From contig NZ_BBIO01000013.1 of the NCBI RefSeq assembly GCF_000739695.1, forward strand, positions 1 to 64,000: a stretch of 64,000 bases of DNA, written 5' to 3'. A program made the translations under genes and the position numbers. The notes beneath the pieces are model-generated. The model had not been told where the DNA came from. It did no database searches and saw only the letters and a program-made list of their open reading frames with translations. Source of the stretch: Tepidicaulis marinus. GTDB lineage: Bacteria > Pseudomonadota > Alphaproteobacteria > Parvibaculales > Parvibaculaceae. Shown in pieces: positions 1-64,000 of this stretch (positions within the stretch are counted from its first letter, which is position 1; every line of letters begins with the position of its first letter).

Positions 1-302
1 TACCGCTGTTCAATAGTTCTGAGACCCGACAGCGATTGGCTGGCGAAGGCGTTATAGTTTTCCTGTCTTCTTCTTCGCCGCTCTTCTCGTATCCTTTCTT
101 CGACTTTCTTGTTCGTATACCAGGCGGTCCAAACAGCTGCGATTGCGGCACTCAGTGTCCCCATTGCCGACAATGCGATCCAAAAAGAAGATCCGGTCTC
201 AGAAGCGGCAGTGAAGTAACCAAGCATCAGCAAACCGATAAAGAATCCGATACCCGTTCCTCCGGCTATTCCCAGGTGGAAGTCGTTCTTTCTGTCACTC
301 AT
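1..302 (-). CDS. Small two-helix membrane protein, truncated by the window edge
   Basis: An open minus-strand frame starts with ATG at 302 and runs off the left end with no stop, giving about 100 residues. A strong ribosome binding site (AGGAGG) lies about 7 bases upstream, which fixes the start. The product begins MSDRKNDFHLGIAGG. It has two hydrophobic segments (about residues 10-32 and 42-62, the second around WIALSAMGTLSAAIAAVW), then a very basic, Arg/Glu-rich tail that looks like the start of a cytoplasmic coiled coil. Base composition is lower in GC than the core genes, as in the adjacent hicAB pair, so it may be acquired DNA. I do not recognise the family, and the C-terminal part is outside the window. 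Confidence 0.6.
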   Translation of the reverse strand, partial: MSDRKNDFHLGIAGGTGIGFFIGLLMLGYFTAASETGSSFWIALSAMGTLSAAIAAVWTAWYTNKKVEERIREERRRRRQENYNAFASQSLSGLRTIEQR

Positions 303-317
303 GCCCCCCTCCTTCTC

Positions 318-719
318 TTAACCCGTGAGCAGCATGCGCGCGGCGCTTGCCAGGAAGTTCGAGCGCGTCATGCCCCGTTCCTTCGCGGCCTCGTCGATCG
401 CTTCCAGGAGGCTGGGATCGATCGAGATATTCACGCGCTTGGCCGCGCTGCGGTCTTCGATGAGGGGGATGAGAACGAAGAAGGCGTCTTTCGTTTCTTC
501 CCGAAGGGCCTTATCGGCGCGCACGGCGTCCATGCCGCGCGGCGCGGGAATATCCTCGCCGTCTTCGCGCATGCCCGCAACGTGAAAGGCAAGCGCGTCG
601 GCTGCGCTGCGGACCGTTTCTTCAATCGTATCGCCGGCGCCGATGCAGCCCGGAAAGTCCGGGAAGCTCGCCCCATAGCCGGTGTCGGGGTCTTTGTGGA
701 TCAAGGCAACGTATCGCAT
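318..719 (-). CDS. hicB: HicB family antitoxin
   Basis: This 133-residue antitoxin pairs with the HicA RNase encoded 33 bases upstream. The N-terminal half (about 1-75) is the HicB fold, with the typical opening MRYVALIHKDPDTGYGASFP and the FPGCIGAGDT turn. The C-terminal part (about 92-133) is a ribbon-helix-helix DNA-binding domain, RVNISIDPSLLEAIDEAA, so the protein should both neutralise HicA and repress its own promoter. The gene order is toxin first, antitoxin second. Two palindromes of the kind bound by ribbon-helix-helix dimers lie upstream of hicA. The family assignment is firm; autoregulation is inferred. Confidence 0.9.
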   Translation of the reverse strand: MRYVALIHKDPDTGYGASFPDFPGCIGAGDTIEETVRSAADALAFHVAGMREDGEDIPAPRGMDAVRADKALREETKDAFFVLIPLIEDRSAAKRVNISIDPSLLEAIDEAAKERGMTRSNFLASAARMLLTG

Positions 720-752
720 GGCATCCCTCTGTGGATAAGGGGCGGCGGGGGC

Positions 753-941
753 TTAGAGCCAGCCCGCCTGTTTGTAAATGGACCGGACGGTGCCGGACGG
801 AATGTCTTTATTCGGGTGGGGGACCGTGACGCGGCCTTGTCTGTCCGGGTGCTTGAACTGGTGATGGTCGCCGCGCGTGGCCACAAGTTCCCAGCCGTCC
901 GCTTTAAGCATCTTGATCAGTTTGCGGCTGTTGCGTTCCAA
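753..941 (-). CDS. hicA: HicA family mRNA interferase toxin
   Basis: This 62-residue protein has the full length of a HicA toxin, a double-stranded-RNA-binding-fold ribonuclease that degrades mRNA and tmRNA when free of HicB. The opening NSRKLIKMLKADGWELV, the catalytic-histidine region GDHHQFKHP and the ending SGTVRSIYKQAGW are characteristic. It is the first gene of the hicA-hicB operon, and its start at 941 follows closely on the operator-containing promoter at 958-1020. Nothing indicates inactivation: the His segment and length are intact. Confidence 0.92.
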   Translation of the reverse strand: MERNSRKLIKMLKADGWELVATRGDHHQFKHPDRQGRVTVPHPNKDIPSGTVRSIYKQAGWL

Positions 942-957
942 GTCCTGGCCCTTTTGT

Positions 958-1020
958 TGTGTTTATATATACACACTTATCTGGGCGGGGGTCAATGACT
1001 GTTGTGTATATATATGCGCA
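958..1020 (-). promoter_or_regulatory. hicAB promoter with two 18-bp palindromic operators
   Basis: Two near-perfect 18-bp palindromes, TGTGTTTATATATACACA (958-975) and TGTGTATATATATGCGCA (1003-1020), begin exactly 45 bases apart. On the minus strand a -35-like TTGACC (995-990) and a -10-like TATATA (971-966) are separated by 18 bases. The first palindrome covers the -10 and the second lies just upstream of the -35. This matches a promoter repressed by the ribbon-helix-helix domain of HicB. Palindromes and spacing are read directly; binding is inferred. Confidence 0.7.
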
Positions 1021-1181
1021 AAGAGATGCGGCCCGCATGGCGTTGGTCAGGCCCATGCGCGTCTCTACGCGTAACGGCGGCCAATATGGCGTGGTAAACT
1101 TTGACGGAACAGGTGGCCGCGGCACGAAGAAAAATAGTTGAATTCAAGACGACCATGCCGAGGTGCTTCGGAAGGCAGGTT

Positions 1182-1832
1182 TCAGTATTGGGCCGGACAA
1201 TCATGTTGAATGGCAGCTCCTTCCAACACCTGCCCGAAAATGAGCTGGTCCCAGAAGCGGCCTTTCCAGTAGGCGTGCTGGCGCAGGAGGCCTTCTTTTT
1301 CAAAGCCGTGCCGCTCGAGCAGGCGGATGGAGCGAATGTTGCCGGGCGTCACCATGGCCTCGAGGCGGCGCAGCGCCAGGGGACCGGCGGCGAGGGCGAT
1401 GAGCAGCGGCATCAGTTCTGCCATGACGCCTTTTCCCCAATAAGCAGGGGAAAGGTCATAGGCGACCTCGCCGCGCCGGGCGCGCTCATAGACGAGGGCG
1501 TTGAAACCGCAGGTGCCGAGGAAGCAGCCCGGCGCGCCATCTTGCGCTTTTTCGCGAATGGCCCAGCGGATCCCTTGTGCGGCCGCGCGCAAATTTTCAG
1601 CCCAGCCGACCACGTCCTCAGCCTCTTCGCTCCGCGTGAAGGGATCGATATCCATGTATTCGGTGACGCGCGGGTCCTGAAAATGCGTCAGAAGCGCGGG
1701 GACATCGTGCGTTTCCAGCGGAGTTAGCAGAAAGCGCGGTGTTTCAAGCCCGGCGGTCAATTCCAGAAAATATTCTTCCTTCGGCTGAGGCGGGAAACTG
1801 TCGGGCAAAGTATCGGGCAAAGTATCGGGCAT
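1182..1832 (-). CDS. GNAT family N-acetyltransferase, RimJ/RimL type
   Basis: About 216 residues, a GCN5-related acetyltransferase of the RimJ/RimL class. LETPRFLLTPLETHDVPALL is the usual family opening, YDLSPAYWGKGVMAELM holds the acetyl-CoA-binding loop and NIRSIRLLERHGFEKEGLLR the conserved C-terminal strand. The class acetylates N-terminal amines of ribosomal proteins or small amines; the substrate is unknown here. I place the start at ATG 1832 because conservation begins soon after it. An in-frame ATG at 1955 would add 41 low-complexity residues and cannot be excluded, as neither start has a strong binding site. The first codons lie in a 12-bp tandem repeat (PDTLPDTLPDSF). Confidence 0.8.
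   Translation of the reverse strand: MPDTLPDTLPDSFPPQPKEEYFLELTAGLETPRFLLTPLETHDVPALLTHFQDPRVTEYMDIDPFTRSEEAEDVVGWAENLRAAAQGIRWAIREKAQDGAPGCFLGTCGFNALVYERARRGEVAYDLSPAYWGKGVMAELMPLLIALAAGPLALRRLEAMVTPGNIRSIRLLERHGFEKEGLLRQHAYWKGRFWDQLIFGQVLEGAAIQHDCPAQY
1801..1831. repeat. 12-bp in-frame tandem repeat at an acetyltransferase start
   Basis: The unit TCGGGCAAAGTA is repeated at 1801-1812 and 1813-1824 and begins a third time at 1825. It encodes the repeated PDTL at the N-terminus of the acetyltransferase. Because the unit is four codons, copy-number slippage would keep the frame. Confidence 0.7.
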
Positions 1833-2104
1833 AAGGGCGGACCGGCGCTGAAAGGCGGTGGGTGGGGCGCGCGGCAGCACGTGTCCCCCAGGGCTTGCCG
1901 CCAAGGCTACCCCAAATGGCTGACCGGAGGAAATGGCGGCGCCGGGACGCAGCATTCGAAGCCTTTAGAAGGGCGCGCAAGGTAAGGGGAGAGTTTTCCT
2001 ATTGCAGCTTTCCGGTCTAGGGTAGGGATCTACATTTATGCGGGCGGGCAACCGGCCGGGGCGGCTGCGGGCCAGGCAGCATCGGCTATGGCCAAGCTTT
2101 GGGG

Positions 2105-4207
2105 ATGAGCGTGCGGTTGAAAAGCAGTGTGATCCGTTTTTCGTTGGGCATTTTTCTGCTGCCGTTTCTGCTTGCCGGTGCGGGAGCCGTGCCAGAGGCG
2201 GCGCCATGGCAGGAGGCTTCTGGTGAGCAGCCGGGCCTTAGAGCCGGTATCTATCAAAACCCGCCGAAAATATTTCTCGATGAAGAAGGCGCGCCGGCCG
2301 GACTTTTCCCGGAGGTGCTTGCTGCACTGAGTAAAAAAGCCGGATGGGCAGTGACCTATCACCCCTGCGCCTGGGCGGACTGTCTGGTCATGCTCGAAGC
2401 GGGCGAGATTGACCTTATGCCGGATGTGGCGCCGACACCCGCGCGTGAGGCACTTTTCAAATTCAATCAAGTGCCAGTGCTGCGCAGCTGGTCTTACGTT
2501 TATTCGCGGCCCGGCACGGTCGTGCAAAATTTCGAGGACATGGCCGGCGGACGTGTGGCCGTGCTCAAGGACAGTGTGCAGCATGGCAAGCTTGCCGAAA
2601 TGCGCAAGGAGCAGGGACTTTCCTTTGAGATCGTACCGACTGCCCGGCACAATGAGACGCTCGAAGCGGTGGCGGCAGGGCGGGCAGATTTCGGCATCGT
2701 CAATCAATCTTTGGGTGAAGCGCTGCAGAACGGGTTCGATCTGACGCGCTCGCAATTCGTTTTTCAGCCGACCGCGCTTTATTTCGCCTTTGCGCCCGGC
2801 ACGCCGGATGGGCTGATTGCCGAAGTGGACCGGCATATGGCGGCGATGAAAACCGATCCGCAATCGGCTTATTTCACGGCCTTGGAAAAATGGATGTCGC
2901 CCGCGCGGGAGCCTGCGCTGCCTGCCTGGGTGATCTGGGCGAGCGGCGCGGCGTCGCTCTTACTGCTGGCCGGTGCCGGGATCGTTGTGCTCTTGCGCCG
3001 CCGCGTCGCGCAGGTGACGCAGGCTGTGCGCTTGAGTGAAGAGAAGCTCATCCGTGCCCAAATCATTGCCCGCGTTGGTGACTTCACCTGGGATCTGCGC
3101 ACGAATGGCGTGACCTGGTCTGAAGGGCTGCTGCATCTGCTCGGCTATGAGAGCGAAACCGAAATCGATTTGGACAAGGTGCTGGAGGAAATCCATCACC
3201 CCGATGATACCGAGTGGGTCTTGAACTGGATCCTTGAAGGGGCAGCGACTGGCGCGCGCACGCTCGGGCCTGAGACCTACCGCCTGCGCAGTAAGGACGG
3301 CGCAGTCATGTTCGTCGAGGCGAATATCGTTATCGAGTATGAGGATGGCCGGGCAGTGAAAGTCTTCGGCACCTGCCAGGATATTACGCGGCAGGTGAAA
3401 TCGGAACGGGCGATCCTGCGTGCCAAGCAAAACGCGGAAGAGGCGAGCCGCGCCAAATCACAGTTCCTTGCGACCATGAGCCATGAATTGCGCACGCCGC
3501 TCAATGCCATTATCGGTTTTGCCGAAGTTATGCAGATGACGGCGGGTGGCTCGCTCAACGCCTCGCAAATGGAGCGGATCAGTTACATCCTTACTGCCGG
3601 GGAGCAGCTCCTCAACCTCGTGAACGATATTCTCGATCTTTCGAGCATTGAGTCCGGCCATCTGCGGATTTCGGTTGAAAAAGTGGATGTGGGCGAGACG
3701 GTGGGCGAATGCATCGCGCAGGTCTCTCAAATGGCCGAGCGCGGGAAAGTGACCATCGAGGACCGCTTACCAGGAGGTATGCCGGTGCTGCTTGAAACGG
3801 ACGGGCAGCGCTTCAAACAGATCATCATCAATCTTCTCTCCAATGCCGTGAAATATAATGTGGATGGCGGAAGGGTGCGCATTTATGGGGAGCGCACGAG
3901 CGATGGGTTCTTCCGGCTTTTTGTTTCCGACACGGGCATCGGTATTCCCAAGGCCAAGCAGAACCAGGTGTTCGAGACGTTCACCCGCTTGCATCCGGAC
4001 GCCATGGTGGCCGGCGGCGGGGCGGGGATCGGGCTCAGCCTGGCGCGGCTTCTGGCGCAGAAAATGGGCGGGCGGCTTGGGTTCGAAAGTGAGGAAGGGC
4101 AAGGCAGCACGTTCTGGTGCGACTTGCCGCTGGAGTTCGATCCGGATGCCCTTTCCCGGGAGGTGGAAGTTGACCGGCCGGTGAGAGACGTCAATGGAAA
4201 CGCCTGA
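2105..4207 (+). CDS. Sensor histidine kinase: periplasmic solute-binding domain, PAS, HisKA, HATPase
   Basis: A 700-residue membrane sensor kinase. It has a signal-anchor at about 10-30, a periplasmic family-3 solute-binding-like domain at about 45-265 and one membrane helix at about 275-298 (WVIWASGAASLLLLAGAGIV). A PAS domain follows at about 325-430, then HisKA with the phospho-acceptor box SHELRTPLNAIIGFAE and a HATPase domain with NLLSNAVKYN, DTGIGIP and GAGIGLSLARL. No receiver domain is fused and no obvious partner regulator sits beside it. A TTG six bases upstream (2099) is a possible alternative start. mobA begins inside its last codons, so the two genes are translationally coupled. 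The small-molecule ligand is unknown; nitrate or molybdate would fit the neighbourhood but is speculation. Confidence 0.9.
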   Translation: MSVRLKSSVIRFSLGIFLLPFLLAGAGAVPEAAPWQEASGEQPGLRAGIYQNPPKIFLDEEGAPAGLFPEVLAALSKKAGWAVTYHPCAWADCLVMLEAGEIDLMPDVAPTPAREALFKFNQVPVLRSWSYVYSRPGTVVQNFEDMAGGRVAVLKDSVQHGKLAEMRKEQGLSFEIVPTARHNETLEAVAAGRADFGIVNQSLGEALQNGFDLTRSQFVFQPTALYFAFAPGTPDGLIAEVDRHMAAMKTDPQSAYFTALEKWMSPAREPALPAWVIWASGAASLLLLAGAGIVVLLRRRVAQVTQAVRLSEEKLIRAQIIARVGDFTWDLRTNGVTWSEGLLHLLGYESETEIDLDKVLEEIHHPDDTEWVLNWILEGAATGARTLGPETYRLRSKDGAVMFVEANIVIEYEDGRAVKVFGTCQDITRQVKSERAILRAKQNAEEASRAKSQFLATMSHELRTPLNAIIGFAEVMQMTAGGSLNASQMERISYILTAGEQLLNLVNDILDLSSIESGHLRISVEKVDVGETVGECIAQVSQMAERGKVTIEDRLPGGMPVLLETDGQRFKQIIINLLSNAVKYNVDGGRVRIYGERTSDGFFRLFVSDTGIGIPKAKQNQVFETFTRLHPDAMVAGGGAGIGLSLARLLAQKMGGRLGFESEEGQGSTFWCDLPLEFDPDALSREVEVDRPVRDVNGNA

Positions 4208-4811
4208 AACGCGCGGGGTGATCAGTGGGCTTATCCTGGCGGGCGGCAAGGCGGAGAGGCTCGGCGGGGAAAAAGCGCTCCGGCTCTTGCGCGGGAAAAG
4301 TTTGATCGAGCGGGTTTATGAGCGGCTCTCTGCTCAGGTGGGCGGGCTGGCCGTGGCGGAAGGGCCATCGCCGCTCGCCTGGCGCAGCGAACTTGCTCAT
4401 CTGGATGACGGGCCTTTTTCCGGCAAGGGGCCGCTTGCCGGTATTCGCGCGGGGCTCGCTTGGGCAAAGAAAGAGGGCGGGGAATGGCTGGTGACGGCGC
4501 CTTGCGATGTACCGTTCCTGCCCTGCGATCTGGTTGAGCGCCTTCGCACGGCGGGCAAGGGAACCTGCCCGGTTGTCGTGCGGCTCGATGGACGGGACCA
4601 GAACCTTCTCGCCCTTTGGCATGTTTCGCATTTTGAAACGCTGGATAGGCTGCTTCACGCGGGCCGCCAGGCGGTCTGGGAGGCGCTCAAGGATTTGGAC
4701 GCCGTGCCCCTAGATGTTCCCGGCGAGGAGGCCGATGCCTTTTTGAATGTCAATGATGCCGCGGCATGGGCAAAGGCTGACGCTTATTTGGACAGGCCGC
4801 CCTGCAAATGA
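4194..4811 (+). CDS. mobA: Molybdenum cofactor guanylyltransferase MobA
   Basis: This 205-residue cytoplasmic enzyme links GMP to molybdopterin to form the bis-MGD cofactor. The nucleotidyltransferase signature is at the N-terminus (GLILAGGKAERLGGEKAL), followed by FSGKGPLAGIRAGL, the metal-binding TAPCDVPFLP and the family ending FLNVND. Length is normal for MobA. The gene overlaps the upstream kinase gene by 14 bases. It belongs functionally to the nitrate locus, because NasA at 13064 needs bis-MGD. Confidence 0.92.
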   Translation: METPETRGVISGLILAGGKAERLGGEKALRLLRGKSLIERVYERLSAQVGGLAVAEGPSPLAWRSELAHLDDGPFSGKGPLAGIRAGLAWAKKEGGEWLVTAPCDVPFLPCDLVERLRTAGKGTCPVVVRLDGRDQNLLALWHVSHFETLDRLLHAGRQAVWEALKDLDAVPLDVPGEEADAFLNVNDAAAWAKADAYLDRPPCK

Positions 4812-4928
4812 GCAGATGGCGGTGCAGACCGCGCGCTGAATGCCCCTTTTAAACGTCTTCCCTTTGGCCCTTTTTTTGCTGATTAGGCTTGAGTGGTTCC
4901 CGGCCAAGCCAGCAAAGAATGTTTGCGT

Positions 4929-5525
4929 ATGTCTTCCGCCTCCGAGCGATTGCGTGTGTTGCTTGTCGATCCCGATGATGCGCGGGCGCTGATTGTCGAG
5001 CAGGGCCTGGTGCAGTCGGGCGCCTGCGAGATCATGCGTGTCAAGTCCGGCATCGGGCTTTACGGCGCGGTCGAGCGCTTTGACCCGGATGTCGTGATCG
5101 TCGATTGCGACAGTCCCGACCGCGATATTCTGGAGAGCATGGGGGAGGTGTCGGGCGAGCGGGCGCGGCCCGTCGTCATGTTCGTGGAAAAAGATGCGCC
5201 GGACGGCGCGCGCAAGGCAGTACAGGCGGGGGTGAGCGCCTATATTGTCGACGGCCTTGCGTCCTCCCGCGTACGTCCCGTCGTCGATGTCGCCATCGCC
5301 CGCTTTCAAATGTATCAGGGCCTGCAAAAGGAACTCGCCAAAGCCAAATCCGATCTTGCCGCGCGCAAGATTGTTGAGAAAGCCAAAGGTGTTTTGATGC
5401 AGCAGCGCGGCCTTTCCGAAGAAGAGGCCTATCAGCTTTTGCGCAAGACGGCGATGAACGAAGGAAAACCGATTTTTCAGATTGCGGACAATCTGTTGGC
5501 GGTCGCCAAATTGCTCAAAGGTTGA
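4929..5525 (+). CDS. nasT: NasT-type ANTAR response regulator (transcription antiterminator)
   Basis: A 198-residue RNA-binding regulator of nitrate assimilation. Residues 1-125 form a receiver domain with D14 and the likely phospho-acceptor D59 in VIVDCDSPD. Residues about 135-195 are an ANTAR domain, which binds paired hexaloop hairpins in leader RNAs (AARKIVEKAKGVLMQQ, GLSEEEAYQLLRKTAM). The start is ATG 4929; an in-frame GTG at 4893 would add 12 unconserved residues. Just downstream is a 270-base leader with two hairpins and a terminator, the expected target. NasT is normally held inactive by the nitrate-binding protein NasS, but no nasS gene is present here. Confidence 0.92.
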   Translation: MSSASERLRVLLVDPDDARALIVEQGLVQSGACEIMRVKSGIGLYGAVERFDPDVVIVDCDSPDRDILESMGEVSGERARPVVMFVEKDAPDGARKAVQAGVSAYIVDGLASSRVRPVVDVAIARFQMYQGLQKELAKAKSDLAARKIVEKAKGVLMQQRGLSEEEAYQLLRKTAMNEGKPIFQIADNLLAVAKLLKG

Positions 5526-5642
5526 GCGATTGCTGTGAAAAACGCGGGCAGCGTGATCAAGCATTATGCAGGGAATGAGAAAAATCACCTTTAATATCAA
5601 TTACTTGTTGCGTTGCAGCAAAAATAGTTTTTAGAGTTTTCA

Positions 5643-5694
5643 TGCCGGGCCGATGAAGGCCCAGCATCAAAGGCCGGATTGCCAAGGGCGGCAG
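5643..5694 (+). promoter_or_regulatory. Candidate ANTAR-binding double hairpin in the nitrate operon leader
   Basis: Two hairpins with six-base loops lie in the nasT-porin gap. The first (5643-5666) pairs nine positions with one mismatch around the loop GATGAA (5652-5657). The second (5679-5694) has a five-pair stem around AAGGGC (5684-5689). ANTAR proteins recognise two adjacent stem-loops with hexanucleotide loops in which positions 1 (A) and 4 (G) are conserved. Loop 2 matches both positions; loop 1 matches only G4. Hairpins are read from sequence; NasT binding is inferred. Confidence 0.6.
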
Positions 5695-5727
5695 AGCACG
5701 GCTGACTGCGAGAATTGAAACACGGGC

Positions 5728-5776
5728 AAAGGCGTCCGCATGGCGATGAAAATCGCCGGCGGGCGCCTTTTCTTTT
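5728..5776 (+). terminator. Intrinsic terminator in the nitrate operon leader
   Basis: A long stem pairs AAAGGCGTCCGC (5728-5739) with GCGGGCGCCTTT (5759-5770), with one G-U pair. It is capped by the perfect inner hairpin GGCGAT-GAAA-ATCGCC (5742-5757) and followed by TTTTCTTTT. It ends only about 19 bases before the porin start, downstream of the double hairpin. This is the arrangement expected for attenuation relieved by NasT. Confidence 0.8.
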
Positions 5777-5794
5777 GCCGATGGGGTTAAGCAG

Positions 5795-7030
5795 ATGACG
5801 GTATCGAGAATGACACGGCAAATAGCGATGGGGGCATTGGCGGGGCTTTGCGCGCTGCCGGTGGTAGCGGCACATGCGGATGATTTGGGCGCGGCGCTGG
5901 CGGAAACGAAACCGCTGATCGACTTGCGGGCGCGGGCGGAATTCGTGGACCAGGACGGTTTTGCCAATGATGCGCGTGCTTACACATTGCGCGAGCGCCT
6001 CGGCTTTGAAACGGGCAGCTTTTATGGTTTCTCGCTTCTGGCGGAAATCGAATCCGTGCAGGCACTGGGCCCGGAAGATTTCAATAGCACGGCGAACGGG
6101 CGCGCGGCCTATCCCGTCATCGCGGATCCGGAAGCCAGCGAGCTCAACCGGCTGCAGCTTACCTATGAAGGCATTCCGGATACGAAGATCGTTGCCGGGC
6201 GTCAGCGGATCATCCTCGATGATGCGCGCTTCGTCGGCAATGTGGGCTGGCGGCAGAATGAGCAGACTTTCGACGCGGCGCTCGTTACCAATAGATCGCT
6301 TCCCGGTGTCACGGCGACTTATGCCTATATCGAGGAAGTGCACCGGATTTTTTCCGATAAGAGCCCGATCGGCAATTTCGACAGCGACAGCCATCTCATC
6401 AATCTGGGCTATAGCGGGATCGAAGGCCTGACGCTTACCGGCTTTGCCTATCTCTTGGATTTCGATAATGCGGCCGGTGCCTCAAGTGAAACCTACGGCG
6501 CGCGGGCGGCTTACAAGACGGCGCTCAATGAAGATTGGTCGCTGAAGGGCGCTGCTTCCTATGCCCGCCAAAACGAATATGGAAGTAATCCCGCATCTTT
6601 CTCCCTCGATTATTATTCGGTGGATGCGGGGGCAAGCTACGGGCCGCTTTCCTTCGGCGCGGGCTATGAGGTGCTGGAAGGGGACGGGACGACCGGTTTC
6701 TCCACCCCGCTTGCCACGCTGCATAAGTTTCAGGGCTGGGCCGATGCGTTCCTGACGACCCCGGTAGACGGCATCGAGGATCTTTCCGCTTCTCTGAATT
6801 ATGCGCTGCCGGCTTTCGGGCCGTTCACGAAAATTACGTCCGGCATCGTTTTTCACGATTTCGAGGCGGAGCGCACTGGCGCCTCGCTCGGCGATGAGGT
6901 GGATGCGGTGCTTTCCGCGGCGCTCGATAACGGCATCAAGCTCACCGCGAAATATGCCTCTTTCGATGGGGGCAGCGCTGGGCCGGCGGACCGGGAAAAG
7001 CTCTGGTTCCAGGTCGCTTATGCCTACTGA
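5795..7030 (+). CDS. Outer-membrane porin, alginate-export-like family (candidate nitrate porin)
   Basis: A 411-residue outer-membrane beta-barrel protein. It has a signal peptide of about 28 residues (ending VVAAHA), then alternating amphipathic strands. Family signatures include LRERLGFETGSFYGF, GRQRIILDDARFVGNVGW and NEQTFDAALV. It ends in the aromatic FQVAYAY typical of proteins handled by the BAM machinery. It resembles the alginate-export-domain porin family rather than trimeric general porins. It is the first gene after the NasT leader and lies 39 bases before nrtA, so it probably admits nitrate or nitrite to the periplasm. The substrate is inferred from position only. Confidence 0.82.
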   Translation: MTVSRMTRQIAMGALAGLCALPVVAAHADDLGAALAETKPLIDLRARAEFVDQDGFANDARAYTLRERLGFETGSFYGFSLLAEIESVQALGPEDFNSTANGRAAYPVIADPEASELNRLQLTYEGIPDTKIVAGRQRIILDDARFVGNVGWRQNEQTFDAALVTNRSLPGVTATYAYIEEVHRIFSDKSPIGNFDSDSHLINLGYSGIEGLTLTGFAYLLDFDNAAGASSETYGARAAYKTALNEDWSLKGAASYARQNEYGSNPASFSLDYYSVDAGASYGPLSFGAGYEVLEGDGTTGFSTPLATLHKFQGWADAFLTTPVDGIEDLSASLNYALPAFGPFTKITSGIVFHDFEAERTGASLGDEVDAVLSAALDNGIKLTAKYASFDGGSAGPADREKLWFQVAYAY

Positions 7031-7069
7031 GAAACGATTTACCTCCCGCTTTCATCAAGGAGACAAGAG

Positions 7070-8512
7070 ATGCCAGGTCATGACGACAAAACTCCCCCGG
7101 CGAAGCGTACTGCCTCGCTTGAAAGGCCCTATCACCGGCGCTCGGTTTTGAATGCAGGCGCGAAACTTTTCGGCACCGCCGCGCTTTTGAAAGCCGCGAG
7201 CCTGGTGGTGCCGGGCGGCGCCTATGCCGCAGGCAGCAGTAATTTGGAAAAACCGGATGTGAAGCTCGGCATCATTCCGCTGACCGACTGCGCCGTCATC
7301 GTTATCGCCAAGGAAAAAGGTTTCTTCCAGAAGCACGGCGTCAATGCCACGATTTCGAAAGAGGCTTCCTGGGCCAATATCCGCGATAAGGTGTCGGTGG
7401 GCGAGCTCGACGGGGCGCATATGCTGGCCGGTATGCCGATTGCCGCGAGCCTCGGCGTCGGCGCGCTGCAAAAGCCGACGGTCACGGCGTACTCCATGGA
7501 CCTCAACGGCAATGGCATCACCGTTTCCAACGAGCTTTACGAGCGCATGGTGGAAGCGGACCCGGAAGCCATGGCCGAGCGGCCCGTTTCGGCCCGCGCG
7601 CTGAAAAAGGTGATCGACGCCAACAAAGCCAAGGGCGGCGACCCCATGACCTTTGCTATGGTGTTTCCCGTTTCCACTCATAATTACGAGCTGCGCTACT
7701 GGATGGCCGATGCCGGGATCGACCCGGACAATGATGTGCGGCTCATCGTCATCCCGCCGCCCCAGATGGTCGCGAACCTGCGCGCCAACAATATCGTCGG
7801 CTACTGTGTGGGCGAGCCCTGGAACGAGCGGGCGGTGAAAGCGGGCCTCGGGCGCACGCTCATCACCAATTACGAAATCTGGAACAACAATCCGGAGAAG
7901 GTGTTCGGCGTCAATCTCGAGTGGGCGGAAAGCTATCCGGAAACCCACAAGGCAATCATCCGCGCCATGGTGGAAGCGGCGCAGTGGATGGACAAGCCGG
8001 AAAACCGGCTGGAAGTCGTGGAGATCATTTCCCGCAAGTCCTACGTCAATGCGCCGGTCGACGTGGTGAAAATGTCCATGACCGGCACTTTCCAATATGT
8101 GAAAGGCGAGGCGCCGCGCCCGCTGCCGGACTTTAATGTCTTCTACCGCTATGCCGCGACCTATCCCTGGCGCAGCCACGCCATGTGGTTCATTTCGCAA
8201 ATGTACCGCTGGGGGCAGATCGAAACGCCGATGGCTATCCGCCAGGTCGCCAATCAGGTCTACCGCCCGGACATCTACCGCGAAGCTGTCGCGGGCATGG
8301 GCGTGCCGGTGCCGAATTCGGACATGAAGATTGAAGGCACGCATGAGGCGCCCTGGGTGCTGGAAGATGCGAGCGCGCCCATCGATATGGGCCCGGACCG
8401 CTTCTTCAACGGCCAGACCTTCGATCCTTCCAAGATCGCCGAATATATCGGCAGCTTCGACATTTCCAATCTCAAGGTTCCGCTGGAAAAGCTTGCGGAA
8501 CTCAACGCCTAA
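7070..8512 (+). CDS. nrtA: Nitrate/nitrite ABC transporter substrate-binding protein NrtA
   Basis: A 480-residue periplasmic binding protein of the NrtA/NasF family. It carries a Tat-like leader (HRRSVLNAGAKLFGTAALL) ending near residue 53. The mature part starts KLGIIPLTDCAVIVIAKEKG, and contains GAHMLAGMPIA and YCVGEPWNERAV, all typical of the family. There is no lipobox cysteine, so it should be a soluble periplasmic protein rather than a lipoprotein. A good binding site (AAGGAG) precedes the ATG. It captures nitrate for the NrtB permease and NrtC ATPase encoded immediately downstream. Confidence 0.93.
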   Translation: MPGHDDKTPPAKRTASLERPYHRRSVLNAGAKLFGTAALLKAASLVVPGGAYAAGSSNLEKPDVKLGIIPLTDCAVIVIAKEKGFFQKHGVNATISKEASWANIRDKVSVGELDGAHMLAGMPIAASLGVGALQKPTVTAYSMDLNGNGITVSNELYERMVEADPEAMAERPVSARALKKVIDANKAKGGDPMTFAMVFPVSTHNYELRYWMADAGIDPDNDVRLIVIPPPQMVANLRANNIVGYCVGEPWNERAVKAGLGRTLITNYEIWNNNPEKVFGVNLEWAESYPETHKAIIRAMVEAAQWMDKPENRLEVVEIISRKSYVNAPVDVVKMSMTGTFQYVKGEAPRPLPDFNVFYRYAATYPWRSHAMWFISQMYRWGQIETPMAIRQVANQVYRPDIYREAVAGMGVPVPNSDMKIEGTHEAPWVLEDASAPIDMGPDRFFNGQTFDPSKIAEYIGSFDISNLKVPLEKLAELNA

Positions 8513-8521
8513 GGAGCCGTC

Positions 8522-9457
8522 ATGACGGATGCTGCTTTGCGCCTGGTTTCAGATGCGCCGAACGCAGAAGATGCTCAACAGGCCGGTTCCCCGGAACCGG
8601 CTGGCGGGCAGGCCCCGCCGCCGGAGCTCGGCGAGGTGCCCAAAGGATGGCCGGATTCCGGTCCGGCCTGGCTCCGGGATTTTCTGGCTATGGCCGTTCC
8701 CGCCATCGTCCTGCCTGCCGTGACCTTTCTTCTGGTCTTGGCGGCATGGAGCATGGTGCAAGCCTCGCTTGTGCCGGAACTTCCCACGGTGCAGGAAACG
8801 TGGGCCAAGGCGGTGGAGGTTTTCTCCGATCCTTTCTATGTCTATGGGCCCAACGATATGGGCGTTGCCTGGCAGGTGATGTATTCGCTGGCGCGGGTGC
8901 TCTCGGGCTTTGCGCTTGCCGTTCTGGTCGGGCTGCCCGCCGGATTTCTGATCGGCACGAGCCGGGTGTTCGAAACCGCCTGGATGCCGCTTATTCAAAT
9001 TCTGCGGCCGGTCAGCCCGCTTGCCTGGCTGCCTATCGGGCTGTTGCTTTTCAAGTCCGTCGACCCCTCCGCCGTCTTCGTGATCTTCATCACCAGTATC
9101 TGGCCGATCATTCTCAACACGGCCGTGGGCGTGCGCGCTGTGCCTTCCGATTATACGAATGTCGCGCGGGTGCTGAACTTCAACCGTTCGGAAATGGTCC
9201 GCAAAATCTATATCCCCGCCACCATGCCTTACATCCTGACCGGCATGCAGCTGTCGCTCGGCACCGCCTGGATGGTGATCGTGGCGGCGGAAATGCTGAC
9301 CGGCGGCATCGGCATCGGTTTTTACATCTGGGACGAATGGAACAACCTTTCGGTGCCTTCCATCATCGTGGCCATCGGCATTATCGGCGTCGTGGGCATT
9401 GTCCTTGAGGCGCTGATGAAGCTGGTGCAGCGCCGTTTCGACTATGGCAACGCATAG
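8522..9457 (+). CDS. nrtB: Nitrate ABC transporter permease NrtB
   Basis: This 311-residue inner-membrane permease is the channel subunit of the nitrate importer. An extra hydrophilic N-terminus of about 50 residues precedes the first membrane helix (FLAMAVPAIVLPAVTFLLV). The BPD_transp_1 core follows, with LARVLSGFALAVLVGLPAG, the PVSPLAWLPIGLL segment and an ATPase-contacting loop (MVRKIYIPATMPYILTGMQ). It starts nine bases after nrtA and ends nine bases before nrtC. Confidence 0.93.
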   Translation: MTDAALRLVSDAPNAEDAQQAGSPEPAGGQAPPPELGEVPKGWPDSGPAWLRDFLAMAVPAIVLPAVTFLLVLAAWSMVQASLVPELPTVQETWAKAVEVFSDPFYVYGPNDMGVAWQVMYSLARVLSGFALAVLVGLPAGFLIGTSRVFETAWMPLIQILRPVSPLAWLPIGLLLFKSVDPSAVFVIFITSIWPIILNTAVGVRAVPSDYTNVARVLNFNRSEMVRKIYIPATMPYILTGMQLSLGTAWMVIVAAEMLTGGIGIGFYIWDEWNNLSVPSIIVAIGIIGVVGIVLEALMKLVQRRFDYGNA

Positions 9458-9466
9458 GAGCAGCCC

Positions 9467-10264
9467 ATGGATACTCAAGAGCATCTGCGCATTTCCAAAG
9501 TCGGCAAGATCTTCAAAACCTCGTCGGGGCAGTATGAAGCCTTGCGGGATGTCGACCTTGCGATCGAGAAAGGCGAGTTCGTTTCCATCATCGGCCATTC
9601 GGGCTGCGGCAAGTCCACCTTGCTCAATCTCGTGGCCGGGCTCGAGCCCCTCTCCTACGGCGCGATCAGCCTGGACGGGCAGATCATCAAAGGGCCGGGC
9701 CCCGACAGGGCGGTGGTGTTCCAAAACCATTCCCTGCTCCCCTGGCTGACGGTCTACGAGAATGTGCGTCTGGCAGTAGATAAGATTTTCACGGGCACGC
9801 GCGCGGACGGACAGCGCCATGACTGGGTGATGGCCAATCTCGAACTCGTCAATATGGAGCACGCCGCCCATAAGCGCCCGGCGGAAATTTCCGGCGGGAT
9901 GAAGCAGCGCGTCGGTATTGCAAGGGCGCTTTCCATGGAACCCAAGGTGCTTTTGATGGATGAGCCTTTCGGCGCGCTTGACGCACTCACGCGCGGGCAT
10001 CTCCAGGACAGCGTGATGGAAATTCACGCCCGGCTCGGTAACACCGTAATCATGATCACCCATGATGTGGATGAAGCGGCGCTTCTTTCCGACCGCATCA
10101 TCATGATGTCGAACGGGCCGGCGGCAGGTATCGGCCAAATCTCGAGGGTCAATGTGCCCCGGCCGCGCCACCGGGTGGAGCTGGTGGAAGATCCCGATTA
10201 TCTCAGCGCCCGGGCCGCCGTTCTTCGTTTCCTGCATGAGCATCGTTCGGAGGTGGCAGCATGA
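9467..10264 (+). CDS. nrtC: Nitrate ABC transporter ATP-binding protein
   Basis: A 265-residue ABC ATPase that powers nitrate uptake. It has a Walker A GHSGCGKST, a Q-loop in VVFQNHSLLPWL, the signature ISGGMKQR, a Walker B VLLMDEPFGALD and the H-switch ITHDVDEA. It is the short form, without the NrtA-like regulatory C-terminus of cyanobacterial NrtC, so it resembles NrtD in architecture. Its stop overlaps the nirB start by four bases (ATGA), coupling transport to nitrite reduction. Confidence 0.92.
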   Translation: MDTQEHLRISKVGKIFKTSSGQYEALRDVDLAIEKGEFVSIIGHSGCGKSTLLNLVAGLEPLSYGAISLDGQIIKGPGPDRAVVFQNHSLLPWLTVYENVRLAVDKIFTGTRADGQRHDWVMANLELVNMEHAAHKRPAEISGGMKQRVGIARALSMEPKVLLMDEPFGALDALTRGHLQDSVMEIHARLGNTVIMITHDVDEAALLSDRIIMMSNGPAAGIGQISRVNVPRPRHRVELVEDPDYLSARAAVLRFLHEHRSEVAA

Positions 10265-12708
10265 GCACGCAGAAACAGAAACTCGTCGTGGTTGGCGCAG
10301 GCATGGCGTCGGGGCGGATGCTGGAGCATCTTTTCGAGGCGGCGCCCGAGGCTTATGACGTCACGCTTTTCGGGGCGGAGCCGCGCGGCAATTACAACCG
10401 CATCATGCTCTCGCCCGTTCTTTCCGGCGAAAAGACGTTCGAGGAAATCGTCACTCATGATGAGAACTGGTACGGGACGCACGGCGTGACCTGCCGCTTC
10501 GGTGAGAACGTGACCGGCATCGACCGGAAAGCCAAGCAGGTTCATACGGCTGCGGGCATGACGCCATACGATAAGCTGGTGCTGGCAACGGGCTCGGCGC
10601 CCTTCATCATCCCCATCGCGGGCAAGGAGCTGGACGGCGTTCTCGTCTTCCGCGACCTCGATGATGTGGAAGCCATGTCGAAGGCGGCGGAAAAGCCGGG
10701 CGCGCGGGCCGTGGTGATCGGCGGCGGCTTGCTCGGCCTTGAAGCGGCGGCGGGTCTTCAGGCGCGGGGTATGCAGGTGACCGTGCTGCATTTGATGGAG
10801 CATCTTCTCGACCGGCAGCTCGATGCTTCCGCCGGGCATCTTCTGCAGCGCGAGCTTGAGCGGCGCGGCATCAAAGTCCATTGCAAGGCGCAGTCGAAGG
10901 CGATCCTCGGTGAAGAACATGTGGAAGCCGTGCTTCTGGAAGATGGCACGGTTTATCCCGCCGATATCGTGATCATGGCGGCGGGGATAAGGCCCGAGGC
11001 GCGTCTTGCCGTCGATGCGGGGCTCCATGTGGAGCGTGGCATTGTCGTAAATGACGCGATGGTCACTTCCGATCCCGACATTCTGGCGCTCGGCGAATGC
11101 GCCGAGCATAACGAGGTCTGCTACGGCCTCGTGGCGCCGCTTTACGATATGGCGCGGGTGGCGGCGAAAACGCTGACGGGCGAGGAAGCGGCGTTCAAGC
11201 CGGTCGAAACGTCCACGAAGCTTAAAGTAACGGGCGTCGATGTCTTCTCCGCCGGGGATTTTTCCACCGGGGACGGCACCGAGGATATCGTTTACCGGGA
11301 TGCGGCGCGCGGCGTTTACAAGCGCCTTGTCCTGAAGGACGACAAGGTAGCCGGCGCCGTGCTCTACGGGGATACGGCGGACGGGGCCTGGTATTTCCAG
11401 CTTTTGAAAGAGCGCGAGGTGGTGCGCGATATTCGCGACCGCATGATTTTCGGTCAGGCGCTGGCCGGTGCCGACACGGACCCTTTTAGCGCCGTTGCAG
11501 CTTTGCCCGACACGGCGGAAATCTGTGGCTGTAACGGCGTGTGTAAAGGGGCGATCACCTCGGCCATTGCCGAACACGGGCTCACCGATATTGACGGGGT
11601 GAAGCAATATACCAAAGCCTCGGCAAGCTGCGGCTCGTGCTCGGGGCTGGTCGAGCAGCTTCTGGCTATGTCGCTCGGAGATGAGTATTCCGGCGCGCCC
11701 ACCGTCAAACCGATGTGCGGCTGCACCCATCACGGCCATGACGAGGTGCGGAGGCTCATTCTGGCTCATGGCTTGAAAACCATTCCGGAGGTGATGCAGG
11801 CGCTGGAATGGGAAACGCCGGATGGCTGTTTCTCCTGCCGCCCGGCGCTCAATTATTATCTTCTTTGCGCCTGGCCGGGGGAATATGTGGACGACGCGCA
11901 GAGCCGCTTCGTCAATGAACGCCACCACGCCAATATCCAGAAGGACGGTACTTTCTCCGTCGTGCCGCGCATGTGGGGCGGGCTCACCAATCCCAATGAG
12001 CTGCGGGCGATTGCCGATGTCGCGGATAAATATCAGATCCCGACCGTGAAGGTGACGGGCGGCCAGCGCATCGATTTGCTCGGTGCGCGCAAAGAACATC
12101 TGCCCGATATCTGGAGCGATCTCAATGCCGCAGGCCTCGTCTCCGGCCATGCCTACGGTAAGGCGCTGCGCACGGTGAAAACCTGTGTGGGGTCCGAATG
12201 GTGCCGCTTCGGCACGCAAGATTCGACGGGCATGGGCGTGACGCTTGAAAGGCTCACCTGGGGCTCCTGGATGCCGCACAAGTTCAAGATGGCGGTCTCC
12301 GGCTGCCCGCGCAATTGCGCCGAAGCGACGATCAAGGATTTCGGCATCGTGGCGGTCGAGTCCGGCTGGGAGCTGCATGTGGGCGGCAATGGCGGCATGA
12401 AGGTGCGTGTCACCGATTTCCTCTGCAAGGTCGAAAGCGAGGAAGAGGTGATCGAATATTGCACCGCCTTCATTCAGCTTTACCGCGAAGAGGCCCGCTA
12501 TCTGGAGCGCACCGCGCCCTGGATCGAGCGGGTGGGCCTCGATCATGTGAAAGAAAAGATCGCGGAAGATGCGCAAGGCCGCGCCGCCTTGAGCGCGCGC
12601 TTCTTCCTCTCCCAGAAATATGAGCAGCGCGACCCCTGGGCCGAACAGGCCGGGGACCCCGGCACGCGGCGCAGCTATAGTCCCCTTCGTCAGAAAGTGA
12701 TCGCATGA
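10261..12708 (+). CDS. nirB: Nitrite reductase (NADH) large subunit NirB
   Basis: An 815-residue cytoplasmic enzyme that reduces nitrite to ammonium with NADH. The N-terminal FAD/NADH part has GAGMASGRMLEHL and a second Rossmann motif VVIGGGLLGLEAAAGL. Two BFD-like [2Fe-2S] segments follow: CGCNGVCKGAI near 422 with ASCGSCSGLV, then MCGCTHHGH with GCFSCRPALNYY. The C-terminal siroheme/[4Fe-4S] domain has CVGSEWCRFGTQ near 641 and SGCPRNCAEATIKD near 681. All cluster cysteines are present. It is coupled to nrtC and nirD by four-base overlaps. Confidence 0.95.
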   Translation: MSTQKQKLVVVGAGMASGRMLEHLFEAAPEAYDVTLFGAEPRGNYNRIMLSPVLSGEKTFEEIVTHDENWYGTHGVTCRFGENVTGIDRKAKQVHTAAGMTPYDKLVLATGSAPFIIPIAGKELDGVLVFRDLDDVEAMSKAAEKPGARAVVIGGGLLGLEAAAGLQARGMQVTVLHLMEHLLDRQLDASAGHLLQRELERRGIKVHCKAQSKAILGEEHVEAVLLEDGTVYPADIVIMAAGIRPEARLAVDAGLHVERGIVVNDAMVTSDPDILALGECAEHNEVCYGLVAPLYDMARVAAKTLTGEEAAFKPVETSTKLKVTGVDVFSAGDFSTGDGTEDIVYRDAARGVYKRLVLKDDKVAGAVLYGDTADGAWYFQLLKEREVVRDIRDRMIFGQALAGADTDPFSAVAALPDTAEICGCNGVCKGAITSAIAEHGLTDIDGVKQYTKASASCGSCSGLVEQLLAMSLGDEYSGAPTVKPMCGCTHHGHDEVRRLILAHGLKTIPEVMQALEWETPDGCFSCRPALNYYLLCAWPGEYVDDAQSRFVNERHHANIQKDGTFSVVPRMWGGLTNPNELRAIADVADKYQIPTVKVTGGQRIDLLGARKEHLPDIWSDLNAAGLVSGHAYGKALRTVKTCVGSEWCRFGTQDSTGMGVTLERLTWGSWMPHKFKMAVSGCPRNCAEATIKDFGIVAVESGWELHVGGNGGMKVRVTDFLCKVESEEEVIEYCTAFIQLYREEARYLERTAPWIERVGLDHVKEKIAEDAQGRAALSARFFLSQKYEQRDPWAEQAGDPGTRRSYSPLRQKVIA

Positions 12709-13064
12709 GCAAGAGCGTTTATATCGGCGAGCTTGAGGATATTCCGCGCCGGGGCGCGCGGAAAGTCGAAGCCCTGGGCTGCGATATTGCCATCTTCCGC
12801 ACGGGCGAGGACGAGCTTTTTGCGCTGGAAGACAAATGCCCGCATAGGCAGGGCCCGCTGTCGGACGGGATCGTGCAGGGGAGAGGCGTTGCCTGTCCCT
12901 TGCACAATTGGATTATCGATCTGGGAAGCGGGCTTGCGCGGGGACCGGACGAGGGCTGCGTGAAGCGCTTTGCCGTGGAGCTGCGCGGCAGCGCAATCTA
13001 TCTCGGGCCGCTTATCGCAAGCGATGCGGCGCCTGAGGCAAGCCTTGCGGTGGAGGCGGAGTAA
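12705..13064 (+). CDS. nirD: Nitrite reductase small subunit NirD (Rieske-like)
   Basis: A 119-residue Rieske-type ferredoxin-like subunit of the NADH nitrite reductase. Unlike many NirD proteins it keeps Rieske ligand motifs, CPHRQGPL and CPLHNWIIDL, so it may bind a [2Fe-2S] cluster. Placement between nirB and nasA with four- and one-base overlaps makes the role clear. Confidence 0.9.
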   Translation: MSKSVYIGELEDIPRRGARKVEALGCDIAIFRTGEDELFALEDKCPHRQGPLSDGIVQGRGVACPLHNWIIDLGSGLARGPDEGCVKRFAVELRGSAIYLGPLIASDAAPEASLAVEAE

Positions 13065-15727
13065 TGCGGCCAGCGCCCATCCGCACCACATGCGCCTATT
13101 GCGGGGTTGGTTGCGGTGTGCTTGCCAGCGCCCGGGATGGCCGCGTGCGGGTGAAGGGCGATCCGGTGCATCCTGCCAATTTCGGCAAATTATGCGGCAA
13201 GGGGCAGGCTTTGGGCGAAACGGTGAGCGCCAAGGACCGGCTCTCCTATCCTTTGATCAAAGGGGAACGGGCGAGCTGGGAGAGGGCGCTTGATCATATC
13301 GCCGGCCGCTTCCTGCATATCCGGGAGACCCATGGCCCCGATGCCATTGCCTTTTATCTGTCGGGCCAGCTTCTGACGGAAGATTATTATGCCGCCAACA
13401 AGCTGATGAAGGGGTTCATCGGCTCGGGCAATGTCGATACGAATTCGCGCCTTTGCATGTCCTCCGCGGTTGCCGGGCACCGGCGCGCTTTTGGCGAGGA
13501 TGTGGTGCCGGGCGTTTATGAGGATTTCGAGGAGACGGATCTTCTCGTTCTGGCCGGGGCGAATGCGGCCTGGTGCCATCCGGTGCTCTTTCAGCGTTTC
13601 GAAGCGGCGCGGGAGAAACGCGGCTCGCGTCTTATCGTTATCGATCCGCGCAAAACGGCAACGGCTCAGGCCGCCGATCTTCACCTTCCCCTCAAGCCGG
13701 GCAGCGATGTGGCGCTTTTCAACGGGCTTTTCCGTTTCCTTTGCGAGGAGGGGGCGGCAGATGAAAGCTTCATCGCCCGCTCGACGGCGGATTTCGAAAA
13801 ACTTTTGCCGCTTCTCGGCGCGCGTGAAACGGAGCTTGCTCATGTGGCGGCGCGCTGCGGGCTGGAAGAAAATCTGGTGCGGCAGTTTTTTACCTCAGTG
13901 CTGGAAAACGAGCGCTGGGTGACGGGCTTTTCGCAAGGCATCAACCAGTCGAGCCGCGGCACGGACAAGGTCAATGCCATCATCAACTGCCATTTGCTGA
14001 CGGGCCGCATCGGCAGGCCCGGTATGGGCCCTTTTTCGATTACCGGCCAGCCCAACGCCATGGGCGGGCGGGAAGTGGGCGGGCTCGCCAATCAGCTTGC
14101 CGCGCATCTTTCCTTCGAGCCCGAAGCAGTGGAAAAAGTGGGGCGTTTCTGGAACGCGCCTTCCATGGCGGAAAGAGGCGGGCTGAAAGCCGTCGATTTG
14201 TTCGAGGCGGTGCATGAAGGCAAGGTCAAAGCCCTCTGGATCATGGCGACCAATCCGGCGGTCAGTCTGCCGGACGCTGAGCGGGTGCGCGCCGCGCTTG
14301 AAAAATGCGAGCTCGTCATCGTCTCGGACTGCATGGCAAGTTCCGACACACTGTCTTATGCCGATGTGGCACTGCCCGCCGAAGGCTGGGGCGAGAAAGA
14401 CGGCACAGTGACGAATTCCGAGCGGCGTATTTCCCGCCAGCGTCGTTTGCAAGCTGCGCCCGGCGAGGCAAGACCCGACTGGTGGGCGCTCACGCAAGTT
14501 GCCCGGCGCATGGGGTTCGGCGCGGCGTTTCCTTACGAAAGCCCGGCGGATATTTTCCGTGAACATGCGGCCCTTTCCGGTTTCGAGAACAAGGGCGAGC
14601 GGCTTTTCGATATTTCCGCTTATGCGGATATTTCGGATGCCGGGTATGACGCGATGACGCCGTTTCTTTGGCCTGTCCGGAAGGGGGATAAGGGAAAGGC
14701 GGCAGCGGGCGGGCGGCTTTTTGCGGACGGAAAATTCGCGCATGAAGACGGCCGCGCGCGGTTTCTTTTCCTTGAAGATGCGCCGCCCGTTCATGGCGCA
14801 AATGATGATTTCCCGCTTCTTCTCAATACGGGCCGTCTGCGCGATCAATGGCACAGCATGACGCGCACGGGCGCGGTGCCGCGCCTCATGAGCCATGTGA
14901 AAGAGCCCATGCTTTATTGCCATCCGGAGGACATGGCGGCTTTCGGTCTGTCTCCGAAGGGGCTCGCGGAAGCGGCAACGAGATGGGGGCGGGGGCTTTT
15001 CCGTGTGGCGGCTGACGGCGGGTTGCGGCGCGGGGAGATTTTCATTCCCATTCACTGGACGCGGCATATGTCGGCGGCGGGCACGGTGGGCGCGCTCGTC
15101 AATCCCGTCACCGACCCCCATTCCGGCCAGCCTGAATTCAAACACACGCCTATGCGTGTGACGCCGGTGCGTCCCGTGCGCGCCGGGTTCTATCTCAGCC
15201 GCAATGCGTTCGAGCCGGAAGGGTTCGATTATTGGGCGCGGGTGCCGGTCGCAGAAGGCGAGCTTTTTTATCTGGCAGCGCTTGAGGATGCCGCGCCGTT
15301 CGCGCGGCTGGAGGAAGAAGCGCGCGCCTGGAGAGGGGATGTACTCGCCGTTGAAGACAAAGCGCGGGGCACGTTCCGCCGGGTGCTTCTGGAAGAGGGC
15401 GTGCCGGTTGCAGCGTTCTTCTCGGGTCCTGCGGGCAGCGTGCCCGATCCTTCCTGGCTTTCCGGGCAGCTTGGAAAGCGCGCGGAAGGGGCGGTGCGTC
15501 AGGCGCTCATCGCCGCCGCGCTCATGGACCCTGCGCAAGGCGGGCCCAAGGTCTGTTCCTGTTTCGGCGTTTCGGAAAAAGCGATCCTTGCGGCCATTGC
15601 GGCGAAGAACCTGAGCAGCGTGCAGGCGGTCGGCGCGGCGACGCAGGCCGGCACGAATTGCGGCTCCTGCCGCCCGGAAATCGCAGCCCTGCTTGAGCGG
15701 GCCTTTATGAAAGAAGCGGCGGAGTGA
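13064..15727 (+). CDS. nasA: Assimilatory nitrate reductase catalytic subunit with C-terminal [2Fe-2S] domain
   Basis: An 887-residue molybdoenzyme that reduces nitrate to nitrite in the cytoplasm. The N-terminal [4Fe-4S] site begins CAYCGVGCGV at residue 10 with a further Cys in KLCGKGQ. The bis-MGD fold follows (SRLCMSSAVAGHRRAFG, GPFSITGQPNAMGGREVGG). Residues about 830-880 are a BFD-like [2Fe-2S] domain (CSCFGVSEKAI, NCGSCRPEI), as in enterobacterial NasA. There is no signal peptide and no separate NasC-type electron-transfer subunit in the cluster, so the direct reductant is not evident. The start overlaps the nirD stop (TAATG). Confidence 0.94.
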   Translation: MRPAPIRTTCAYCGVGCGVLASARDGRVRVKGDPVHPANFGKLCGKGQALGETVSAKDRLSYPLIKGERASWERALDHIAGRFLHIRETHGPDAIAFYLSGQLLTEDYYAANKLMKGFIGSGNVDTNSRLCMSSAVAGHRRAFGEDVVPGVYEDFEETDLLVLAGANAAWCHPVLFQRFEAAREKRGSRLIVIDPRKTATAQAADLHLPLKPGSDVALFNGLFRFLCEEGAADESFIARSTADFEKLLPLLGARETELAHVAARCGLEENLVRQFFTSVLENERWVTGFSQGINQSSRGTDKVNAIINCHLLTGRIGRPGMGPFSITGQPNAMGGREVGGLANQLAAHLSFEPEAVEKVGRFWNAPSMAERGGLKAVDLFEAVHEGKVKALWIMATNPAVSLPDAERVRAALEKCELVIVSDCMASSDTLSYADVALPAEGWGEKDGTVTNSERRISRQRRLQAAPGEARPDWWALTQVARRMGFGAAFPYESPADIFREHAALSGFENKGERLFDISAYADISDAGYDAMTPFLWPVRKGDKGKAAAGGRLFADGKFAHEDGRARFLFLEDAPPVHGANDDFPLLLNTGRLRDQWHSMTRTGAVPRLMSHVKEPMLYCHPEDMAAFGLSPKGLAEAATRWGRGLFRVAADGGLRRGEIFIPIHWTRHMSAAGTVGALVNPVTDPHSGQPEFKHTPMRVTPVRPVRAGFYLSRNAFEPEGFDYWARVPVAEGELFYLAALEDAAPFARLEEEARAWRGDVLAVEDKARGTFRRVLLEEGVPVAAFFSGPAGSVPDPSWLSGQLGKRAEGAVRQALIAAALMDPAQGGPKVCSCFGVSEKAILAAIAAKNLSSVQAVGAATQAGTNCGSCRPEIAALLERAFMKEAAE

Positions 15728-15731
15728 AAGG

Positions 15732-16508
15732 ATGAGGAAGATGGGACATGTTCATTTCGTCGGCGCGGGGCCGGGCAATCCCGAACTTTTGACGCTGCGT
15801 GCCGCCCGGCTTCTGAATGAGGCCGATACGGTGCTTTATGATGCGCTTGTCGGGCCGGAGATATTGAAAATGATCCGGCCCGGTGCGCGGCGCATTTCGG
15901 TCGGCAAGCGGGCCGGGTGCCATTCCATGGGGCAAAGCGAAATCAACCGCCGCCTCGTTTCCGAGGCGCGGCGCGGCGGGCGCGTCATCCGCCTTAAAGG
16001 CGGTGATCCGGCGATCTTCGGGCGGCTTGAAGAAGAAGTAGCGGCGCTCAGCGCGCATGGCATTGGTTATGACATCTGCCCGGGCATTACGGCGGCCTCC
16101 GCAGCTGCCGCCTCTGCCGGTGTGCCGCTGACGCTGCGCGGGAAAGTGCGCGGCGTGCGCTTTCTCACCACGGCGTCCTGCCCTGAAGAGCCGAACGATA
16201 CGGCCTGGGGCAGGCTTGCCGGGGGAGAAGAAACACTTGCCTTTTATATGGCCCGCAGCGCGCTTGTGCGAATTGCGCGCCGGCTTGCGGCGGCAGGCAT
16301 GAGTTCTTCCATGCCGGTGCTGATCGTGGAAGCCGTCTCGATGCCGCAAGAACGCATTCGGGCGGCGACTTTGGCGGAGGTGGGGGCAGGCGCATTGACC
16401 GCCGATCCCGCGCAGCCCGTCTTGCTGATGATCGGCCATGCGTTAGGTGCGTATGCAGACCGGAAAACGAGCTTTACCCGCGTTACCGCGCTTTCGCACT
16501 GTGCTTAA
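15732..16508 (+). CDS. cobA: Uroporphyrinogen-III C-methyltransferase (siroheme pathway)
   Basis: A 258-residue SAM-dependent enzyme that methylates uroporphyrinogen III to precorrin-2, the first step to siroheme, which NirB needs. Family signatures are VHFVGAGPGNPELLTLRA, VLYDALVGPEIL, RLKGGDPAIFGR and the CPGITAASAAAASAG loop. It lacks the CysG oxidase/chelatase domain, so those steps must be done by another protein. An ATG nine bases downstream (15741) is an equally reasonable start. Its stop overlaps the stop of the convergent gene by bases 16505-16508. Confidence 0.9.
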   Translation: MRKMGHVHFVGAGPGNPELLTLRAARLLNEADTVLYDALVGPEILKMIRPGARRISVGKRAGCHSMGQSEINRRLVSEARRGGRVIRLKGGDPAIFGRLEEEVAALSAHGIGYDICPGITAASAAAASAGVPLTLRGKVRGVRFLTTASCPEEPNDTAWGRLAGGEETLAFYMARSALVRIARRLAAAGMSSSMPVLIVEAVSMPQERIRAATLAEVGAGALTADPAQPVLLMIGHALGAYADRKTSFTRVTALSHCA

Positions 16509-19222
16509 GCCGGGTTTTCTCCGGTCAAATCGAGTTCGACATGGACGATGGCCGGATCGTCCGTGTCGAAGCTTTGGGCAAAGCCTAAATCTCCGCACAT
16601 GCGCAGCATGACGGTGTTGGCGCGGAGCACATCGCCGTAAACTTTTTTAAGACCGGTCTTGCGCGCATAATCGATGATGAGTGTCATCAACGCCCAGCCG
16701 AGCCCTTTGCCCTTGATCGTCGAGCGCACGAGAATGGCATATTCGGCGACCTCCCCATTGGCATCGGCGTGAAGGCGCACGACGCCGAGCAGCGCGCCCG
16801 TTTCCGGGTCGAGCGCCACGAAGGCCATGGCGCGGTTGTAATCGATCTGGGTAAAGCGGGCGATCAGCTTGTGGGAAAGCTCGGGTTTGGGGGAAAAGAA
16901 CCGCAGCCGCGCATCGTCCGGCGTCACATGATCGAAGAATTCCTGATAAAGCACTTCGTCTTCCGGGCGCACGGGCCGGGCGATGACTTTGCTGCCATCC
17001 AGAAGCTCCAGCTCCCCTTCCCATTCGGAGGGGTAAGGGTGCACGGCAAAGCGGGGATTGCCGCCATGCCGGTCGCGTCTTTTTTCCTCGGCGACGTGCA
17101 TGCGCGCATCGAGCGCGATGACACCCTCTTCATCGGCAAGCAGCGGGTTGATATCGAGCTCGCGGATTTCGGGAATGTCGGCGGCAAGCTGAGATATCTT
17201 TACGAGCGTTAGCGCCACGGCGCCGATATCGGCGGCGGCTTGCGCGCGGTAGGATTTCAGCAGCTTGGCAACCCGTGTTTGTTCGATGAGGTCATGGGCG
17301 AGGGTGAGATCGAGCGGCGGAAGCGCCAGCGCTTTGTCGCTGATCACCTCAACGGCCGTGCCGCCTTGGCCGAAAAGAACGACGGGGCCGAACAGTTTGT
17401 CGTCTGCAAGGCCGAGAATGAGCTCGCGCGCGGCGGGCCGGTCGATCAAGGGTTCGAGGCTGACCCCCTCGATGCGTTTGCCGGGATAGGCCGCGCTTAT
17501 GTCTTCCATCATCTGCCGGGCGCACTCTTCAGCGGCCTTCGCGCTTGTGATATTCAGCTTCACGCCACCGACATCGGATTTGTGCTGAATGTCGGGAGAA
17601 ACGATTTTGAGGGCACAGGCTTTGTGATCCTGCAAGAGATCGCGGGCGGCTTTGCCTGCTTCTTCCGGCGTTGCGGCAAAGCGAGGCGCGACGTAAGGAA
17701 TGTCATAGGCTGCGAAAATCTCGCTGATGTCGCCGCTATCCAGCCATTTTTTTCCTTCCGCGAGGGCGCGCTGCACTCTCTTCTGCGCGCGCTGTTTGTC
17801 CGGTTTGAAATCGCCGGGCAGGCTTGGGGGCATGCGGATAAGCGCGTCCTGGGCGGCGGCATAACGGGTCAGATAGACAAAGCCGCGCACCGCATCACCC
17901 GGTGTCGAAAAATTCGGAATATGCAGCGGCTCGAAAATACCGCGCGCTTTTTCTTCTGCCGCCCCGCCCAGCCAGCAAGTGAAAACCGGCTTGGCACGGG
18001 GATGGGCCTTGCGGTAAGCGCCGATGGCATCCGCCACTGCCTTTGCGGTCTTTTCGCTGGAGGCAAGGGCGGTCGGGCAGTTCATCACCAGCACGGCGTC
18101 GGTGTTCTTGTCGGCCAAAAGATGATCCAGCGAGGCGCTGTAACGGTGCTCATCCGCATCGCCGATAATATCGACCGGGTTGGCGCGGGACCAGGTGGCG
18201 GGCAGCACGCCGTCCAGCGCCTTTAAGGTGTTCTCATCGAGCTTTGCGAGCTTGCCGCCAAGATCGGCCAGCGTGTCGACGGCAAGAACGCCGGTGCCCC
18301 CGCCATTGGTGAGCACGGAGAGCCGGTCGCCCCGGAAGGGCTGCACGTGGCCGAGCGTTTCGGTTGCCGAGAAAAGCTCATCGAGATCGAAGACGCGCAA
18401 TAGGCCGGCGCGGCGGAAAGCGGCATCGTAAACCGCATCGGAACCGGCGAGCGCGCCGGTGTGAGAGGCAGCCGCCTTTGCCGCTTCTTCATGGCGGCCC
18501 GATTTGATGACGATGACGGGTTTCGCGCGCGCGGCGGAGCGGGCGGCGGACATGAATTTTTGCGGATGGGTGATCGATTCCACATAAAGCAGAATGGCGC
18601 GGGTGCGCGTGTCGGCGGCGAACCAGTCGAGAAGATCGCCGAAATCCACATCCGACATATCGCCGAGCGAGACCATGGAGGAAAAGCCGACATTCCGGCT
18701 ATTGGCCCAGTCGGCCATGGTGGCAATGACGGCACCGGATTGGGAGATGAGCGCAAGGTCGCCGCTTGCAACCGGCGTGTCGGCAAAGCTCGCATTCAGC
18801 CCGATGGGCGGCACGATGAGGCCGAGCGTATTGGGCCCGATGATGCGCATGAGGTGCGGGCGGGCCGCCTCCAGCATCTGCCGCTTGAGCGTGCCTTCTT
18901 CATTGGCGCCGAGCCCGGCGGTGATGACCACGGCGGCGCGTGTACCGGCCTCACCTAATTCGCCGATGAGACCCGGTACGGTGGGCGCGGGCGTTGCGAT
19001 GATCGCAAGATCGGGCGCGCCGGGCAGGGCGGCAATGTTCTTGAAACAGGTCAGGCCCGATATTTCCTCATAGCCCGGATTGACCGGCCAGATTTCCCCT
19101 TTAAAGCCCGCTTCGCGCAGCTTGGTCAGTACGATATGACCGAGGGCGCCTTTTCTGCCGCTGGCGCCGATCAGCGCGATGGAACGGGGCAGGAAAATCT
19201 TGTCCAGGTTGCGAATGCTCAT
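16505..19222 (-). CDS. ADP-forming acyl-CoA synthetase fused to a GNAT acetyltransferase (PatZ/Pka-like)
   Basis: A 905-residue fusion. A CoA-binding domain comes first (IALIGASGRKGALG), then succinyl-CoA-ligase-like domains with the phospho-histidine segment SHTGALAGSD. An ATP-grasp region follows (ALKIVSPDIQHKSDVGGVKL), and a C-terminal GNAT domain at about 735-900 (STIKGKGLGWALMTLI, ANTVMLRMCGDLGF). This is the layout of protein lysine acetyltransferases such as Pat/PatZ, which acetylate acetyl-CoA synthetase. The histidine is retained, so NDP-forming ligase activity also remains possible. It is monocistronic and convergent with the nitrate operon. Confidence 0.87.
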   Translation of the reverse strand: MSIRNLDKIFLPRSIALIGASGRKGALGHIVLTKLREAGFKGEIWPVNPGYEEISGLTCFKNIAALPGAPDLAIIATPAPTVPGLIGELGEAGTRAAVVITAGLGANEEGTLKRQMLEAARPHLMRIIGPNTLGLIVPPIGLNASFADTPVASGDLALISQSGAVIATMADWANSRNVGFSSMVSLGDMSDVDFGDLLDWFAADTRTRAILLYVESITHPQKFMSAARSAARAKPVIVIKSGRHEEAAKAAASHTGALAGSDAVYDAAFRRAGLLRVFDLDELFSATETLGHVQPFRGDRLSVLTNGGGTGVLAVDTLADLGGKLAKLDENTLKALDGVLPATWSRANPVDIIGDADEHRYSASLDHLLADKNTDAVLVMNCPTALASSEKTAKAVADAIGAYRKAHPRAKPVFTCWLGGAAEEKARGIFEPLHIPNFSTPGDAVRGFVYLTRYAAAQDALIRMPPSLPGDFKPDKQRAQKRVQRALAEGKKWLDSGDISEIFAAYDIPYVAPRFAATPEEAGKAARDLLQDHKACALKIVSPDIQHKSDVGGVKLNITSAKAAEECARQMMEDISAAYPGKRIEGVSLEPLIDRPAARELILGLADDKLFGPVVLFGQGGTAVEVISDKALALPPLDLTLAHDLIEQTRVAKLLKSYRAQAAADIGAVALTLVKISQLAADIPEIRELDINPLLADEEGVIALDARMHVAEEKRRDRHGGNPRFAVHPYPSEWEGELELLDGSKVIARPVRPEDEVLYQEFFDHVTPDDARLRFFSPKPELSHKLIARFTQIDYNRAMAFVALDPETGALLGVVRLHADANGEVAEYAILVRSTIKGKGLGWALMTLIIDYARKTGLKKVYGDVLRANTVMLRMCGDLGFAQSFDTDDPAIVHVELDLTGENPA

Positions 19223-19300
19223 GAAGACGCGCGCTCCTGTTTTGCCGGGCTCTCGGGTGATCTTTAACTATATGATTTTACTATGCAATTCTTGACGTTT

Positions 19301-19339
19301 CCCCGACGTACTTACGGGGCGGTGAAAAACTGATATAAT
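19301..19339 (+). promoter_or_regulatory. Extended -10 promoter and inverted repeat before the flavin monooxygenase gene
   Basis: A perfect extended -10, TGATATAAT (19331-19339), lies about 70 bases before the ATG at 19410. A weak -35-like TTACGG (19312-19317) is 16 bases upstream. The inverted repeat CCCCG-N9-CGGGG (19301-19319) overlaps that -35 and could be an operator. The -10 is unusually strong for this GC-rich DNA. Confidence 0.55.
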
Positions 19340-19409
19340 GTCAGAAATGATGGCGCCGGGAAAAATGGCCCATTGGCAGAGAGAATAAATTGGGGAGTTG
19401 GCAGGTTTC

Positions 19410-20909
19410 ATGACAGTCGAACATTTTGACGTGCTCATCGTCGGTGCGGGTATTTCCGGCATCGGTGCAGGCTATCACCTTCAGACCAACAGCCCGAACC
19501 GGACTTACGCCATTTTAGAGCGGCGCGAGAGCCTTGGCGGCACTTGGGATTTGTTCCGCTATCCCGGCATCCGCTCGGACTCGGACATGTATACGCTCGG
19601 CTATTCCTTCAAACCCTGGAAGGAAGCAAAAGCGATCGCCGATGGTCCCTCGATCCTGAACTATCTGAAAGAGACGGCAGAGGAAAACGGCATCGACAAG
19701 AAGATCCGTTACGGCCATCACGTCAAACGCGCCGCCTGGTCGAGCGACAAAGCCTGCTGGACGGTGGAAACCGAGCTCACGGAGACCGGCGAGACGCGCC
19801 GCTATACCTGCAATTTCCTTTTCATGTGCTCGGGCTATTACAATTACGACCAGGGCTACATGCCGCATTTCGACGGTGTGGAAGATTATCAGGGCCGCCT
19901 CGTTCATCCGCAAAAATGGACGGACGACATCGACTATGACAGCAAGAAAGTCGTGGTGATCGGCAGCGGCGCAACGGCGGTGACGCTTGTGCCGGAAATG
20001 GCGAAGAAAGCCGCGCATGTGACGATGCTGCAGCGCTCGCCGACTTATGTCGTCTCGCGCCCGGCCGAAGACGCGCTGGCCAATTGGCTGCGCAGCAAGC
20101 TGCCCGCGAAAACCGCCTACCGGCTTATCCGCTGGAAGAACGTGCTGCTCGGCATGTATTTCTACAATATGTGCCGCCGCAAACCGGAAAAGGTGAAGAA
20201 GCTGATCCTGGACGGGGTGCGCGAACAGCTCGGCCCCGATTTCGACATCGAGCATTTCACGCCGAGCTATAACCCTTGGGATCAGCGTCTGTGCCTGGTG
20301 CCGAATGGCGATCTCTTCGAAAGCTTGAAGGAAGGCGAGGCCTCGGTCGTGACCGATCACATCGACCGGTTCACCGCAAAGGGCATCAAGCTGAAATCGG
20401 GCAAGGAACTGGAAGCCGATCTCGTTGTCAGCGCGACGGGGCTGAACATGCAGCTTCTCAGCGGCCTTGAAGTGGAAGTCGACGGCAAGCAGATGGATCT
20501 GTCCAAGACCTTCAATTACAAGGGCATGATGTATAGCGACGTGCCGAACCTTGCCTCGTCCTTCGGCTATACGAACGCATCGTGGACGCTGAAATGCGAT
20601 CTGACCTGCGAATATGTCTGCCGTCTTCTGAACCATATGGAAGAAACGGGGCTGCGCCAGGCAACACCGCGCGTCACCGACCCTAATATGGAAGAAGAAC
20701 CCTGGCTCGATCTCAGCTCCGGTTATGTGCAGCGGGCCATCGACCAGTTCCCGCGCCAGGGCAGCAAGAAGCCCTGGAAGCTTTACCAGAACTATGCGCT
20801 CGACCTCATGTCCTTGCGTTTCGGCGCCGTGGAAGACGGGGTGATGGAATTCTCCAATCCCGAGGCGGGTGCCGCTCCGCAGCCGGCCAAGGTTGCTGTG
20901 GCGAGCTAA
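19410..20909 (+). CDS. Flavin-containing (Baeyer-Villiger type) monooxygenase
   Basis: A 499-residue FAD/NADPH monooxygenase. The N-terminal FAD fold is LIVGAGISGIGAGYHL and the NADPH fold VVIGSGATAVTLVPEM. A Baeyer-Villiger-like fingerprint, YQGRLVHPQKW, sits between them; its first residue is Tyr where the classical motif has Phe. GTWDLFRYPGIRSDSDMYTLGYSF is strongly typical of the class but exceeds what substrate prediction can use: ketones or cyclic ketones are likely. I prefer ATG 19410 to a TTG at 19398. It stands alone behind its own strong promoter and is divergent from the acyl-CoA synthetase fusion. Confidence 0.87.
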   Translation: MTVEHFDVLIVGAGISGIGAGYHLQTNSPNRTYAILERRESLGGTWDLFRYPGIRSDSDMYTLGYSFKPWKEAKAIADGPSILNYLKETAEENGIDKKIRYGHHVKRAAWSSDKACWTVETELTETGETRRYTCNFLFMCSGYYNYDQGYMPHFDGVEDYQGRLVHPQKWTDDIDYDSKKVVVIGSGATAVTLVPEMAKKAAHVTMLQRSPTYVVSRPAEDALANWLRSKLPAKTAYRLIRWKNVLLGMYFYNMCRRKPEKVKKLILDGVREQLGPDFDIEHFTPSYNPWDQRLCLVPNGDLFESLKEGEASVVTDHIDRFTAKGIKLKSGKELEADLVVSATGLNMQLLSGLEVEVDGKQMDLSKTFNYKGMMYSDVPNLASSFGYTNASWTLKCDLTCEYVCRLLNHMEETGLRQATPRVTDPNMEEEPWLDLSSGYVQRAIDQFPRQGSKKPWKLYQNYALDLMSLRFGAVEDGVMEFSNPEAGAAPQPAKVAVAS

Positions 20910-21068
20910 GTCTCTGAAATTAGGGGAAGAAAAGACGTTCAGCTGCCTTGTGCGGCTGGACGCCTTTGCCGTTATCATGCTAGCAAGAGGAGAGGCTGAG
21001 CTTAAGCGTTGCGGCATTCACCCGGCATTTGCGCCGGACGGTTCCGGAGGCCTGATCAAGGCGTCAGA

Positions 21069-22925
21069 ATGACAGCATTCTTAAAAACCAAGCGCCTCAT
21101 CAGCATCCTCTCCCTTCTTTTCATGGCTGTCTTTCTTTCCGGCTGCGCATCCGGCGGACTGCTTGACCGGCTCACGGGCGGCGGCGAAGAAGGCGAGCTT
21201 GGCGGGGCACCGGTTTTTTCCGACGCGGGCGGGGTGAGCTACACCGCGCAATTGCATGGGGTGGAGAAGGACGCGCTGCGCGAAATCCTGCGCGGCTCCT
21301 CGCAGCTCATCGCGCTCGAAGACCGCTTGCCGCGCTCGCTGGGCGCGCTCCGGCGGCGGGCGGATGAAGATGTGGAGCGCCTCAAAACCGCGCTGAAGTC
21401 GGAGGGTTATTATGACGGCGCCGTCGACATTACCGTGACGGGTAAAAGCGAGCCTGCCACGGTCGATATCGTTGTGGAGCCTGGCCCCGCTTACACGCTT
21501 GCCGCTTTCGATATCGAGTATGTGGAAGAACAGCCGGCTGAGCCGCCTGCGCTTTCCGATATCGGCGTCAACCTTGAACGGCCCGCCCGCGCGCCGGAGA
21601 TTCTCGGTGCGGAAGCCTCGCTCCTCCGGTTCCTGGAACGTCACGGCCACCCGCTTGCCAAGGTCGAAGGCCGCAGCGCCATTATCAACCGCGAAGAAAA
21701 GACCATGCGCGTGCGTCTTAAGGTCGACGCGGGCGCCAAGGCTGCCTTCGGTGAAACCGGGATCGAGGGCGCGCCGGATGTGAAAGAAGATTACAAACGC
21801 GCGCTCGTCACCTGGGAAGAAGGCGCGGTCTATGATGAAGAGGCAGTGGAGGCAACGCGCCGCGCTTTCGCCGCCACCGGGCTTTTCAGTTCCATCGGCA
21901 TTGAAAAAGGCGATCAGGTGGGCGCGGACGGTAAGCTGCCGATGAATGTGCAGCTCAGCGAAGCGCCGCCGCGCTCGGTCGGTTTCGGGGCGAAATATTC
22001 CACCAGTGAAGGAGCGGGCGCAGATGCGTCCTGGGAGCACCGCAATCTTTTCGGGCGCAATGAAAAACTGCGCGCTTCGTTGACGGCAAGCGAACTTGAG
22101 CAATCGCTTGGGTTTCTTTTCAAGAAGCCACGCTTTCTGGACCCGGGGCAGGAGCTGACGGCGGAAGCCACGCTGAAAAACCGCAATACGGAAGCTTTCG
22201 ATGAACAGGGGCTCACCGCCGGGATCGGTATCGAGCGGCCCTGGCGTGAGAACTGGCGTCTCAGTGCAGGGATTGTCGGCGAATATACTTATCTGAAGGA
22301 TGAGTTCTCCGGCACCACCTTCCAGCTTTTCGGCTTGCCGCTGACCGCCTCGCGCGATACGAGCGATAATGCGCTAAACCCCACGCAAGGCACGCGCCTC
22401 ACCTTCAATGTCACGCCCTATGCGGGGACGGGGAGCGGGGCGCTCGCCTTCACGAAACTCTCCGCCACGGGCTCTGCCTATCATGCGCTCGATGAGGAAA
22501 GGCGCTATGTGCTGGCGGGGCAGGTGCGCGCCGGGGCGATTTTGGGCGAGGAGACGGATCAAATCCCCGCCAACAAACGTTTTTATTCCGGCGGAGGCGG
22601 CTCTGTGCGCGGCTTTGAATATCAAAGCGCCGGGCCGCTCGATGCGCAGAACGATCCGCTTGGCGGGCGCTCGCTTTTCGAGGTGAAAAGCGAGCTGCGC
22701 ATCAAGGCGACGGAAAGCATTGGCGTTGTGCCCTTTGTCGATGGCGGCTCAGCTTTTGATGCCGCCTATCCCGACTTTCAGGAAGATCTGCGCTGGGCGG
22801 CGGGGCTCGGTCTTCGTTATTTCACCGATTTCGGGCCGATCCGTCTCGATGTTGCCGTGCCGCTCAACAAGCGCGACTTCGATGATGATTTTCAGTTCTA
22901 TATCAGCATAGGGCAAGCGTTCTAG
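21069..22925 (+). CDS. tamA: TamA-like outer-membrane assembly protein (BamA/Omp85 family) with lipoprotein signal
   Basis: A 618-residue Omp85-family protein that with TamB helps insert proteins or move lipids at the outer membrane. Residues 1-26 are a lipoprotein signal with the lipobox LSGC, unusual for TamA. POTRA-like domains follow (DVERLKTALKSEGYYDGAV, LLRFLERHGHPLAKVEG), then a C-terminal beta-barrel with ERPWRENWRLSAGI, RFYSGGGGSVRGFEYQ and an aromatic end (FQFYISIGQAF). The start is ATG 21069; an in-frame ATG at 21009 would bury the signal peptide. tamB starts two bases after its stop codon. Confidence 0.9.
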   Translation: MTAFLKTKRLISILSLLFMAVFLSGCASGGLLDRLTGGGEEGELGGAPVFSDAGGVSYTAQLHGVEKDALREILRGSSQLIALEDRLPRSLGALRRRADEDVERLKTALKSEGYYDGAVDITVTGKSEPATVDIVVEPGPAYTLAAFDIEYVEEQPAEPPALSDIGVNLERPARAPEILGAEASLLRFLERHGHPLAKVEGRSAIINREEKTMRVRLKVDAGAKAAFGETGIEGAPDVKEDYKRALVTWEEGAVYDEEAVEATRRAFAATGLFSSIGIEKGDQVGADGKLPMNVQLSEAPPRSVGFGAKYSTSEGAGADASWEHRNLFGRNEKLRASLTASELEQSLGFLFKKPRFLDPGQELTAEATLKNRNTEAFDEQGLTAGIGIERPWRENWRLSAGIVGEYTYLKDEFSGTTFQLFGLPLTASRDTSDNALNPTQGTRLTFNVTPYAGTGSGALAFTKLSATGSAYHALDEERRYVLAGQVRAGAILGEETDQIPANKRFYSGGGGSVRGFEYQSAGPLDAQNDPLGGRSLFEVKSELRIKATESIGVVPFVDGGSAFDAAYPDFQEDLRWAAGLGLRYFTDFGPIRLDVAVPLNKRDFDDDFQFYISIGQAF

Positions 22926-22926
22926 A

Positions 22927-25900
22927 ATGGAATGGCGCGCCGACATAGCACGTAAAACAGCACGCTGGGTGGGCTTTAGCCTGTTGGCGGTGCTCGTGCT
23001 GTGTCTTCTGCTTGCCGTCCTCGCCTATGGCGCTTTGCAAACCGGGTGGGGCAAGGCGCGCCTTGCGTCCATGGCCGAAGCGGCGCTGAGCGATGAGGGC
23101 ACGGCTTTTCGTATCACGGGACTGGAAGGGCATCTGCCCCATTCCATCCGCATTCAAAAAATCGAAGCGGAAGACGAGGCGGGCGTTTGGCTGAGCGCGG
23201 AAACGGTGGAGCTCGACTGGAACCCGCTCGCGCTTCTTGCCGGAGATATTTCCATCGAGAGGCTGCATGTCGGCCGGATGGATTTGCCGCGCCTGCCGGA
23301 CGCGCCCGAAGATGCGGCGGTGGCGGACGGCTTCTCCCTGCCGCTGCCTCTCCTTGCCCGGCTTTCTCTTGCAGAAGCGGAAGTCGAAAAACTGGGCCTT
23401 GGGCCAAGCGTGATCGGGGAGGCGGCGATCTTGCGCCTTGCCGCGCAAACCCGCCGGGAAGAGGGCGCGCTTCACACTGCACTCAAGGCGGAACGGCTCG
23501 ACGGCAAGGCGGATAGGTTTTCCTGGCAATCGCTTTACCGGCTGGAGGAGGATTATCTTGAGATTGTTTTCAATGTGGACGAGCCGAACGGCGGGCTTGC
23601 CGCGGGCGCTTTGGGCCTTGGAGAGGGGGCGGCTTTTTCCGCTTCACTGATAGGCAAGGGGCTGCTTTCGAATTGGAACGGCGGGTTCGATATGCGCGCC
23701 GAAGGGCTTTTCGATCTGGGCGCGGATCTGAGGCTGCGCGAAGATGAAGGGCCGCGCTTTGCGCTGGAAGGCAAGCTTTCCTCACCTGCGCTGCGCGAAG
23801 GTGAGCTTGCCGCGCTTTTCGGAACGGAGCCTGGCTTTTATCTTACTGGCACCTGGTCGCGGCGCGGCGCACTGACGCTTGGCACGCTAAGAGTGAAGGG
23901 CAAGGAGCTGAACGCCCGCTTCGACGGCGAAGCGGATTTGACGGGCGGTGGTATCGAAGGCCGGGTTGAGGCAGACATTGCAGATAAAGACGCGGCAAGC
24001 GCCTTGCTGCCCGGTGCGGAGGCGGCGCGCATCGGCCTCAGCGGTGATGTGACGGGCGAGCTTTCTTTTCCGGCCCTCAGCAGCACGCTGCTGCTGGAAG
24101 AATTTCGCAGCGGGAATTTTAGCGCCGCAAGAATCGAAACGCAGATCGTCCTTAAGGAGCGCGGCCCGCTTTCCACGGGTGCCTCGCACCGTTTCTCGCT
24201 TGTGGGCAAGGCGGAGGACGTGCGCGTGCAAGAAGAAGGTGCGCCCGATATTGCCGGTCAGCTCTGGCGGCTCGCCGCGGAAGGCACATTCGACCGGGAA
24301 AAGACGGCAGTCGATGCGCAGGAAATTTCTTTCGAAGCGCCCTTCGTGCAGCTCACCGGTTCTGCGGGCTACGCTTTGCGGGAGGAAGAAGGCCGCGCCG
24401 ATCTCAATTTTGAAAGCGGCGATCTTTCCCCGCTTGCGGCGCTTGCCGGCACCGGCCTTTCCGGGCGCGGGGCAGGAAGGCTCGCCGCGCGCTTCGAGCA
24501 AGGCGGGGCAGTGCTCGAGGCGGCGCTCGATGCCGGGTTCGAGCAGCTTTCATTAGGCGCGGAAATTCCGGACCTTCTTTTATCCGGCAAGGCAGATGTC
24601 AGCGCCGTGCTTTCCCGCGGGCCGGGGCGCTTTTCGCTCAGCAAGCTCACGCTCGCCACACCGCATGTCACCTTCAATGCCTCTGCCGATAAGCCGGAGC
24701 GCGGTGCGGCGGCGGGCAATTATGCGCTCTCGCTTCCCGAGGCGGGCGTGCTTTCCGGAGCGCTTGGCGCAAAGCTTTCCGGTCCCTTACAGGTGGAGGG
24801 CACGCTTGCCGGTTCTCTCGAGGCGCCCCGTCTCAGCGGCACGGCGCAGCTTCCTTTCATCGAAGCAGGCGGGGTTTCGGTGCGGGAGGGGAAAATCGGC
24901 TTCACCGCCCGCGAGGTTTTGCGCGCACCGGAAGGCGCGGTCGAGCTTAGCGGAGACACGTCACTCGGGCCGCTTTCAGGCAATTTCCTTTATGTGCTTG
25001 AAGATGACGTGCTCGCACTCGAAGAGCTCTCGCTTACCTCGGGCAGGAGCCGCCTTTCCGGCGCTGCGACCGTGCCGCTTGGCGGCGCGCCCATCGAGGG
25101 TAATTTCACGGCGGATGTACCGGCTCTTTCGCCCTGGTTGCCGCTTGCCGGGCCTGGCGGCAGCGGCGCGCTCAAAGCGGATATCGCGCTGTCGGGCCCG
25201 CGAAGTGGCAGAAGCGGGCAAAACGCGCGGCTTAAAGGGCAGGTGACGGAATTCATCCTTACGGAAGCGGGCGATGTGCTTTTTGAAGCCGCGCGGGCCG
25301 ATCTTGAAGTCAGCGCTTGGAACTTGATGGAGACGCCGCGCTTTACCGGCAAGGTGGCGGTGAAGACGCTCGAGGCGGGCGGCGCGCGGCTCGAAACATT
25401 GACGCTTGCCGCCGATGGCCGCTTCGATGCGTTTGCCTTCGATGGCAGCGCCAAAGGCCGCTTCCGCGGGCCGCTCGCGCTGGAAACGAGCGGCAAGCTC
25501 ACGCTGCAAGGCAATGATACGGTGCTGGAGCTTGAGACACTTGCCGGGCACTTTGCCGGCAAGAAACTGGTGCTCGGCGCGCCGGCCCGCCTTGCCCGCG
25601 CGCCGGGCGCGTTTCGCGTTGAAGGGCTCGACATGGGCTATGGCACGGGGCGGCTGAAAGGCGGCTTTACGCTCGGTCCCCGCCTTGACGGCACGCTCAG
25701 CCTCAGCGCGCTTCCCCTGGGCGCGCTCGATCCCTTCTGGGCGACGGGCGATCTGCGCGGCACGGTGTCGGGCACGCTCTCGCTCGCGGGCACGCGCGCG
25801 CGGCCTTCGGGCAGCCTGCAATTGCGGCTCGACGATCTTGCCCGCGCGCAGGAAGAAGAGATGCCGCCCTCCACCATCGAACTTCTCTGCGATTGGGAGG

Positions 25901-27312
25901 GAAACCGGTTGGGTACGCAGCTGCGCTTTGCGCAAGGCGAGGAAGCGCTGCAGCCCGCCGGACGCGGGAGTTTGCCGCTGCGTATGCCCGCGCAAGGCTG
26001 GCTGCCGGAAGTGCCAGGCAATGGGCGGTTCGAGGCGTCCTTGAACTGGCAAGGCGAAATCGGCACTTGGTGGGCGCTTGTACCGCTCGATGCGCACCGG
26101 CTGAAAGGGCAAACACAGCTGCGCGCGCAGGCAAGCGGCACGCCCAATAGGCCAAAAGTGACCGGCAGCATTCGCATTGACGACGGGGCTTATGAAAATC
26201 TCGATACCGGCACGCTCATTACATCGCTCATGCTGGACGCGGCGCTTGAGGAAAGCCGCATCGAGGTGAAAAAGCTCTCCGGCTCCGATGGGGAAAAAGG
26301 CACTTTCTCCGCGAGCGGCGCAGCAGAGATTGCGCCGGAAAGCGGCTTTCCGTTTGAACTCGACATGTCTTTCTCGCAATTTGCCGCCATGCGCCGCGAT
26401 GACATTACCGCGCGCGCGTCCGGCGAGATGGATATTTCCGGCGATACGGCATCGGCCGCCGTGAGCGGGAAGATCCGGACCGACGGCGTATTGGTGCGCA
26501 TTCCCGAACAGTTCCCGCCGGAAGTGGCCGTATTGAATGTGCGCGAGGCGCAAAGCGCTGCCGATGGAGAAGAAGAACGCAAAGAAACCGCGTTCGATCT
26601 TTCCCTCGATATCGCAGTGACCATGCCGAAACGTGTTTTCGTGCGCGGGCGCGGGCTTGATTCAGAATGGGAAGGGGCGCTTGAGGTCAAAGGCTCAGGC
26701 GAAGAGCCGCGCCTGACCGGCGAGCTGCGCCTGGTGCGCGGGTTCTTAAGCGTTCTGACGAAAGAATTCACGCTGAAAAGCGGGTTGATCGCATTTCAGG
26801 GCAACCAGCCCATCGCCCCGCGCATCGATGTGGTGGCGGAACATCGAAGCGACGGGCTGACCGTTGCGGCGGGCGCGCAAGGTCCGGCCTCACGCCCTTC
26901 AATCAGCTTGAGCTCCGTTCCCTCTCTGCCTGAAGAAGAGATCGTCTCGCGGGTTCTCTTCGGCAAAAGCCGGGCCAGTCTTTCCGCTTTGGAAGCCGCG
27001 CAGCTTGCTATCGCAGTGGGAGAGCTTACGGGGGTGACGGGCGGCGGGCCGGGCGTTCTCGATTTTGCGCGCGGGGTTTTGGGTGCCGATGTCTTGCGGG
27101 TTGAATCGGGCGGCGCGGCGGAGAAAGGCGCGGCGGTGGAAGCCGGTTCCTATGTCAGCGAGGACGTCTATATCGGGCTGAAAAAAGGTCTGACGGACAA
27201 TACCGGCGCGGTCTCCGTGGAAGTGGAAGTCACCCCAAACATTTCCCTGCGCAGCGAAACCGGCGTGACGGGCGAGAACGATGTCGGCGTCGAGTTCAAT
27301 TGGGATTATTGA
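22927..27312 (+). CDS. tamB: TamB-like translocation and assembly module protein (AsmA/DUF490)
   Basis: A 1461-residue inner-membrane-anchored, periplasm-spanning protein. One N-terminal helix (about 16-38, VGFSLLAVLVLCLLLAVLAY) is followed by very long repetitive beta-rich AsmA-like sequence. The conserved TamB C-terminal domain (about 1150-1461) contains LRLVRGFLSVLTKEFTLKSG, RIDVVAEHRSDGLTV and EEEIVSRVLFGKS and ends FNWDY. TamB-type proteins form a lipid-carrying groove linking the inner membrane to TamA in the outer membrane. The gene is fused in expression to tamA by a one-base gap. Confidence 0.92.
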   Translation: MEWRADIARKTARWVGFSLLAVLVLCLLLAVLAYGALQTGWGKARLASMAEAALSDEGTAFRITGLEGHLPHSIRIQKIEAEDEAGVWLSAETVELDWNPLALLAGDISIERLHVGRMDLPRLPDAPEDAAVADGFSLPLPLLARLSLAEAEVEKLGLGPSVIGEAAILRLAAQTRREEGALHTALKAERLDGKADRFSWQSLYRLEEDYLEIVFNVDEPNGGLAAGALGLGEGAAFSASLIGKGLLSNWNGGFDMRAEGLFDLGADLRLREDEGPRFALEGKLSSPALREGELAALFGTEPGFYLTGTWSRRGALTLGTLRVKGKELNARFDGEADLTGGGIEGRVEADIADKDAASALLPGAEAARIGLSGDVTGELSFPALSSTLLLEEFRSGNFSAARIETQIVLKERGPLSTGASHRFSLVGKAEDVRVQEEGAPDIAGQLWRLAAEGTFDREKTAVDAQEISFEAPFVQLTGSAGYALREEEGRADLNFESGDLSPLAALAGTGLSGRGAGRLAARFEQGGAVLEAALDAGFEQLSLGAEIPDLLLSGKADVSAVLSRGPGRFSLSKLTLATPHVTFNASADKPERGAAAGNYALSLPEAGVLSGALGAKLSGPLQVEGTLAGSLEAPRLSGTAQLPFIEAGGVSVREGKIGFTAREVLRAPEGAVELSGDTSLGPLSGNFLYVLEDDVLALEELSLTSGRSRLSGAATVPLGGAPIEGNFTADVPALSPWLPLAGPGGSGALKADIALSGPRSGRSGQNARLKGQVTEFILTEAGDVLFEAARADLEVSAWNLMETPRFTGKVAVKTLEAGGARLETLTLAADGRFDAFAFDGSAKGRFRGPLALETSGKLTLQGNDTVLELETLAGHFAGKKLVLGAPARLARAPGAFRVEGLDMGYGTGRLKGGFTLGPRLDGTLSLSALPLGALDPFWATGDLRGTVSGTLSLAGTRARPSGSLQLRLDDLARAQEEEMPPSTIELLCDWEGNRLGTQLRFAQGEEALQPAGRGSLPLRMPAQGWLPEVPGNGRFEASLNWQGEIGTWWALVPLDAHRLKGQTQLRAQASGTPNRPKVTGSIRIDDGAYENLDTGTLITSLMLDAALEESRIEVKKLSGSDGEKGTFSASGAAEIAPESGFPFELDMSFSQFAAMRRDDITARASGEMDISGDTASAAVSGKIRTDGVLVRIPEQFPPEVAVLNVREAQSAADGEEERKETAFDLSLDIAVTMPKRVFVRGRGLDSEWEGALEVKGSGEEPRLTGELRLVRGFLSVLTKEFTLKSGLIAFQGNQPIAPRIDVVAEHRSDGLTVAAGAQGPASRPSISLSSVPSLPEEEIVSRVLFGKSRASLSALEAAQLAIAVGELTGVTGGGPGVLDFARGVLGADVLRVESGGAAEKGAAVEAGSYVSEDVYIGLKKGLTDNTGAVSVEVEVTPNISLRSETGVTGENDVGVEFNWDY

Positions 27313-27340
27313 TCAGGCCTTTATAGGCCTATCGTGGCAA

Positions 27341-28009
27341 TCAAAAAGGGCAGGGCACGGTGAAAGTGACGAGCTCACCGTCTTTCGGGTGATGCAATGT
27401 CAGGCTTTCGGCATGAAGCTGCAGGCGCGGCGCAGCGTGGAACGCCTCGTCGGGCGCATAAAGCGGATCGCCGATAATCGGATGGCCAAGGGCGAGCATA
27501 TGCACGCGCAGCTGGTGTGAGCGCCCGGTAATGGGGGTAAGGCGCATGCGCGTTGCCTGCGCCTCACGCTCTATCACCTGCCAGTCGGTCTGCGAGGGCC
27601 GGCCTGTTTCATGATCGACGATATGTTTGGGCCGGTTCGGCCAGTCGATGGTGAGCGGCAGATCGACCCGGCCGTCGTCTCCTTCCACCTGCCCCCAGAC
27701 GCGGGCGACATAGCTCTTCTTCGTTTTGCGCCGCTCGAATTGCAGGCCGAGATGGCGGTGGGCTTTGCGGTGAAGCGCCATGACGATGACGCCGGATGTG
27801 TCGAGGTCGAGCCGGTGGACGACCGTGGCGCTCGGGAAGCGTTCCTGCGCCCGGCTTGCCAGGCAGTCGCGGTGCTCGAGCGGGCGCCCCGGCACGCTCA
27901 AGAGCCCCGACGGCTTGTCGAGCACCAGAATGTCCTCGTCCTGGTGGAGCACTGTCAGATAGGGCTCATCCGGCGGGGTGTAGATGAAAGGCCGCTCATC
28001 GTTATTCAT
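27341..28009 (-). CDS. RluA-family pseudouridine synthase
   Basis: A 222-residue RNA pseudouridine synthase of the RluA/RsuA superfamily. The catalytic-aspartate motif is VVHRLDLDTSGVIVMAL, followed by KSYVARVWG and a C-terminal GRSHQLRVHMLALGHPIIGD, all characteristic. There is no S4 domain; the short length and ending resemble RluA, which modifies 23S rRNA and tRNA. I choose ATG 28009, with GGGAAGG about nine bases upstream; a TTG codon precedes it. It overlaps the arfB stop by eight bases, so the two are coupled. Confidence 0.88.
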   Translation of the reverse strand: MNNDERPFIYTPPDEPYLTVLHQDEDILVLDKPSGLLSVPGRPLEHRDCLASRAQERFPSATVVHRLDLDTSGVIVMALHRKAHRHLGLQFERRKTKKSYVARVWGQVEGDDGRVDLPLTIDWPNRPKHIVDHETGRPSQTDWQVIEREAQATRMRLTPITGRSHQLRVHMLALGHPIIGDPLYAPDEAFHAAPRLQLHAESLTLHHPKDGELVTFTVPCPF

Positions 28010-28427
28010 CAAAACGGACCTTCCCGCTTCTTGCGCGTTTGATATGCGCGCGTTTGGTTTTTTCTTCCAGCCGCTTTTGTTTCTGGTTGCGGCTGATCCG
28101 GGTCGGGATACGCGGTTTCGGCTTTACGGCCGCGCGCGCAATCAGCTCTTTCAACCGTTCGATTGCATCCTCGCGGTTTGCTTCCTGTGTGCGGAAGCGG
28201 TTGGCCGTGATGACGATCACGCCTTCTTTCGTCATGCGCGAACCGGCAATGGAAGAAAGGCGGCCTTTAACCTCGTAAGGCAGCGCGCGGGAAGCGCGGA
28301 CGTCGAAACGGAGTTGCACGGCGCTTGCGACTTTATTGACGTTCTGCCCGCCAGGTCCGGAGGCGCGGATGAAGCTGAGGCTGATCTCCTCTTCCGGCAG
28401 CGATATATGCGGGGTGACGGGTATCAT
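28002..28427 (-). CDS. arfB: Alternative ribosome-rescue peptidyl-tRNA hydrolase ArfB (YaeJ)
   Basis: A 141-residue release-factor-like hydrolase that frees peptides from ribosomes stalled without a stop codon. The catalytic GGQ lies in SGPGGQNVNKVASAVQLRFD, followed by GVIVITANRFRTQEANREDA. The C-terminus is very basic (PTRISRNQKQKRLEEKTKR), the tail that enters the empty mRNA channel. It lacks the codon-recognition domains of RF1/RF2. Cotranscribed with the downstream pseudouridine synthase. Confidence 0.92.
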   Translation of the reverse strand: MIPVTPHISLPEEEISLSFIRASGPGGQNVNKVASAVQLRFDVRASRALPYEVKGRLSSIAGSRMTKEGVIVITANRFRTQEANREDAIERLKELIARAAVKPKPRIPTRISRNQKQKRLEEKTKRAHIKRARSGKVRFDE

Positions 28428-28455
28428 GGCGGCACTATAGATATTTAGCTGGCTT

Positions 28456-28680
28456 TTAGTAGTGAGGCGGACGCTGATGCGCGGGCCCTTGCGTTTTTTC
28501 CAGCGCTTCTTCGGCCAGGGACAGGCGCTCGATCAATTGTTTGACCTGCCGGGTCAGCCGGTCGATCTGCTGCCACTGCTCGGTTACCACCTCGTTCAAG
28601 CCGGTCACGGTTTCGTTTTGATGCGCGAGGTGGCTTTCAAGATCGGCCAGCCGCGCTTCAAGTTCTGCCATTTCACTCAT
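28456..28680 (-). CDS. slyX: SlyX family protein
   Basis: A 74-residue small coiled-coil protein of the SlyX family. ELEARLADLESHLAHQ and VVTEQWQQIDRLTRQVKQL are heptad-rich, and it ends with the family's PPHY. The start at 28680 begins MSEMAELEARL; upstream in-frame residues are unconserved. Function is not established. It lies 17 bases after the upstream flavoprotein gene, so probably in one transcript. Confidence 0.85.
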   Translation of the reverse strand: MSEMAELEARLADLESHLAHQNETVTGLNEVVTEQWQQIDRLTRQVKQLIERLSLAEEALEKTQGPAHQRPPHY

Positions 28681-28697
28681 CGCTTTGCCTTTGCCGT

Positions 28698-29876
28698 TCA
28701 CACATATTGGCCTGCCGCATGGCCGGAGGACCAGGCCCATTGAAAATTAAAACCGCCGAGATGCCCCGTCACATCCACCACTTCGCCGATGAAATAAAGC
28801 CCCGGTACCTCGCGCGCTTCCATCGTGCGGGAGGAAAGGCCGTCCGTATCGACCCCGCCCAGCGTCACCTCTGCCGTCCGGTAGCCCTCGGTGCCGTTCG
28901 GCAGGATACGCCAATCGGTCAGGCTTTGCGCGGCGCGGGCAAGATATTTGTCGGAAAGATCGGCAAGCCGCCCGTCAAAGCCGTGAAGCTCGCAGAGCTT
29001 TTCGGCAAGGCGTTTGGGAAGGATCTGGGAAAGGGCGGTGCGCAGCTCCTGTTTGGGCTGGGCTTGGCGCGCGGCTTTAAGCTCTGAAAGCAGGTCCCGG
29101 CCTGGCACCAGATTGACGGCAATTTCTTCGCCTTCGCGCCAATAGGAGGAAATTTGCAGGATGGCCGGGCCGCTTAGGCCCCGGTGGGTGAAGAGAAGCG
29201 CTTCTTTGAAGCTTGTTTTGCCGCAGCTGACCGCTGCGTCCTGCGCGACACCGGCAAGCTCTTTCAGGCGGGAAAGAAGCTCCGGTTTGAAGGTCAGCGG
29301 CACAAGGCCTGCGCGGGTCGGCACGATGTTAAGACCGAACTTCCTGGCGATTTCATAGCCGAAACCTGTGGCGCCCATTTTGGGAATGGATTTACCGCCG
29401 CTCGCAATAACAAGCGAGGCGCAGCTAAGCGGTGTTTGCCCGAACGCAAGGCGGAAACCATCCGCGCTTTTCTCGATGCCCGTGACTTCCTCGCCAAGGC
29501 GCAGTTCCGCTCCTGCTTGCCTGGCCTCTCCGATCAGCATATCGATGATCTGCTGCGAAGAGCCGTCACAGAAAAGCTGGCCCAAGGTTTTCTCATGATA
29601 GGCGATGCCATGGGCCTTCACCTTGGCGATGAAATCCTGCTGGGTGTAGCGTTTCAGCGCGGAAATGCAGAAATGGGGATTTTGCGAGAGGAAATTTTTG
29701 GGGCTCGCATGCAAGTTCGTAAAGTTGCAGCGCCCGCCGCCCGAAATGCGGATTTTCTCTGCCGGTTTTTTCGCATGATCGAGCAGCAGCACGCGCCGGC
29801 CCCGGCGGCCAGCCTCAATGGCGCACATCAGGCCCGCGCCGCCTGCGCCAATAATGATCACGTCGAAATGCTGCAA
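28698..29876 (-). CDS. HI0933/YhiN-family flavoprotein (NAD(P)/FAD-dependent oxidoreductase)
   Basis: A 392-residue flavoprotein. The FAD motif IIIGAGGAGLMCAIEAGRRG is at the N-terminus and KIRISGGGRCNFTN is the hallmark of the HI0933 family. GGKSIPKMGATGFGYEIA and the closing GEVVDVTGHLGGFNFQWAW also fit. The start is a TTG at 29876 supported by AGGA seven bases upstream, since the FAD motif begins within ten residues. The family's physiological reaction is unknown. Confidence 0.87.
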   Translation of the reverse strand: MQHFDVIIIGAGGAGLMCAIEAGRRGRRVLLLDHAKKPAEKIRISGGGRCNFTNLHASPKNFLSQNPHFCISALKRYTQQDFIAKVKAHGIAYHEKTLGQLFCDGSSQQIIDMLIGEARQAGAELRLGEEVTGIEKSADGFRLAFGQTPLSCASLVIASGGKSIPKMGATGFGYEIARKFGLNIVPTRAGLVPLTFKPELLSRLKELAGVAQDAAVSCGKTSFKEALLFTHRGLSGPAILQISSYWREGEEIAVNLVPGRDLLSELKAARQAQPKQELRTALSQILPKRLAEKLCELHGFDGRLADLSDKYLARAAQSLTDWRILPNGTEGYRTAEVTLGGVDTDGLSSRTMEAREVPGLYFIGEVVDVTGHLGGFNFQWAWSSGHAAGQYV

Positions 29877-29915
29877 AACTTTTCCTGCGCCGTCTGAGGC
29901 CGCCCTAAAAGGGGA

Positions 29916-30389
29916 TTAGCTATCCCGGCGGGTCTTTTTCTGCAAGGCATCCAGCGCCTTGTCGATGGCGGATTTGGCGTTGGCGGTGATGCCGCCTTTT
30001 TCATATTGGCGTTTGACCAGCGCTTCAATCTGATCGGCGAGATCATCGGCGCTGCGGGCGCCTTCGGCCGGGGGCTCGGGGTTCGCGGCGCCGAAAAGGT
30101 TGATCCAGTGCTCGCTGCGTCGGCCCATCTCCAGAAGCTCGTAGAAATTCCGGCTGCGCGGCCCGGAAAGAAGGTCGATGGCTGCGGCGATAAAGGAAAG
30201 CGGGCTGAGCAGAAGATCGCGCACCCCGTCCAAAAGCAGCTTGCCCTGAAAGACGAAAAGATCGCGCAGTAATATCCAGCGCGCATCTGCGGCGGTCTGG
30301 GGTAGGTGCCCAACGTCCCCGTCTTCGGGGGCTTTGCCTTGAAAATCTTCAGAAAAATCCGGCCCGTTGCGGGAAGAGGGCGTGTTCAT
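29916..30389 (-). CDS. Hypothetical protein, 157 residues
   Basis: An acidic, mainly alpha-helical protein I do not recognise. A hydrophobic stretch at about 48-75 (FQGKLLLDGVRDLLLSPLSF) could be amphipathic or membrane-associated. The C-terminal part (ADDLADQIEALVKRQYEKGG, AIDKALDALQKK) looks like a short coiled coil. It lies 39 bases upstream of the YhiN-like flavoprotein gene on the same strand, so it may be in that operon. Confidence 0.65.
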   Translation of the reverse strand: MNTPSSRNGPDFSEDFQGKAPEDGDVGHLPQTAADARWILLRDLFVFQGKLLLDGVRDLLLSPLSFIAAAIDLLSGPRSRNFYELLEMGRRSEHWINLFGAANPEPPAEGARSADDLADQIEALVKRQYEKGGITANAKSAIDKALDALQKKTRRDS

Positions 30390-30459
30390 CGCGCGTGCCC
30401 CGGCCTTATCGGCAGTGTCGCTGGCAAGCGCATGAAGCCTCCGCTCTTCGATGACCTAT

Positions 30460-30693
30460 CTATTCGTCCGCCGACTTGCGCACGAAGGTAACGGCATAAA
30501 AGGCCTCGCCGTCGAACAGGGATTTAGGCTCGCCCATGCCCTCGATCATCATGAATTTGCGCGGCACGATCTGGCCTTCCATCCGGTAGCCTTTCGCGCT
30601 CATGTTCCGGCGGTGAAACTCCATCGCAGCAGGCGTGAAGTCTTTCGCCAACACCGTGATGCGCTCGGGGTTTTCCTTGTTATCGTCGGACAT
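30460..30693 (-). CDS. Hypothetical protein, 77 residues
   Basis: A small soluble protein beginning MSDDNKENPERITVLAKDF with a conserved-looking core (MEFHRRNMSAKGYRMEGQI, GEAFYAVTFVRK). The start at 30693 is chosen because in-frame sequence upstream is Arg/Pro-rich and spans the neighbouring terminator. A GGAG lies about 13 bases upstream of it. No function can be assigned. It is separated from the next downstream gene by 70 bases. Confidence 0.6.
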   Translation of the reverse strand: MSDDNKENPERITVLAKDFTPAAMEFHRRNMSAKGYRMEGQIVPRKFMMIEGMGEPKSLFDGEAFYAVTFVRKSADE

Positions 30694-30812
30694 GGGGCTG
30701 GTCTCGCTCCTGCATGGGCGGTTGGGACGGCAAGCCCGGCCGGCGCGCCGACTCATGGGCTTTTCTGGCCGCAGTATGGGCTTTGAGGGGGGAGTTTGTC
30801 GAGTGGGCGGGC

Positions 30813-30841
30813 AAAAAAAGGGCGGCCCCGCAAGGCCGCCC
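30813..30841 (-). terminator. Intrinsic terminator of the acyl-CoA dehydrogenase operon
   Basis: On the minus strand a perfect eight-pair GC stem (GGGCGGCC, six-base loop, 30820-30841) is followed by seven T residues. It lies just after the acyl-CoA dehydrogenase stop at 30871. Confidence 0.85.
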
Positions 30842-30870
30842 CATATCCTGCCTTTCCGCCACAAACCGGC

Positions 30871-32013
30871 TCAATAATCGTCGAGTTCGGCGTAGCGGTT
30901 GCGGTGGAAATTGGCATCCCCCAAGGTTGCCGCTGCGACACGCGCCCGTTTCATGAAAAGGCCGATGTCATATTCGTCCGTCATGCCGATGCCGCCATGC
31001 ATCTGCAGGCCTTCATTGGTGATGAGGCGCGAGGCTTCGGCAAGGCGGGCCTTGGCGAGGCTGGCGAGTTTGGGCACGTCGTTGCGCCGTTCCTCGACGG
31101 CGCTCAATGCTTCGAGCACCACGGAGCGGCACAGCTCCACTTCGCAAAAGAGCTCGGCGGCGCGGTGCTGCAGCGCCTGGAAGGAGCCGATGACCTTGCC
31201 GAACTGCTTGCGCTCCTTCAGGTAGTCCACGGTCGTGTCGAAGACCTGCTGAATGAGGCCCAGCGTTTCAGCGGCAATGCCGATCCGGCCGATATCGAGC
31301 GCCGGTTCCAGCACGTCCCAGCCGCCATCGACGGAGCCGAGCACATTGGCCGCGGGCACGCTTACGCCGTCGAATTCCACAATGGCTGCGTTGCGGTGAT
31401 CGGCCATATGGGTGCGGGTGATTTTAAGCCCATCCGTGTTTTTCGTATCCACGAGGAAAAGCGTGATGCCGCTTGTGTCCTTCGGCCCGCCGGAGGTGCG
31501 CGCGGCGACGATCAGGACATCGGCGACATGACCGTCCAGCACGAAGACCTTCTTGCCGGTGATCTTGAAATTGTCGCCCGCCGCTTCCGCTTTCGTGGCA
31601 ATGGCGCAGGGATTGTGATGGGCGCCTTCTTCCAGTGCCAGCGCCATGACGATTTCGCCGGAGGCGATAAGCGGCAGATATTTTTGCCGCTGGGCGGAGG
31701 TGCCGCCCTGCTGAATGGCGGAGCCGGCGAGCAGCACGGTGGAGATCAGCGGGGTCGCGGCCAGCGTGCGCCCGGCTTGTTCCAGCACGAGGCCGAGGCC
31801 GACGGGGCCGAAATCCGTGCCGCCATATTGTTCAGGCACCATGATCCCGGCAAAGCCGAGATTGGCGATCTCCCGCCACACCGCGGTGTCGTAGCCGTTC
31901 TCGTCCTTGCTGTCGCGCAATTTACGGAAATTGGCGACGGGGACTTTTTCCTGAAAAAACTGTTCCGCGGTTTCCTTGAGGAGGGCCTGCTCCTCGTTCA
32001 ATACCAACGCCAT
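30871..32013 (-). CDS. Acyl-CoA dehydrogenase family protein (possible small subunit of a heteromer)
   Basis: A 380-residue FAD-dependent acyl-CoA dehydrogenase that forms the trans-2 double bond in acyl-CoA. EQYGGTDFGPVGLGLVLEQA and VLGSVDGGWDVLEPAL are typical of the fold, and the C-terminal FAD-binding segment is LQMHGGIGMTDEYDIGLFMK. The usual (Y/F)xEPxxGSD motif is degenerate here (LALEEGAHHNP). It lies 46 bases downstream of a second dehydrogenase gene that retains that motif. The pair resembles sterol-side-chain FadE28/FadE29-type heterotetramers. Substrate unknown. Confidence 0.88.
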   Translation of the reverse strand: MALVLNEEQALLKETAEQFFQEKVPVANFRKLRDSKDENGYDTAVWREIANLGFAGIMVPEQYGGTDFGPVGLGLVLEQAGRTLAATPLISTVLLAGSAIQQGGTSAQRQKYLPLIASGEIVMALALEEGAHHNPCAIATKAEAAGDNFKITGKKVFVLDGHVADVLIVAARTSGGPKDTSGITLFLVDTKNTDGLKITRTHMADHRNAAIVEFDGVSVPAANVLGSVDGGWDVLEPALDIGRIGIAAETLGLIQQVFDTTVDYLKERKQFGKVIGSFQALQHRAAELFCEVELCRSVVLEALSAVEERRNDVPKLASLAKARLAEASRLITNEGLQMHGGIGMTDEYDIGLFMKRARVAAATLGDANFHRNRYAELDDY

Positions 32014-32059
32014 GTCCTGTCTCTTTCGTTTCTTGATGTTGCTTGAAGGGCAGGGCCGG

Positions 32060-33247
32060 TTATTCCGGCAGTTCCAGAACCCGCTTGGCGATCACGTTGA
32101 GCTGCACTTCGGAAGTGCCGCCTTCGATGGAATTGCCTTTCGAGCGCAGCCAGGCGCGGGTGGTCGTCAGCTCGTCTTCGCTGAAGCCTTCGCCTTCCCA
32201 GCCAAGACCCTGGATACCCATCACCTCAAGCAGCAGTTCGTAGCGGCGCTTGTTCAGTTCCGTGCCGTAATATTTGAACATGGACGAGGCCGCGCCCGGG
32301 CCCTGGCCGGCTTTGGCTTCTTCGGCGGAGCGGCGCATGGTCAGCGCGAAAGCCTGGCTGTCCATTTTCTGGCGCACGATCTTGTCGCGCACGGACGGAT
32401 CGGCAATGCGCCCGTTTTCCTCGCCGATATAGTCTTTGGCGGCCTGTTCGATGCCGGGGCCTGCGCCCCCGCCGCCGCCAAGGCCCATGCCCGAAATCAT
32501 GGCACGCTCGTGCTGCAGCAGGCGCTTGGCGATGGTCCAGCCCTTGTTGAGTTCGCCCACCAGGTTCTTCTTCGGAGCTTTGGCGTCGGTGAGGAAAGTT
32601 TCGCAGAAGGGCGAGGCGCCGGAGATCATGGTGATCGGGCGGGTCTCGACGCCGGGCTGGTCCATGTCGATCAAGAGGAAGGAAATGCCTTCATGCTTTT
32701 TGGACGTGTCGGTGCGTACCAGGCAGAAAATCCAGTCGGCCTTGTCCGCATAAGAAGTCCAGATCTTCTGGCCGTTGACGAGGTAATGATCGCCCTTGTC
32801 CTCGCATTTGGTCTGCAGGCCGGCAAGGTCGGAGCCTGCGCCCGGTTCCGAATAGCCCTGGCACCAGCGGATTTCCCCGCGCACGATCGGGGGAATGTGC
32901 TCCTTCTTTTGCTCTTCATTGGCAAATTCCAGGAGCGCCGGGCCAAGCATCCAAAGGCCGAAGCTCATCAGCGGGGTGCGCGCATGGATGCGGCGCATCT
33001 CCTGCTGGAGCACCATGTTTTCTTCTTTGGTAAGGCCCCCGCCGCCATATTCCTTCGGCCAGGTCGGCGCGGTCCAGCCGCGCTCGGCCATGCGCTCCAT
33101 CCAGATTTTCGAGTCCGGGTTCTTCCATACCGCCTTGCGCCCGCCCCAGGGTTCTTCGCCCTCTTTCATCGGGGTGCGCATGGATGCGGGGCAATTGGCC
33201 TCCAGCCATTCGCGGGTTTCGGCGCGGAATTTTTCAAGCGCGTCCAT
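32060..33247 (-). CDS. Acyl-CoA dehydrogenase family protein (partner subunit)
   Basis: A 395-residue acyl-CoA dehydrogenase. The N-terminal PTWPKEYGGGGLTKEE, the flavin-contact signature CQGYSEPGAGSDLAGL and the C-terminal NSIEGGTSEVQLNVIAKRVL are complete, so this subunit looks fully active. The length, WPKEYGG and EGGTSEVQ motifs resemble the FadE17/26/29 group acting on bulky acyl-CoAs. A clear GGGAG precedes its ATG. It is the first gene of a two-gene transcript that ends at the terminator at 30813. Confidence 0.9.
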   Translation of the reverse strand: MDALEKFRAETREWLEANCPASMRTPMKEGEEPWGGRKAVWKNPDSKIWMERMAERGWTAPTWPKEYGGGGLTKEENMVLQQEMRRIHARTPLMSFGLWMLGPALLEFANEEQKKEHIPPIVRGEIRWCQGYSEPGAGSDLAGLQTKCEDKGDHYLVNGQKIWTSYADKADWIFCLVRTDTSKKHEGISFLLIDMDQPGVETRPITMISGASPFCETFLTDAKAPKKNLVGELNKGWTIAKRLLQHERAMISGMGLGGGGGAGPGIEQAAKDYIGEENGRIADPSVRDKIVRQKMDSQAFALTMRRSAEEAKAGQGPGAASSMFKYYGTELNKRRYELLLEVMGIQGLGWEGEGFSEDELTTTRAWLRSKGNSIEGGTSEVQLNVIAKRVLELPE

Positions 33248-33347
33248 CTGTCTGCTCCCTCAAGAATTATGATGGCGGGAGCATAGCAGCGAGCGTCCTG
33301 CTTACAAGTCGTAAAATTGATGTACTAGTTATGCGGGCTGGAGGCGG

Positions 33348-33950
33348 TTACCCCCGGTTTTCCCGCGTCCCGGCGGCGGAGAATTCCAGACAGGTAAAGA
33401 GCCGTGTCACGACCTCGCCATCCTCGCTCCAGGGCATGACGAGGGATTCGAAGTGGATATTGTTCATGCCCTGCCATGCCTCGAACGTGCCATGGCCGCG
33501 GATGGGCCGGCGCCAGCAGCGCACCAAGCGGTTGATGGCGATATATTGCTCGACGAAGAGCGGCGGCATGCATTCGCTCACCAGCTGCCCGGTATTGTCG
33601 ACGCCCACCAGTTCGACAAGCTCTTTGCCCATATAGACGCAGCGGTAATCGTCCCGGCCTTCCCTTGTGCTTTCAGCCATCAGCTCGACCATAAAGGCGT
33701 TTTCGACGGCTTCGGCTAGATCGGGCAGAAAAAGATCCGTATGGCGCGGGCATGTGCCGTCTTCGGCCAAGCGCTGCCAATGCTCCAGCGCCCAGGTCAA
33801 TTTCGGTGATTGGAAAACCGGGTCGAGTTCCCAGGTATTGAGCGGAATGGCTTTCGCCCATTCTTCGGCTTTGGCACGGCCGATCGGCGCGCCCGTGCGG
33901 CGGGCATGCTCGATCAACGCTGTGCGGCCTGTCCCCAGATTTGCCGTCAC
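33348..33950 (-). CDS. PAS-like domain protein (PAS_5/DUF1457 type)
   Basis: A 200-residue soluble protein. The core (WELDPVFQSPKLTWALEHWQ, DYRCVYMGKELVELVGVDNT, VVTRLFTCLEFSA) resembles the single-PAS family common in alphaproteobacteria, with no attached output domain. The start is a GTG at 33950 with GGGGAAG upstream. It stands alone between lipid-catabolism genes and may be a ligand sensor, but nothing shows the ligand. Confidence 0.7.
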   Translation of the reverse strand: MTANLGTGRTALIEHARRTGAPIGRAKAEEWAKAIPLNTWELDPVFQSPKLTWALEHWQRLAEDGTCPRHTDLFLPDLAEAVENAFMVELMAESTREGRDDYRCVYMGKELVELVGVDNTGQLVSECMPPLFVEQYIAINRLVRCWRRPIRGHGTFEAWQGMNNIHFESLVMPWSEDGEVVTRLFTCLEFSAAGTRENRG

Positions 33951-34011
33951 AATACTTCCCCATCCAGGTCTTAATACCTACATTGAAACGATTATATCTT
34001 TATTGGAAGTA

Positions 34012-34047
34012 AATAAAAAATAAAAACGGCGCATTCTCGATGCGCCG
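34012..34047 (-). terminator. Intrinsic terminator of the acyl-CoA synthetase gene
   Basis: A perfect eight-pair stem (CGGCGCAT, loop, ATGCGCCG; 34027-34047) is followed on the minus strand by TTTTTATTTTTTATT. It lies 45 bases beyond the acyl-CoA synthetase stop. Confidence 0.85.
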
Positions 34048-34091
34048 CTTTCCAAAAATCTTTAAGTAATGGAGTAGATTAAAAGAATAAC

Positions 34092-35702
34092 TCAGCCAAT
34101 TCCCAGTTCTTCTTTGGCAAAAGCCGTTACGCCCTTGTAGTCCGCCTTGCCGTTCGGCGCGCGGAAGGGAACGGTGCCGATGAGGATGCGTTTCGGCGTT
34201 TTATAGCCGGCAAGCTGGCCGCGCACATGGGCACGCAGCGTGTCCTCGCAAAATTCCGATCCGTTCGCCATTTTCACGATCCCGGTGACGGCTTGGCCCC
34301 ATTTTTCATCCGGCACGCCGATGACGAGGGCATCTTCGACGCTGGGATGGGTTTTCAGCGCTTCCTCGATTTCCTCCGGATAGACTTTCTCGCCGGCCGT
34401 ATTGATGCAGACCGAGCCGCGTCCGAGCAGGGTCAGCGAGCCGTCTTCTTCCACAGTGCACCAGTCGCCGGGGATCGAGTAGCGCACGCCGCCCACGGTG
34501 CGGAAGGTCTTGGCGGTTTTTTCCTCGTCCTTGTAATAGCCGACGGGAATATTGCCGGGGATGGCGATGAAGCCCGGCTTGCCGGAGCCCGGCACGACTT
34601 CGTTGTCCTCTTCGTCGAAGACCTTGCAAGTCTCGCCGATCTGGAATTTCGCCGTCTGGATTTCCCCGTCCGCGGTCATCAGCGAGGAGCCGAAGCCGAG
34701 CCCTTCGGAGGAGCCGAAACTGTCCGTCATAATGGCCTGGGGCATGTGCTTGAGCAGGCCTTTTTTCACATCCGTGCTCCACATGACGCCGGAGGAAATG
34801 AGCGTGACGATGCTGGAAAGATCGTATTTGCCCGGATTTTCATCGAGCTCGCGCAGGAGCGGCTTGGCGAAGGCATCGCCCACGATCGCGATCGTGTCGA
34901 TCTGGTGCTTGTCCACGGTCTGCCAGATTTCCTCCGCATCCATGGAAGCCGCTTTCAGCGTCACGATGCAGCCGCCATTCATCATATGGCCCATGGCGGT
35001 CAGGAGCCCCGTGCCATGCATGAGCGGGCAGGCGGGGATGATGCGTCCGCCGGGGCCTGCTTCCTTCAGCGCTTCAAGCAGCGCGGGCATGGTTTCGGGC
35101 ACCGGGCCGAGACGGCGGAGCGCCGCAAGCTGCGCCTCGCGCAGCGCCGTATGCGTCCACATCACGCCTTTGGGCATGCCCGTCGTGCCGCCGGTATAGA
35201 TGAAGAGCATGTCATCGCCGCTGCGCTCGATGCCGAGCGGGCTGCCATCGCCTTCCTTGACGAGGGTTTCGTAATTGACGGCGAAATCGGCAACCGTTCC
35301 GTCATCAGAGACTTCCACGAAAGTGCCGACTTTCGTCAGCTTGTCCTTGATTTGGGCAATCGTGTCGCGGAACTCCGACCCATAGACCACGGTCTGCGCA
35401 TCTGAATTGTCGAAGATGTAAAAAACTTCATCCGCCTTGTAGCGGTAATTGACGTTCACATGGGTGAGCCGGCCTTTAAAGGCGGCAGCGAGCGTTTCCA
35501 TATATTCCGGGCGGTTGCGCATGTAAAAGGCGACCTTGTCGCCCGCCTCGGCGCCGCGCGCGCGCAGGGCGCGGGCAAGATTGTTCGAGCGCGCCGTCAT
35601 GTCCTTCCAGCTGATGATGCGCTCGCCGTGAATAAGCGCGGGCGCATCGCCCGGCAGAACGGTTGCGATCTGATCGAGAATATCGCCGTAATTCCAACCC
35701 AC
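34092..35702 (-). CDS. AMP-forming acyl-CoA synthetase (FadD-type)
   Basis: A 536-residue enzyme that activates a carboxylate with ATP and CoA. The phosphate-binding motif is FIYTGGTTGMPKGVMWTH. The adenine loop is DSFGSSEGLG, with GDWCTVEEDGSLTLLGRG and the catalytic lysine near the end in PNGKADYKG. I place the start at GTG 35702: GGGAGGA lies seven bases upstream and MGWNYGDILD is the normal family opening. A TTG six codons earlier (35720) falls within that binding site. It resembles the FadD3/17/19 group, which fits the bulky-acyl dehydrogenases next door. It is monocistronic. Confidence 0.9.
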   Translation of the reverse strand: MGWNYGDILDQIATVLPGDAPALIHGERIISWKDMTARSNNLARALRARGAEAGDKVAFYMRNRPEYMETLAAAFKGRLTHVNVNYRYKADEVFYIFDNSDAQTVVYGSEFRDTIAQIKDKLTKVGTFVEVSDDGTVADFAVNYETLVKEGDGSPLGIERSGDDMLFIYTGGTTGMPKGVMWTHTALREAQLAALRRLGPVPETMPALLEALKEAGPGGRIIPACPLMHGTGLLTAMGHMMNGGCIVTLKAASMDAEEIWQTVDKHQIDTIAIVGDAFAKPLLRELDENPGKYDLSSIVTLISSGVMWSTDVKKGLLKHMPQAIMTDSFGSSEGLGFGSSLMTADGEIQTAKFQIGETCKVFDEEDNEVVPGSGKPGFIAIPGNIPVGYYKDEEKTAKTFRTVGGVRYSIPGDWCTVEEDGSLTLLGRGSVCINTAGEKVYPEEIEEALKTHPSVEDALVIGVPDEKWGQAVTGIVKMANGSEFCEDTLRAHVRGQLAGYKTPKRILIGTVPFRAPNGKADYKGVTAFAKEELGIG

Positions 35703-35856
35703 GATGTCTTCCTCCCTCAAGTGATCTCATTGATGAGTTCTTATGGGAGGCATCATACCGTTTTGGCGTCCGCCGTCATCTCTCACGCGCATCTACCCTA
35801 GAAGGGGAGAAGACGCGGCGAAAGCCACTGACAGTTGTGTCAATTTACAGGCCGCT

Positions 35857-36477
35857 TCAGGCCGCTTGCCGGACGGCGCGCCGCCAGCGCAGCTTCATCC
35901 AGGCGGCAAAGCGCAAAAGCGCAATGGAAAGGACAAGTCCCGTCAGCCCGGCGAAAAGCCATTCCGGCTCGCGCCCTTCGCTCATCCGGCCTGCATAAGA
36001 ATTCAGGAAGACCGCCCAGAGATACCAGCTTCCCGTCAGGTGCAGCCGCCGCCAGTTCGCCCCCAGCGCCCGCTGCGCCCTGTCATTGGAGGTGAGCGCC
36101 AGGGCGGCGATGAAGGCATAGCCGATGCCGCCGCCGATGATTGCCACTAGCGCCGGTTCCTCCGGGCTGGCGATGAAGAAGGCGGTGAGCGCCCCCAGAT
36201 GGATGAAATGAGAAAGCGCGAAGGAAAGGCCCATATAGCGCCGGTTGGCGAGGAGCCAGCGCGTCAGCGGGCTGCGCCAAAGTTTGAAAAGGGCGGAGGC
36301 GGCAAAGGTAAAGAAGAAGAGCAGCACGGAAAGGCGCGCCGTCAGGCGGGTGATGTCGAGCAGCCCTTCTTCGCTCCAGCCGGCGGGGACAATGTAGAGC
36401 CATAGCCAGAGCGCATTCAGCCCCAGCACCAGCGCAAAGAGCCACCAGGGGATTTGACGGGAAGGTGAAGCGGCCAT
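35857..36477 (-). CDS. Ferric-reductase-like heme membrane protein (MsrQ-like)
   Basis: A 206-residue, six-helix inner-membrane protein of the ferric-reductase-like transmembrane superfamily. Candidate heme-ligating histidines are in LSHFIHLGALTAFF and NWRRLHLTGSWYLW. Similar size and spacing occur in MsrQ, which feeds electrons to the periplasmic methionine sulfoxide reductase MsrP, but no msrP lies nearby. It is divergent from a TetR regulator, and a perfect palindrome (36492-36506) sits right over its translation start region, so regulation by that repressor is likely. Substrate or partner is not evident. Confidence 0.75.
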   Translation of the reverse strand: MAASPSRQIPWWLFALVLGLNALWLWLYIVPAGWSEEGLLDITRLTARLSVLLFFFTFAASALFKLWRSPLTRWLLANRRYMGLSFALSHFIHLGALTAFFIASPEEPALVAIIGGGIGYAFIAALALTSNDRAQRALGANWRRLHLTGSWYLWAVFLNSYAGRMSEGREPEWLFAGLTGLVLSIALLRFAAWMKLRWRRAVRQAA

Positions 36478-36491
36478 TGGTTGCTCCTTTT

Positions 36492-36506
36492 CATACAGTC
36501 TGTATG
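36492..36506. promoter_or_regulatory. Perfect palindromic operator, site 1 of the TetR/heme-protein divergent region
   Basis: CATACAG-T-CTGTATG is a perfect 15-bp palindrome, 15 bases upstream of the ferric-reductase-like start. A degenerate second copy lies 39 bases away. Size and symmetry fit a TetR-family dimer site. Confidence 0.7.
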
Positions 36507-36530
36507 ATTAAATAGAGCAGATTTTGAAAT

Positions 36531-36545
36531 TATACAAGCTGTATG
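36531..36545. promoter_or_regulatory. Second, imperfect copy of the TetR-type palindrome
   Basis: TATACAA-G-CTGTATG shares one full arm with the perfect site at 36492 and ends two bases before the TetR gene's ATG. Binding here would block the regulator's own start, giving autorepression. Confidence 0.6.
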
Positions 36546-36547
36546 AA

Positions 36548-37189
36548 ATGAGTTTTGAGGTGACGCCCCCCATTGAGTCTCCTGGAGAAGCCAAACCAAG
36601 GGCCAAGCGGCCCTCGAAAAACCGCGTCAAACTGCTGGAAGTCGCCCGCAAGCTCTTCGGAGAGAAGGGCTATGCGGAAACCGGCACGGAGGAAATTGTC
36701 GCGGCCGCCGGGATCACCCGCGGCGCGCTTTACTATCAGTTCGCCGACAAGGAGGACCTTTTCCGGGCGGTCTTCGAGGAAATGCTGGCTGAATGCGGGC
36801 AGGAAATTTTCGAAAAGACCATGAAAGGCATCGAACATGACCGCGAAGACTTGCATGTGGGCACGCAGGTCATGCTCGATATTTTCTCCCGGCCCGAGGT
36901 AAAGCGCATCCTGCTGCTGGACGGGCCGGTGGTGATGGGCTGGGCGGATTGGCGCGAGGTGCAGCGGCCTTTTCATCTGGCGCTGATCGGCCATGCGCTC
37001 GAGCATCTGGTGGATGAAGGCCTGATCCCGGATCAACCGCTCGAGCCTTTGGCGGATGTGATTTCAGGCGCGGCAATGCAGGCAGCGCTTGCTATTGCCA
37101 ATGCGCAGGACCCGGCAGCGGCGCGTAAGATTTACGGCGAGAGTCTGGCGCAGCTTCTGCGGCGTCTGGCTGGGCCGTCCAATATGTGA
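36548..37189 (+). CDS. TetR/AcrR family transcriptional regulator
   Basis: A 213-residue repressor. The N-terminal helix-turn-helix is at about 25-72 (LLEVARKLFGEKGYAETGTE, AAGITRGALYYQFADKEDLF), and the C-terminal ligand domain includes RILLLDGPVVMGWADWREV, a common TetR_C pattern. I use ATG 36548; a TTG at 36524 would place the second operator inside the gene. There is no clear binding site before the ATG, so it may be weakly translated or leaderless. Divergent from the heme membrane protein; the ligand is unknown. Confidence 0.88.
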   Translation: MSFEVTPPIESPGEAKPRAKRPSKNRVKLLEVARKLFGEKGYAETGTEEIVAAAGITRGALYYQFADKEDLFRAVFEEMLAECGQEIFEKTMKGIEHDREDLHVGTQVMLDIFSRPEVKRILLLDGPVVMGWADWREVQRPFHLALIGHALEHLVDEGLIPDQPLEPLADVISGAAMQAALAIANAQDPAAARKIYGESLAQLLRRLAGPSNM

Positions 37190-37204
37190 GCCAAGGAGGG
37201 GGCG

Positions 37205-37630
37205 ATGAGTGCGCGCACTGCACCGCCATTCAAGGACAAGAGCGTCGAGGCCGCGTTCGGCGCGTTCCCCGTAAAGCTGCGCCGCCCGCTTTTAAGACTG
37301 CGCGCGCTGATTTTCGAGACGGCGGCGGCGACCGACGGGGTGGGGCCATTGGAGGAATGTTTGAAATGGGGCCAGCCCTCTTACCTGACCCCAAAGACGA
37401 AAAGCGGCAGCACGGTCCGGCTCGGCGCCGCGAAGGATGGGGAAACCTGCGCCCTTTATGTGCATTGCCAGACGCGCCTCGCCGGGATGTTCCGCGCGCA
37501 TTACCCGGATGTCTTTACCTTCGAGGGCAACCGCGCGGTGCATTTCAAACCGGATGAGGCGCTGCCGGAAAAAGAGCTGCGCCATTGCATTCAAATGGCG
37601 CTCACTTATAAAAAGCGCCCCCGGAAATAA
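37205..37630 (+). CDS. DUF1801 domain protein
   Basis: A 141-residue small soluble protein with the DUF1801 fold. ALIFETAAATDGVGPLEECL, KWGQPSYLT and YVHCQTRLAGMFRAHY are typical of the family, whose function is not established. An AAGGAGG site precedes its ATG. It follows the TetR gene by 15 bases and is followed by a GNAT gene by 18 bases, so the three may be one transcript. Confidence 0.75.
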   Translation: MSARTAPPFKDKSVEAAFGAFPVKLRRPLLRLRALIFETAAATDGVGPLEECLKWGQPSYLTPKTKSGSTVRLGAAKDGETCALYVHCQTRLAGMFRAHYPDVFTFEGNRAVHFKPDEALPEKELRHCIQMALTYKKRPRK

Positions 37631-37648
37631 GAAACAAAGAGGCGCGCC

Positions 37649-38149
37649 ATGCCAGAAACGGCGGACGGTCTGACATTCACCTTGCGCGCCTTCCGGCGGG
37701 AAGATGCGGCGGCGCTTGCCGCGCTGTTCTTTTCTTCCGTCCATGAAGTCGGCAGCCGCGATTACACGTTCGAGCAGGTTGCCGCCTGGGCGCCCAAGCC
37801 GCTTTCTCCCGAGACCTATATCGAGAAGGCGGCGGACGGGCGCCTCTTTCTTGTGGCCGAAGATGAAGAAGGCCGGCTGCTGGCTTACGGCGATCTCGAG
37901 CCCGACGGGCATATCGATCATCTTTATGCGCATCCGGATGCTGCGGGCAGAGGCGTTGCCTCCGCGCTTTATGCCGCGCTCGAGGCCCATGCGCGCGCCA
38001 AGGGCATGGCCCGGCTTTATGTGGAAGCAAGCGAGGCGGCAAAGCGGCTGTTTGAGCGGCGGGGGTTTACCGTCGTCAAGCGCCGCGACTTCGACCTGCG
38101 CGGCACGGCCATCCATAATTACGCGATGGAAAAGCGGCTGGCAGCGTGA
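37649..38149 (+). CDS. GNAT family N-acetyltransferase
   Basis: A 166-residue acetyltransferase. The acetyl-CoA pyrophosphate loop is HPDAAGRGVASALYAALEAH, followed by the C-terminal LYVEASEAAKRLFERRGF. The pattern is that of the PA3270/YafP-like group. Substrate is unknown. It is the last gene of the TetR-DUF1801-GNAT run. Confidence 0.83.
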   Translation: MPETADGLTFTLRAFRREDAAALAALFFSSVHEVGSRDYTFEQVAAWAPKPLSPETYIEKAADGRLFLVAEDEEGRLLAYGDLEPDGHIDHLYAHPDAAGRGVASALYAALEAHARAKGMARLYVEASEAAKRLFERRGFTVVKRRDFDLRGTAIHNYAMEKRLAA

Positions 38150-38169
38150 GCGCAGCGCTTCCGGCAAAG

Positions 38170-38193
38170 AAAAAAGGCGGCCCGAAGACCGCC
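38170..38193 (-). terminator. Intrinsic terminator of the diiron ferritin-like protein gene
   Basis: A seven-pair GC stem with one G-U pair and a UUCG loop (38176-38193) is followed on the minus strand by TTTTTT. On the plus strand the same stem precedes CTTTAAATT and could also end the GNAT transcript. Confidence 0.8.
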
Positions 38194-38220
38194 CTTTAAA
38201 TTCAACAAGTGCGAAGCTGC

Positions 38221-39354
38221 TTATTCGGCAGCCGTCATGCTGTCGAGGGACATGTAGGCGCCATTGTTGCCGTTCAGCTTGCGCAGGAACTTGATGCCTT
38301 CCTCGGCAATGTCGTCGCCGACCATGCGGTCGCCTTCGCCGTAAAGTTCCTTCATGTCGATGAAGGCGGCGTAGTTGCCGGAGGTGCGCTCGGTGATGAT
38401 GCCGGCTTTCAGCAGCGTCTTGATGAGCACGCGGAAGATGTTGGTCGATTCCTGCATGTCTTCGCGGATGTTGCTGTCCGTCATGGCTTCCATGAAGGCG
38501 CTCTGCACCCACTGCCAATCAAGGCCGATGCGCTCATACATCCATTTTTTCTGCTCGGGGCTGCCCAGATTGTAGAGCAGCACCTGGAAGACTTCCCAGG
38601 CCCAGTCTTCGATCTGGTTGCGCTCGCTTTCCGACAGTTTCGGAATGGTGCGGTCCGCCCAGATTTTCCCGAACTTATGGTGGAAGGCTTCGTCCGTCAT
38701 GGTCAGCTGCATGACTTTGACCATCAGCGGGTCGCGGGAGAATTTGTAGAAGGTCGCAAAGGCGCCCATGGCCAGGCCTTCGACGAGCATCTGCATGCCC
38801 ACGAGTTTCTTCCAGACGAGCGGGGAGAGCACGAGCTCGGTCAGAAGATCGCCGAGCGCCGGGCCGACCTGCACGGGCTTGCCCCAGCGGGCCTTGATGT
38901 AATTCGTGAAGCCGGTGACGTGGCGGGCTTCTTCGCGGGTCTGGTTCGCAGCATATTCCTGCGCGCCCGGGTCTTTCAGGATGTGGCAGAGGCTCGCCGA
39001 CAGCGCCAGCGCGCCCTGCTCGCCGTGCAGGATCGAGGAGAGCGACCAATGCACGTTCATGTTCACGAGCTGGATTTTCTGCTTTTCATCGAGCTTGTCG
39101 GCGACCGCCGTTTTCAGCTCCATGTTCTGGCTCGGCTCGATGAGATATTCGTTCTCCATGTCGAAGGGCAGGGAGAAGTCGATATATTTCGTATCCAGCG
39201 GGTCCCAGAAATGGTCGTGCGTGGCGGAGATGATCTTGTCGAACGCGGTCGAGCGGTTGCCGTAGCGTTCGACATCCATCATCGCCGGAAAGTCTCTGGG
39301 GTCGACGGCTTCATAAGCCGTATCGACAGTGATGTTGCCGTCTTTCGATGTCAT
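38221..39354 (-). CDS. Ferritin-like diiron protein (R2/oxygenase-like)
   Basis: A 377-residue protein with a complete diiron ligand set: E112 (HGEQG), E142 and H145 (TREEARH), E192 (LVEGLA), E222 and H225 (TDEAFHH). This two-times E...ExxH pattern is that of ferritin-like diiron carboxylate proteins such as R2-like oxidases and AurF-like N-oxygenases. There is no radical-generating subunit or ferredoxin beside it. The length and single-gene organisation suggest an oxygenase or oxidase; given the setting a lipid or amine substrate is possible but unproven. A good promoter and an inverted repeat lie upstream at 39449-39514. Confidence 0.78.
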   Translation of the reverse strand: MTSKDGNITVDTAYEAVDPRDFPAMMDVERYGNRSTAFDKIISATHDHFWDPLDTKYIDFSLPFDMENEYLIEPSQNMELKTAVADKLDEKQKIQLVNMNVHWSLSSILHGEQGALALSASLCHILKDPGAQEYAANQTREEARHVTGFTNYIKARWGKPVQVGPALGDLLTELVLSPLVWKKLVGMQMLVEGLAMGAFATFYKFSRDPLMVKVMQLTMTDEAFHHKFGKIWADRTIPKLSESERNQIEDWAWEVFQVLLYNLGSPEQKKWMYERIGLDWQWVQSAFMEAMTDSNIREDMQESTNIFRVLIKTLLKAGIITERTSGNYAAFIDMKELYGEGDRMVGDDIAEEGIKFLRKLNGNNGAYMSLDSMTAAE

Positions 39355-39448
39355 GCGGTTTCCTCCAGTTCATTTGTCCCCTCATCACGTCTTGGCGGCG
39401 GCGCTTAGGCGCTCTTGTGCCAAGGCATGAGGGACGATCCCTAAGGTA

Positions 39449-39477
39449 AATATAGAGGGGAACTACGCAAAAATCAA
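39449..39477 (-). promoter_or_regulatory. Sigma-70-type promoter of the diiron protein gene
   Basis: On the minus strand TTGATT (39477-39472) and TATATT (39454-39449) are separated by exactly 17 bases, about 95 bases before the ATG. This is one of the clearest promoters in the window. Confidence 0.65.
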
Positions 39478-39495
39478 AGAAAATGACGCCTGTGT

Positions 39496-39514
39496 CACCT
39501 TTGGAAAACAAAGG
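39496..39514. promoter_or_regulatory. Perfect 7-bp inverted repeat upstream of the diiron-gene promoter
   Basis: ACCTTTG-GAAAA-CAAAGGT is a perfect inverted repeat with a 5-base centre, beginning 19 bases upstream of the -35. No T-run follows in either direction, so it looks like a protein site rather than a terminator of the neighbouring receiver gene. Confidence 0.5.
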
Positions 39515-39529
39515 TTTAACGAGAAAGGC

Positions 39530-40036
39530 TCAGTGCAGCATCCGCGAGCGGCCGGCGGGCAGGGGCTGCTTGTCTGCGGAAAGAGGGCTTGGATCGGCGA
39601 TTTTCAGCGCCGCTTCTTCCAGCCAGGCGCGCCGCTCGGCGCTTGCTAACGCCTCGCTGATGGCCTTGTAAAGCGCCTCCGGCACCAAGGGCTTCGACAG
39701 CAAAATGCTGACGCCCATTTGCGCGGCGCGCGCTTCATGGGCGTCCCCTGAAAGGGCGGAGAGCATGATGACCGGCACATTGGGGTCCGGGCTTTCCGGG
39801 TGGCTGCGCACCGTGTCTACCAGTTCATAGCCGTCGATGGGGGCCATGGCGGCATCGGTGATGATGATGTCCGGGCAATAGCGGAAGAATGTGGTCAGCG
39901 CTTCACTGCCATTATTGGCGATGAAGACGCGGCCCGCGCCGAGCGCGGCCAGCAATGAGGCAAGCAGGCGGCGGACCGTCTCGCTGTCATCGGCAATCAG
40001 CACGGAAAGCTTGTCGATGGGATTTGGCGAACTCAT
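39530..40036 (-). CDS. CheY-like single-domain response regulator
   Basis: A 168-residue receiver protein. D16 and D17 form the acidic pocket, D61 in ITDAAMAPIDGYEL is the likely phospho-acceptor, and the conserved Lys is in LLSKPL. After about residue 130 comes a 35-residue tail with no DNA-binding domain. It lies 15 bases after the Hpt gene and shares the DAAM-P-G pattern with the receiver at 40635. This suggests a local phosphorelay rather than direct gene control. No kinase is encoded in the cluster. Confidence 0.87.
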   Translation of the reverse strand: MSSPNPIDKLSVLIADDSETVRRLLASLLAALGAGRVFIANNGSEALTTFFRYCPDIIITDAAMAPIDGYELVDTVRSHPESPDPNVPVIMLSALSGDAHEARAAQMGVSILLSKPLVPEALYKAISEALASAERRAWLEEAALKIADPSPLSADKQPLPAGRSRMLH

Positions 40037-40051
40037 TGAGGGCCGTCCGTT

Positions 40052-40618
40052 TCAGCCGCGTGCGGGGTCGCAAGCGGGGCGGCAATGTTCCAAGGTGCGT
40101 CCGACCAGCCTTTCCAGTCCGGCCAATGTGGCCTTGGCAACTTCCTCGCTCGGTTCCTGCGCATCCATCGCGGCGGCGAACATGGCATCGACATGCAGGC
40201 GCACCACCGCGCCGTCGGCGGCATCCAGATGCGGCAAGGCTTCCAGATATTGGCACAGCGCGTTGGAGATGCGCCCTGTCACGGGCCGCGAAAACGTGCC
40301 GGCGAGCCCGCGAATGTCATGGGCCAGCGCATAGATGGCGTGAATAGCTTCCTGTTTGCCCGCCTGCCATTCGTCATGGGAGAGCAGCATTTGCCGGATT
40401 TCGGTCTTCAGCGACTTTTCGTAACTGTCGGCCATTTTTTCGATGGCCCGTTCCATGCGTTTGAGCACGCGCGGATCGAGGCGCATGGGCAGAACCGCGC
40501 CCGGACCCAGCTTGCGGGTCACGATAGAGGATGGCTGAACGATTTCGACGCCTTGCGCGCCGCTGCTTACCTGCATTCCGGCAGGGGGCTGACCGGGTGA
40601 GTGTTGAGAGTGCGGCAT
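40052..40618 (-). CDS. Hpt-domain phosphotransfer-like protein
   Basis: A 188-residue mostly helical protein. The likely phospho-histidine is H100 in ALAHDIRGLAGTF, matching the HxxKGxxxxxG pattern of Hpt modules except that Arg replaces Lys. The first 40 residues are flexible and Pro/Gln-rich. The start is ATG 40618; longer in-frame upstream sequence overlaps the neighbouring receiver gene and lacks conservation. It sits between two receiver genes with 15-16-base gaps, so it should pass phosphate between them or to an external kinase. Confidence 0.78.
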   Translation of the reverse strand: MPHSQHSPGQPPAGMQVSSGAQGVEIVQPSSIVTRKLGPGAVLPMRLDPRVLKRMERAIEKMADSYEKSLKTEIRQMLLSHDEWQAGKQEAIHAIYALAHDIRGLAGTFSRPVTGRISNALCQYLEALPHLDAADGAVVRLHVDAMFAAAMDAQEPSEEVAKATLAGLERLVGRTLEHCRPACDPARG

Positions 40619-40634
40619 GGCGGCTGAATTCCTC

Positions 40635-41168
40635 TCAAATGTCCAGAAGGGCGGCGCGCGAACGGCTTCGGCGGCGCTCGGGCCCGTCATATTTGTTGGT
40701 GGCGCGCCGGCGCCGGTCGGGCCCGAAAAATCCGTCCGCGCGCACGAAGGGGCGCGGATGCGCGGCAACTTCCACAAGGCGCGAGTAGAGGCCGACCGGG
40801 GTGACCGGCTTGGCGAGATATTCGGTAACGCCCAGATCGCGGGCAAGCTCCACGGCCTCGCGTTCGCAGTGCCCGGTGATCATGACGACGGGAACCGTTG
40901 CAAGGCGCGCGTCCTCCGCCGCCCGGATGCGGCGCAGAAGGTCGAAGCCGTTGGTCGGCTCCATGGCCGCATCGGTCAAAACGATGTCGGGCACATAATC
41001 TTGAAATTTCGCCCAGCCATCATCTCCGTTTTCCGCTTCGATGATGGTGCCCACTTCCAGCGCATGAAGAAGCTCGCCCAGCAGCTTGCGCATATAGGCG
41101 CTGTCCTCGACCACGAGGATGCTGAGCTTGGAGAACAGCTTGATGGCTTCGGATGTCGGTGCGAACAC
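40635..41168 (-). CDS. Response regulator with C-terminal GPDRRR/GPERRR tail
   Basis: A 177-residue receiver protein. The acidic pocket is E21/D22, the phospho-acceptor is D66 in LTDAAMEPTNGF, and the Lys is in YLAKPVTP. The last 40 residues have no folded output domain but two basic repeats, FFGPDRRRR and YDGPERRR, a tail motif I have seen in other alphaproteobacterial receiver proteins. Translation starts with GTG at 41168, nine bases after GGAGGAGG. A direct repeat (GTTGCAATA twice, 15 bases apart, 41187-41210) lies just upstream. Confidence 0.85.
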   Translation of the reverse strand: MFAPTSEAIKLFSKLSILVVEDSAYMRKLLGELLHALEVGTIIEAENGDDGWAKFQDYVPDIVLTDAAMEPTNGFDLLRRIRAAEDARLATVPVVMITGHCEREAVELARDLGVTEYLAKPVTPVGLYSRLVEVAAHPRPFVRADGFFGPDRRRRATNKYDGPERRRSRSRAALLDI

Positions 41169-41284
41169 GGCGCGGTGCCTCCTCCGGTTGCAATAGGCGC
41201 TGTTGCAATACGGGAAGGCTAGAGGGGCTTGGTTAAAAATTTCGCAATGGAGATAAGGAATTCTTTTCCTTAAGGCGAATTTAT

Positions 41285-41300
41285 CTTAACGCCCGTTAAG
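41285..41300. repeat. Perfect inverted repeat between the flagellin-like and receiver genes
   Basis: CTTAACG-CC-CGTTAAG has 7-base arms and a 2-base centre and lies immediately after the flagellin-like stop. A second inverted repeat, AAGGAA-TTCTT-TTCCTT, is at 41255-41271. Neither has a T-run, so operator or RNA structure is as likely as termination. Confidence 0.45.
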
Positions 41301-41302
41301 GC

Positions 41303-41947
41303 TTAGTACATTTTCAGACGCGCAAGGCGCTCGGAAAGCACCGCTGCGCTATCGGCAAAAAGATCGGCGGTGTGCAGCGCGATGTTTTTGGCAACGGCGA
41401 GCTCGGCAAGGCTGCGGTCGATGGCGCTGAGGCTTGCAAAAGCTTCGCCCGGGGCGGAGAGATCGAGGCCGCTCGGCCCGCTGGTCAGATTGGCGACATG
41501 CAGCACGACCCGGGACTGGCCTGCCGCATCGAGGGTGATTTCGCAGGTCTTGCGGCTGCCGTCGATGAGATTGGCCTCGCCCGCGGCGATATTCATGACA
41601 TAGGCATCGATGCGCTCCAGAAGCGCGCTATAGCGCTCGGCAATGGCGGCGCGTTTGGCGGTGTTGACCGTGTCGCGGGCGTTTTCGCAAAGCTCGGTGC
41701 CTTCGGCCAGAAGTTCGGTCAAATGGTCGATGGCCAGAATGGCCGCTTCGAGCATGTGCAGCGCGCCGCTCAGCCGTTCCGCGGTTTCCGCCATCTGGGA
41801 TATGCTGCCGCCGGACGGGCGCAGGGCCCGGGAAATCGCCCCTTGAAGAGCATTGCCGCCGGCGTCCGCACCTGCCGGCGCGGCGGCGGGCAGGGCAGGG
41901 GAAAGACGGTCTTCCCGCGGCGAACGAAAACGCGACAGCAACCCCAT
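41303..41947 (-). CDS. Short flagellin-core-like protein lacking the terminal assembly helices
   Basis: A 214-residue protein. Residues about 60-200 follow the flagellin D1 pattern: a long helix with GALHMLEAAILAIDHLTELL, then YSALLERIDAYVMNIAAGE, ANLIDGSRKT, a short beta segment and a second helix (AFASLSAIDRSLAELAVAKN). The usual flagellin N-terminal helix is replaced by a Pro/Ala-rich stretch and the C-terminal assembly helix is absent, so filament formation is unlikely. The start is ATG 41947 with GGAGG five bases upstream; a GTG at 41959 overlaps that site. It heads the receiver-Hpt-receiver cluster. The flagellin relationship is by pattern recognition only. Confidence 0.65.
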   Translation of the reverse strand: MGLLSRFRSPREDRLSPALPAAAPAGADAGGNALQGAISRALRPSGGSISQMAETAERLSGALHMLEAAILAIDHLTELLAEGTELCENARDTVNTAKRAAIAERYSALLERIDAYVMNIAAGEANLIDGSRKTCEITLDAAGQSRVVLHVANLTSGPSGLDLSAPGEAFASLSAIDRSLAELAVAKNIALHTADLFADSAAVLSERLARLKMY

Positions 41948-42032
41948 AGAAGCCTCCACGTAAAGGGGACACAGGCCTATGAGCGTAAGCGGCTATAGTT
42001 GAAGAATGCTGAATCGGAAGATGCGCCGGAGC

Positions 42033-42893
42033 TTAGGGGCGGGCACTGACGATCCAGCAGGCGCCCTTAAGAACCAAGCCTTTGGGCGTTTCGAATTTCG
42101 CCAGTTCCTCGCGCACGGAGCCGATCACTTTTTCCGTGACCGCCTCGCTTTCGCTTTTCAAGGCGCGGGCCACCGGGCCGATTTCCAGAACGAAATTGAT
42201 GGATTGATCCAGCATATCCGCGCCGCCTTCGGCCATGATCAGATCGAGGTCGAGCGGATCGAGATGGACTTTATCAAAGCCGGCTTCTTCAAGCAGGCCG
42301 CGCACATGACCTTCATCGGCAAAGGCAAAGGGGCCGGGCGTGCCGGGGGCGGGCGGCTCGGGCGGGGTGATGTGGGGCAGGGCCGCAACGAGCGGGCGGA
42401 AGACCCACTCGTTTTCTTTTGCCTCGCGCCAGCACACGAAAGAGAGCCTGCCGCCGGGTTTCATGGCTTTGCGGATATTGGCAAAGGCGGCAGCCGGTTC
42501 ATCGAAAAACATGACGCCGAAGCGGGAGAAGACGAGATCGAAACTTTCCGGGGTGAAATCATAGGAGGCCGCGTCCGCTTTTATGAACTCGGGCGCAAGA
42601 CCTTTGGCCGCGGCCCGCTCGCGCGCCCGTTCCAGCATGGGGGCGGAAATATCGACGCCCGTGACTTTTCCCGCGGGGCCTGCGGCTTCAGCCAGCGCCA
42701 ATGTCGTCTCGCCGCAGCCGCAGCCGATATCCAATATGGCCTCGCCTTTCGCAGGCTTCGCCGCATCCAGCACCTTGGCCGTGATGGGCGCAAGGAAGCG
42801 GTCCACCCGTTCCTGATTGCGGGTCCAGGAGGCACCGGCCTCACCGTTCCAATAGTCGATCTGATCCTGATTGAGGGCGGCTGGTTGGCTCAT
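42033..42893 (-). CDS. Class I SAM-dependent methyltransferase
   Basis: A 286-residue methyltransferase. Motif I is ILDIGCGCGETTLALAEAAG, motif II VTGVDISAPMLERARERA, and the post-motif SFDLVFSRFGVMFFDEP is typical of the UbiE/BioC-like group. Its N-terminal NQDQIDYWNGEAGASWTRNQ is common in a set of methyltransferases of unknown substrate. A GGAGG site precedes the ATG, and the gene is divergent from a Nudix gene. Confidence 0.85.
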   Translation of the reverse strand: MSQPAALNQDQIDYWNGEAGASWTRNQERVDRFLAPITAKVLDAAKPAKGEAILDIGCGCGETTLALAEAAGPAGKVTGVDISAPMLERARERAAAKGLAPEFIKADAASYDFTPESFDLVFSRFGVMFFDEPAAAFANIRKAMKPGGRLSFVCWREAKENEWVFRPLVAALPHITPPEPPAPGTPGPFAFADEGHVRGLLEEAGFDKVHLDPLDLDLIMAEGGADMLDQSINFVLEIGPVARALKSESEAVTEKVIGSVREELAKFETPKGLVLKGACWIVSARP

Positions 42894-42962
42894 GCGTCTT
42901 CCTCCCGTTATGCTGTTTTCTCACTTTAGAAGCTTCCCCCTCCTGTAAGGCAAGCGCCAATC

Positions 42963-43478
42963 ATGCAAGATGTGCAGCAAGACCCTGTTCACCAAGACCT
43001 GGGAAGGCCCGATATTCTCCGGCGGTCCCTCCATGCCTTGATGCGGTTTTACTGGCGCCTTGCCCGGCCGCTCACCATGGGGGTTCGGGCGGCGGTCTTC
43101 GATGAGCAGGGCGCGGTCCTGCTCGTGCGTCATTCTTATATGCGCGGCTGGTATTTGCCGGGCGGCGGGGTGGAGCGGGGTGAGACGACATTGCAGTCGG
43201 TTACGCGCGAGCTTGACGAGGAAGCGGGCATTTTGCTGCGCGCGCTGCCGCGGCTTTTCGGGCTTTATGCCAATTTCCGCGAGTTCAAATCCGACCATGT
43301 GGCGCTTTATGTGGTCTCTCCCGGCACATATGAGCGGGAAGAGCGGCGCAGCCTTGAGATTGCCGAATATGGGTTTTTCCCGCTCGACGCCTTGCCGGAA
43401 GGCACGAGCGGGGCCACCCGCGCGCGCCTCGAGGAAATCAGCAAGGGGCTCACGCCCCCTGCCATGTGGGCGCCCTGA
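42963..43478 (+). CDS. Nudix hydrolase
   Basis: A 171-residue nucleoside-diphosphate-linked hydrolase. The Nudix box is complete: GGGVERGETTLQSVTRELDE followed by EAGI. Nearby AAVFDEQGAVLLVRHSYMRG and WYLPGG are typical of the family. Substrate cannot be read from sequence. It is convergent with the amidase gene, 16 bases away. Confidence 0.88.
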   Translation: MQDVQQDPVHQDLGRPDILRRSLHALMRFYWRLARPLTMGVRAAVFDEQGAVLLVRHSYMRGWYLPGGGVERGETTLQSVTRELDEEAGILLRALPRLFGLYANFREFKSDHVALYVVSPGTYEREERRSLEIAEYGFFPLDALPEGTSGATRARLEEISKGLTPPAMWAP

Positions 43479-43494
43479 GCTCTTAAGCGCGCGC

Positions 43495-44922
43495 CTAGAT
43501 ATCCGGGCGGCGGTCTTTCCAGGGCTGAGCTTTTTCAAGCTGGGCGGCGAGACGGAAGAGCGTGCCCTCATCGCCGAATCTGCCTGTGAACATCGAGCCG
43601 ATCGGCATGCCGTCCTGCGACCAGAAAAGCGGCACGGACATGGAAGGCTGCCCCGTCATGTTGAAAAGGCCGGTAAAGGGCATGTAGTGGGTGATGGCCT
43701 GCATATAGGCGCCGACATCTTCGTTCATCATGTCGAGCACACCGAGCGGGATGGAAGGCGCGCCCATGGTGGGGCAAAGATAAACGTCATAGCCGCTCAT
43801 GAAGCGGGCAAGATGGCGGCTCATCTGGTGGATGAACAATGTCGCGGCGGCATAATCCACAGCCGTGCGGCTTTTCGCGCCTTCCGCGATGAGCCAGGTG
43901 ATGAGTTCCACATCGCCCGGCTTGATCTCGCGTCCCCGTGCCTCGCCGCGCTGTTTGAGCGCCAAGGCGACATTCGCGCCGATAAGCGTTGCCTGATGGG
44001 TGGACATCTCCTGCGGGTCGAGGCGGGGGGCGGCTTCTTCCACGATATGGCCAAGGGATTCGCACAGGATTGCCGTGCGTTTGATCGCTTCGGCGACGTC
44101 TGCTTCCACCTCGCTGCCATCGGCGCGTTTCGTGTTGAAGGCGATTTTCAGAACGCCGGGCTCGCGCTCCATTTCGGCAAGGTAAGGCCTCTCCGGCGCG
44201 GGCGCGGCATAAGGATCGCCGGGCGCTTCGCCGCCCGTCGCATCGAGCATGGCCGCGCTGTCGCGCACGCTGTGCGAGACGATATGGGAGATGGACATGC
44301 CGCCCCATCCCTCGCCCCTGTCAGGGCCCATGGGGGTGCGTGCGCGGGTCGGCTTCATGCCGAAAAGGCCGCAGGCGGCGGCGGGAATACGGATCGAGCC
44401 GCCGCCATCGCTCGCATTGGCAAGGGGCAAAATGCCGGCGGCCACCGCTGCCGCTGCGCCGCCCGATGAGCCGCCGGGCGAACGCTCCAGGTTCCAGGGA
44501 TTGCGGGTGGGGCCATAGGCTCTGGGTTCCGTCGTGCCGGTCAGCCCGAGCTCGGGCGAGTTGGTTTTGCCGAAGGGCACGAGACCGGCGGCAAGATAGC
44601 GCTCGGTCAGTGTGGAATTGTGATCGGCGATATAGCCTTTCCAGGCATCGGAGCCGAATGTCGTTTCCGTTCCTTCCCAAAGAAGGTGCAGATCTTTCAG
44701 AAGAAACGGCACGCCTTCGAAGGGGCCTTCGGGCACGCCTTTTTCGACGAGGCGGCGGGCCTCTTCGTAATTCTCGATGACGATGGCGTTCAGTTTTGGG
44801 TTGAGCGCTTCGGCGCGCGCCAGCGCTTCATCCAGCAATTCGCCGGGCGTTACTTCCTTGTCTTTGACAAGCTGGGCAAGACCGAGCCCGTCATAATCGT
44901 CATAGTCGGTAAAGTTGCCCAT
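43495..44922 (-). CDS. Amidase signature family hydrolase
   Basis: A 475-residue amidase. The signature region [20 protein letters not shown] contains the cis-Ser, and the nucleophilic Ser is in [20 protein letters not shown]. The general-base Lys is in [12 protein letters not shown]. Such enzymes hydrolyse amides or nitrile-derived amides, or belong to the GatA-like group; the absence of gatB/gatC here argues for a catabolic amidase. An AAAGGAG precedes the ATG. Confidence 0.88.
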
Positions 44923-45058
44923 CCCCGTCTCCTTTATACCGTCCGCCCTCTGCGGGGCTTTTGACGGCGCTTTATTCGTGTTTATCTATGCCCAGCAAAA
45001 CTAGCTTTCGCCGCGCCCGATCACAAGCTCGGGCTGGGCGGCGCTTCCGGGGGATTTC

Positions 45059-46039
45059 ATGGACATATTTTCGGTGCTGGCGGGCTTGGCGCTTCTTTTT
45101 CTGGGCGGGGAAGTGCTGGTGCGCGCAGCTGTTGCTATTGCCGGGCGTTTCAACGTCTCGCAGATCATTGTCGGGCTTACCATCGTTGCCTTCGGCACCT
45201 CGGCGCCGGAATTCACGGTATCCTTGAACGCGGCGCTGGTGGGCCAGCCCGATATTGCGGTGGGCAATGTCGTCGGTTCCAACATCGCCAATATTCTTCT
45301 CGTTCTGGGCATTACCGCGCTCATTCAGCCGCTGCGTCCCGAGCGCCAGCTTGTGGTGCGGGACGGGCTTTTCATGTTCGCCGTCACGGTGGCCATGGCC
45401 GCCCTTTGCCTGACCGGTATGATCGGCTCGCTGCAAGGCGCGCTCTTTATTGCGCTGCTCGGTGTCTATATCGGTATTTGTTATTGGGTGGAGAGTACCA
45501 ACCGCTCGCCCGTTGCCGCGCGCCATGAAACGGAAGCCGATGAATATGCCGGCTTGCCGCCCCGGCTTCTCGTTGCCTTCCCGCTTTTTCTGGCAGGTCT
45601 TGCAGGCGTCGTGCTCGGCGCCGATCTTTTGGTGTCGGGCGCCTCTTCCATCGCCCGCGCGCTCGGCGTGGCAGAGGCGGTGATCGGCCTCTCGCTCGTG
45701 GCCGTCGGCACCTCGCTGCCGGAACTTGCGGTCTCCGCCGTTGCCGCTTACCGGGGCCGGGGCGACATTGCGGTGGGCAATATTATCGGCAGCAATATCG
45801 CCAATATTCTTCTCATTATCGGCGGCACCGCGCTGATAGAGCCTTTGACCGTCACGCGTCAGATTGCGGCTTATGATGCCTGGATCATGGTGCTCGCCGC
45901 GCTCGTTCTCTTGCCTGTGATGGTGACCGGGCGGATGATCAGCCGCAGCGAGGGGGCGGTTTTCGTTATCTTTTTCGCGCTTTATATCGCCAGTCTTTAT
46001 CTCGGCCTGCCGGCCTATGTGATTGCGCTTACGGCATAA
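45059..46039 (+). CDS. Calcium/sodium antiporter (YrbG-like CaCA family)
   Basis: A 326-residue inner-membrane cation exchanger with about ten helices. The two alpha repeats are VAFGTSAPEFTVSLNAAL and VAVGTSLPELAVSAVAAY, each followed by an NVVGSNIANILLVLG / NIIGSNIANILLIIG segment. The inverted repeats are the hallmark of the CaCA family. It expels Ca2+ in exchange for Na+ or H+. Confidence 0.9.
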   Translation: MDIFSVLAGLALLFLGGEVLVRAAVAIAGRFNVSQIIVGLTIVAFGTSAPEFTVSLNAALVGQPDIAVGNVVGSNIANILLVLGITALIQPLRPERQLVVRDGLFMFAVTVAMAALCLTGMIGSLQGALFIALLGVYIGICYWVESTNRSPVAARHETEADEYAGLPPRLLVAFPLFLAGLAGVVLGADLLVSGASSIARALGVAEAVIGLSLVAVGTSLPELAVSAVAAYRGRGDIAVGNIIGSNIANILLIIGGTALIEPLTVTRQIAAYDAWIMVLAALVLLPVMVTGRMISRSEGAVFVIFFALYIASLYLGLPAYVIALTA

Positions 46040-46142
46040 TTTGCGCCGCAGATAAAGGGGCTGGGCAGGGCGTTTTCGTTCCGCGAACCTTTTTGCCGGC
46101 CAGGCGTTAGTGGGGCGACTTGGATCAAACGGGAGAGATGCG

Positions 46143-46535
46143 ATGCGCATTTTGTTTTCCGCTCTATACGCGTTCGCCATCACGCTCGGAGCGATTTACA
46201 TGCCGGCGGTTGCCGGGGAATATGGCTCGGCCTCCACGCAGATGAATGCGCAGGCTACGGTGCTGCCTTCCTCGGAAGAGGAACTGAAGGCGCTGCACGA
46301 ACAGCACTTGCGCGAGCTGCGTCGGATCGGCCGGCAATGTTCGGCAGGCGGCCCGGACGTGGTGATCGGCGGTCCTTGCGTGATCGCGGATATGGAAGCC
46401 TTTATCGCCTCGGGTGCATCACCGGAGCTCAAGGCCTTCCATAACGCGCTGTCACGGGAGGGGAAATACGATCAGAACCGTAGCTGGGCACTCGTCAAGC
46501 AGCGCCTTAAAGCGCAAGGCATGCTCAAAGAGTAG
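46143..46535 (+). CDS. Small exported protein of unknown function
   Basis: A 130-residue protein with a signal peptide (about 1-22, ILFSALYAFAITLGAIYMPA, cut near AVAG). The mature region is hydrophilic and helical, with two cysteines (RQCSAG, GGPCVI) that may form a disulfide. The start is ATG 46143 with GGGAGAG upstream. I do not recognise the family. Confidence 0.7.
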   Translation: MRILFSALYAFAITLGAIYMPAVAGEYGSASTQMNAQATVLPSSEEELKALHEQHLRELRRIGRQCSAGGPDVVIGGPCVIADMEAFIASGASPELKAFHNALSREGKYDQNRSWALVKQRLKAQGMLKE

Positions 46536-46551
46536 TCTGCTGCAGCGTTCT

Positions 46552-47553
46552 TTAAGCCGCCGAGCGGGCGGGCAGATGCTCGCGCCAGGGCGGCGTGTCG
46601 AGGTGAAGTTTCGGTCCGGCGGGTATGATGCCCGCCGGATTGATCGTTTTGTGGCTGCCGTAATAGTGCTTTTTGATGTGATCGAAATGCACGGTCTCGC
46701 GCACGCCGGGCACCTGATAAAGCTCACGCAGATAGCCTGACAGCACCGGATAATCCTCGATCCGCGCGATGTTGCATTTGAAATGCCCGACATAGACCGC
46801 ATCGAAGCGGATGAGCGTCGTAAAAAGCCGCCAATCGGCTTCGGTTAGCCGTCCGCCCAGAAGATAGCGGTTATGGGTGAGGATGCCTTCCAGCCAGTCC
46901 AGCGTGTCGAAGAGTGCCGTGACGGCTTCTTCATAAGCTTCCTGGCTGGTGGCGAAACCGGCTTTATAAACGCCGTTATTTACGTCCCGATAAATGCGGG
47001 CATTGATGGCCTCGATCTCCTCGCGCAGCTCTTCCGGGTAAAAATCGAGGCCGGTTTTTACACCCGGCAAATCGTCGAAGGCGCTGTTGAACATGCGGAT
47101 GATATCCGCCGATTCATTGGAGACGATGGTTTGCGTCTCCTTGTCCCAAAGGACGGGCACCGTGACGCGGCCCGAGTAAGCGGGATCGGCTTTTGTGTAA
47201 AGCTCGTAAAGACGTTTCTTGCCGTAAAGCGGATCGCTCTCGCCGCCATCTTCGCCTTTCAGCGTCCAGCCTTCTTCAAGCATCAAGGGATCGGTGACGG
47301 TGACGCCGATATGAGGCGCCAGTCCCTTGAGCGCCCGGAAGATCAGCGTCCGGTGCGCCCAGGGGCAGGCATAGGAAACATAAAGATGGTAGCGCCCGGA
47401 GGCCGCCTTGAAGCCGCTCGCGCCGTCCGGCCCCGGCGCGCCGTCCGCGGTCACCCAGTTGCGGAACTGGCTTTCGGAGCGGACGAATTTGCCCTTGGTT
47501 TTTTCCGTGTCGTACCAGACATCATGCCAGATACCGTCAACGAGCTTGCCCAT
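46552..47553 (-). CDS. Glutathione S-transferase family protein, glutathionyl-hydroquinone reductase-like (YqjG/EcfA)
   Basis: A 333-residue thioredoxin-fold/GST protein. The catalytic-cysteine segment is YVSYACPWAHRTLIFRALKG and the C-terminal helical domain has LLGGRLTEADWRLFTTLIRF. This architecture, with SNESADIIRMFN, is that of Xi-class glutathionyl-hydroquinone reductases, which reduce glutathione adducts of hydroquinones. The cysteine is intact. It is next to the quinone reductase gene wrbA, suggesting shared quinone detoxification. Confidence 0.88.
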   Translation of the reverse strand: MGKLVDGIWHDVWYDTEKTKGKFVRSESQFRNWVTADGAPGPDGASGFKAASGRYHLYVSYACPWAHRTLIFRALKGLAPHIGVTVTDPLMLEEGWTLKGEDGGESDPLYGKKRLYELYTKADPAYSGRVTVPVLWDKETQTIVSNESADIIRMFNSAFDDLPGVKTGLDFYPEELREEIEAINARIYRDVNNGVYKAGFATSQEAYEEAVTALFDTLDWLEGILTHNRYLLGGRLTEADWRLFTTLIRFDAVYVGHFKCNIARIEDYPVLSGYLRELYQVPGVRETVHFDHIKKHYYGSHKTINPAGIIPAGPKLHLDTPPWREHLPARSAA

Positions 47554-47587
47554 GGCGGGCCTCCTTTAATGCGTGTGGTCGTGTCTG

Positions 47588-48184
47588 TTAGCCGGCGAGC
47601 TTTGCGGCAAGGCTGGTAACGTGCTTGCCCTGATGGCGGGCAATGGCAAGCTCCTGCTGCGTGGGCGTGCGGCTGCCATCGGCGCCGGCAAGAGTGGCTG
47701 CGCCGTAGGGGCTGCCGCCATGAACCTGCGAGATGTCGGCAAGCTCAGGAATGCCGTAAGGCACGCCGGAGATGACCATGCCGTGATGCAGCAGCGTGGA
47801 GTGGAACGAGGTGATGGTCGTTTCCTGGCCGCCGCCAGTGCCCGTGGAGGTGAAGACGGAGCCCAGCTTGCCGATCAGCTTGCCTTGCGCCCAAAGCCCG
47901 CCCGTCATGTCGAGGAACTGGCGCATCTGCGCCGACATGTTGCCGAAGCGGGTGGGGGTGCCGAAGATGATCGCATCATACTCGGCAAGCTCGGCAGGCT
48001 GCGCGACCGGGGCTTCCTGCTCGGTCTTCATGCCGGCCTTGGCCATGGTTTCCTTATCCATGGTTTCAGGCACGCGCTTGATCGTGACCTCGCCGCCGCC
48101 ATCCGTCACGCCTTCGGCAACCGCCTTGGCGAGGGTTTCGATATGCCCGTAAGAGCTGTGATAAAGCACGAGAATTTTGGTCAT
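47588..48184 (-). CDS. wrbA: NAD(P)H:quinone oxidoreductase WrbA
   Basis: A 198-residue FMN-dependent flavodoxin-like quinone reductase. [20 protein letters not shown] is the FMN phosphate-binding start, followed by [20 protein letters not shown] and [12 protein letters not shown]. WrbA reduces quinones to hydroquinones in two electrons, preventing radical formation. The gene is divergent from a LysR gene, and the 159-base gap between them holds a strong palindrome, so the regulator probably controls it. Confidence 0.93.
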
Positions 48185-48310
48185 CGCTCATCCCCTTTGT
48201 GAAAGCCCTAAGGCAGGAAATCCGCCGGGCCGGTCCGCAACATGCCGTTGCGCTGTCTCTCATGGGCGATATTTAGTTTGTTTCGTTCATGATGATAATA
48301 TACGTATCTA

Positions 48311-48325
48311 GAAACATATTGTTTC
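48311..48325. promoter_or_regulatory. Perfect palindrome in the wrbA-LysR divergent region
   Basis: GAAACA-TAT-TGTTTC is a perfect 15-bp palindrome 18 bases before the LysR start. Another TTGTTTC half-site is nearby at about 48277-48284. This is compatible with a LysR recognition site, though the TxxxA core is not obvious. Confidence 0.55.
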
Positions 48326-48343
48326 AATAATGGATGCAATGAA

Positions 48344-49261
48344 ATGAGCCTGCCCGACCTCAATCTGTTGCGGATTTTCACGGAAGTCGTGGAGGCGGGC
48401 AGTTTCACGCGGGCGGCCGAGCGGCTGCACATTTCAAAAGGCGCGGTCAGCCGCCAGGTCACGGCGTTGGAAGAGGCGCTGGGCGCGCGGCTTCTCAACC
48501 GCACGACCCGCACGCTCTCGCTGACGCGGGAAGGGGCGGCGGTGCTCGATCACGCCAAGCGCGCGGTGGATGAGGCATGTTTCGCGGCTGCCGCGGCGAG
48601 CGAGCTTTCCGGTAAGGTGGCGGGTGTCTTGAAAGTCAGCGCACCCATTTCATTCACGCAGTATGAGTTCGGCGCGGCGCTGCCTGAATTCATGGAGCGC
48701 TATCCGGACCTGACGGTGGAGATCGATCTTGCCGATCACATGATCGACTTCGTGGCGGGGGGCTATGATGTGGGCGTCCGGATTTCGGGCATGGCGGATT
48801 CAAGCCTCATCGCCCGCCAGCTTGCCCCGGTGCGCCGCTTCATCTGCGCCGCGCCTTCATATATCGAAAAGTTCGGTAAGCCGCGCACGCTCGACGATCT
48901 CAGCCATCATGCCTGCATCATCAACAGCCAGCTTCCCGACCGGTCTTATTGGACCTTGCGCAATGGCCGGGGGCAGGTCGTCTCCGTGCCCGTCTCAGGC
49001 CGTTTCATCGCCAATACCTCCGTTGCCATTCAGCCGGTGGTGCTGGCCGGGCTCGGGCTCCAGCATGTGCCGGACTTCATTGCTTACCGGCATTTGAAGA
49101 GCGGCGCGCTTGTCCGTGTGCTGGAAGATGAAGTGGACGATGAAGTGCGCCTCCATCTTATCTATGCCGATCGGCGGCATATGCCCTCCAAGGTCCGCGC
49201 CTTTGTGGATTTCATGGTGGAGAAATACGGCGAAGGCCGGGCGCCCTGGCTTGGGGTGTAG
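48344..49261 (+). CDS. LysR family transcriptional regulator
   Basis: A 305-residue regulator. The N-terminal winged helix-turn-helix is LNLLRIFTEVVEAGSFTRAA, then LHISKGAVSRQVTALEEALG. The ligand-binding domain covers about 90-300 (VLKVSAPISFTQYEFGAALP). The sequence resembles the YafC/DsdC-like group, including the short LLNRTTRTLSLTREG. It is divergent from wrbA. A 14-base stretch at its end is duplicated (49248-49277). Confidence 0.9.
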   Translation: MSLPDLNLLRIFTEVVEAGSFTRAAERLHISKGAVSRQVTALEEALGARLLNRTTRTLSLTREGAAVLDHAKRAVDEACFAAAAASELSGKVAGVLKVSAPISFTQYEFGAALPEFMERYPDLTVEIDLADHMIDFVAGGYDVGVRISGMADSSLIARQLAPVRRFICAAPSYIEKFGKPRTLDDLSHHACIINSQLPDRSYWTLRNGRGQVVSVPVSGRFIANTSVAIQPVVLAGLGLQHVPDFIAYRHLKSGALVRVLEDEVDDEVRLHLIYADRRHMPSKVRAFVDFMVEKYGEGRAPWLGV

Positions 49262-49277
49262 AGGGCTTGGGGTGTAG
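49248..49277. repeat. 14-base direct repeat at the 3' end of the LysR gene
   Basis: GGCTTGGGGTGTAG occurs at 49248-49261 and again at 49264-49277, a 16-base period. The first copy supplies the LysR gene's last codons and stop. Confidence 0.6.
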
Positions 49278-49285
49278 CGGGCATG

Positions 49286-49318
49286 AAAAAGGCCCCCGCC
49301 GGAGCGGAGGCCTTTTCG
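49286..49318. terminator. Bidirectional intrinsic terminator between the LysR and SDR genes
   Basis: AAAAGGCC and GGCCTTTT flank a second inner stem CCGC-CGGA-GCGG, and T-runs exist on both strands (CTTTTCGTTT on plus). It serves the convergent LysR (plus) and SDR (minus) genes. Confidence 0.75.
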
Positions 49319-49351
49319 TTTCGTATGCAGCTGACCCTTAAATCGACTCCC

Positions 49352-50266
49352 TTAAATCGGTTCCCAGGGGAAGACCGAGGCGGTGGCGCCGAGATCGGTC
49401 ATATCCGCCTTCATGGAAGGCAGCGCATGGGAGAGGATCGTGTCGGGCTCCCAGCCTTCCAGCCGCGCCATGCCGCGCACGGGGCGGGGTTGGTTGAAGA
49501 GGAAGATCTCATTGCCGCGCACGGCGAAGATCTGGCCCGAGGTTTCGCAAGAAGGCGCGGCGAGCGCCACGGCCATTTTCGCGACCTGATCGGCGCGCAT
49601 GGCGTTTTTCATGCGTTCCACACGCTGCGCGGAGGCTTCGTCCTTCACCGGAATGGTGGCGATCATGCGCGTCCAGGCGAAGGGCGCGATGATGTTGGAG
49701 CGCACATTCTTCTTCTCGCCTTCCATGGCGATGATGCGGGAAAGGCCGGCAATGCCCATTTTCGCGGCGGCATAGTTCGCCTGGCCGATATTGCCGATCA
49801 GGCCGCTCGTCGAGGTGAAGAGAACGAAATTGCCTTCTTCCTGCTCGCGGAAATGATTGATGGCGGCGCGCGTCACGTTGTAGCTGCCGTTGAGATGCAC
49901 ATCGATCACCGAGTGCCAGTCTTCATCCGCCATTTTATGGAACATGCCGTCGCGCAGAATGCCTGCCGGGCTGATCACCGAATGCAGGCCGCCGAATGTG
50001 TCGAGCGCCTGTTCGACCATGGCTTCCGCGCCGCTCTTGATGGCGACGGAATCGGTATTGGCGACGGCTTCGCCGCCGGCCTTCGTGATTTCGTTGACGA
50101 CTTCCTGCGCCGGGCCCACATCGCCCGCATCGCCGCCGGCCACGCCGCCGCCCAGATCGTTCACCACAACCTTTGCGCCCTGCGCCGCCGCGATAATGGC
50201 GCAGTCCCGGCCAATGCCGCGCCCGGCACCGGTTACGAGAACGACTTTTCCGTCAAGCAATCCCAT
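49352..50266 (-). CDS. Short-chain dehydrogenase/reductase, 3-hydroxyacyl-CoA or 17-beta-HSD4-like
   Basis: A 304-residue SDR. The cofactor motif is VTGAGRGIGRD, and VVVNDLGG favours NAD. The catalytic residues are Ser in FTSTSGLIGN and YxxxK in NYAAAKMG. The extended C-terminus (LFNQPRPVRGMARLEGWEP) resembles peroxisomal multifunctional-enzyme-type dehydrogenases. The start is 50266, with GGGAGAG upstream; earlier in-frame residues are poor. It probably acts in side-chain or fatty-acid beta-oxidation. Confidence 0.85.
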   Translation of the reverse strand: MGLLDGKVVLVTGAGRGIGRDCAIIAAAQGAKVVVNDLGGGVAGGDAGDVGPAQEVVNEITKAGGEAVANTDSVAIKSGAEAMVEQALDTFGGLHSVISPAGILRDGMFHKMADEDWHSVIDVHLNGSYNVTRAAINHFREQEEGNFVLFTSTSGLIGNIGQANYAAAKMGIAGLSRIIAMEGEKKNVRSNIIAPFAWTRMIATIPVKDEASAQRVERMKNAMRADQVAKMAVALAAPSCETSGQIFAVRGNEIFLFNQPRPVRGMARLEGWEPDTILSHALPSMKADMTDLGATASVFPWEPI

Positions 50267-50494
50267 TTTGCTCTCCCTGTTTTCTGTTCCGCTTCTCATC
50301 CCTCGGCGGTCTTGGCCGCCCTTTGCTCGAGGGCAAGCTAGCGGCAGTTTTCCGCGCGGGCCAGCGCTTTCTTAACCCTTTGGCCGGCGGGCAGGGCCGC
50401 GTTTGCAGGCAAGTTCCGCTGGACCCTGCGTCCTGTGCGTGCTAATCGCCTTGCCGGTTTGCAGGCTTTTGCGCCCGCCGGGGAGGGATGAGCG

Positions 50495-50866
50495 ATGAAA
50501 CTGGCACGCTGGATTTATATCGTGGCCGCGGTCTATGGGATCGCCGTGCTCGTCCCGCAGCTTTTCATGGAAGCTCAGATCGGCGCGCTCAATCCGCCAG
50601 CCATTACCCATCCTGAATTCTTCTACGGCTTCATCGGCACGGCGCTTGTCTGGCAGGTGCTGTTCCTGCTCATCGCCTCCGATCCGGTGCGCTACAGAGC
50701 GCTGATGCCCATTACTTTTCTCGAAAAGCTTGCCTTTGCCGTGCCTGTTGCCTGGCTTTATGCCGAAGGGCGCGTGGGCGGCGGCGTGGTGCTTGGCGGT
50801 CTCATCGACGCGCTGTTGCTTGCCGCGTTCATCATCGCTTACCGGAGCACGCCCCGCCATGGTTAA
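50495..50866 (+). CDS. Small four-helix membrane protein
   Basis: A 123-residue inner-membrane protein with about four helices (WIYIVAAVYGIAVLVPQLFM, FIGTALVWQVLFLLIASDPV, FLEKLAFAVPVAWLYA, VVLGGLIDALLLAAFIIAY). I recognise no family. It lies in the upstream flank of the GNAT gene and may be monocistronic. Confidence 0.75.
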   Translation: MKLARWIYIVAAVYGIAVLVPQLFMEAQIGALNPPAITHPEFFYGFIGTALVWQVLFLLIASDPVRYRALMPITFLEKLAFAVPVAWLYAEGRVGGGVVLGGLIDALLLAAFIIAYRSTPRHG

Positions 50867-51025
50867 GGTTCTTACCCGGGTTTTCATCCAGCGACGACGA
50901 AGCGGCGCAACTGGCCGGCATCTGCCCGCCATTTGCCATGGTCCGTCTTTGTCCTGCTAAGCTGGCAATCAGTGTGCGGGATGAGGGGAGCCTTGTTCCG
51001 ATGACCCGACACACTGAGAGAAAAC

Positions 51026-51541
51026 ATGTTTACGATCGAACTTGAACGGCCCGAACATGCGCCCGAAATTGAGGCGCTGCTGGATGAAGCCTTCGGTCCG
51101 GGCCGGTATGCCAAAGCCGCCCAGCGGCTGCGGGAGGGCAATACCTCCATTCCCGAACTGTCCTATGTCGCTTATGCGGGCGAGGGGGAGGCGCGCGAGA
51201 TGATCGGCGCGCTCAGCTTCTGGCCGATCCTGATCGGCGGCGAGCCGGGGCTGATGCTCGGCCCGCTTGCGGTCAAACCGCAGCTGCGCGGCAAGGGCTG
51301 CGGCATCAAGCTGATGGAAAGAGGCCTTGCCGATGCCAAGGCCATGGGCTACCGGCTCGTCATTCTGGTGGGCGACGCGCCTTATTATGCGCGGGTGGGT
51401 TTCGGCCCGGTGCCGCCCGGCCGGCTCACCATGCCGGGGCCGGTGGACCCCTCGCGGCTGCTTTACCGTGAGCTCGATCTTGGCGCCTTTTCCCATGTCA
51501 AAGGGGCGGTGATGAAACCGCCGCTCGGCACGGCGATCTGA
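51026..51541 (+). CDS. GNAT family N-acetyltransferase (YhbS-like)
   Basis: A 171-residue acetyltransferase. IELERPEHAPEIEALLDEAF begins the domain and LGPLAVKPQLRGKGCGIKLM is the acetyl-CoA-binding loop. RLVILVGDAPYYARVGFG is typical of the YhbS group. Substrate unknown. It is convergent with the large VWA-like gene. Confidence 0.85.
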   Translation: MFTIELERPEHAPEIEALLDEAFGPGRYAKAAQRLREGNTSIPELSYVAYAGEGEAREMIGALSFWPILIGGEPGLMLGPLAVKPQLRGKGCGIKLMERGLADAKAMGYRLVILVGDAPYYARVGFGPVPPGRLTMPGPVDPSRLLYRELDLGAFSHVKGAVMKPPLGTAI

Positions 51542-51558
51542 TCGGGTATGGGAGGGCC

Positions 51559-53625
51559 TTACCGGCTCTCCCGCCACCAGGCGAAAAGCAGAAGTCCGAG
51601 CATGGCAATGGCTGCGAGCAGGCCGCTTAAAAGCGGCACGTCCGTCACCGCGCGCAGGATGTATGTTTCGTTGCGGCGGAAGCCCATCCAGTCGCTTCCC
51701 TGCGTGTCGCGCCCGGCGCGCACGCGGCGTACTTGCGGGGGCTCGTTTTCCGGCAGGATGAGATTAAAGACGCCGCCGCCCGATGCTTCGCTCAAGGGGC
51801 GCAGTTTTTCATCGCTGGTGACGACCTCGGCATATTCTTTCGGATTGGCGGGCCCAAGGGCGGTGAGCGCGGTCAGCCCGCCTTGCTCGATCCGGTAAAG
51901 GCCGATTTCATCGGTCTCGAGCGCGGCGCTGAAAAGCCCGGGCTTTTCCTCCTTCAAGGTGACTTGTTCGCGGGCGCCGGAGGGATAAGTGATTTCGGCG
52001 GGCGGGGTGTTCGTCCCCATGGTGCGCCGATCGATCAGAAGGCGGCCTGCCTTGCCGCTGGCGCTCAGCCGTTCTTCCTCCAAATCGGGTTCTTTCATCA
52101 GCCAGTGGGCGGTGCGGCGCAAAAGCTCCGCCTGCGGGCCGCCGCCTTCAAAGCCGCGTGCCCAGAGCCAGCCCTGATCGGACATGAATTGCGCCACCCG
52201 GCCTTCCCCCACCCGGTCGAGCACGAGAAGCGGCTTGCCTTCCGGTCCGCTCATCAGCATCTCGCCTCTGTCTTGCAGCGTGTCGATCAAGCGGAACCAG
52301 CGCCCCCAGGACGGCGGTGTGCTTTGCCCGCCGGTCAGCTCGGCCGTGACGGGATGTTTACGCCCGGCTTCGGAAAGCTCCGGCTTGAAACCTTCCTCCG
52401 TCACCGTTCCGGAAGGCTGGGCGGGCAAGATGCTTGCAAGCGGCGTGCGGTAAAGGCTGAAGGGGCCTGCGAAAGGCGGGCCTGCCGCCGTCAGCACCGC
52501 CCCGCCTTCGGCCACATATTGGGCGATATTGTCGAAATAGACGATGGGCAGCACGCCGCGCCGGCGGTAGCGGTCGAAGATAATGAGATCGAACTCGTCG
52601 AGCTTCAGCGAAAAAAGCTCGCGCGTCGGAAAGGCGATGAGCGAAAGCTCGTTGATCGGCGTGCCGTCCTGCTTTTCCGGCGGGCGCAAAATGGTGAAGT
52701 GCACGAGATCGACTGCGGGGTCGGCTTTAAGCAGATTGCGCCAGGTGCGTTCCCCTGCATGAGGCTCACCCGAGACGAGCAGCACGCGCAGGCGGTCGCG
52801 AATGCCGCTCGGCGTGGTCACGGCGCGGTTGTTCTGCAGCGTCAACTCGCTTGCATCGCCTGCCGCCTGCAATTCGATGACATTCGTGCCGCCATGGGGC
52901 AGGGCAAGGCTCACCCGCTCGCGCTCGCCGGGCCGCGCAAAGGTCGTGGCGACATCTTCTCCGTCGAGCCGCAGTGTCACGGTGATGGGTTCGTCACCGG
53001 GCGCAGGCCCCGTTTCCTCGATCCGGAAGGCAATGGAGATGGGCTCGCCCACGATGCCGAAGCGCGGCGCTTCCTCGATCACAAGGCGCCGGTCATAAGC
53101 GCCCGGATCGCCGATCGTGACGGTGTGAAGCGGTGCATCGAAGCCGAAAGCTTCAAGACTGCCCGGCACGTCATGGACCTGGCCGTCCGTCAAAAGCACG
53201 ATGCCCGCCACGCGCTCGGCCGGCACATCGGCAAGGGAAGAGGCGATATTGGTGAAAAGCGCCGTGCCGTCGCCGCCCGGCGCGCTGCCCGCATAAATGG
53301 TGCGCACATCGAGATCGGAGAATTTGCCGAGCTCTTGCTGCAATGTCTGGCTTGCAGCTTTGGCCGTTTGAGTGCGCTCTTCAAGGCCCATGCTGGCGCT
53401 GGTATCGATGACGAGAAGCGCGACATCGGGAACGGTTTCCCGCTCTTCCTGGCGCACGGACGGATTGGCAATAAGCGCGAGCAGCAGCGCCATGGCAAGA
53501 ATGCGCCAGATGCCGACCCGCATGCGCCGCCAGATGAAAAGCGCGCTCAGCCCCGCGCAGGCAAGCGCCAGCAGTCCCAGCCAGAGAGGCGGCAGCAGCG
53601 GCGCGAAGGTGAAGGAAAATCCCAT
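51559..53625 (-). CDS. Large membrane-anchored VWA-like protein of a MoxR/DUF58 operon
   Basis: A 688-residue protein. Two helices at the N-terminus (about 1-55) lead into a von Willebrand-like region with the metal-site start DVALLVIDTSASMGLEERTQ. A gatase-1-like segment (AAGPPFAGPFSLYRTPLASI) and a C-terminal helix (VPLLSGLLAAIAMLGLLLFA) follow. It is the last of four clustered genes, nine bases after the DUF4159 gene. Such Bat-like operons are linked with periplasmic stress and envelope integrity; this protein's exact role is unknown. Confidence 0.78.
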   Translation of the reverse strand: MGFSFTFAPLLPPLWLGLLALACAGLSALFIWRRMRVGIWRILAMALLLALIANPSVRQEERETVPDVALLVIDTSASMGLEERTQTAKAASQTLQQELGKFSDLDVRTIYAGSAPGGDGTALFTNIASSLADVPAERVAGIVLLTDGQVHDVPGSLEAFGFDAPLHTVTIGDPGAYDRRLVIEEAPRFGIVGEPISIAFRIEETGPAPGDEPITVTLRLDGEDVATTFARPGERERVSLALPHGGTNVIELQAAGDASELTLQNNRAVTTPSGIRDRLRVLLVSGEPHAGERTWRNLLKADPAVDLVHFTILRPPEKQDGTPINELSLIAFPTRELFSLKLDEFDLIIFDRYRRRGVLPIVYFDNIAQYVAEGGAVLTAAGPPFAGPFSLYRTPLASILPAQPSGTVTEEGFKPELSEAGRKHPVTAELTGGQSTPPSWGRWFRLIDTLQDRGEMLMSGPEGKPLLVLDRVGEGRVAQFMSDQGWLWARGFEGGGPQAELLRRTAHWLMKEPDLEEERLSASGKAGRLLIDRRTMGTNTPPAEITYPSGAREQVTLKEEKPGLFSAALETDEIGLYRIEQGGLTALTALGPANPKEYAEVVTSDEKLRPLSEASGGGVFNLILPENEPPQVRRVRAGRDTQGSDWMGFRRNETYILRAVTDVPLLSGLLAAIAMLGLLLFAWWRESR

Positions 53626-53634
53626 GCGCCGCTC

Positions 53635-56433
53635 CTATTGGCCGAGCCGTTCGAGAAGCGCGGGCACATGCACCTGATCGGCTTTGTAATTGCCGGTCAG
53701 CGCATACATGACGAGATTGACGCCGAAGCGGTAAGCATATTCGCGCTGGCGCTCGCCGCCCGGCGCAACGGGCAGGAGCGGGCGGCCGTTCGGGTCTTCC
53801 GCCCAGGCGCCGGCAAAATCGTTCGAGCCGATGATGATGGCCGAAACCCCGTCATTGGTTTGCGCGCGCCCGCGATTGGCCGCTTCCACCCAGACTTGTC
53901 CGCCGTCCCAGCGGCCGGGAAAGCTCTGCAATAGATAAAAGCTTTTGGTGAGCACATGGTCCGCGGGCACAGGTTCGAGCGGCGGCACATCGAGCTTGGC
54001 AAGCACCTGGCGCAAGGCTTCATTTGCTTCATTGGGCAGGCCCGAAATCGCCCGGTCCTGATCGCGTGTGTCGAACAGGATCATGCCGCCATTTTGCATG
54101 TAGCTGGAAATCTTTGCCGCGGTCGCATCACTGAGCACGTGGGCATCTTGCGCGACCGGCCAATAAAGAAAAGGAAAGAAGGCAAGCTCGTCCTGGTCGA
54201 TATCGACGCCCATAGGCTCGCCGGGCTCGAGCGCCGTGCGTTCGCGCAGGCGTTTGGTCAGCCCTGAGAGCGCGGCATGGGAGAGCCCGTCGAGATCTTT
54301 GTCGCCGGTTTCCACATAAGCCAGATGCGTTTCGCTGGTGGCTTTCAGTGCGTAAGCATCGTCGGCGGCTTTGGCCGGGGCCATGTACCCGGCTGCGAGC
54401 GGCACGCTCAAAAGACCGGCGAGCAAGAGCGCTGCCATACGCGGGCCGCGCGGGCCCCGGTGCTGCGCATTGAGATGACCGGTCAGGTAAAGCGCGGCAA
54501 AGCCGTCCGCGATCAACAGGATGAGCGCCAGGGTGAGGAGCAGGGGACGCAGCGCCTGATGGGCGGCATCGCCAAAACCTTCCTGACGGGTAAGGCCGGT
54601 CAGGGCGGGCAGCGGCGCCAGCATCAGATTTTCATTGCCCAGATTGAGCGCGCGGGCCGCGCCCTGCATGCCGTAAAAGCCCGGCGGGTGCTCGGCGCTT
54701 GGGCGCGTCTTCGTCCATTCGGCAAAGGGAATAGGCGTCACGTAAGGCGGCGGGGAGGTGAAAGTGCCGAAGCCCGTCATGACCTGGCGCGGCATCAAAA
54801 GCCCGCCTTCGGCCCCTTCGCCTTGCGCGGCAACGCCTTGCGCGAGATCGAGAATGCGCTGGAGCATGGAAACGAAAAGGCCGGAAAGCGGCAGGTTCGA
54901 CCAATCCGTATTGGCGGTGATGTGGAAGAGGATGAGCTGCCCCTCGCCCTCGCGCGCGGCGGTAACGAGCGGCGTGCCGTCTTCAAGGCGCGCCCAGGTT
55001 TCGGCAAAGGCAAGATCGCGCGGTTCGGCCAGCACCTGGCGGCTCACCGTGGCATCGCCCGGCAGGTCGAGCCCGGCAAAGGGGCTGCCGTCTTCAAAAG
55101 GCGCAAGGTGCTGCGGCTCGGTCCAGGAAAGCGCGCCGCCGAGGCTGCGCCCGCCGCTGCGCAAGGAAACGGGGATAAGATCATCGCTTTGCGCGGCAAG
55201 ATGCGGCCCTGCAAAGCGCACCAGCGTGCCGCCTTCTTTCACCCAGTTGCGCACGAGCGTTGCGTCGCGCTCGCTGAGCGTGCCGATATCGGCGAGGAAG
55301 AGCACGGAGAGCGGATCGGCGAGCAGTGTTTCGATCTGACTGCGCTCGCCTTCCGGTGCCTCACCCTGGCTTGCTTTTCGGATATCGGCAAAGGGGCGCA
55401 GCGCGCGTTCAAGATAATAGAGATCGGAGAGGAGCGGCTGGTCGGCTTCAAAAGAATTGCCGGAGACAAGCCCTGCGGCGCGGCGCTTCCAGCGCTCATC
55501 GATCAGCACCTTGCTTGCCGCAGAGCGCTCGCCCGAAATCGAGATCGTGTGTACTTCGTTGCGCAGCTCGAGCGGCAGGTCGAGCCGGGCTTTTGTGGCC
55601 GTGGCAAGGCGGGGGAGCTGCCACTCGGCCTCGGCGAGAAGGCGGCCATCTTCGGCCCGCGCTTCCACCCTGCCATCGCGCAGATCCGGCACATCAAGGC
55701 GGCGGATCGTGACTTCCAGCCCCTCCTCGCCTTGCGTGGGCGGGGTGAGGATAAGCGGCACGTCGCTGGCGGCGTTTGTCACGAGTTTGAGCGTGCCGCC
55801 GCCCGCCGTTTCTTCCAAAGCCCCCGCAAAGGCGGCGGCCTCGCCATGATCGAGCCCGTTTGCAAGCCAGACGATATCAATGGCTTCTTGCGGCTTTTCC
55901 ATTTTGCCCAGCCGTTCGGCCAGCGCCAAGCGGGCCGGGCCCAAAGGAAGCGGGCTCAAGGCTTTGAGTTTTGCCAGCGCCTCATCTGCTGCCGTGAAAA
56001 CGGGCGGCTCTGCTTTTACCTGCGGCGAGGTGGCCGCCAGAGCGACGAGCTGATCGGCTCGGCCTGCCCCTTCGATCAGCGCGCGGGCGAAGGTAATGCG
56101 CTTGTCCCAGCTATGAGCGGCGGCCCAGCCATCATCGAGCACGAGAAGGAGCGGGCGGCTGCGGCCGGTATCGCCTGCCGGGCGCCAGACGGGTTCTGCC
56201 AGAGCAAGGATCAGCAGCGTTGCCAAGGCAAGGCGCAGCATCAGCAGCCAAAGCGGAATGCGCGAGGCGGTTTCTTCATCCTGGCGCAGGCCGAAGAGAA
56301 GGCGGAGCGGGGGAAAGGCGACGCGCTGCGGGGCGGGCGGGGTAACGCGCAGCAGCCACCAGATCACCGGCAAAAGCGCAAGGCCTGCAAGCACGAGAGG
56401 TTGAGCGAAACCGATAAGGCCGAGATCGAGCAT
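53635..56433 (-). CDS. DUF4159 domain protein with BatA-like N-terminus
   Basis: A 932-residue inner-membrane protein. Two N-terminal helices (LVLAGLALLPVIWWLLRVTP, LLMLRLALATLLILALAEPV) resemble BatA. A long periplasmic or cytoplasmic middle follows, then a helix near 650 and a C-terminal DUF4159 domain (about 700-932) with ELAFFPFLYWPVAQDAHVLS. It abuts the DUF58 gene with no gap. Together with MoxR, DUF58 and VWA genes it forms one operon. Confidence 0.82.
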   Translation of the reverse strand: MLDLGLIGFAQPLVLAGLALLPVIWWLLRVTPPAPQRVAFPPLRLLFGLRQDEETASRIPLWLLMLRLALATLLILALAEPVWRPAGDTGRSRPLLLVLDDGWAAAHSWDKRITFARALIEGAGRADQLVALAATSPQVKAEPPVFTAADEALAKLKALSPLPLGPARLALAERLGKMEKPQEAIDIVWLANGLDHGEAAAFAGALEETAGGGTLKLVTNAASDVPLILTPPTQGEEGLEVTIRRLDVPDLRDGRVEARAEDGRLLAEAEWQLPRLATATKARLDLPLELRNEVHTISISGERSAASKVLIDERWKRRAAGLVSGNSFEADQPLLSDLYYLERALRPFADIRKASQGEAPEGERSQIETLLADPLSVLFLADIGTLSERDATLVRNWVKEGGTLVRFAGPHLAAQSDDLIPVSLRSGGRSLGGALSWTEPQHLAPFEDGSPFAGLDLPGDATVSRQVLAEPRDLAFAETWARLEDGTPLVTAAREGEGQLILFHITANTDWSNLPLSGLFVSMLQRILDLAQGVAAQGEGAEGGLLMPRQVMTGFGTFTSPPPYVTPIPFAEWTKTRPSAEHPPGFYGMQGAARALNLGNENLMLAPLPALTGLTRQEGFGDAAHQALRPLLLTLALILLIADGFAALYLTGHLNAQHRGPRGPRMAALLLAGLLSVPLAAGYMAPAKAADDAYALKATSETHLAYVETGDKDLDGLSHAALSGLTKRLRERTALEPGEPMGVDIDQDELAFFPFLYWPVAQDAHVLSDATAAKISSYMQNGGMILFDTRDQDRAISGLPNEANEALRQVLAKLDVPPLEPVPADHVLTKSFYLLQSFPGRWDGGQVWVEAANRGRAQTNDGVSAIIIGSNDFAGAWAEDPNGRPLLPVAPGGERQREYAYRFGVNLVMYALTGNYKADQVHVPALLERLGQ

Positions 56434-57423
56434 CTAGCCTCCCTGCCTGGCGGCGGCGGTGCCGCGTCCGGGGGTCCGGTTTATATCGGCAAGCTGACCG
56501 TAAAGGCTGAGAAGGCAGGTTTCCGCCGGCCGGTCGGTGCGGTGAATGGTGAAGTGCCAGCCAAGCCGCCGGGCGATCTGGCGCAAGGCGTCTTGATGTT
56601 CTTCCAAACGGCGGTGATAGGCGCTGCGCAGGCTCTCCGCCTTGCCCACCAAAAGCCGGCGCGGGTCTTCCACGCCAACGAATTCCGTGCGCCCTTCGAA
56701 GGGAAGGTCGGCTTCGGCCGGATCGATGATCTGCACCATATGTCCGCCAATGCCGCGGTGCGCATAAGGTTGCAGCGCCTTGGCAAGCTTATCGGGCGGG
56801 GAGAGAAAATCGCTGAAGAAAACCATCGCGGCATAAGGCGGCACATGGGCGCCGGGGGGCAGGCTTTCCGGCTGGCTCTCTTCATCTGAAAGATAATGAT
56901 GCGCAAGACGGCGCAGGCCCATCCGGTTGGTGGCGGGGGGAATACCGCTGCCAAGCACCGCGACCCGTTCGCCGCCGCGCACGAGCAGATTGGCCAGCGC
57001 CAGGCTCAGCACGGTGGCGCGGTCTTTCTTGGAAATTTGCGCGAAGGAGGAACGGTAATCCATGGAGGCGGAGGCATCGCGCCAGAGCCAGAGCGTTTCG
57101 GCCGCTTCCCACTCCGTTTCGCGCACATAAAGTTTGCTGGATTTGCCGGATTGGCGCCAATCGATGCGCTGGGCGGCATCGCCCGCGCGGTAGCGGCGGT
57201 ATTGCCAGAAGCTTTCGCCCGATCCAGAGCGCCGCCGCCCATGCACCCCTTGCGCCACGGTATTGGCGACGCGTTCGGCTTCCACGAGAAGCGGCGGCAG
57301 CGCTTCGGCGAGACGCTCGGCTTGCGCGCGCAGACCCGCGCGCGCAGGTGCGGCCTGCGTACTTCGGGCCTTCTCGGCATGGGGGCTTTTAGGGCCGCCG
57401 GAAAGGGGGGCGTCTTCGCTCAT
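56434..57423 (-). CDS. DUF58 domain protein
   Basis: A 329-residue protein with the DUF58 signature GESFWQYRRYRAGDAAQRID followed by WRQSGKSSKLYVRE, and a VWA-like fold after it (LWLWRDASASMDYRSSFAQ). DUF58 proteins are nearly always beside MoxR ATPases, as here (28-base gap). They are thought to be chaperone or metal-insertion partners; the client is unknown. Confidence 0.88.
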   Translation of the reverse strand: MSEDAPLSGGPKSPHAEKARSTQAAPARAGLRAQAERLAEALPPLLVEAERVANTVAQGVHGRRRSGSGESFWQYRRYRAGDAAQRIDWRQSGKSSKLYVRETEWEAAETLWLWRDASASMDYRSSFAQISKKDRATVLSLALANLLVRGGERVAVLGSGIPPATNRMGLRRLAHHYLSDEESQPESLPPGAHVPPYAAMVFFSDFLSPPDKLAKALQPYAHRGIGGHMVQIIDPAEADLPFEGRTEFVGVEDPRRLLVGKAESLRSAYHRRLEEHQDALRQIARRLGWHFTIHRTDRPAETCLLSLYGQLADINRTPGRGTAAARQGG

Positions 57424-57451
57424 CTGGTCTCATCTTTAAAACGGTGCGCGC

Positions 57452-58450
<999 letters not shown>

Positions 58451-58657
58451 TGTCCTACATATATCCTGAAGAGCGTTGCGGTGGATAAGCATGCGCCGGG
58501 GCGCTTATGGGCGAAAAGCCCCAATTTGCTCAGTTTTCGCGGTCTTTATGGCCCGATTATGACGTTGGAGCCCGCCCGCGCCTAGTCAAGCAGGCGTGAG
58601 ATGCCCACGTAAAGCCGTGTAAACGGCTTAAAATGGAAGATAGAGGAGGCAAAACCG

Positions 58658-59320
58658 ATGGCGGAGGCCAAGAGCGGCGAAAAACCTGCCGGTTCTGCCG
58701 GTTTGAGCGGCAATCCCGGCGATGCGCTGAAAGAGATCACCCGCGCGGCGGAAGAAGCCAATAAAGAGACGGGCGGCAAAAAGAAAAAAGGGCTGCCGCC
58801 GGTTCACCTGTGGAACCCGCCTTATTGCGGCGAGCTCGACATCCGAATCAAGCGCGACGGCAGCTGGCACTATCTGGGCACGCCCATCGGGCGGGAACGG
58901 CTGGTGCGGCTTTTCTCGACGGTTTTGCGCCGCGATGATGACGGCAAATACTATCTCGTCACGCCGGTGGAAAAGATCGGCATCACGGTGGATGACGCGC
59001 CTTTCGTCGCCGTGGCGATGCAGGTGGAAGGGGAGGGCAAAGACCAGCGCCTGACCTTCACCACCAATGTGGGCGATGAAACGGAAGCCGGTCCCGAGCA
59101 CCCGATGCGCTTTGTCATCGACAAGGAAAGCGGCGAGCCCGCGCCTTATGTGCATGTGCGCGCCGATCTTGAAGCGCTGATCAACCGCGCGGTCTTTTAC
59201 GATCTTGTGGAGATCGGCACGGAAGAGGACTGGGAAGGCGAGCGCTGGTTCGGGGTGTGGAGCGGCGGCACGTTTTTCCCCATCGCCCTTGCCGCGGATG
59301 TGACCGGTCCTGCCCAATGA
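58658..59320 (+). CDS. DUF1285 family protein
   Basis: A 220-residue soluble protein with a disordered N-terminus of about 45 residues, then the DUF1285 core: [40 protein letters not shown] and [19 protein letters not shown]. Function is unknown. A GAGGAGG site precedes the ATG, and a small inverted repeat (AAGCCG-N6-CGGCTT, 58612-58629) lies in the leader. Its stop overlaps the next gene's start (ATGA). Confidence 0.87.
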
Positions 59321-59949
59321 ACGCTTACCGGGAAAAGATCCTCGGCGCGATCGACCGGGACATGCCGCCTGCCGACATCGTGCTGAACGGCGTGAAGACA
59401 CGCGGCGATCACGATCTCAATCCGGATGAATGGGTGGAGCCTTCCGAGCGCAAGAGCTTGCGCCTTGCCGCCGTGCTTGTGCCGCTTATCGAGCGGGGAG
59501 AGGGCGTCTTCGTGCTGCTCACCCGGCGCGCGGATCATCTCAATTCCCATTCCGGCCAGGTCGCCTTTCCGGGCGGCAAGGTGGAAGAAGGGGAGACCGC
59601 GGCGCAAGCGGCGCTGCGCGAGGCGGAAGAAGAAGTCGGCCTCGATCCCTCGCTTGTGGAAATCGCAGGCTTCCTCGATCCTTATGAAACGGGCACGGGC
59701 TTCCGGATTCTTCCTGTTGTCGGCTTCGTCAAACCCGATTTCACGCTGAAGATCGATCCCAACGAGGTGGCGGAAGCTTTCGAGGTGCCCTTGTCTTTTC
59801 TCATGAACCCTGATCACCATGAACGCCATAGCATCATGTGGCGGGGCAAACGGCGGGCTTATTACGCCATGCCTTATGAGGGCCATTACATTTGGGGGGC
59901 GACGGCGGGAATGCTGAAAAACATGTATGACAGGGTGTACGCGCCATGA
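59317..59949 (+). CDS. CoA pyrophosphatase-type Nudix hydrolase
   Basis: A 210-residue hydrolase that cleaves CoA or related nucleotides. The Nudix box is [20 protein letters not shown] followed by EVGL, preceded by [20 protein letters not shown], which is characteristic of the CoA/NUDT7-8 group. The start at 59317 overlaps the DUF1285 stop by four bases, and it in turn overlaps the small membrane-protein gene by four bases. Confidence 0.9.
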
Positions 59950-60209
59950 GCCGCCTGCTTCTCAACGCCTTTCTCTTCCTGCTGCCCTTCATGCTGTACG
60001 GGCTCTATGTGCTTGCCGCCCGCCGGCTCGGCTGGATGAGCCGGGAGAGCGATCAAGCTCCGCCCCATGCCTGGCTGGTGCTGGCCGGGATCGGGCTCGT
60101 GCTTGCCTCGATCGGGCTTTTCGCGGTCTTCGACGGCTCGGAAGTCGGCAAGGAATATGTGCCTGCACGCCTTGAAAACGGCGAGATCGTGCCGGGCGGT
60201 TTCCGCTAA
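59946..60209 (+). CDS. Small two-helix membrane protein (DUF6111-like)
   Basis: An 87-residue inner-membrane protein with two helices (LNAFLFLLPFMLYGLYVLA, AWLVLAGIGLVLASIGLFAV) and the ending YVPARLENGEIVPGGFR. The length and position after a CoA-pyrophosphatase-type Nudix gene match DUF6111 proteins of other alphaproteobacteria. Its start overlaps the Nudix stop. Function is unknown. Confidence 0.75.
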   Translation: MSRLLLNAFLFLLPFMLYGLYVLAARRLGWMSRESDQAPPHAWLVLAGIGLVLASIGLFAVFDGSEVGKEYVPARLENGEIVPGGFR

Positions 60210-60344
60210 ACTGCCTGCGGCAATTGCGGTCCTTTCGCCCCGCCTTCCAAGGGCTTATATGTTGAAGCAATCAAGGATAAGGCCGCCGGTCTGGGGACGT
60301 TCTAAAGGCATGCTCAGGGTCAGGCGCCGCATAGGAGGTGTGAC

Positions 60345-61592
60345 GTGAGCGAGGCAAGCAAGGGCGAGCTGAAACTGGCAACCTGGATCCGCGACGCGGC
60401 GACGGTGAAGATCATGCAGGCGCTGGGGGAGGGCGAGGCCCGTTTCGTCGGGGGCTGCGTGCGCAATGCGCTTCTGGGCGAGCCCGTTGTCGATATCGAT
60501 ATCGCAACGGCGCTCAAACCTGAGGAAGTGATCGCCCGGTTGAAAAAGGCGGGCGTGCAGGTCATCCCCACCGGGATCGACCATGGCACCGTAACGGCGG
60601 TGACCGATGGGCGGCATTTCGAAATCACCACCTTGCGTGTCGATGTGGAAACGGACGGGCGGCGCGCCGATGTCGCCTTTACCGGCGACTGGCTGGAAGA
60701 TGCCAAGCGCCGCGACTTCACGATGAACGCGCTTTATGCCGATAGCGACGGAACGGTGCACGATCCTTTGGGCGGGCGCGAGGATTTGAAAGCGCGCCGC
60801 GTGCGCTTCATCGGCGATGCCTCTGAGCGCATCAAGGAAGATTATCTGCGCATCCTGCGGTTTTTCCGCTTCCACGCGCAATATGGCAAAGGCGAGCCCG
60901 ATGCCGAAGGGTTGAAAGCCTGCGCCGCGCAAAAGGAAGGCCTTGCCCAGTTGTCGGGCGAGCGGGTGCGCATGGAGCTTTTGAAAATTCTGGGCGCGGA
61001 TAATGCGCCTGCCGCAATTCGCCAGATGGCGGCAAGCGGTATTCTTTCCAAAGTGCTGCCGGAGGCCGAACGCACCGAGCTTCTGGAGCGTGTGGTTGCG
61101 ATCGAAACCGATCAGCTTTTCACTTCCGATCCCATCATGCGGCTCGGCGCGCTGATCGATCTCGACGAAGCGGGCATCCGCAAACTTGCCGAGCGCCTGC
61201 GTCTTTCCAACAAGGAGCGGGACCGTCTGATCCGGATGCATACGGATCAAACGAAGATCGTCTCTTATATGTCGATGCGTGAGATGCGCCGCGCGCTTTA
61301 CTGGATGGGCCCGGAGCTTTTCAAGGACCGCGTCATGCTCGGCTGGGCGGCGGATAAAAAGCTCGCCAATTCCGTGCAATGGCGCGCGCTTCTGGCCATG
61401 GCCGATAGCTGGGAAAAACCGCAGCTGCCGCTGACGGGCCAGATGGTCCGCTCCGCCGGTGTGCCCGACGGGCCGGAAATCGGCCGCGTCATGCGCGAGG
61501 TCGAGGAATGGTGGGTCGATGCGGATTTCATCGAGGATGAGTTTTCGATCATCGAGCGCCTGAAAGCGGTGGTGCAGGCGACGGTTTATTGA
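60345..61592 (+). CDS. CCA tRNA nucleotidyltransferase / poly(A) polymerase family
   Basis: A 415-residue enzyme that adds or repairs the 3' CCA of tRNA. The active-site region is FVGGCVRNALLGEPVVDIDI with the catalytic Asp pair, then RRDFTMNALYAD and DYLRILRFFRFHA. The start is GTG 60345 with AGGAGG seven bases upstream. It ends ten bases before the low-GC gene at 61603. Confidence 0.9.
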   Translation: MSEASKGELKLATWIRDAATVKIMQALGEGEARFVGGCVRNALLGEPVVDIDIATALKPEEVIARLKKAGVQVIPTGIDHGTVTAVTDGRHFEITTLRVDVETDGRRADVAFTGDWLEDAKRRDFTMNALYADSDGTVHDPLGGREDLKARRVRFIGDASERIKEDYLRILRFFRFHAQYGKGEPDAEGLKACAAQKEGLAQLSGERVRMELLKILGADNAPAAIRQMAASGILSKVLPEAERTELLERVVAIETDQLFTSDPIMRLGALIDLDEAGIRKLAERLRLSNKERDRLIRMHTDQTKIVSYMSMREMRRALYWMGPELFKDRVMLGWAADKKLANSVQWRALLAMADSWEKPQLPLTGQMVRSAGVPDGPEIGRVMREVEEWWVDADFIEDEFSIIERLKAVVQATVY

Positions 61593-61602
61593 GGGGTTTA
61601 AT

Positions 61603-62727
61603 ATGCCGAAGCCGCCAAAAGGTGAGGCGTTGAATTTCTTGGTTGATGCGGGTTCTCCTCGGAAAGGACGGAATTTCGTTCTCTCTGATAAGCTTTCCGC
61701 AGAATTGAACAGAAGGGTTCGTTACACGACTGAATTGACACCCGACGAGTATGAGATAGCTAGGAAGTTACTGTCGGCTGCCGTTCGCGATGTCGCCATT
61801 GGGAAAATTATAATTGATCTAAAGCCCGATAAAGTCTGGATGCTTGATTTTTCAGCTAGACGAGATCAACCGGTCGAGATTGAAGTTGCGTGTAAGGGGG
61901 TGACGATATCAGGTGCAAAAAAATTGTCTCGCATCGAATTCATTAATCATTCTGAATACGGAATGGTGGAAGTTCGAAAAAGCGACGTGCGACAGTTTTT
62001 TGTGCGAGAGAATTCCCATTTGAAGCTTGAGATAGAAGAAGCGCATATCGGGTTTCTTTCTTTGGCGGCGAATAGTGTCACTGATTTTAGAGTACGTGGT
62101 GGCTCGATCTTGAATATGTCGATCCCGAACCCGCACGCTGGTTTACCATTCACTGGGTCCGTCTCGTTTCAGTCCGTTTTCTTTCCTAAAAATACAAAAG
62201 TTTATGGACTCTCCGGTGCCCAACCGTATCGCAACATGCGAGCGCATCTTGCTAGTTTGCAGAATGGACCGGGTGTTTCGCTCTTTCACAGCTTGGAAAT
62301 GGCTGTTGAGCGAGAGGAGCTAAGCTATTTTGATGCCATGGTGAGTTGGTTCTATGGTTTTTCTTCGAACTATGGCGCGTCGGCTGGCAGATCTCTTCTA
62401 ATTCTGCTTGGCGTGTGGGCTGCTTCAATCCTTCTCCTGTGTGCCGTGGATGGTGCCGTTATTGCGAATGGCGCATGCGACGATCCGCGCGGTATTCAGC
62501 AAGCCGTTTGCAGCCCGGAGGTCGCTGGCTCTCTGTCCCGCTCAGCGATTTTATCTCTTCAGCCGTTGACACTATTTGGCAATCTATTGGGGGTTGGCCG
62601 GTCGGTAACGATCGTTGCTTCGAATTGGTGGGTTCAGATTTTTCTGGTGTTTGAAGGATTGGTCGCGACAACCTTGCTGGCCTTGAGTGTTTTTGCGCTT
62701 CGCCGGAAGTTCAGACTTTCTGCTTGA
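61603..62727 (+). CDS. Low-GC membrane protein of unknown function, beta-rich N-terminus and two-helix C-terminus
   Basis: A 374-residue protein with clearly lower GC and different codon use from its neighbours. Residues about 65-215 look beta-rich. The C-terminal part holds two or three helices (SLLILLGVWAASILLLCAV, WWVQIFLVFEGLVATTLLAL) and the ending ALRRKFRL. The C-terminal layout (SLFHSLEMAVEREELSYFDA, then WFYGFSSNYGASAGRSLLIL) recalls pentapeptide-repeat-like membrane proteins, but I see no regular pentapeptide repeat. It begins ten bases after the CCA-transferase stop and is followed by palindromic repeats, suggesting insertion by transfer. I cannot assign a function. Confidence 0.72.
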   Translation: MPKPPKGEALNFLVDAGSPRKGRNFVLSDKLSAELNRRVRYTTELTPDEYEIARKLLSAAVRDVAIGKIIIDLKPDKVWMLDFSARRDQPVEIEVACKGVTISGAKKLSRIEFINHSEYGMVEVRKSDVRQFFVRENSHLKLEIEEAHIGFLSLAANSVTDFRVRGGSILNMSIPNPHAGLPFTGSVSFQSVFFPKNTKVYGLSGAQPYRNMRAHLASLQNGPGVSLFHSLEMAVEREELSYFDAMVSWFYGFSSNYGASAGRSLLILLGVWAASILLLCAVDGAVIANGACDDPRGIQQAVCSPEVAGSLSRSAILSLQPLTLFGNLLGVGRSVTIVASNWWVQIFLVFEGLVATTLLALSVFALRRKFRLSA

Positions 62728-62754
62728 ATATAGTTGTTTAGAAAGCAGGCTGCA

Positions 62755-62910
62755 TGGACCCCGGGACAAGCCCGGGGTGACGCGTATTGTTTGTGGCAAG
62801 ACGGTGCTTCAGATAGAAGCCGTCACCCCGGCCCCCGAGCCGGGGTCCAAACAGCGTCACGCCATGCCGCAGTGTCTGCATGGACCCTCGCGTCAAGCGC
62901 GAGGGTGACG
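62755..62910. repeat. Three copies of a palindromic intergenic repeat
   Basis: Copy A (62755-62782) and copy C (62881-62910) are on the plus strand; copy B (62821-62849) is inverted. Each starts TGGACC, has GC-rich arms (for example ACCCCGGG, loop, CCCGGGGT in A) and ends GGGTGACG. A and C are also preceded by CTGCA. Arms differ between copies but remain complementary, the mark of a selected hairpin. This resembles repetitive extragenic palindromes of alphaproteobacteria. Confidence 0.75.
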
Positions 62911-62924
62911 ATAGGGAGGGGCCG

Positions 62925-63401
62925 TCAGGTAATCACCGCCTTCGTTCCCTTTACCGCGTCCAGCAAAACACCCGGCGCGATTTCAAGCTCGAGGCCGTAG
63001 GCCCCGCCGCTGACATAGATGCTGGCAAAGCCGAACGCGCTTTCATCGAGAAAGGCGGGAAGCGCACTCTTCTGGCCGAGCGGCGCGCAGGCGCCCATTT
63101 GGTAGCCGGTGAGTTTGATGGCTTTTTCTTTCGGGGCAAGATCGACGCGCTTGGCTTTCATGAGCCGGGCGAGCGCCTTGCGGTCAAGGTCCCTGTCCGC
63201 TGGCACGATGGCCATGGCGAAGGTTTTGGCGTCGGCCAGCACGATCAATGTTTTGAAAAGCCGGGCAGGATCGAGGCCGCTTGCCTTAGCCATTTCAAGT
63301 GCGGAGGTTTTGCGGTCTTTCGGCACGCCGATTTCGTGAAAGGTGCCGGGAATGCCGTTAAGGCGGACAAAGCGCTGCGCCGCCGTTTCGCCCTTTGCCA
63401 T
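62925..63401 (-). CDS. YbaK/EbsC-type aminoacyl-tRNA deacylase
   Basis: A 158-residue editing enzyme that hydrolyses mischarged tRNA, chiefly Cys-tRNA(Pro). The family motifs are FKTLIVLADAKTFAMAIVPA, the invariant Lys region APKEKAIKLTGYQMGACAPL and SIYVSGGAYGLELEIAPGVL. It starts 13 bases after the hemF stop on the same strand, so probably cotranscribed. Confidence 0.9.
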   Translation of the reverse strand: MAKGETAAQRFVRLNGIPGTFHEIGVPKDRKTSALEMAKASGLDPARLFKTLIVLADAKTFAMAIVPADRDLDRKALARLMKAKRVDLAPKEKAIKLTGYQMGACAPLGQKSALPAFLDESAFGFASIYVSGGAYGLELEIAPGVLLDAVKGTKAVIT

Positions 63402-63414
63402 TGCTGTTACCTGC

Positions 63415-64000
63415 TTAGGGCCATTTCACCGCAGGCGGCATGGAGGACAGGATCGAGTCCACATTGCCGCCGGTCTTCAGCCCGAAAGTGGTGCCGCGGT
63501 CGTAGAGCAGATTGAACTCCACATAACGGCCCCGGCGGATGAGCTGTTCCTCGCGCTCCGCCTCGCTCCAGTCTTTATTCATGTGGCGGCGCACGAGCAC
63601 GGGATAAATGTCGCGGAAGGTGCGGCCCACATCCTGGGTGAAGGCGAAATCCTTTTCCCAGTCGCCGGTATTGTGGCGGTCGTAGAAAATACCGCCAATG
63701 CCGCGCGCTTCATTCCGGTGGGGCAGGAAGAAATATTCATCGCACCATTTTTTGAAACGGGCGTGGTAATCCTCCCCATGCGCATCGCAGGCTTTTTTCA
63801 TGGCGGCGTGAAAATCCACGCTGTCGGGGTGGTCTTGCGTGCGGTTCGCCATGAGAACAGGCGTGAGGTCGGCGCCGCCGCCGAACCACCAGTCCTGCGT
63901 CACCAGCATGCGTGTGTTCATATGCACGGCGGGCACATGCGGGTTTTGCATATGGGCGATGAGCGAGATGCCGCTGGCCCAAAAACGCGGGTCCTTGTCG
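63415..64000 (-). CDS. hemF: Oxygen-dependent coproporphyrinogen-III oxidase HemF, 3' part
   Basis: The window holds the last 195 or so codons of hemF; the frame is open past 64000 and the 5' end is outside. The product converts coproporphyrinogen III to protoporphyrinogen IX with O2. Signatures are [55 protein letters not shown] and [20 protein letters not shown]. It should be about 300 residues when complete. Confidence 0.93.

Follow-up and report, generated by a model that had tools for sequence, protein, structure and literature searches.

The window, by which we mean the whole 64,000-nucleotide stretch of Tepidicaulis marinus DNA analyzed here, encodes a protein whose kinship with flagellin is genuine by sequence comparison, and from which both D0 ends are missing. 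We term this protein FCL (flagellin-core-like, after the flagellin D1 core). It appears to represent an undescribed flagellin-derived family. FCL is the novel part of a locus that also holds two receivers (REC) and an Hpt protein; REC-Hpt pairs are already common in Alphaproteobacteria. We favor, with somewhat better than even confidence, the explanation that two modules stand side by side here, one being a flagellin core exapted to serve as a helical binding protein, the other a REC-Hpt-REC relay that has no kinase of its own and draws on unlinked ones. To our knowledge, flagellins have been described almost exclusively as subunits of the filament; a family missing both filament-forming ends, yet intact in several alphaproteobacterial families, including genomes where flagellin and export genes are gone, would illustrate plainly how a structural protein can be taken over for a different task.

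The ORF calls place FCL, receiver 1, Hpt and receiver 2 on the minus strand of the window genome in the order first described (Table 1). FCL lies 134 bp upstream of receiver 1, and the gaps that follow measure 16 bp (receiver 1 to Hpt) and 15 bp (Hpt to receiver 2). The surroundings of the cluster are indeed free of kinases, as had been noted: the nearest HATPase_c match (window 3800-4135, inside ORF 2099-4207) is ~35-36 kb off. That ORF encodes a membrane histidine kinase whose domains are PAS, HATPase and, apparently, a periplasmic solute-binding one. FlhA is encoded on other contigs in the window genome (G000), and 33-75 kb from the locus in relatives that carry both on one contig. G000 is close to 'Rhodobiaceae bacterium UBA4490', whose locus (L031) is the nearest relative. 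Below, f1 denotes the window's family, the sole family of its order in the genome set used.

Table 1. Features of the FCL locus and of a related region on another contig of G000 (window coordinates unless a locus is named).
Feature	Coordinates	Strand	Remarks
Amidase	43495..44922	-	Flanking; conserved FCL neighbor
Nudix hydrolase	42963..43478	+	Flanking; conserved FCL neighbor
SAM methyltransferase	42033..42893	-	Flanking; between FCL and receiver 1 in genus g5
FCL	41303..41947	-	214 aa
FCL-receiver 1 gap	41169..41302	-	134 bp; putative promoter/operator of relay genes
Receiver 1	40635..41168	-	177 aa; GTG start; D66 (phospho-acceptor), T98, K120; GPDRRR...GPERRR tail
Hpt	40052..40618	-	188 aa; H100 in AHDIRGLAGTF; CheA P1-like
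Receiver 2	39530..40036	-	168 aa; D61 (phospho-acceptor), S93, K115; without GPDRRR tail
Diiron protein	38221..39354	-	AurF-like (sub-threshold); near-constant FCL neighbor
Hybrid kinase (~79.2-81.4 kb on C36)/second Hpt region, G000:C36	L089 5215-7437 and 7465-7878		

The flagellin core of FCL

Residues ~50-212 of FCL match flagellin D1, with a long N helix, a beta hairpin (NLIDG...EITLD) and a C helix, and are preceded by a tail (residues 1-48) that is not D0 and bears an RALR motif. Searching the PDB with a profile of 30 FCL proteins returned ten sequences up to E 10, all of them flagellins, with FljN and FljK as the best matches and 5.2e-6 as the best E-value among PDB chains. Similarly, hhalign matched FCL to alphaproteobacterial flagellins with 99.3% probability over 166 columns, covering the D1 helices and hairpin along with the first part of the C-terminal helix. 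In Pfam, the FCL of one f91 genome (G404) scores 34.1 bits against Flagellin_N, above the cut-off of 26.6. Weak matches to this model were found in 14 of the 30 members, and matches to an NCBIfam flagellin model in 17; flagellin models are the only Pfam or NCBIfam models matched by many FCL proteins. The window FCL taken alone stays below the cut-off, with no significant family in Pfam or NCBIfam, so the relation is visible in the family profile and not in the single sequence. The original prediction had called the 214-residue product flagellin-like and suggested a profile search against flagellins; that search, the hhalign match and the above-threshold FCL all support flagellin-core homology for the 41303-41947 product.

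The FCL proteins aligned with 21 flagellins have no D0 segment at either the N- or the C-terminus, bearing out the claim that the helices needed for filament assembly are missing. Most FCL proteins have the RALR motif, or one close to it, ahead of the core; the pattern is found in 1 of the 21 flagellins, at another place. In a tree of 23 FCL and 21 flagellin sequences, the FCL proteins make up one side of a 99/99-supported branch, which is compatible with a single origin, the root of the tree not being fixed. The AF2 model of FCL, of low confidence (pLDDT 57), has a helix at 49-124, two strands and a helix at 164-213, which is the D1 order; the AF2 alignments comprised two sequences, those of the window and L031. 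Foldseek searches with this low-confidence model gave no match at E <= 0.001. From its sequence, FCL is likely cytoplasmic.

The relay genes and their association with FCL

Both window receivers match Pfam Response_reg (4.7e-21 and 1.9e-20), are single-domain and carry no output domain. The acidic pair, the phospho-acceptor Asp, the Thr/Ser and the Lys are present in both of them and in every other aligned member apart from receiver 2 of G004. The DAAM-P-G pattern described for the two receivers is found in both, and receiver 1 carries the GPDRRR and GPERRR tail ascribed to it. The window Hpt alone is sub-threshold in Pfam (0.021); its family profile matches CheA P1 domains at 4e-5 to 5e-4, and the best match (1.6e-8) is a synthetic construct, BRIC1, bearing the same HSIKGGAGTFG motif. 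H100, R103 and G104 of the HxxRG motif are invariant in 23 of 23 members. Based on these comparisons, Hpt resembles CheA P1 and H100 is its predicted phosphotransfer site; the AF2 model of Hpt is helical at very low confidence (pLDDT 44).

The Hpt family is widespread, occurring in 154 of the 385 genomes sampled across Alphaproteobacteria, and elsewhere in the class a GPDRRR-tailed receiver often lies directly upstream of it, forming REC-Hpt pairs without FCL. For example, at loci L097 and L102 of other Alphaproteobacteria the pair recurs between gapA-like and yebC/ruvC-like genes, neighbors that were named by eye from sequence. Our literature search returned no paper on the GPDRRR motif or on this receiver type; with REC-Hpt pairs so frequent in Alphaproteobacteria, a handle on the GPDRRR-tailed type would be useful.

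The gene order of the window recurs in ~20 species-level genomes whose receivers and Hpt proteins are 30-50% identical, a level of divergence at which conserved order excludes chance as the source of the cluster. The f1 order is FCL, (methyltransferase), receiver, Hpt, receiver, diiron protein. Genus g3 has Hpt followed by one receiver, and in genus g5 a further hydrolase gene precedes the diiron gene, the methyltransferase being placed as given in Table 1. Nearly all f1 FCL loci that were compared with their surroundings have Hpt and at least one receiver adjoining FCL; at one of them (L036), no receiver was detected beside FCL. A second family, f121 (G156), has the order FCL, receiver, Hpt, diiron. 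The linkage of the genes is thus conserved, with the order kept across f1 and FCL-REC-Hpt present in f121 as well. Neither outcome set in advance as refuting the original prediction, a lack of flagellin similarity or of conserved linkage, came about. In f4 and f116, FCL adjoins the same amidase, Nudix or diiron genes and no receiver or Hpt is found there; in f91 it stands away from the relay and adjoins the amidase in one case. Comparing gene neighbors across families suggests that the block of amidase, Nudix, FCL and diiron genes is the older arrangement, which relay genes would have joined later in some lineages.

Conservation of neighborhood and orientation in both f1 and f121 lends itself to an alternative that we regard as unlikely, namely one four-part system, with FCL as the output or scaffold of the relay, binding a phosphorylated receiver through its D1 helices. 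The same alternative could draw on one genome of genus g2 (G002, 100% complete), from which FCL, Hpt and flagellin are all absent together, and on genus g4, where FCL and the adjacent receiver 2 decay jointly in G004. There, receiver 2 (L049 10089-10589) carries D-to-N at the phospho-acceptor, D-to-G at an acidic position and K-to-T at the Lys, while FCL (L049 8241-8888) is without the NLIDG hairpin motif. Against it, the two parts occur separately. No Hpt of the window type was found in the FCL-bearing genomes G039, G174, G272, G151, G254, G342 and G404, which include three f4 and three f116 genomes, and the Hpt family occurs without FCL in most of the class.

Within g5, the best-sampled genus, rates of evolution set FCL apart from the relay as well. 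Across 11 g5 genomes, with the diiron, Nudix and methyltransferase proteins as controls, partial correlations beyond the controls were 0.52 for receiver 1 and Hpt, 0.42 for the two receivers and 0.37 for Hpt and receiver 2 (p <= 0.009). The values for FCL against the receivers or Hpt were 0.04-0.17 (p 0.21-0.43), a sample of 11 being one in which a weak link could escape. A weak FCL covariation of 0.21-0.25 (p ~0.08-0.09) in g5 vanished once the controls included the methyltransferase. When two genera were taken together, FCL showed high partial correlations with Hpt and receiver 2 (0.83-0.85), as a four-part system would have it, but these were carried by one genus split.

The gap between FCL and receiver 1, which also counts against a single unit, is conserved: positions 41169-41302 are 91% identical to L031, compared with 74% for the region upstream of FCL, and contain the palindrome CTTAACGGGCGTTAAG. 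This higher conservation suggests regulatory sequence, and the gap is probably a separate promoter/operator of the relay genes. A simple pattern search, run without a positive control, found no family-wide CtrA or sigma-54 pattern upstream of FCL or receiver 1. In g5, the methyltransferase gene even comes between FCL and receiver 1. Overall, a single four-part system is not supported, nor is the suggestion that FCL is a partner or target of the phosphorelay, given FCL without Hpt in f4 and f116, REC-Hpt pairs widespread without FCL, no excess covariation and a gap resembling a separate promoter. Inside f1 a functional link between FCL and the relay is possible, because of the joint absence in G002 and the joint decay in G004. 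A two-stage history, in which the flagellin core first became independent of the flagellum, being kept as such in several alphaproteobacterial lineages, and was then recruited as a REC-Hpt effector or scaffold in f1 and f121, which would make it a flagellin-derived signaling protein, strikes us as doubtful.

FCL in genomes without detectable flagella

FCL is present in 36 of the 40 genomes of the window's order, and the matches in two genomes of that order (G008 and G034) turned out to be flagellins. It also occurs in families f4, f91, f116 and f121, all outside this order in the set used, and its ORF is intact in every case in which the complete gene was read. Distant matches to the FCL profile in G376, G341, G182, G416, G066 and G172 were excluded as true flagellins by their full-length ends; several of these adjoin FlbT-like genes. 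No FCL was found in the viral contigs and plasmids searched, so there it is neither phage- nor plasmid-borne.

Several genomes keep FCL with no sign of a flagellum. Flagellin and FlhB were not found in FCL-bearing G039 (97% complete), G174 (91%), G254 (87%) and G342 (83%), nor was FlhA in the first three; draft MAGs, G039 and G174 among them, are the basis on which flagella are taken to be absent. G404 (77% complete) is without FlhA and FlhB, and FCL itself accounts for its sole Flagellin_N match. As FCL is kept where flagellin and export genes are not detectable, its role appears to be independent of flagella, as far as MAG completeness allows. 'Flagellin-like' matches can turn up in genomes seemingly without flagella, and call for caution. 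In the single-contig genome G003 (G003:C1), FlhA and FlhB are present, a full flagellin was not found, and FCL, Hpt and a receiver are kept; most of its genus mates carry several flagellins.

These genomes bear on a second alternative, in which FCL mimics flagellin, occupying FlaF/FlbT and so tuning flagellin production or export. The retained D1 core would suit such a role, as would the true flagellins and two FlbT genes of G000, and HP1076 of Helicobacter pylori does compete with flagellin for the chaperone FliS (PMC7248283). We nevertheless judge mimicry to be quite improbable, as FCL persists in genomes without flagellin and FlhB, and in G003 without a full flagellin found, and no flagellar-type promoter motif was found upstream of it. 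That FCL is a functionless, decaying flagellin relic is very improbable indeed: identity among families is low and the G004 copy has lost its hairpin motif, but a functionless gene would not stay intact at such divergence in most of an order and four other families, with conserved positions that include E82, Y106, L127, T155 and G160 as well as the family-specific tail motif.

Outside the window, G000 itself has two flagellar gene sets, with two FlhA, two FlhB and two FlbT (contigs C28, C39 and C42). Its flagellins, encoded on C39 and C42, fall into two types.

Two proposed neighboring modules and known systems

Under the two-module explanation that we prefer, FCL, missing both D0 ends, could neither polymerize nor carry the usual flagellin termini, and would have been kept as a soluble, rod-shaped helical protein bearing an N-terminal tail motif of its own. 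By analogy with HP1076 and FliS, its D1 surface would most likely bind another helical-bundle protein. FCL shares with the D1 domain of flagellins of the FliC/FljK family the same helical core and beta hairpin, by profile and profile-profile comparison; in contrast to them, it has neither terminal D0 segment, its N-terminal tail differs, its gene does not adjoin flagellar genes and it persists where flagellum genes are missing. HP1076 is likewise a D1-like protein outside the filament: it is soluble and non-polymerizing, its deletion leaves flagella intact, and it has no shown filament role (PMC7248283). This precedent indicates that D1-like proteins are possible away from the filament and that one can bind a helical-bundle protein (PMC7248283). 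HP1076 was reported as unique to epsilonproteobacteria, RpoN-dependent, membrane-associated and FliS-binding (PMC7248283). The solved HP1076 chains were not among the PDB matches of the FCL profile at E up to 10, and no sequence relation is detectable. A further candidate for comparison is FlaC of Campylobacter, a non-structural flagellin that is reported to be secreted through the flagellum (PMC5466977); FCL, for its part, is missing the flagellin ends.

The REC-Hpt-REC genes are a version of the REC-Hpt pair common in Alphaproteobacteria. Phosphoryl groups would most likely come from unlinked hybrid kinases, pass to H100 of Hpt and be shared by both receivers. Lacking output domains, the receivers may form a hub or sink and would not regulate by binding DNA. 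Addition of the relay genes to the old amidase-Nudix-FCL-diiron block would then have made the two modules neighbors. Stand-alone pairs resemble the window in their GPDRRR-tailed receiver, same Hpt family and adjacent genes, whereas the window has two receivers around Hpt and FCL alongside; unlike a hybrid phosphorelay with its own kinase, the window cluster has no histidine kinase gene. A precedent for the Hpt is HmrX of the Caulobacter HmrX/HmrB/HmrA relay, a stand-alone CheA-P1-like Hpt whose hybrid kinase is encoded elsewhere, in a relay that affects the motile-sessile choice (PMC11481889). As described there, HmrX indicates that a stand-alone CheA-P1-like Hpt can act in an alphaproteobacterial relay, and the text consulted mentions no receiver pair beside hmrX (PMC11481889). 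No paper on the four-gene combination was found in the literature searched.

G000 holds 43 HATPase_c matches. A HATPase_c match at G000:C34:85936-86250, beyond the window, is broken by one TGA and may mark a broken histidine kinase. On contig G000:C36 (L089), a second Hpt of the same family is convergent with a PAS-HisKA-HATPase-REC hybrid kinase.
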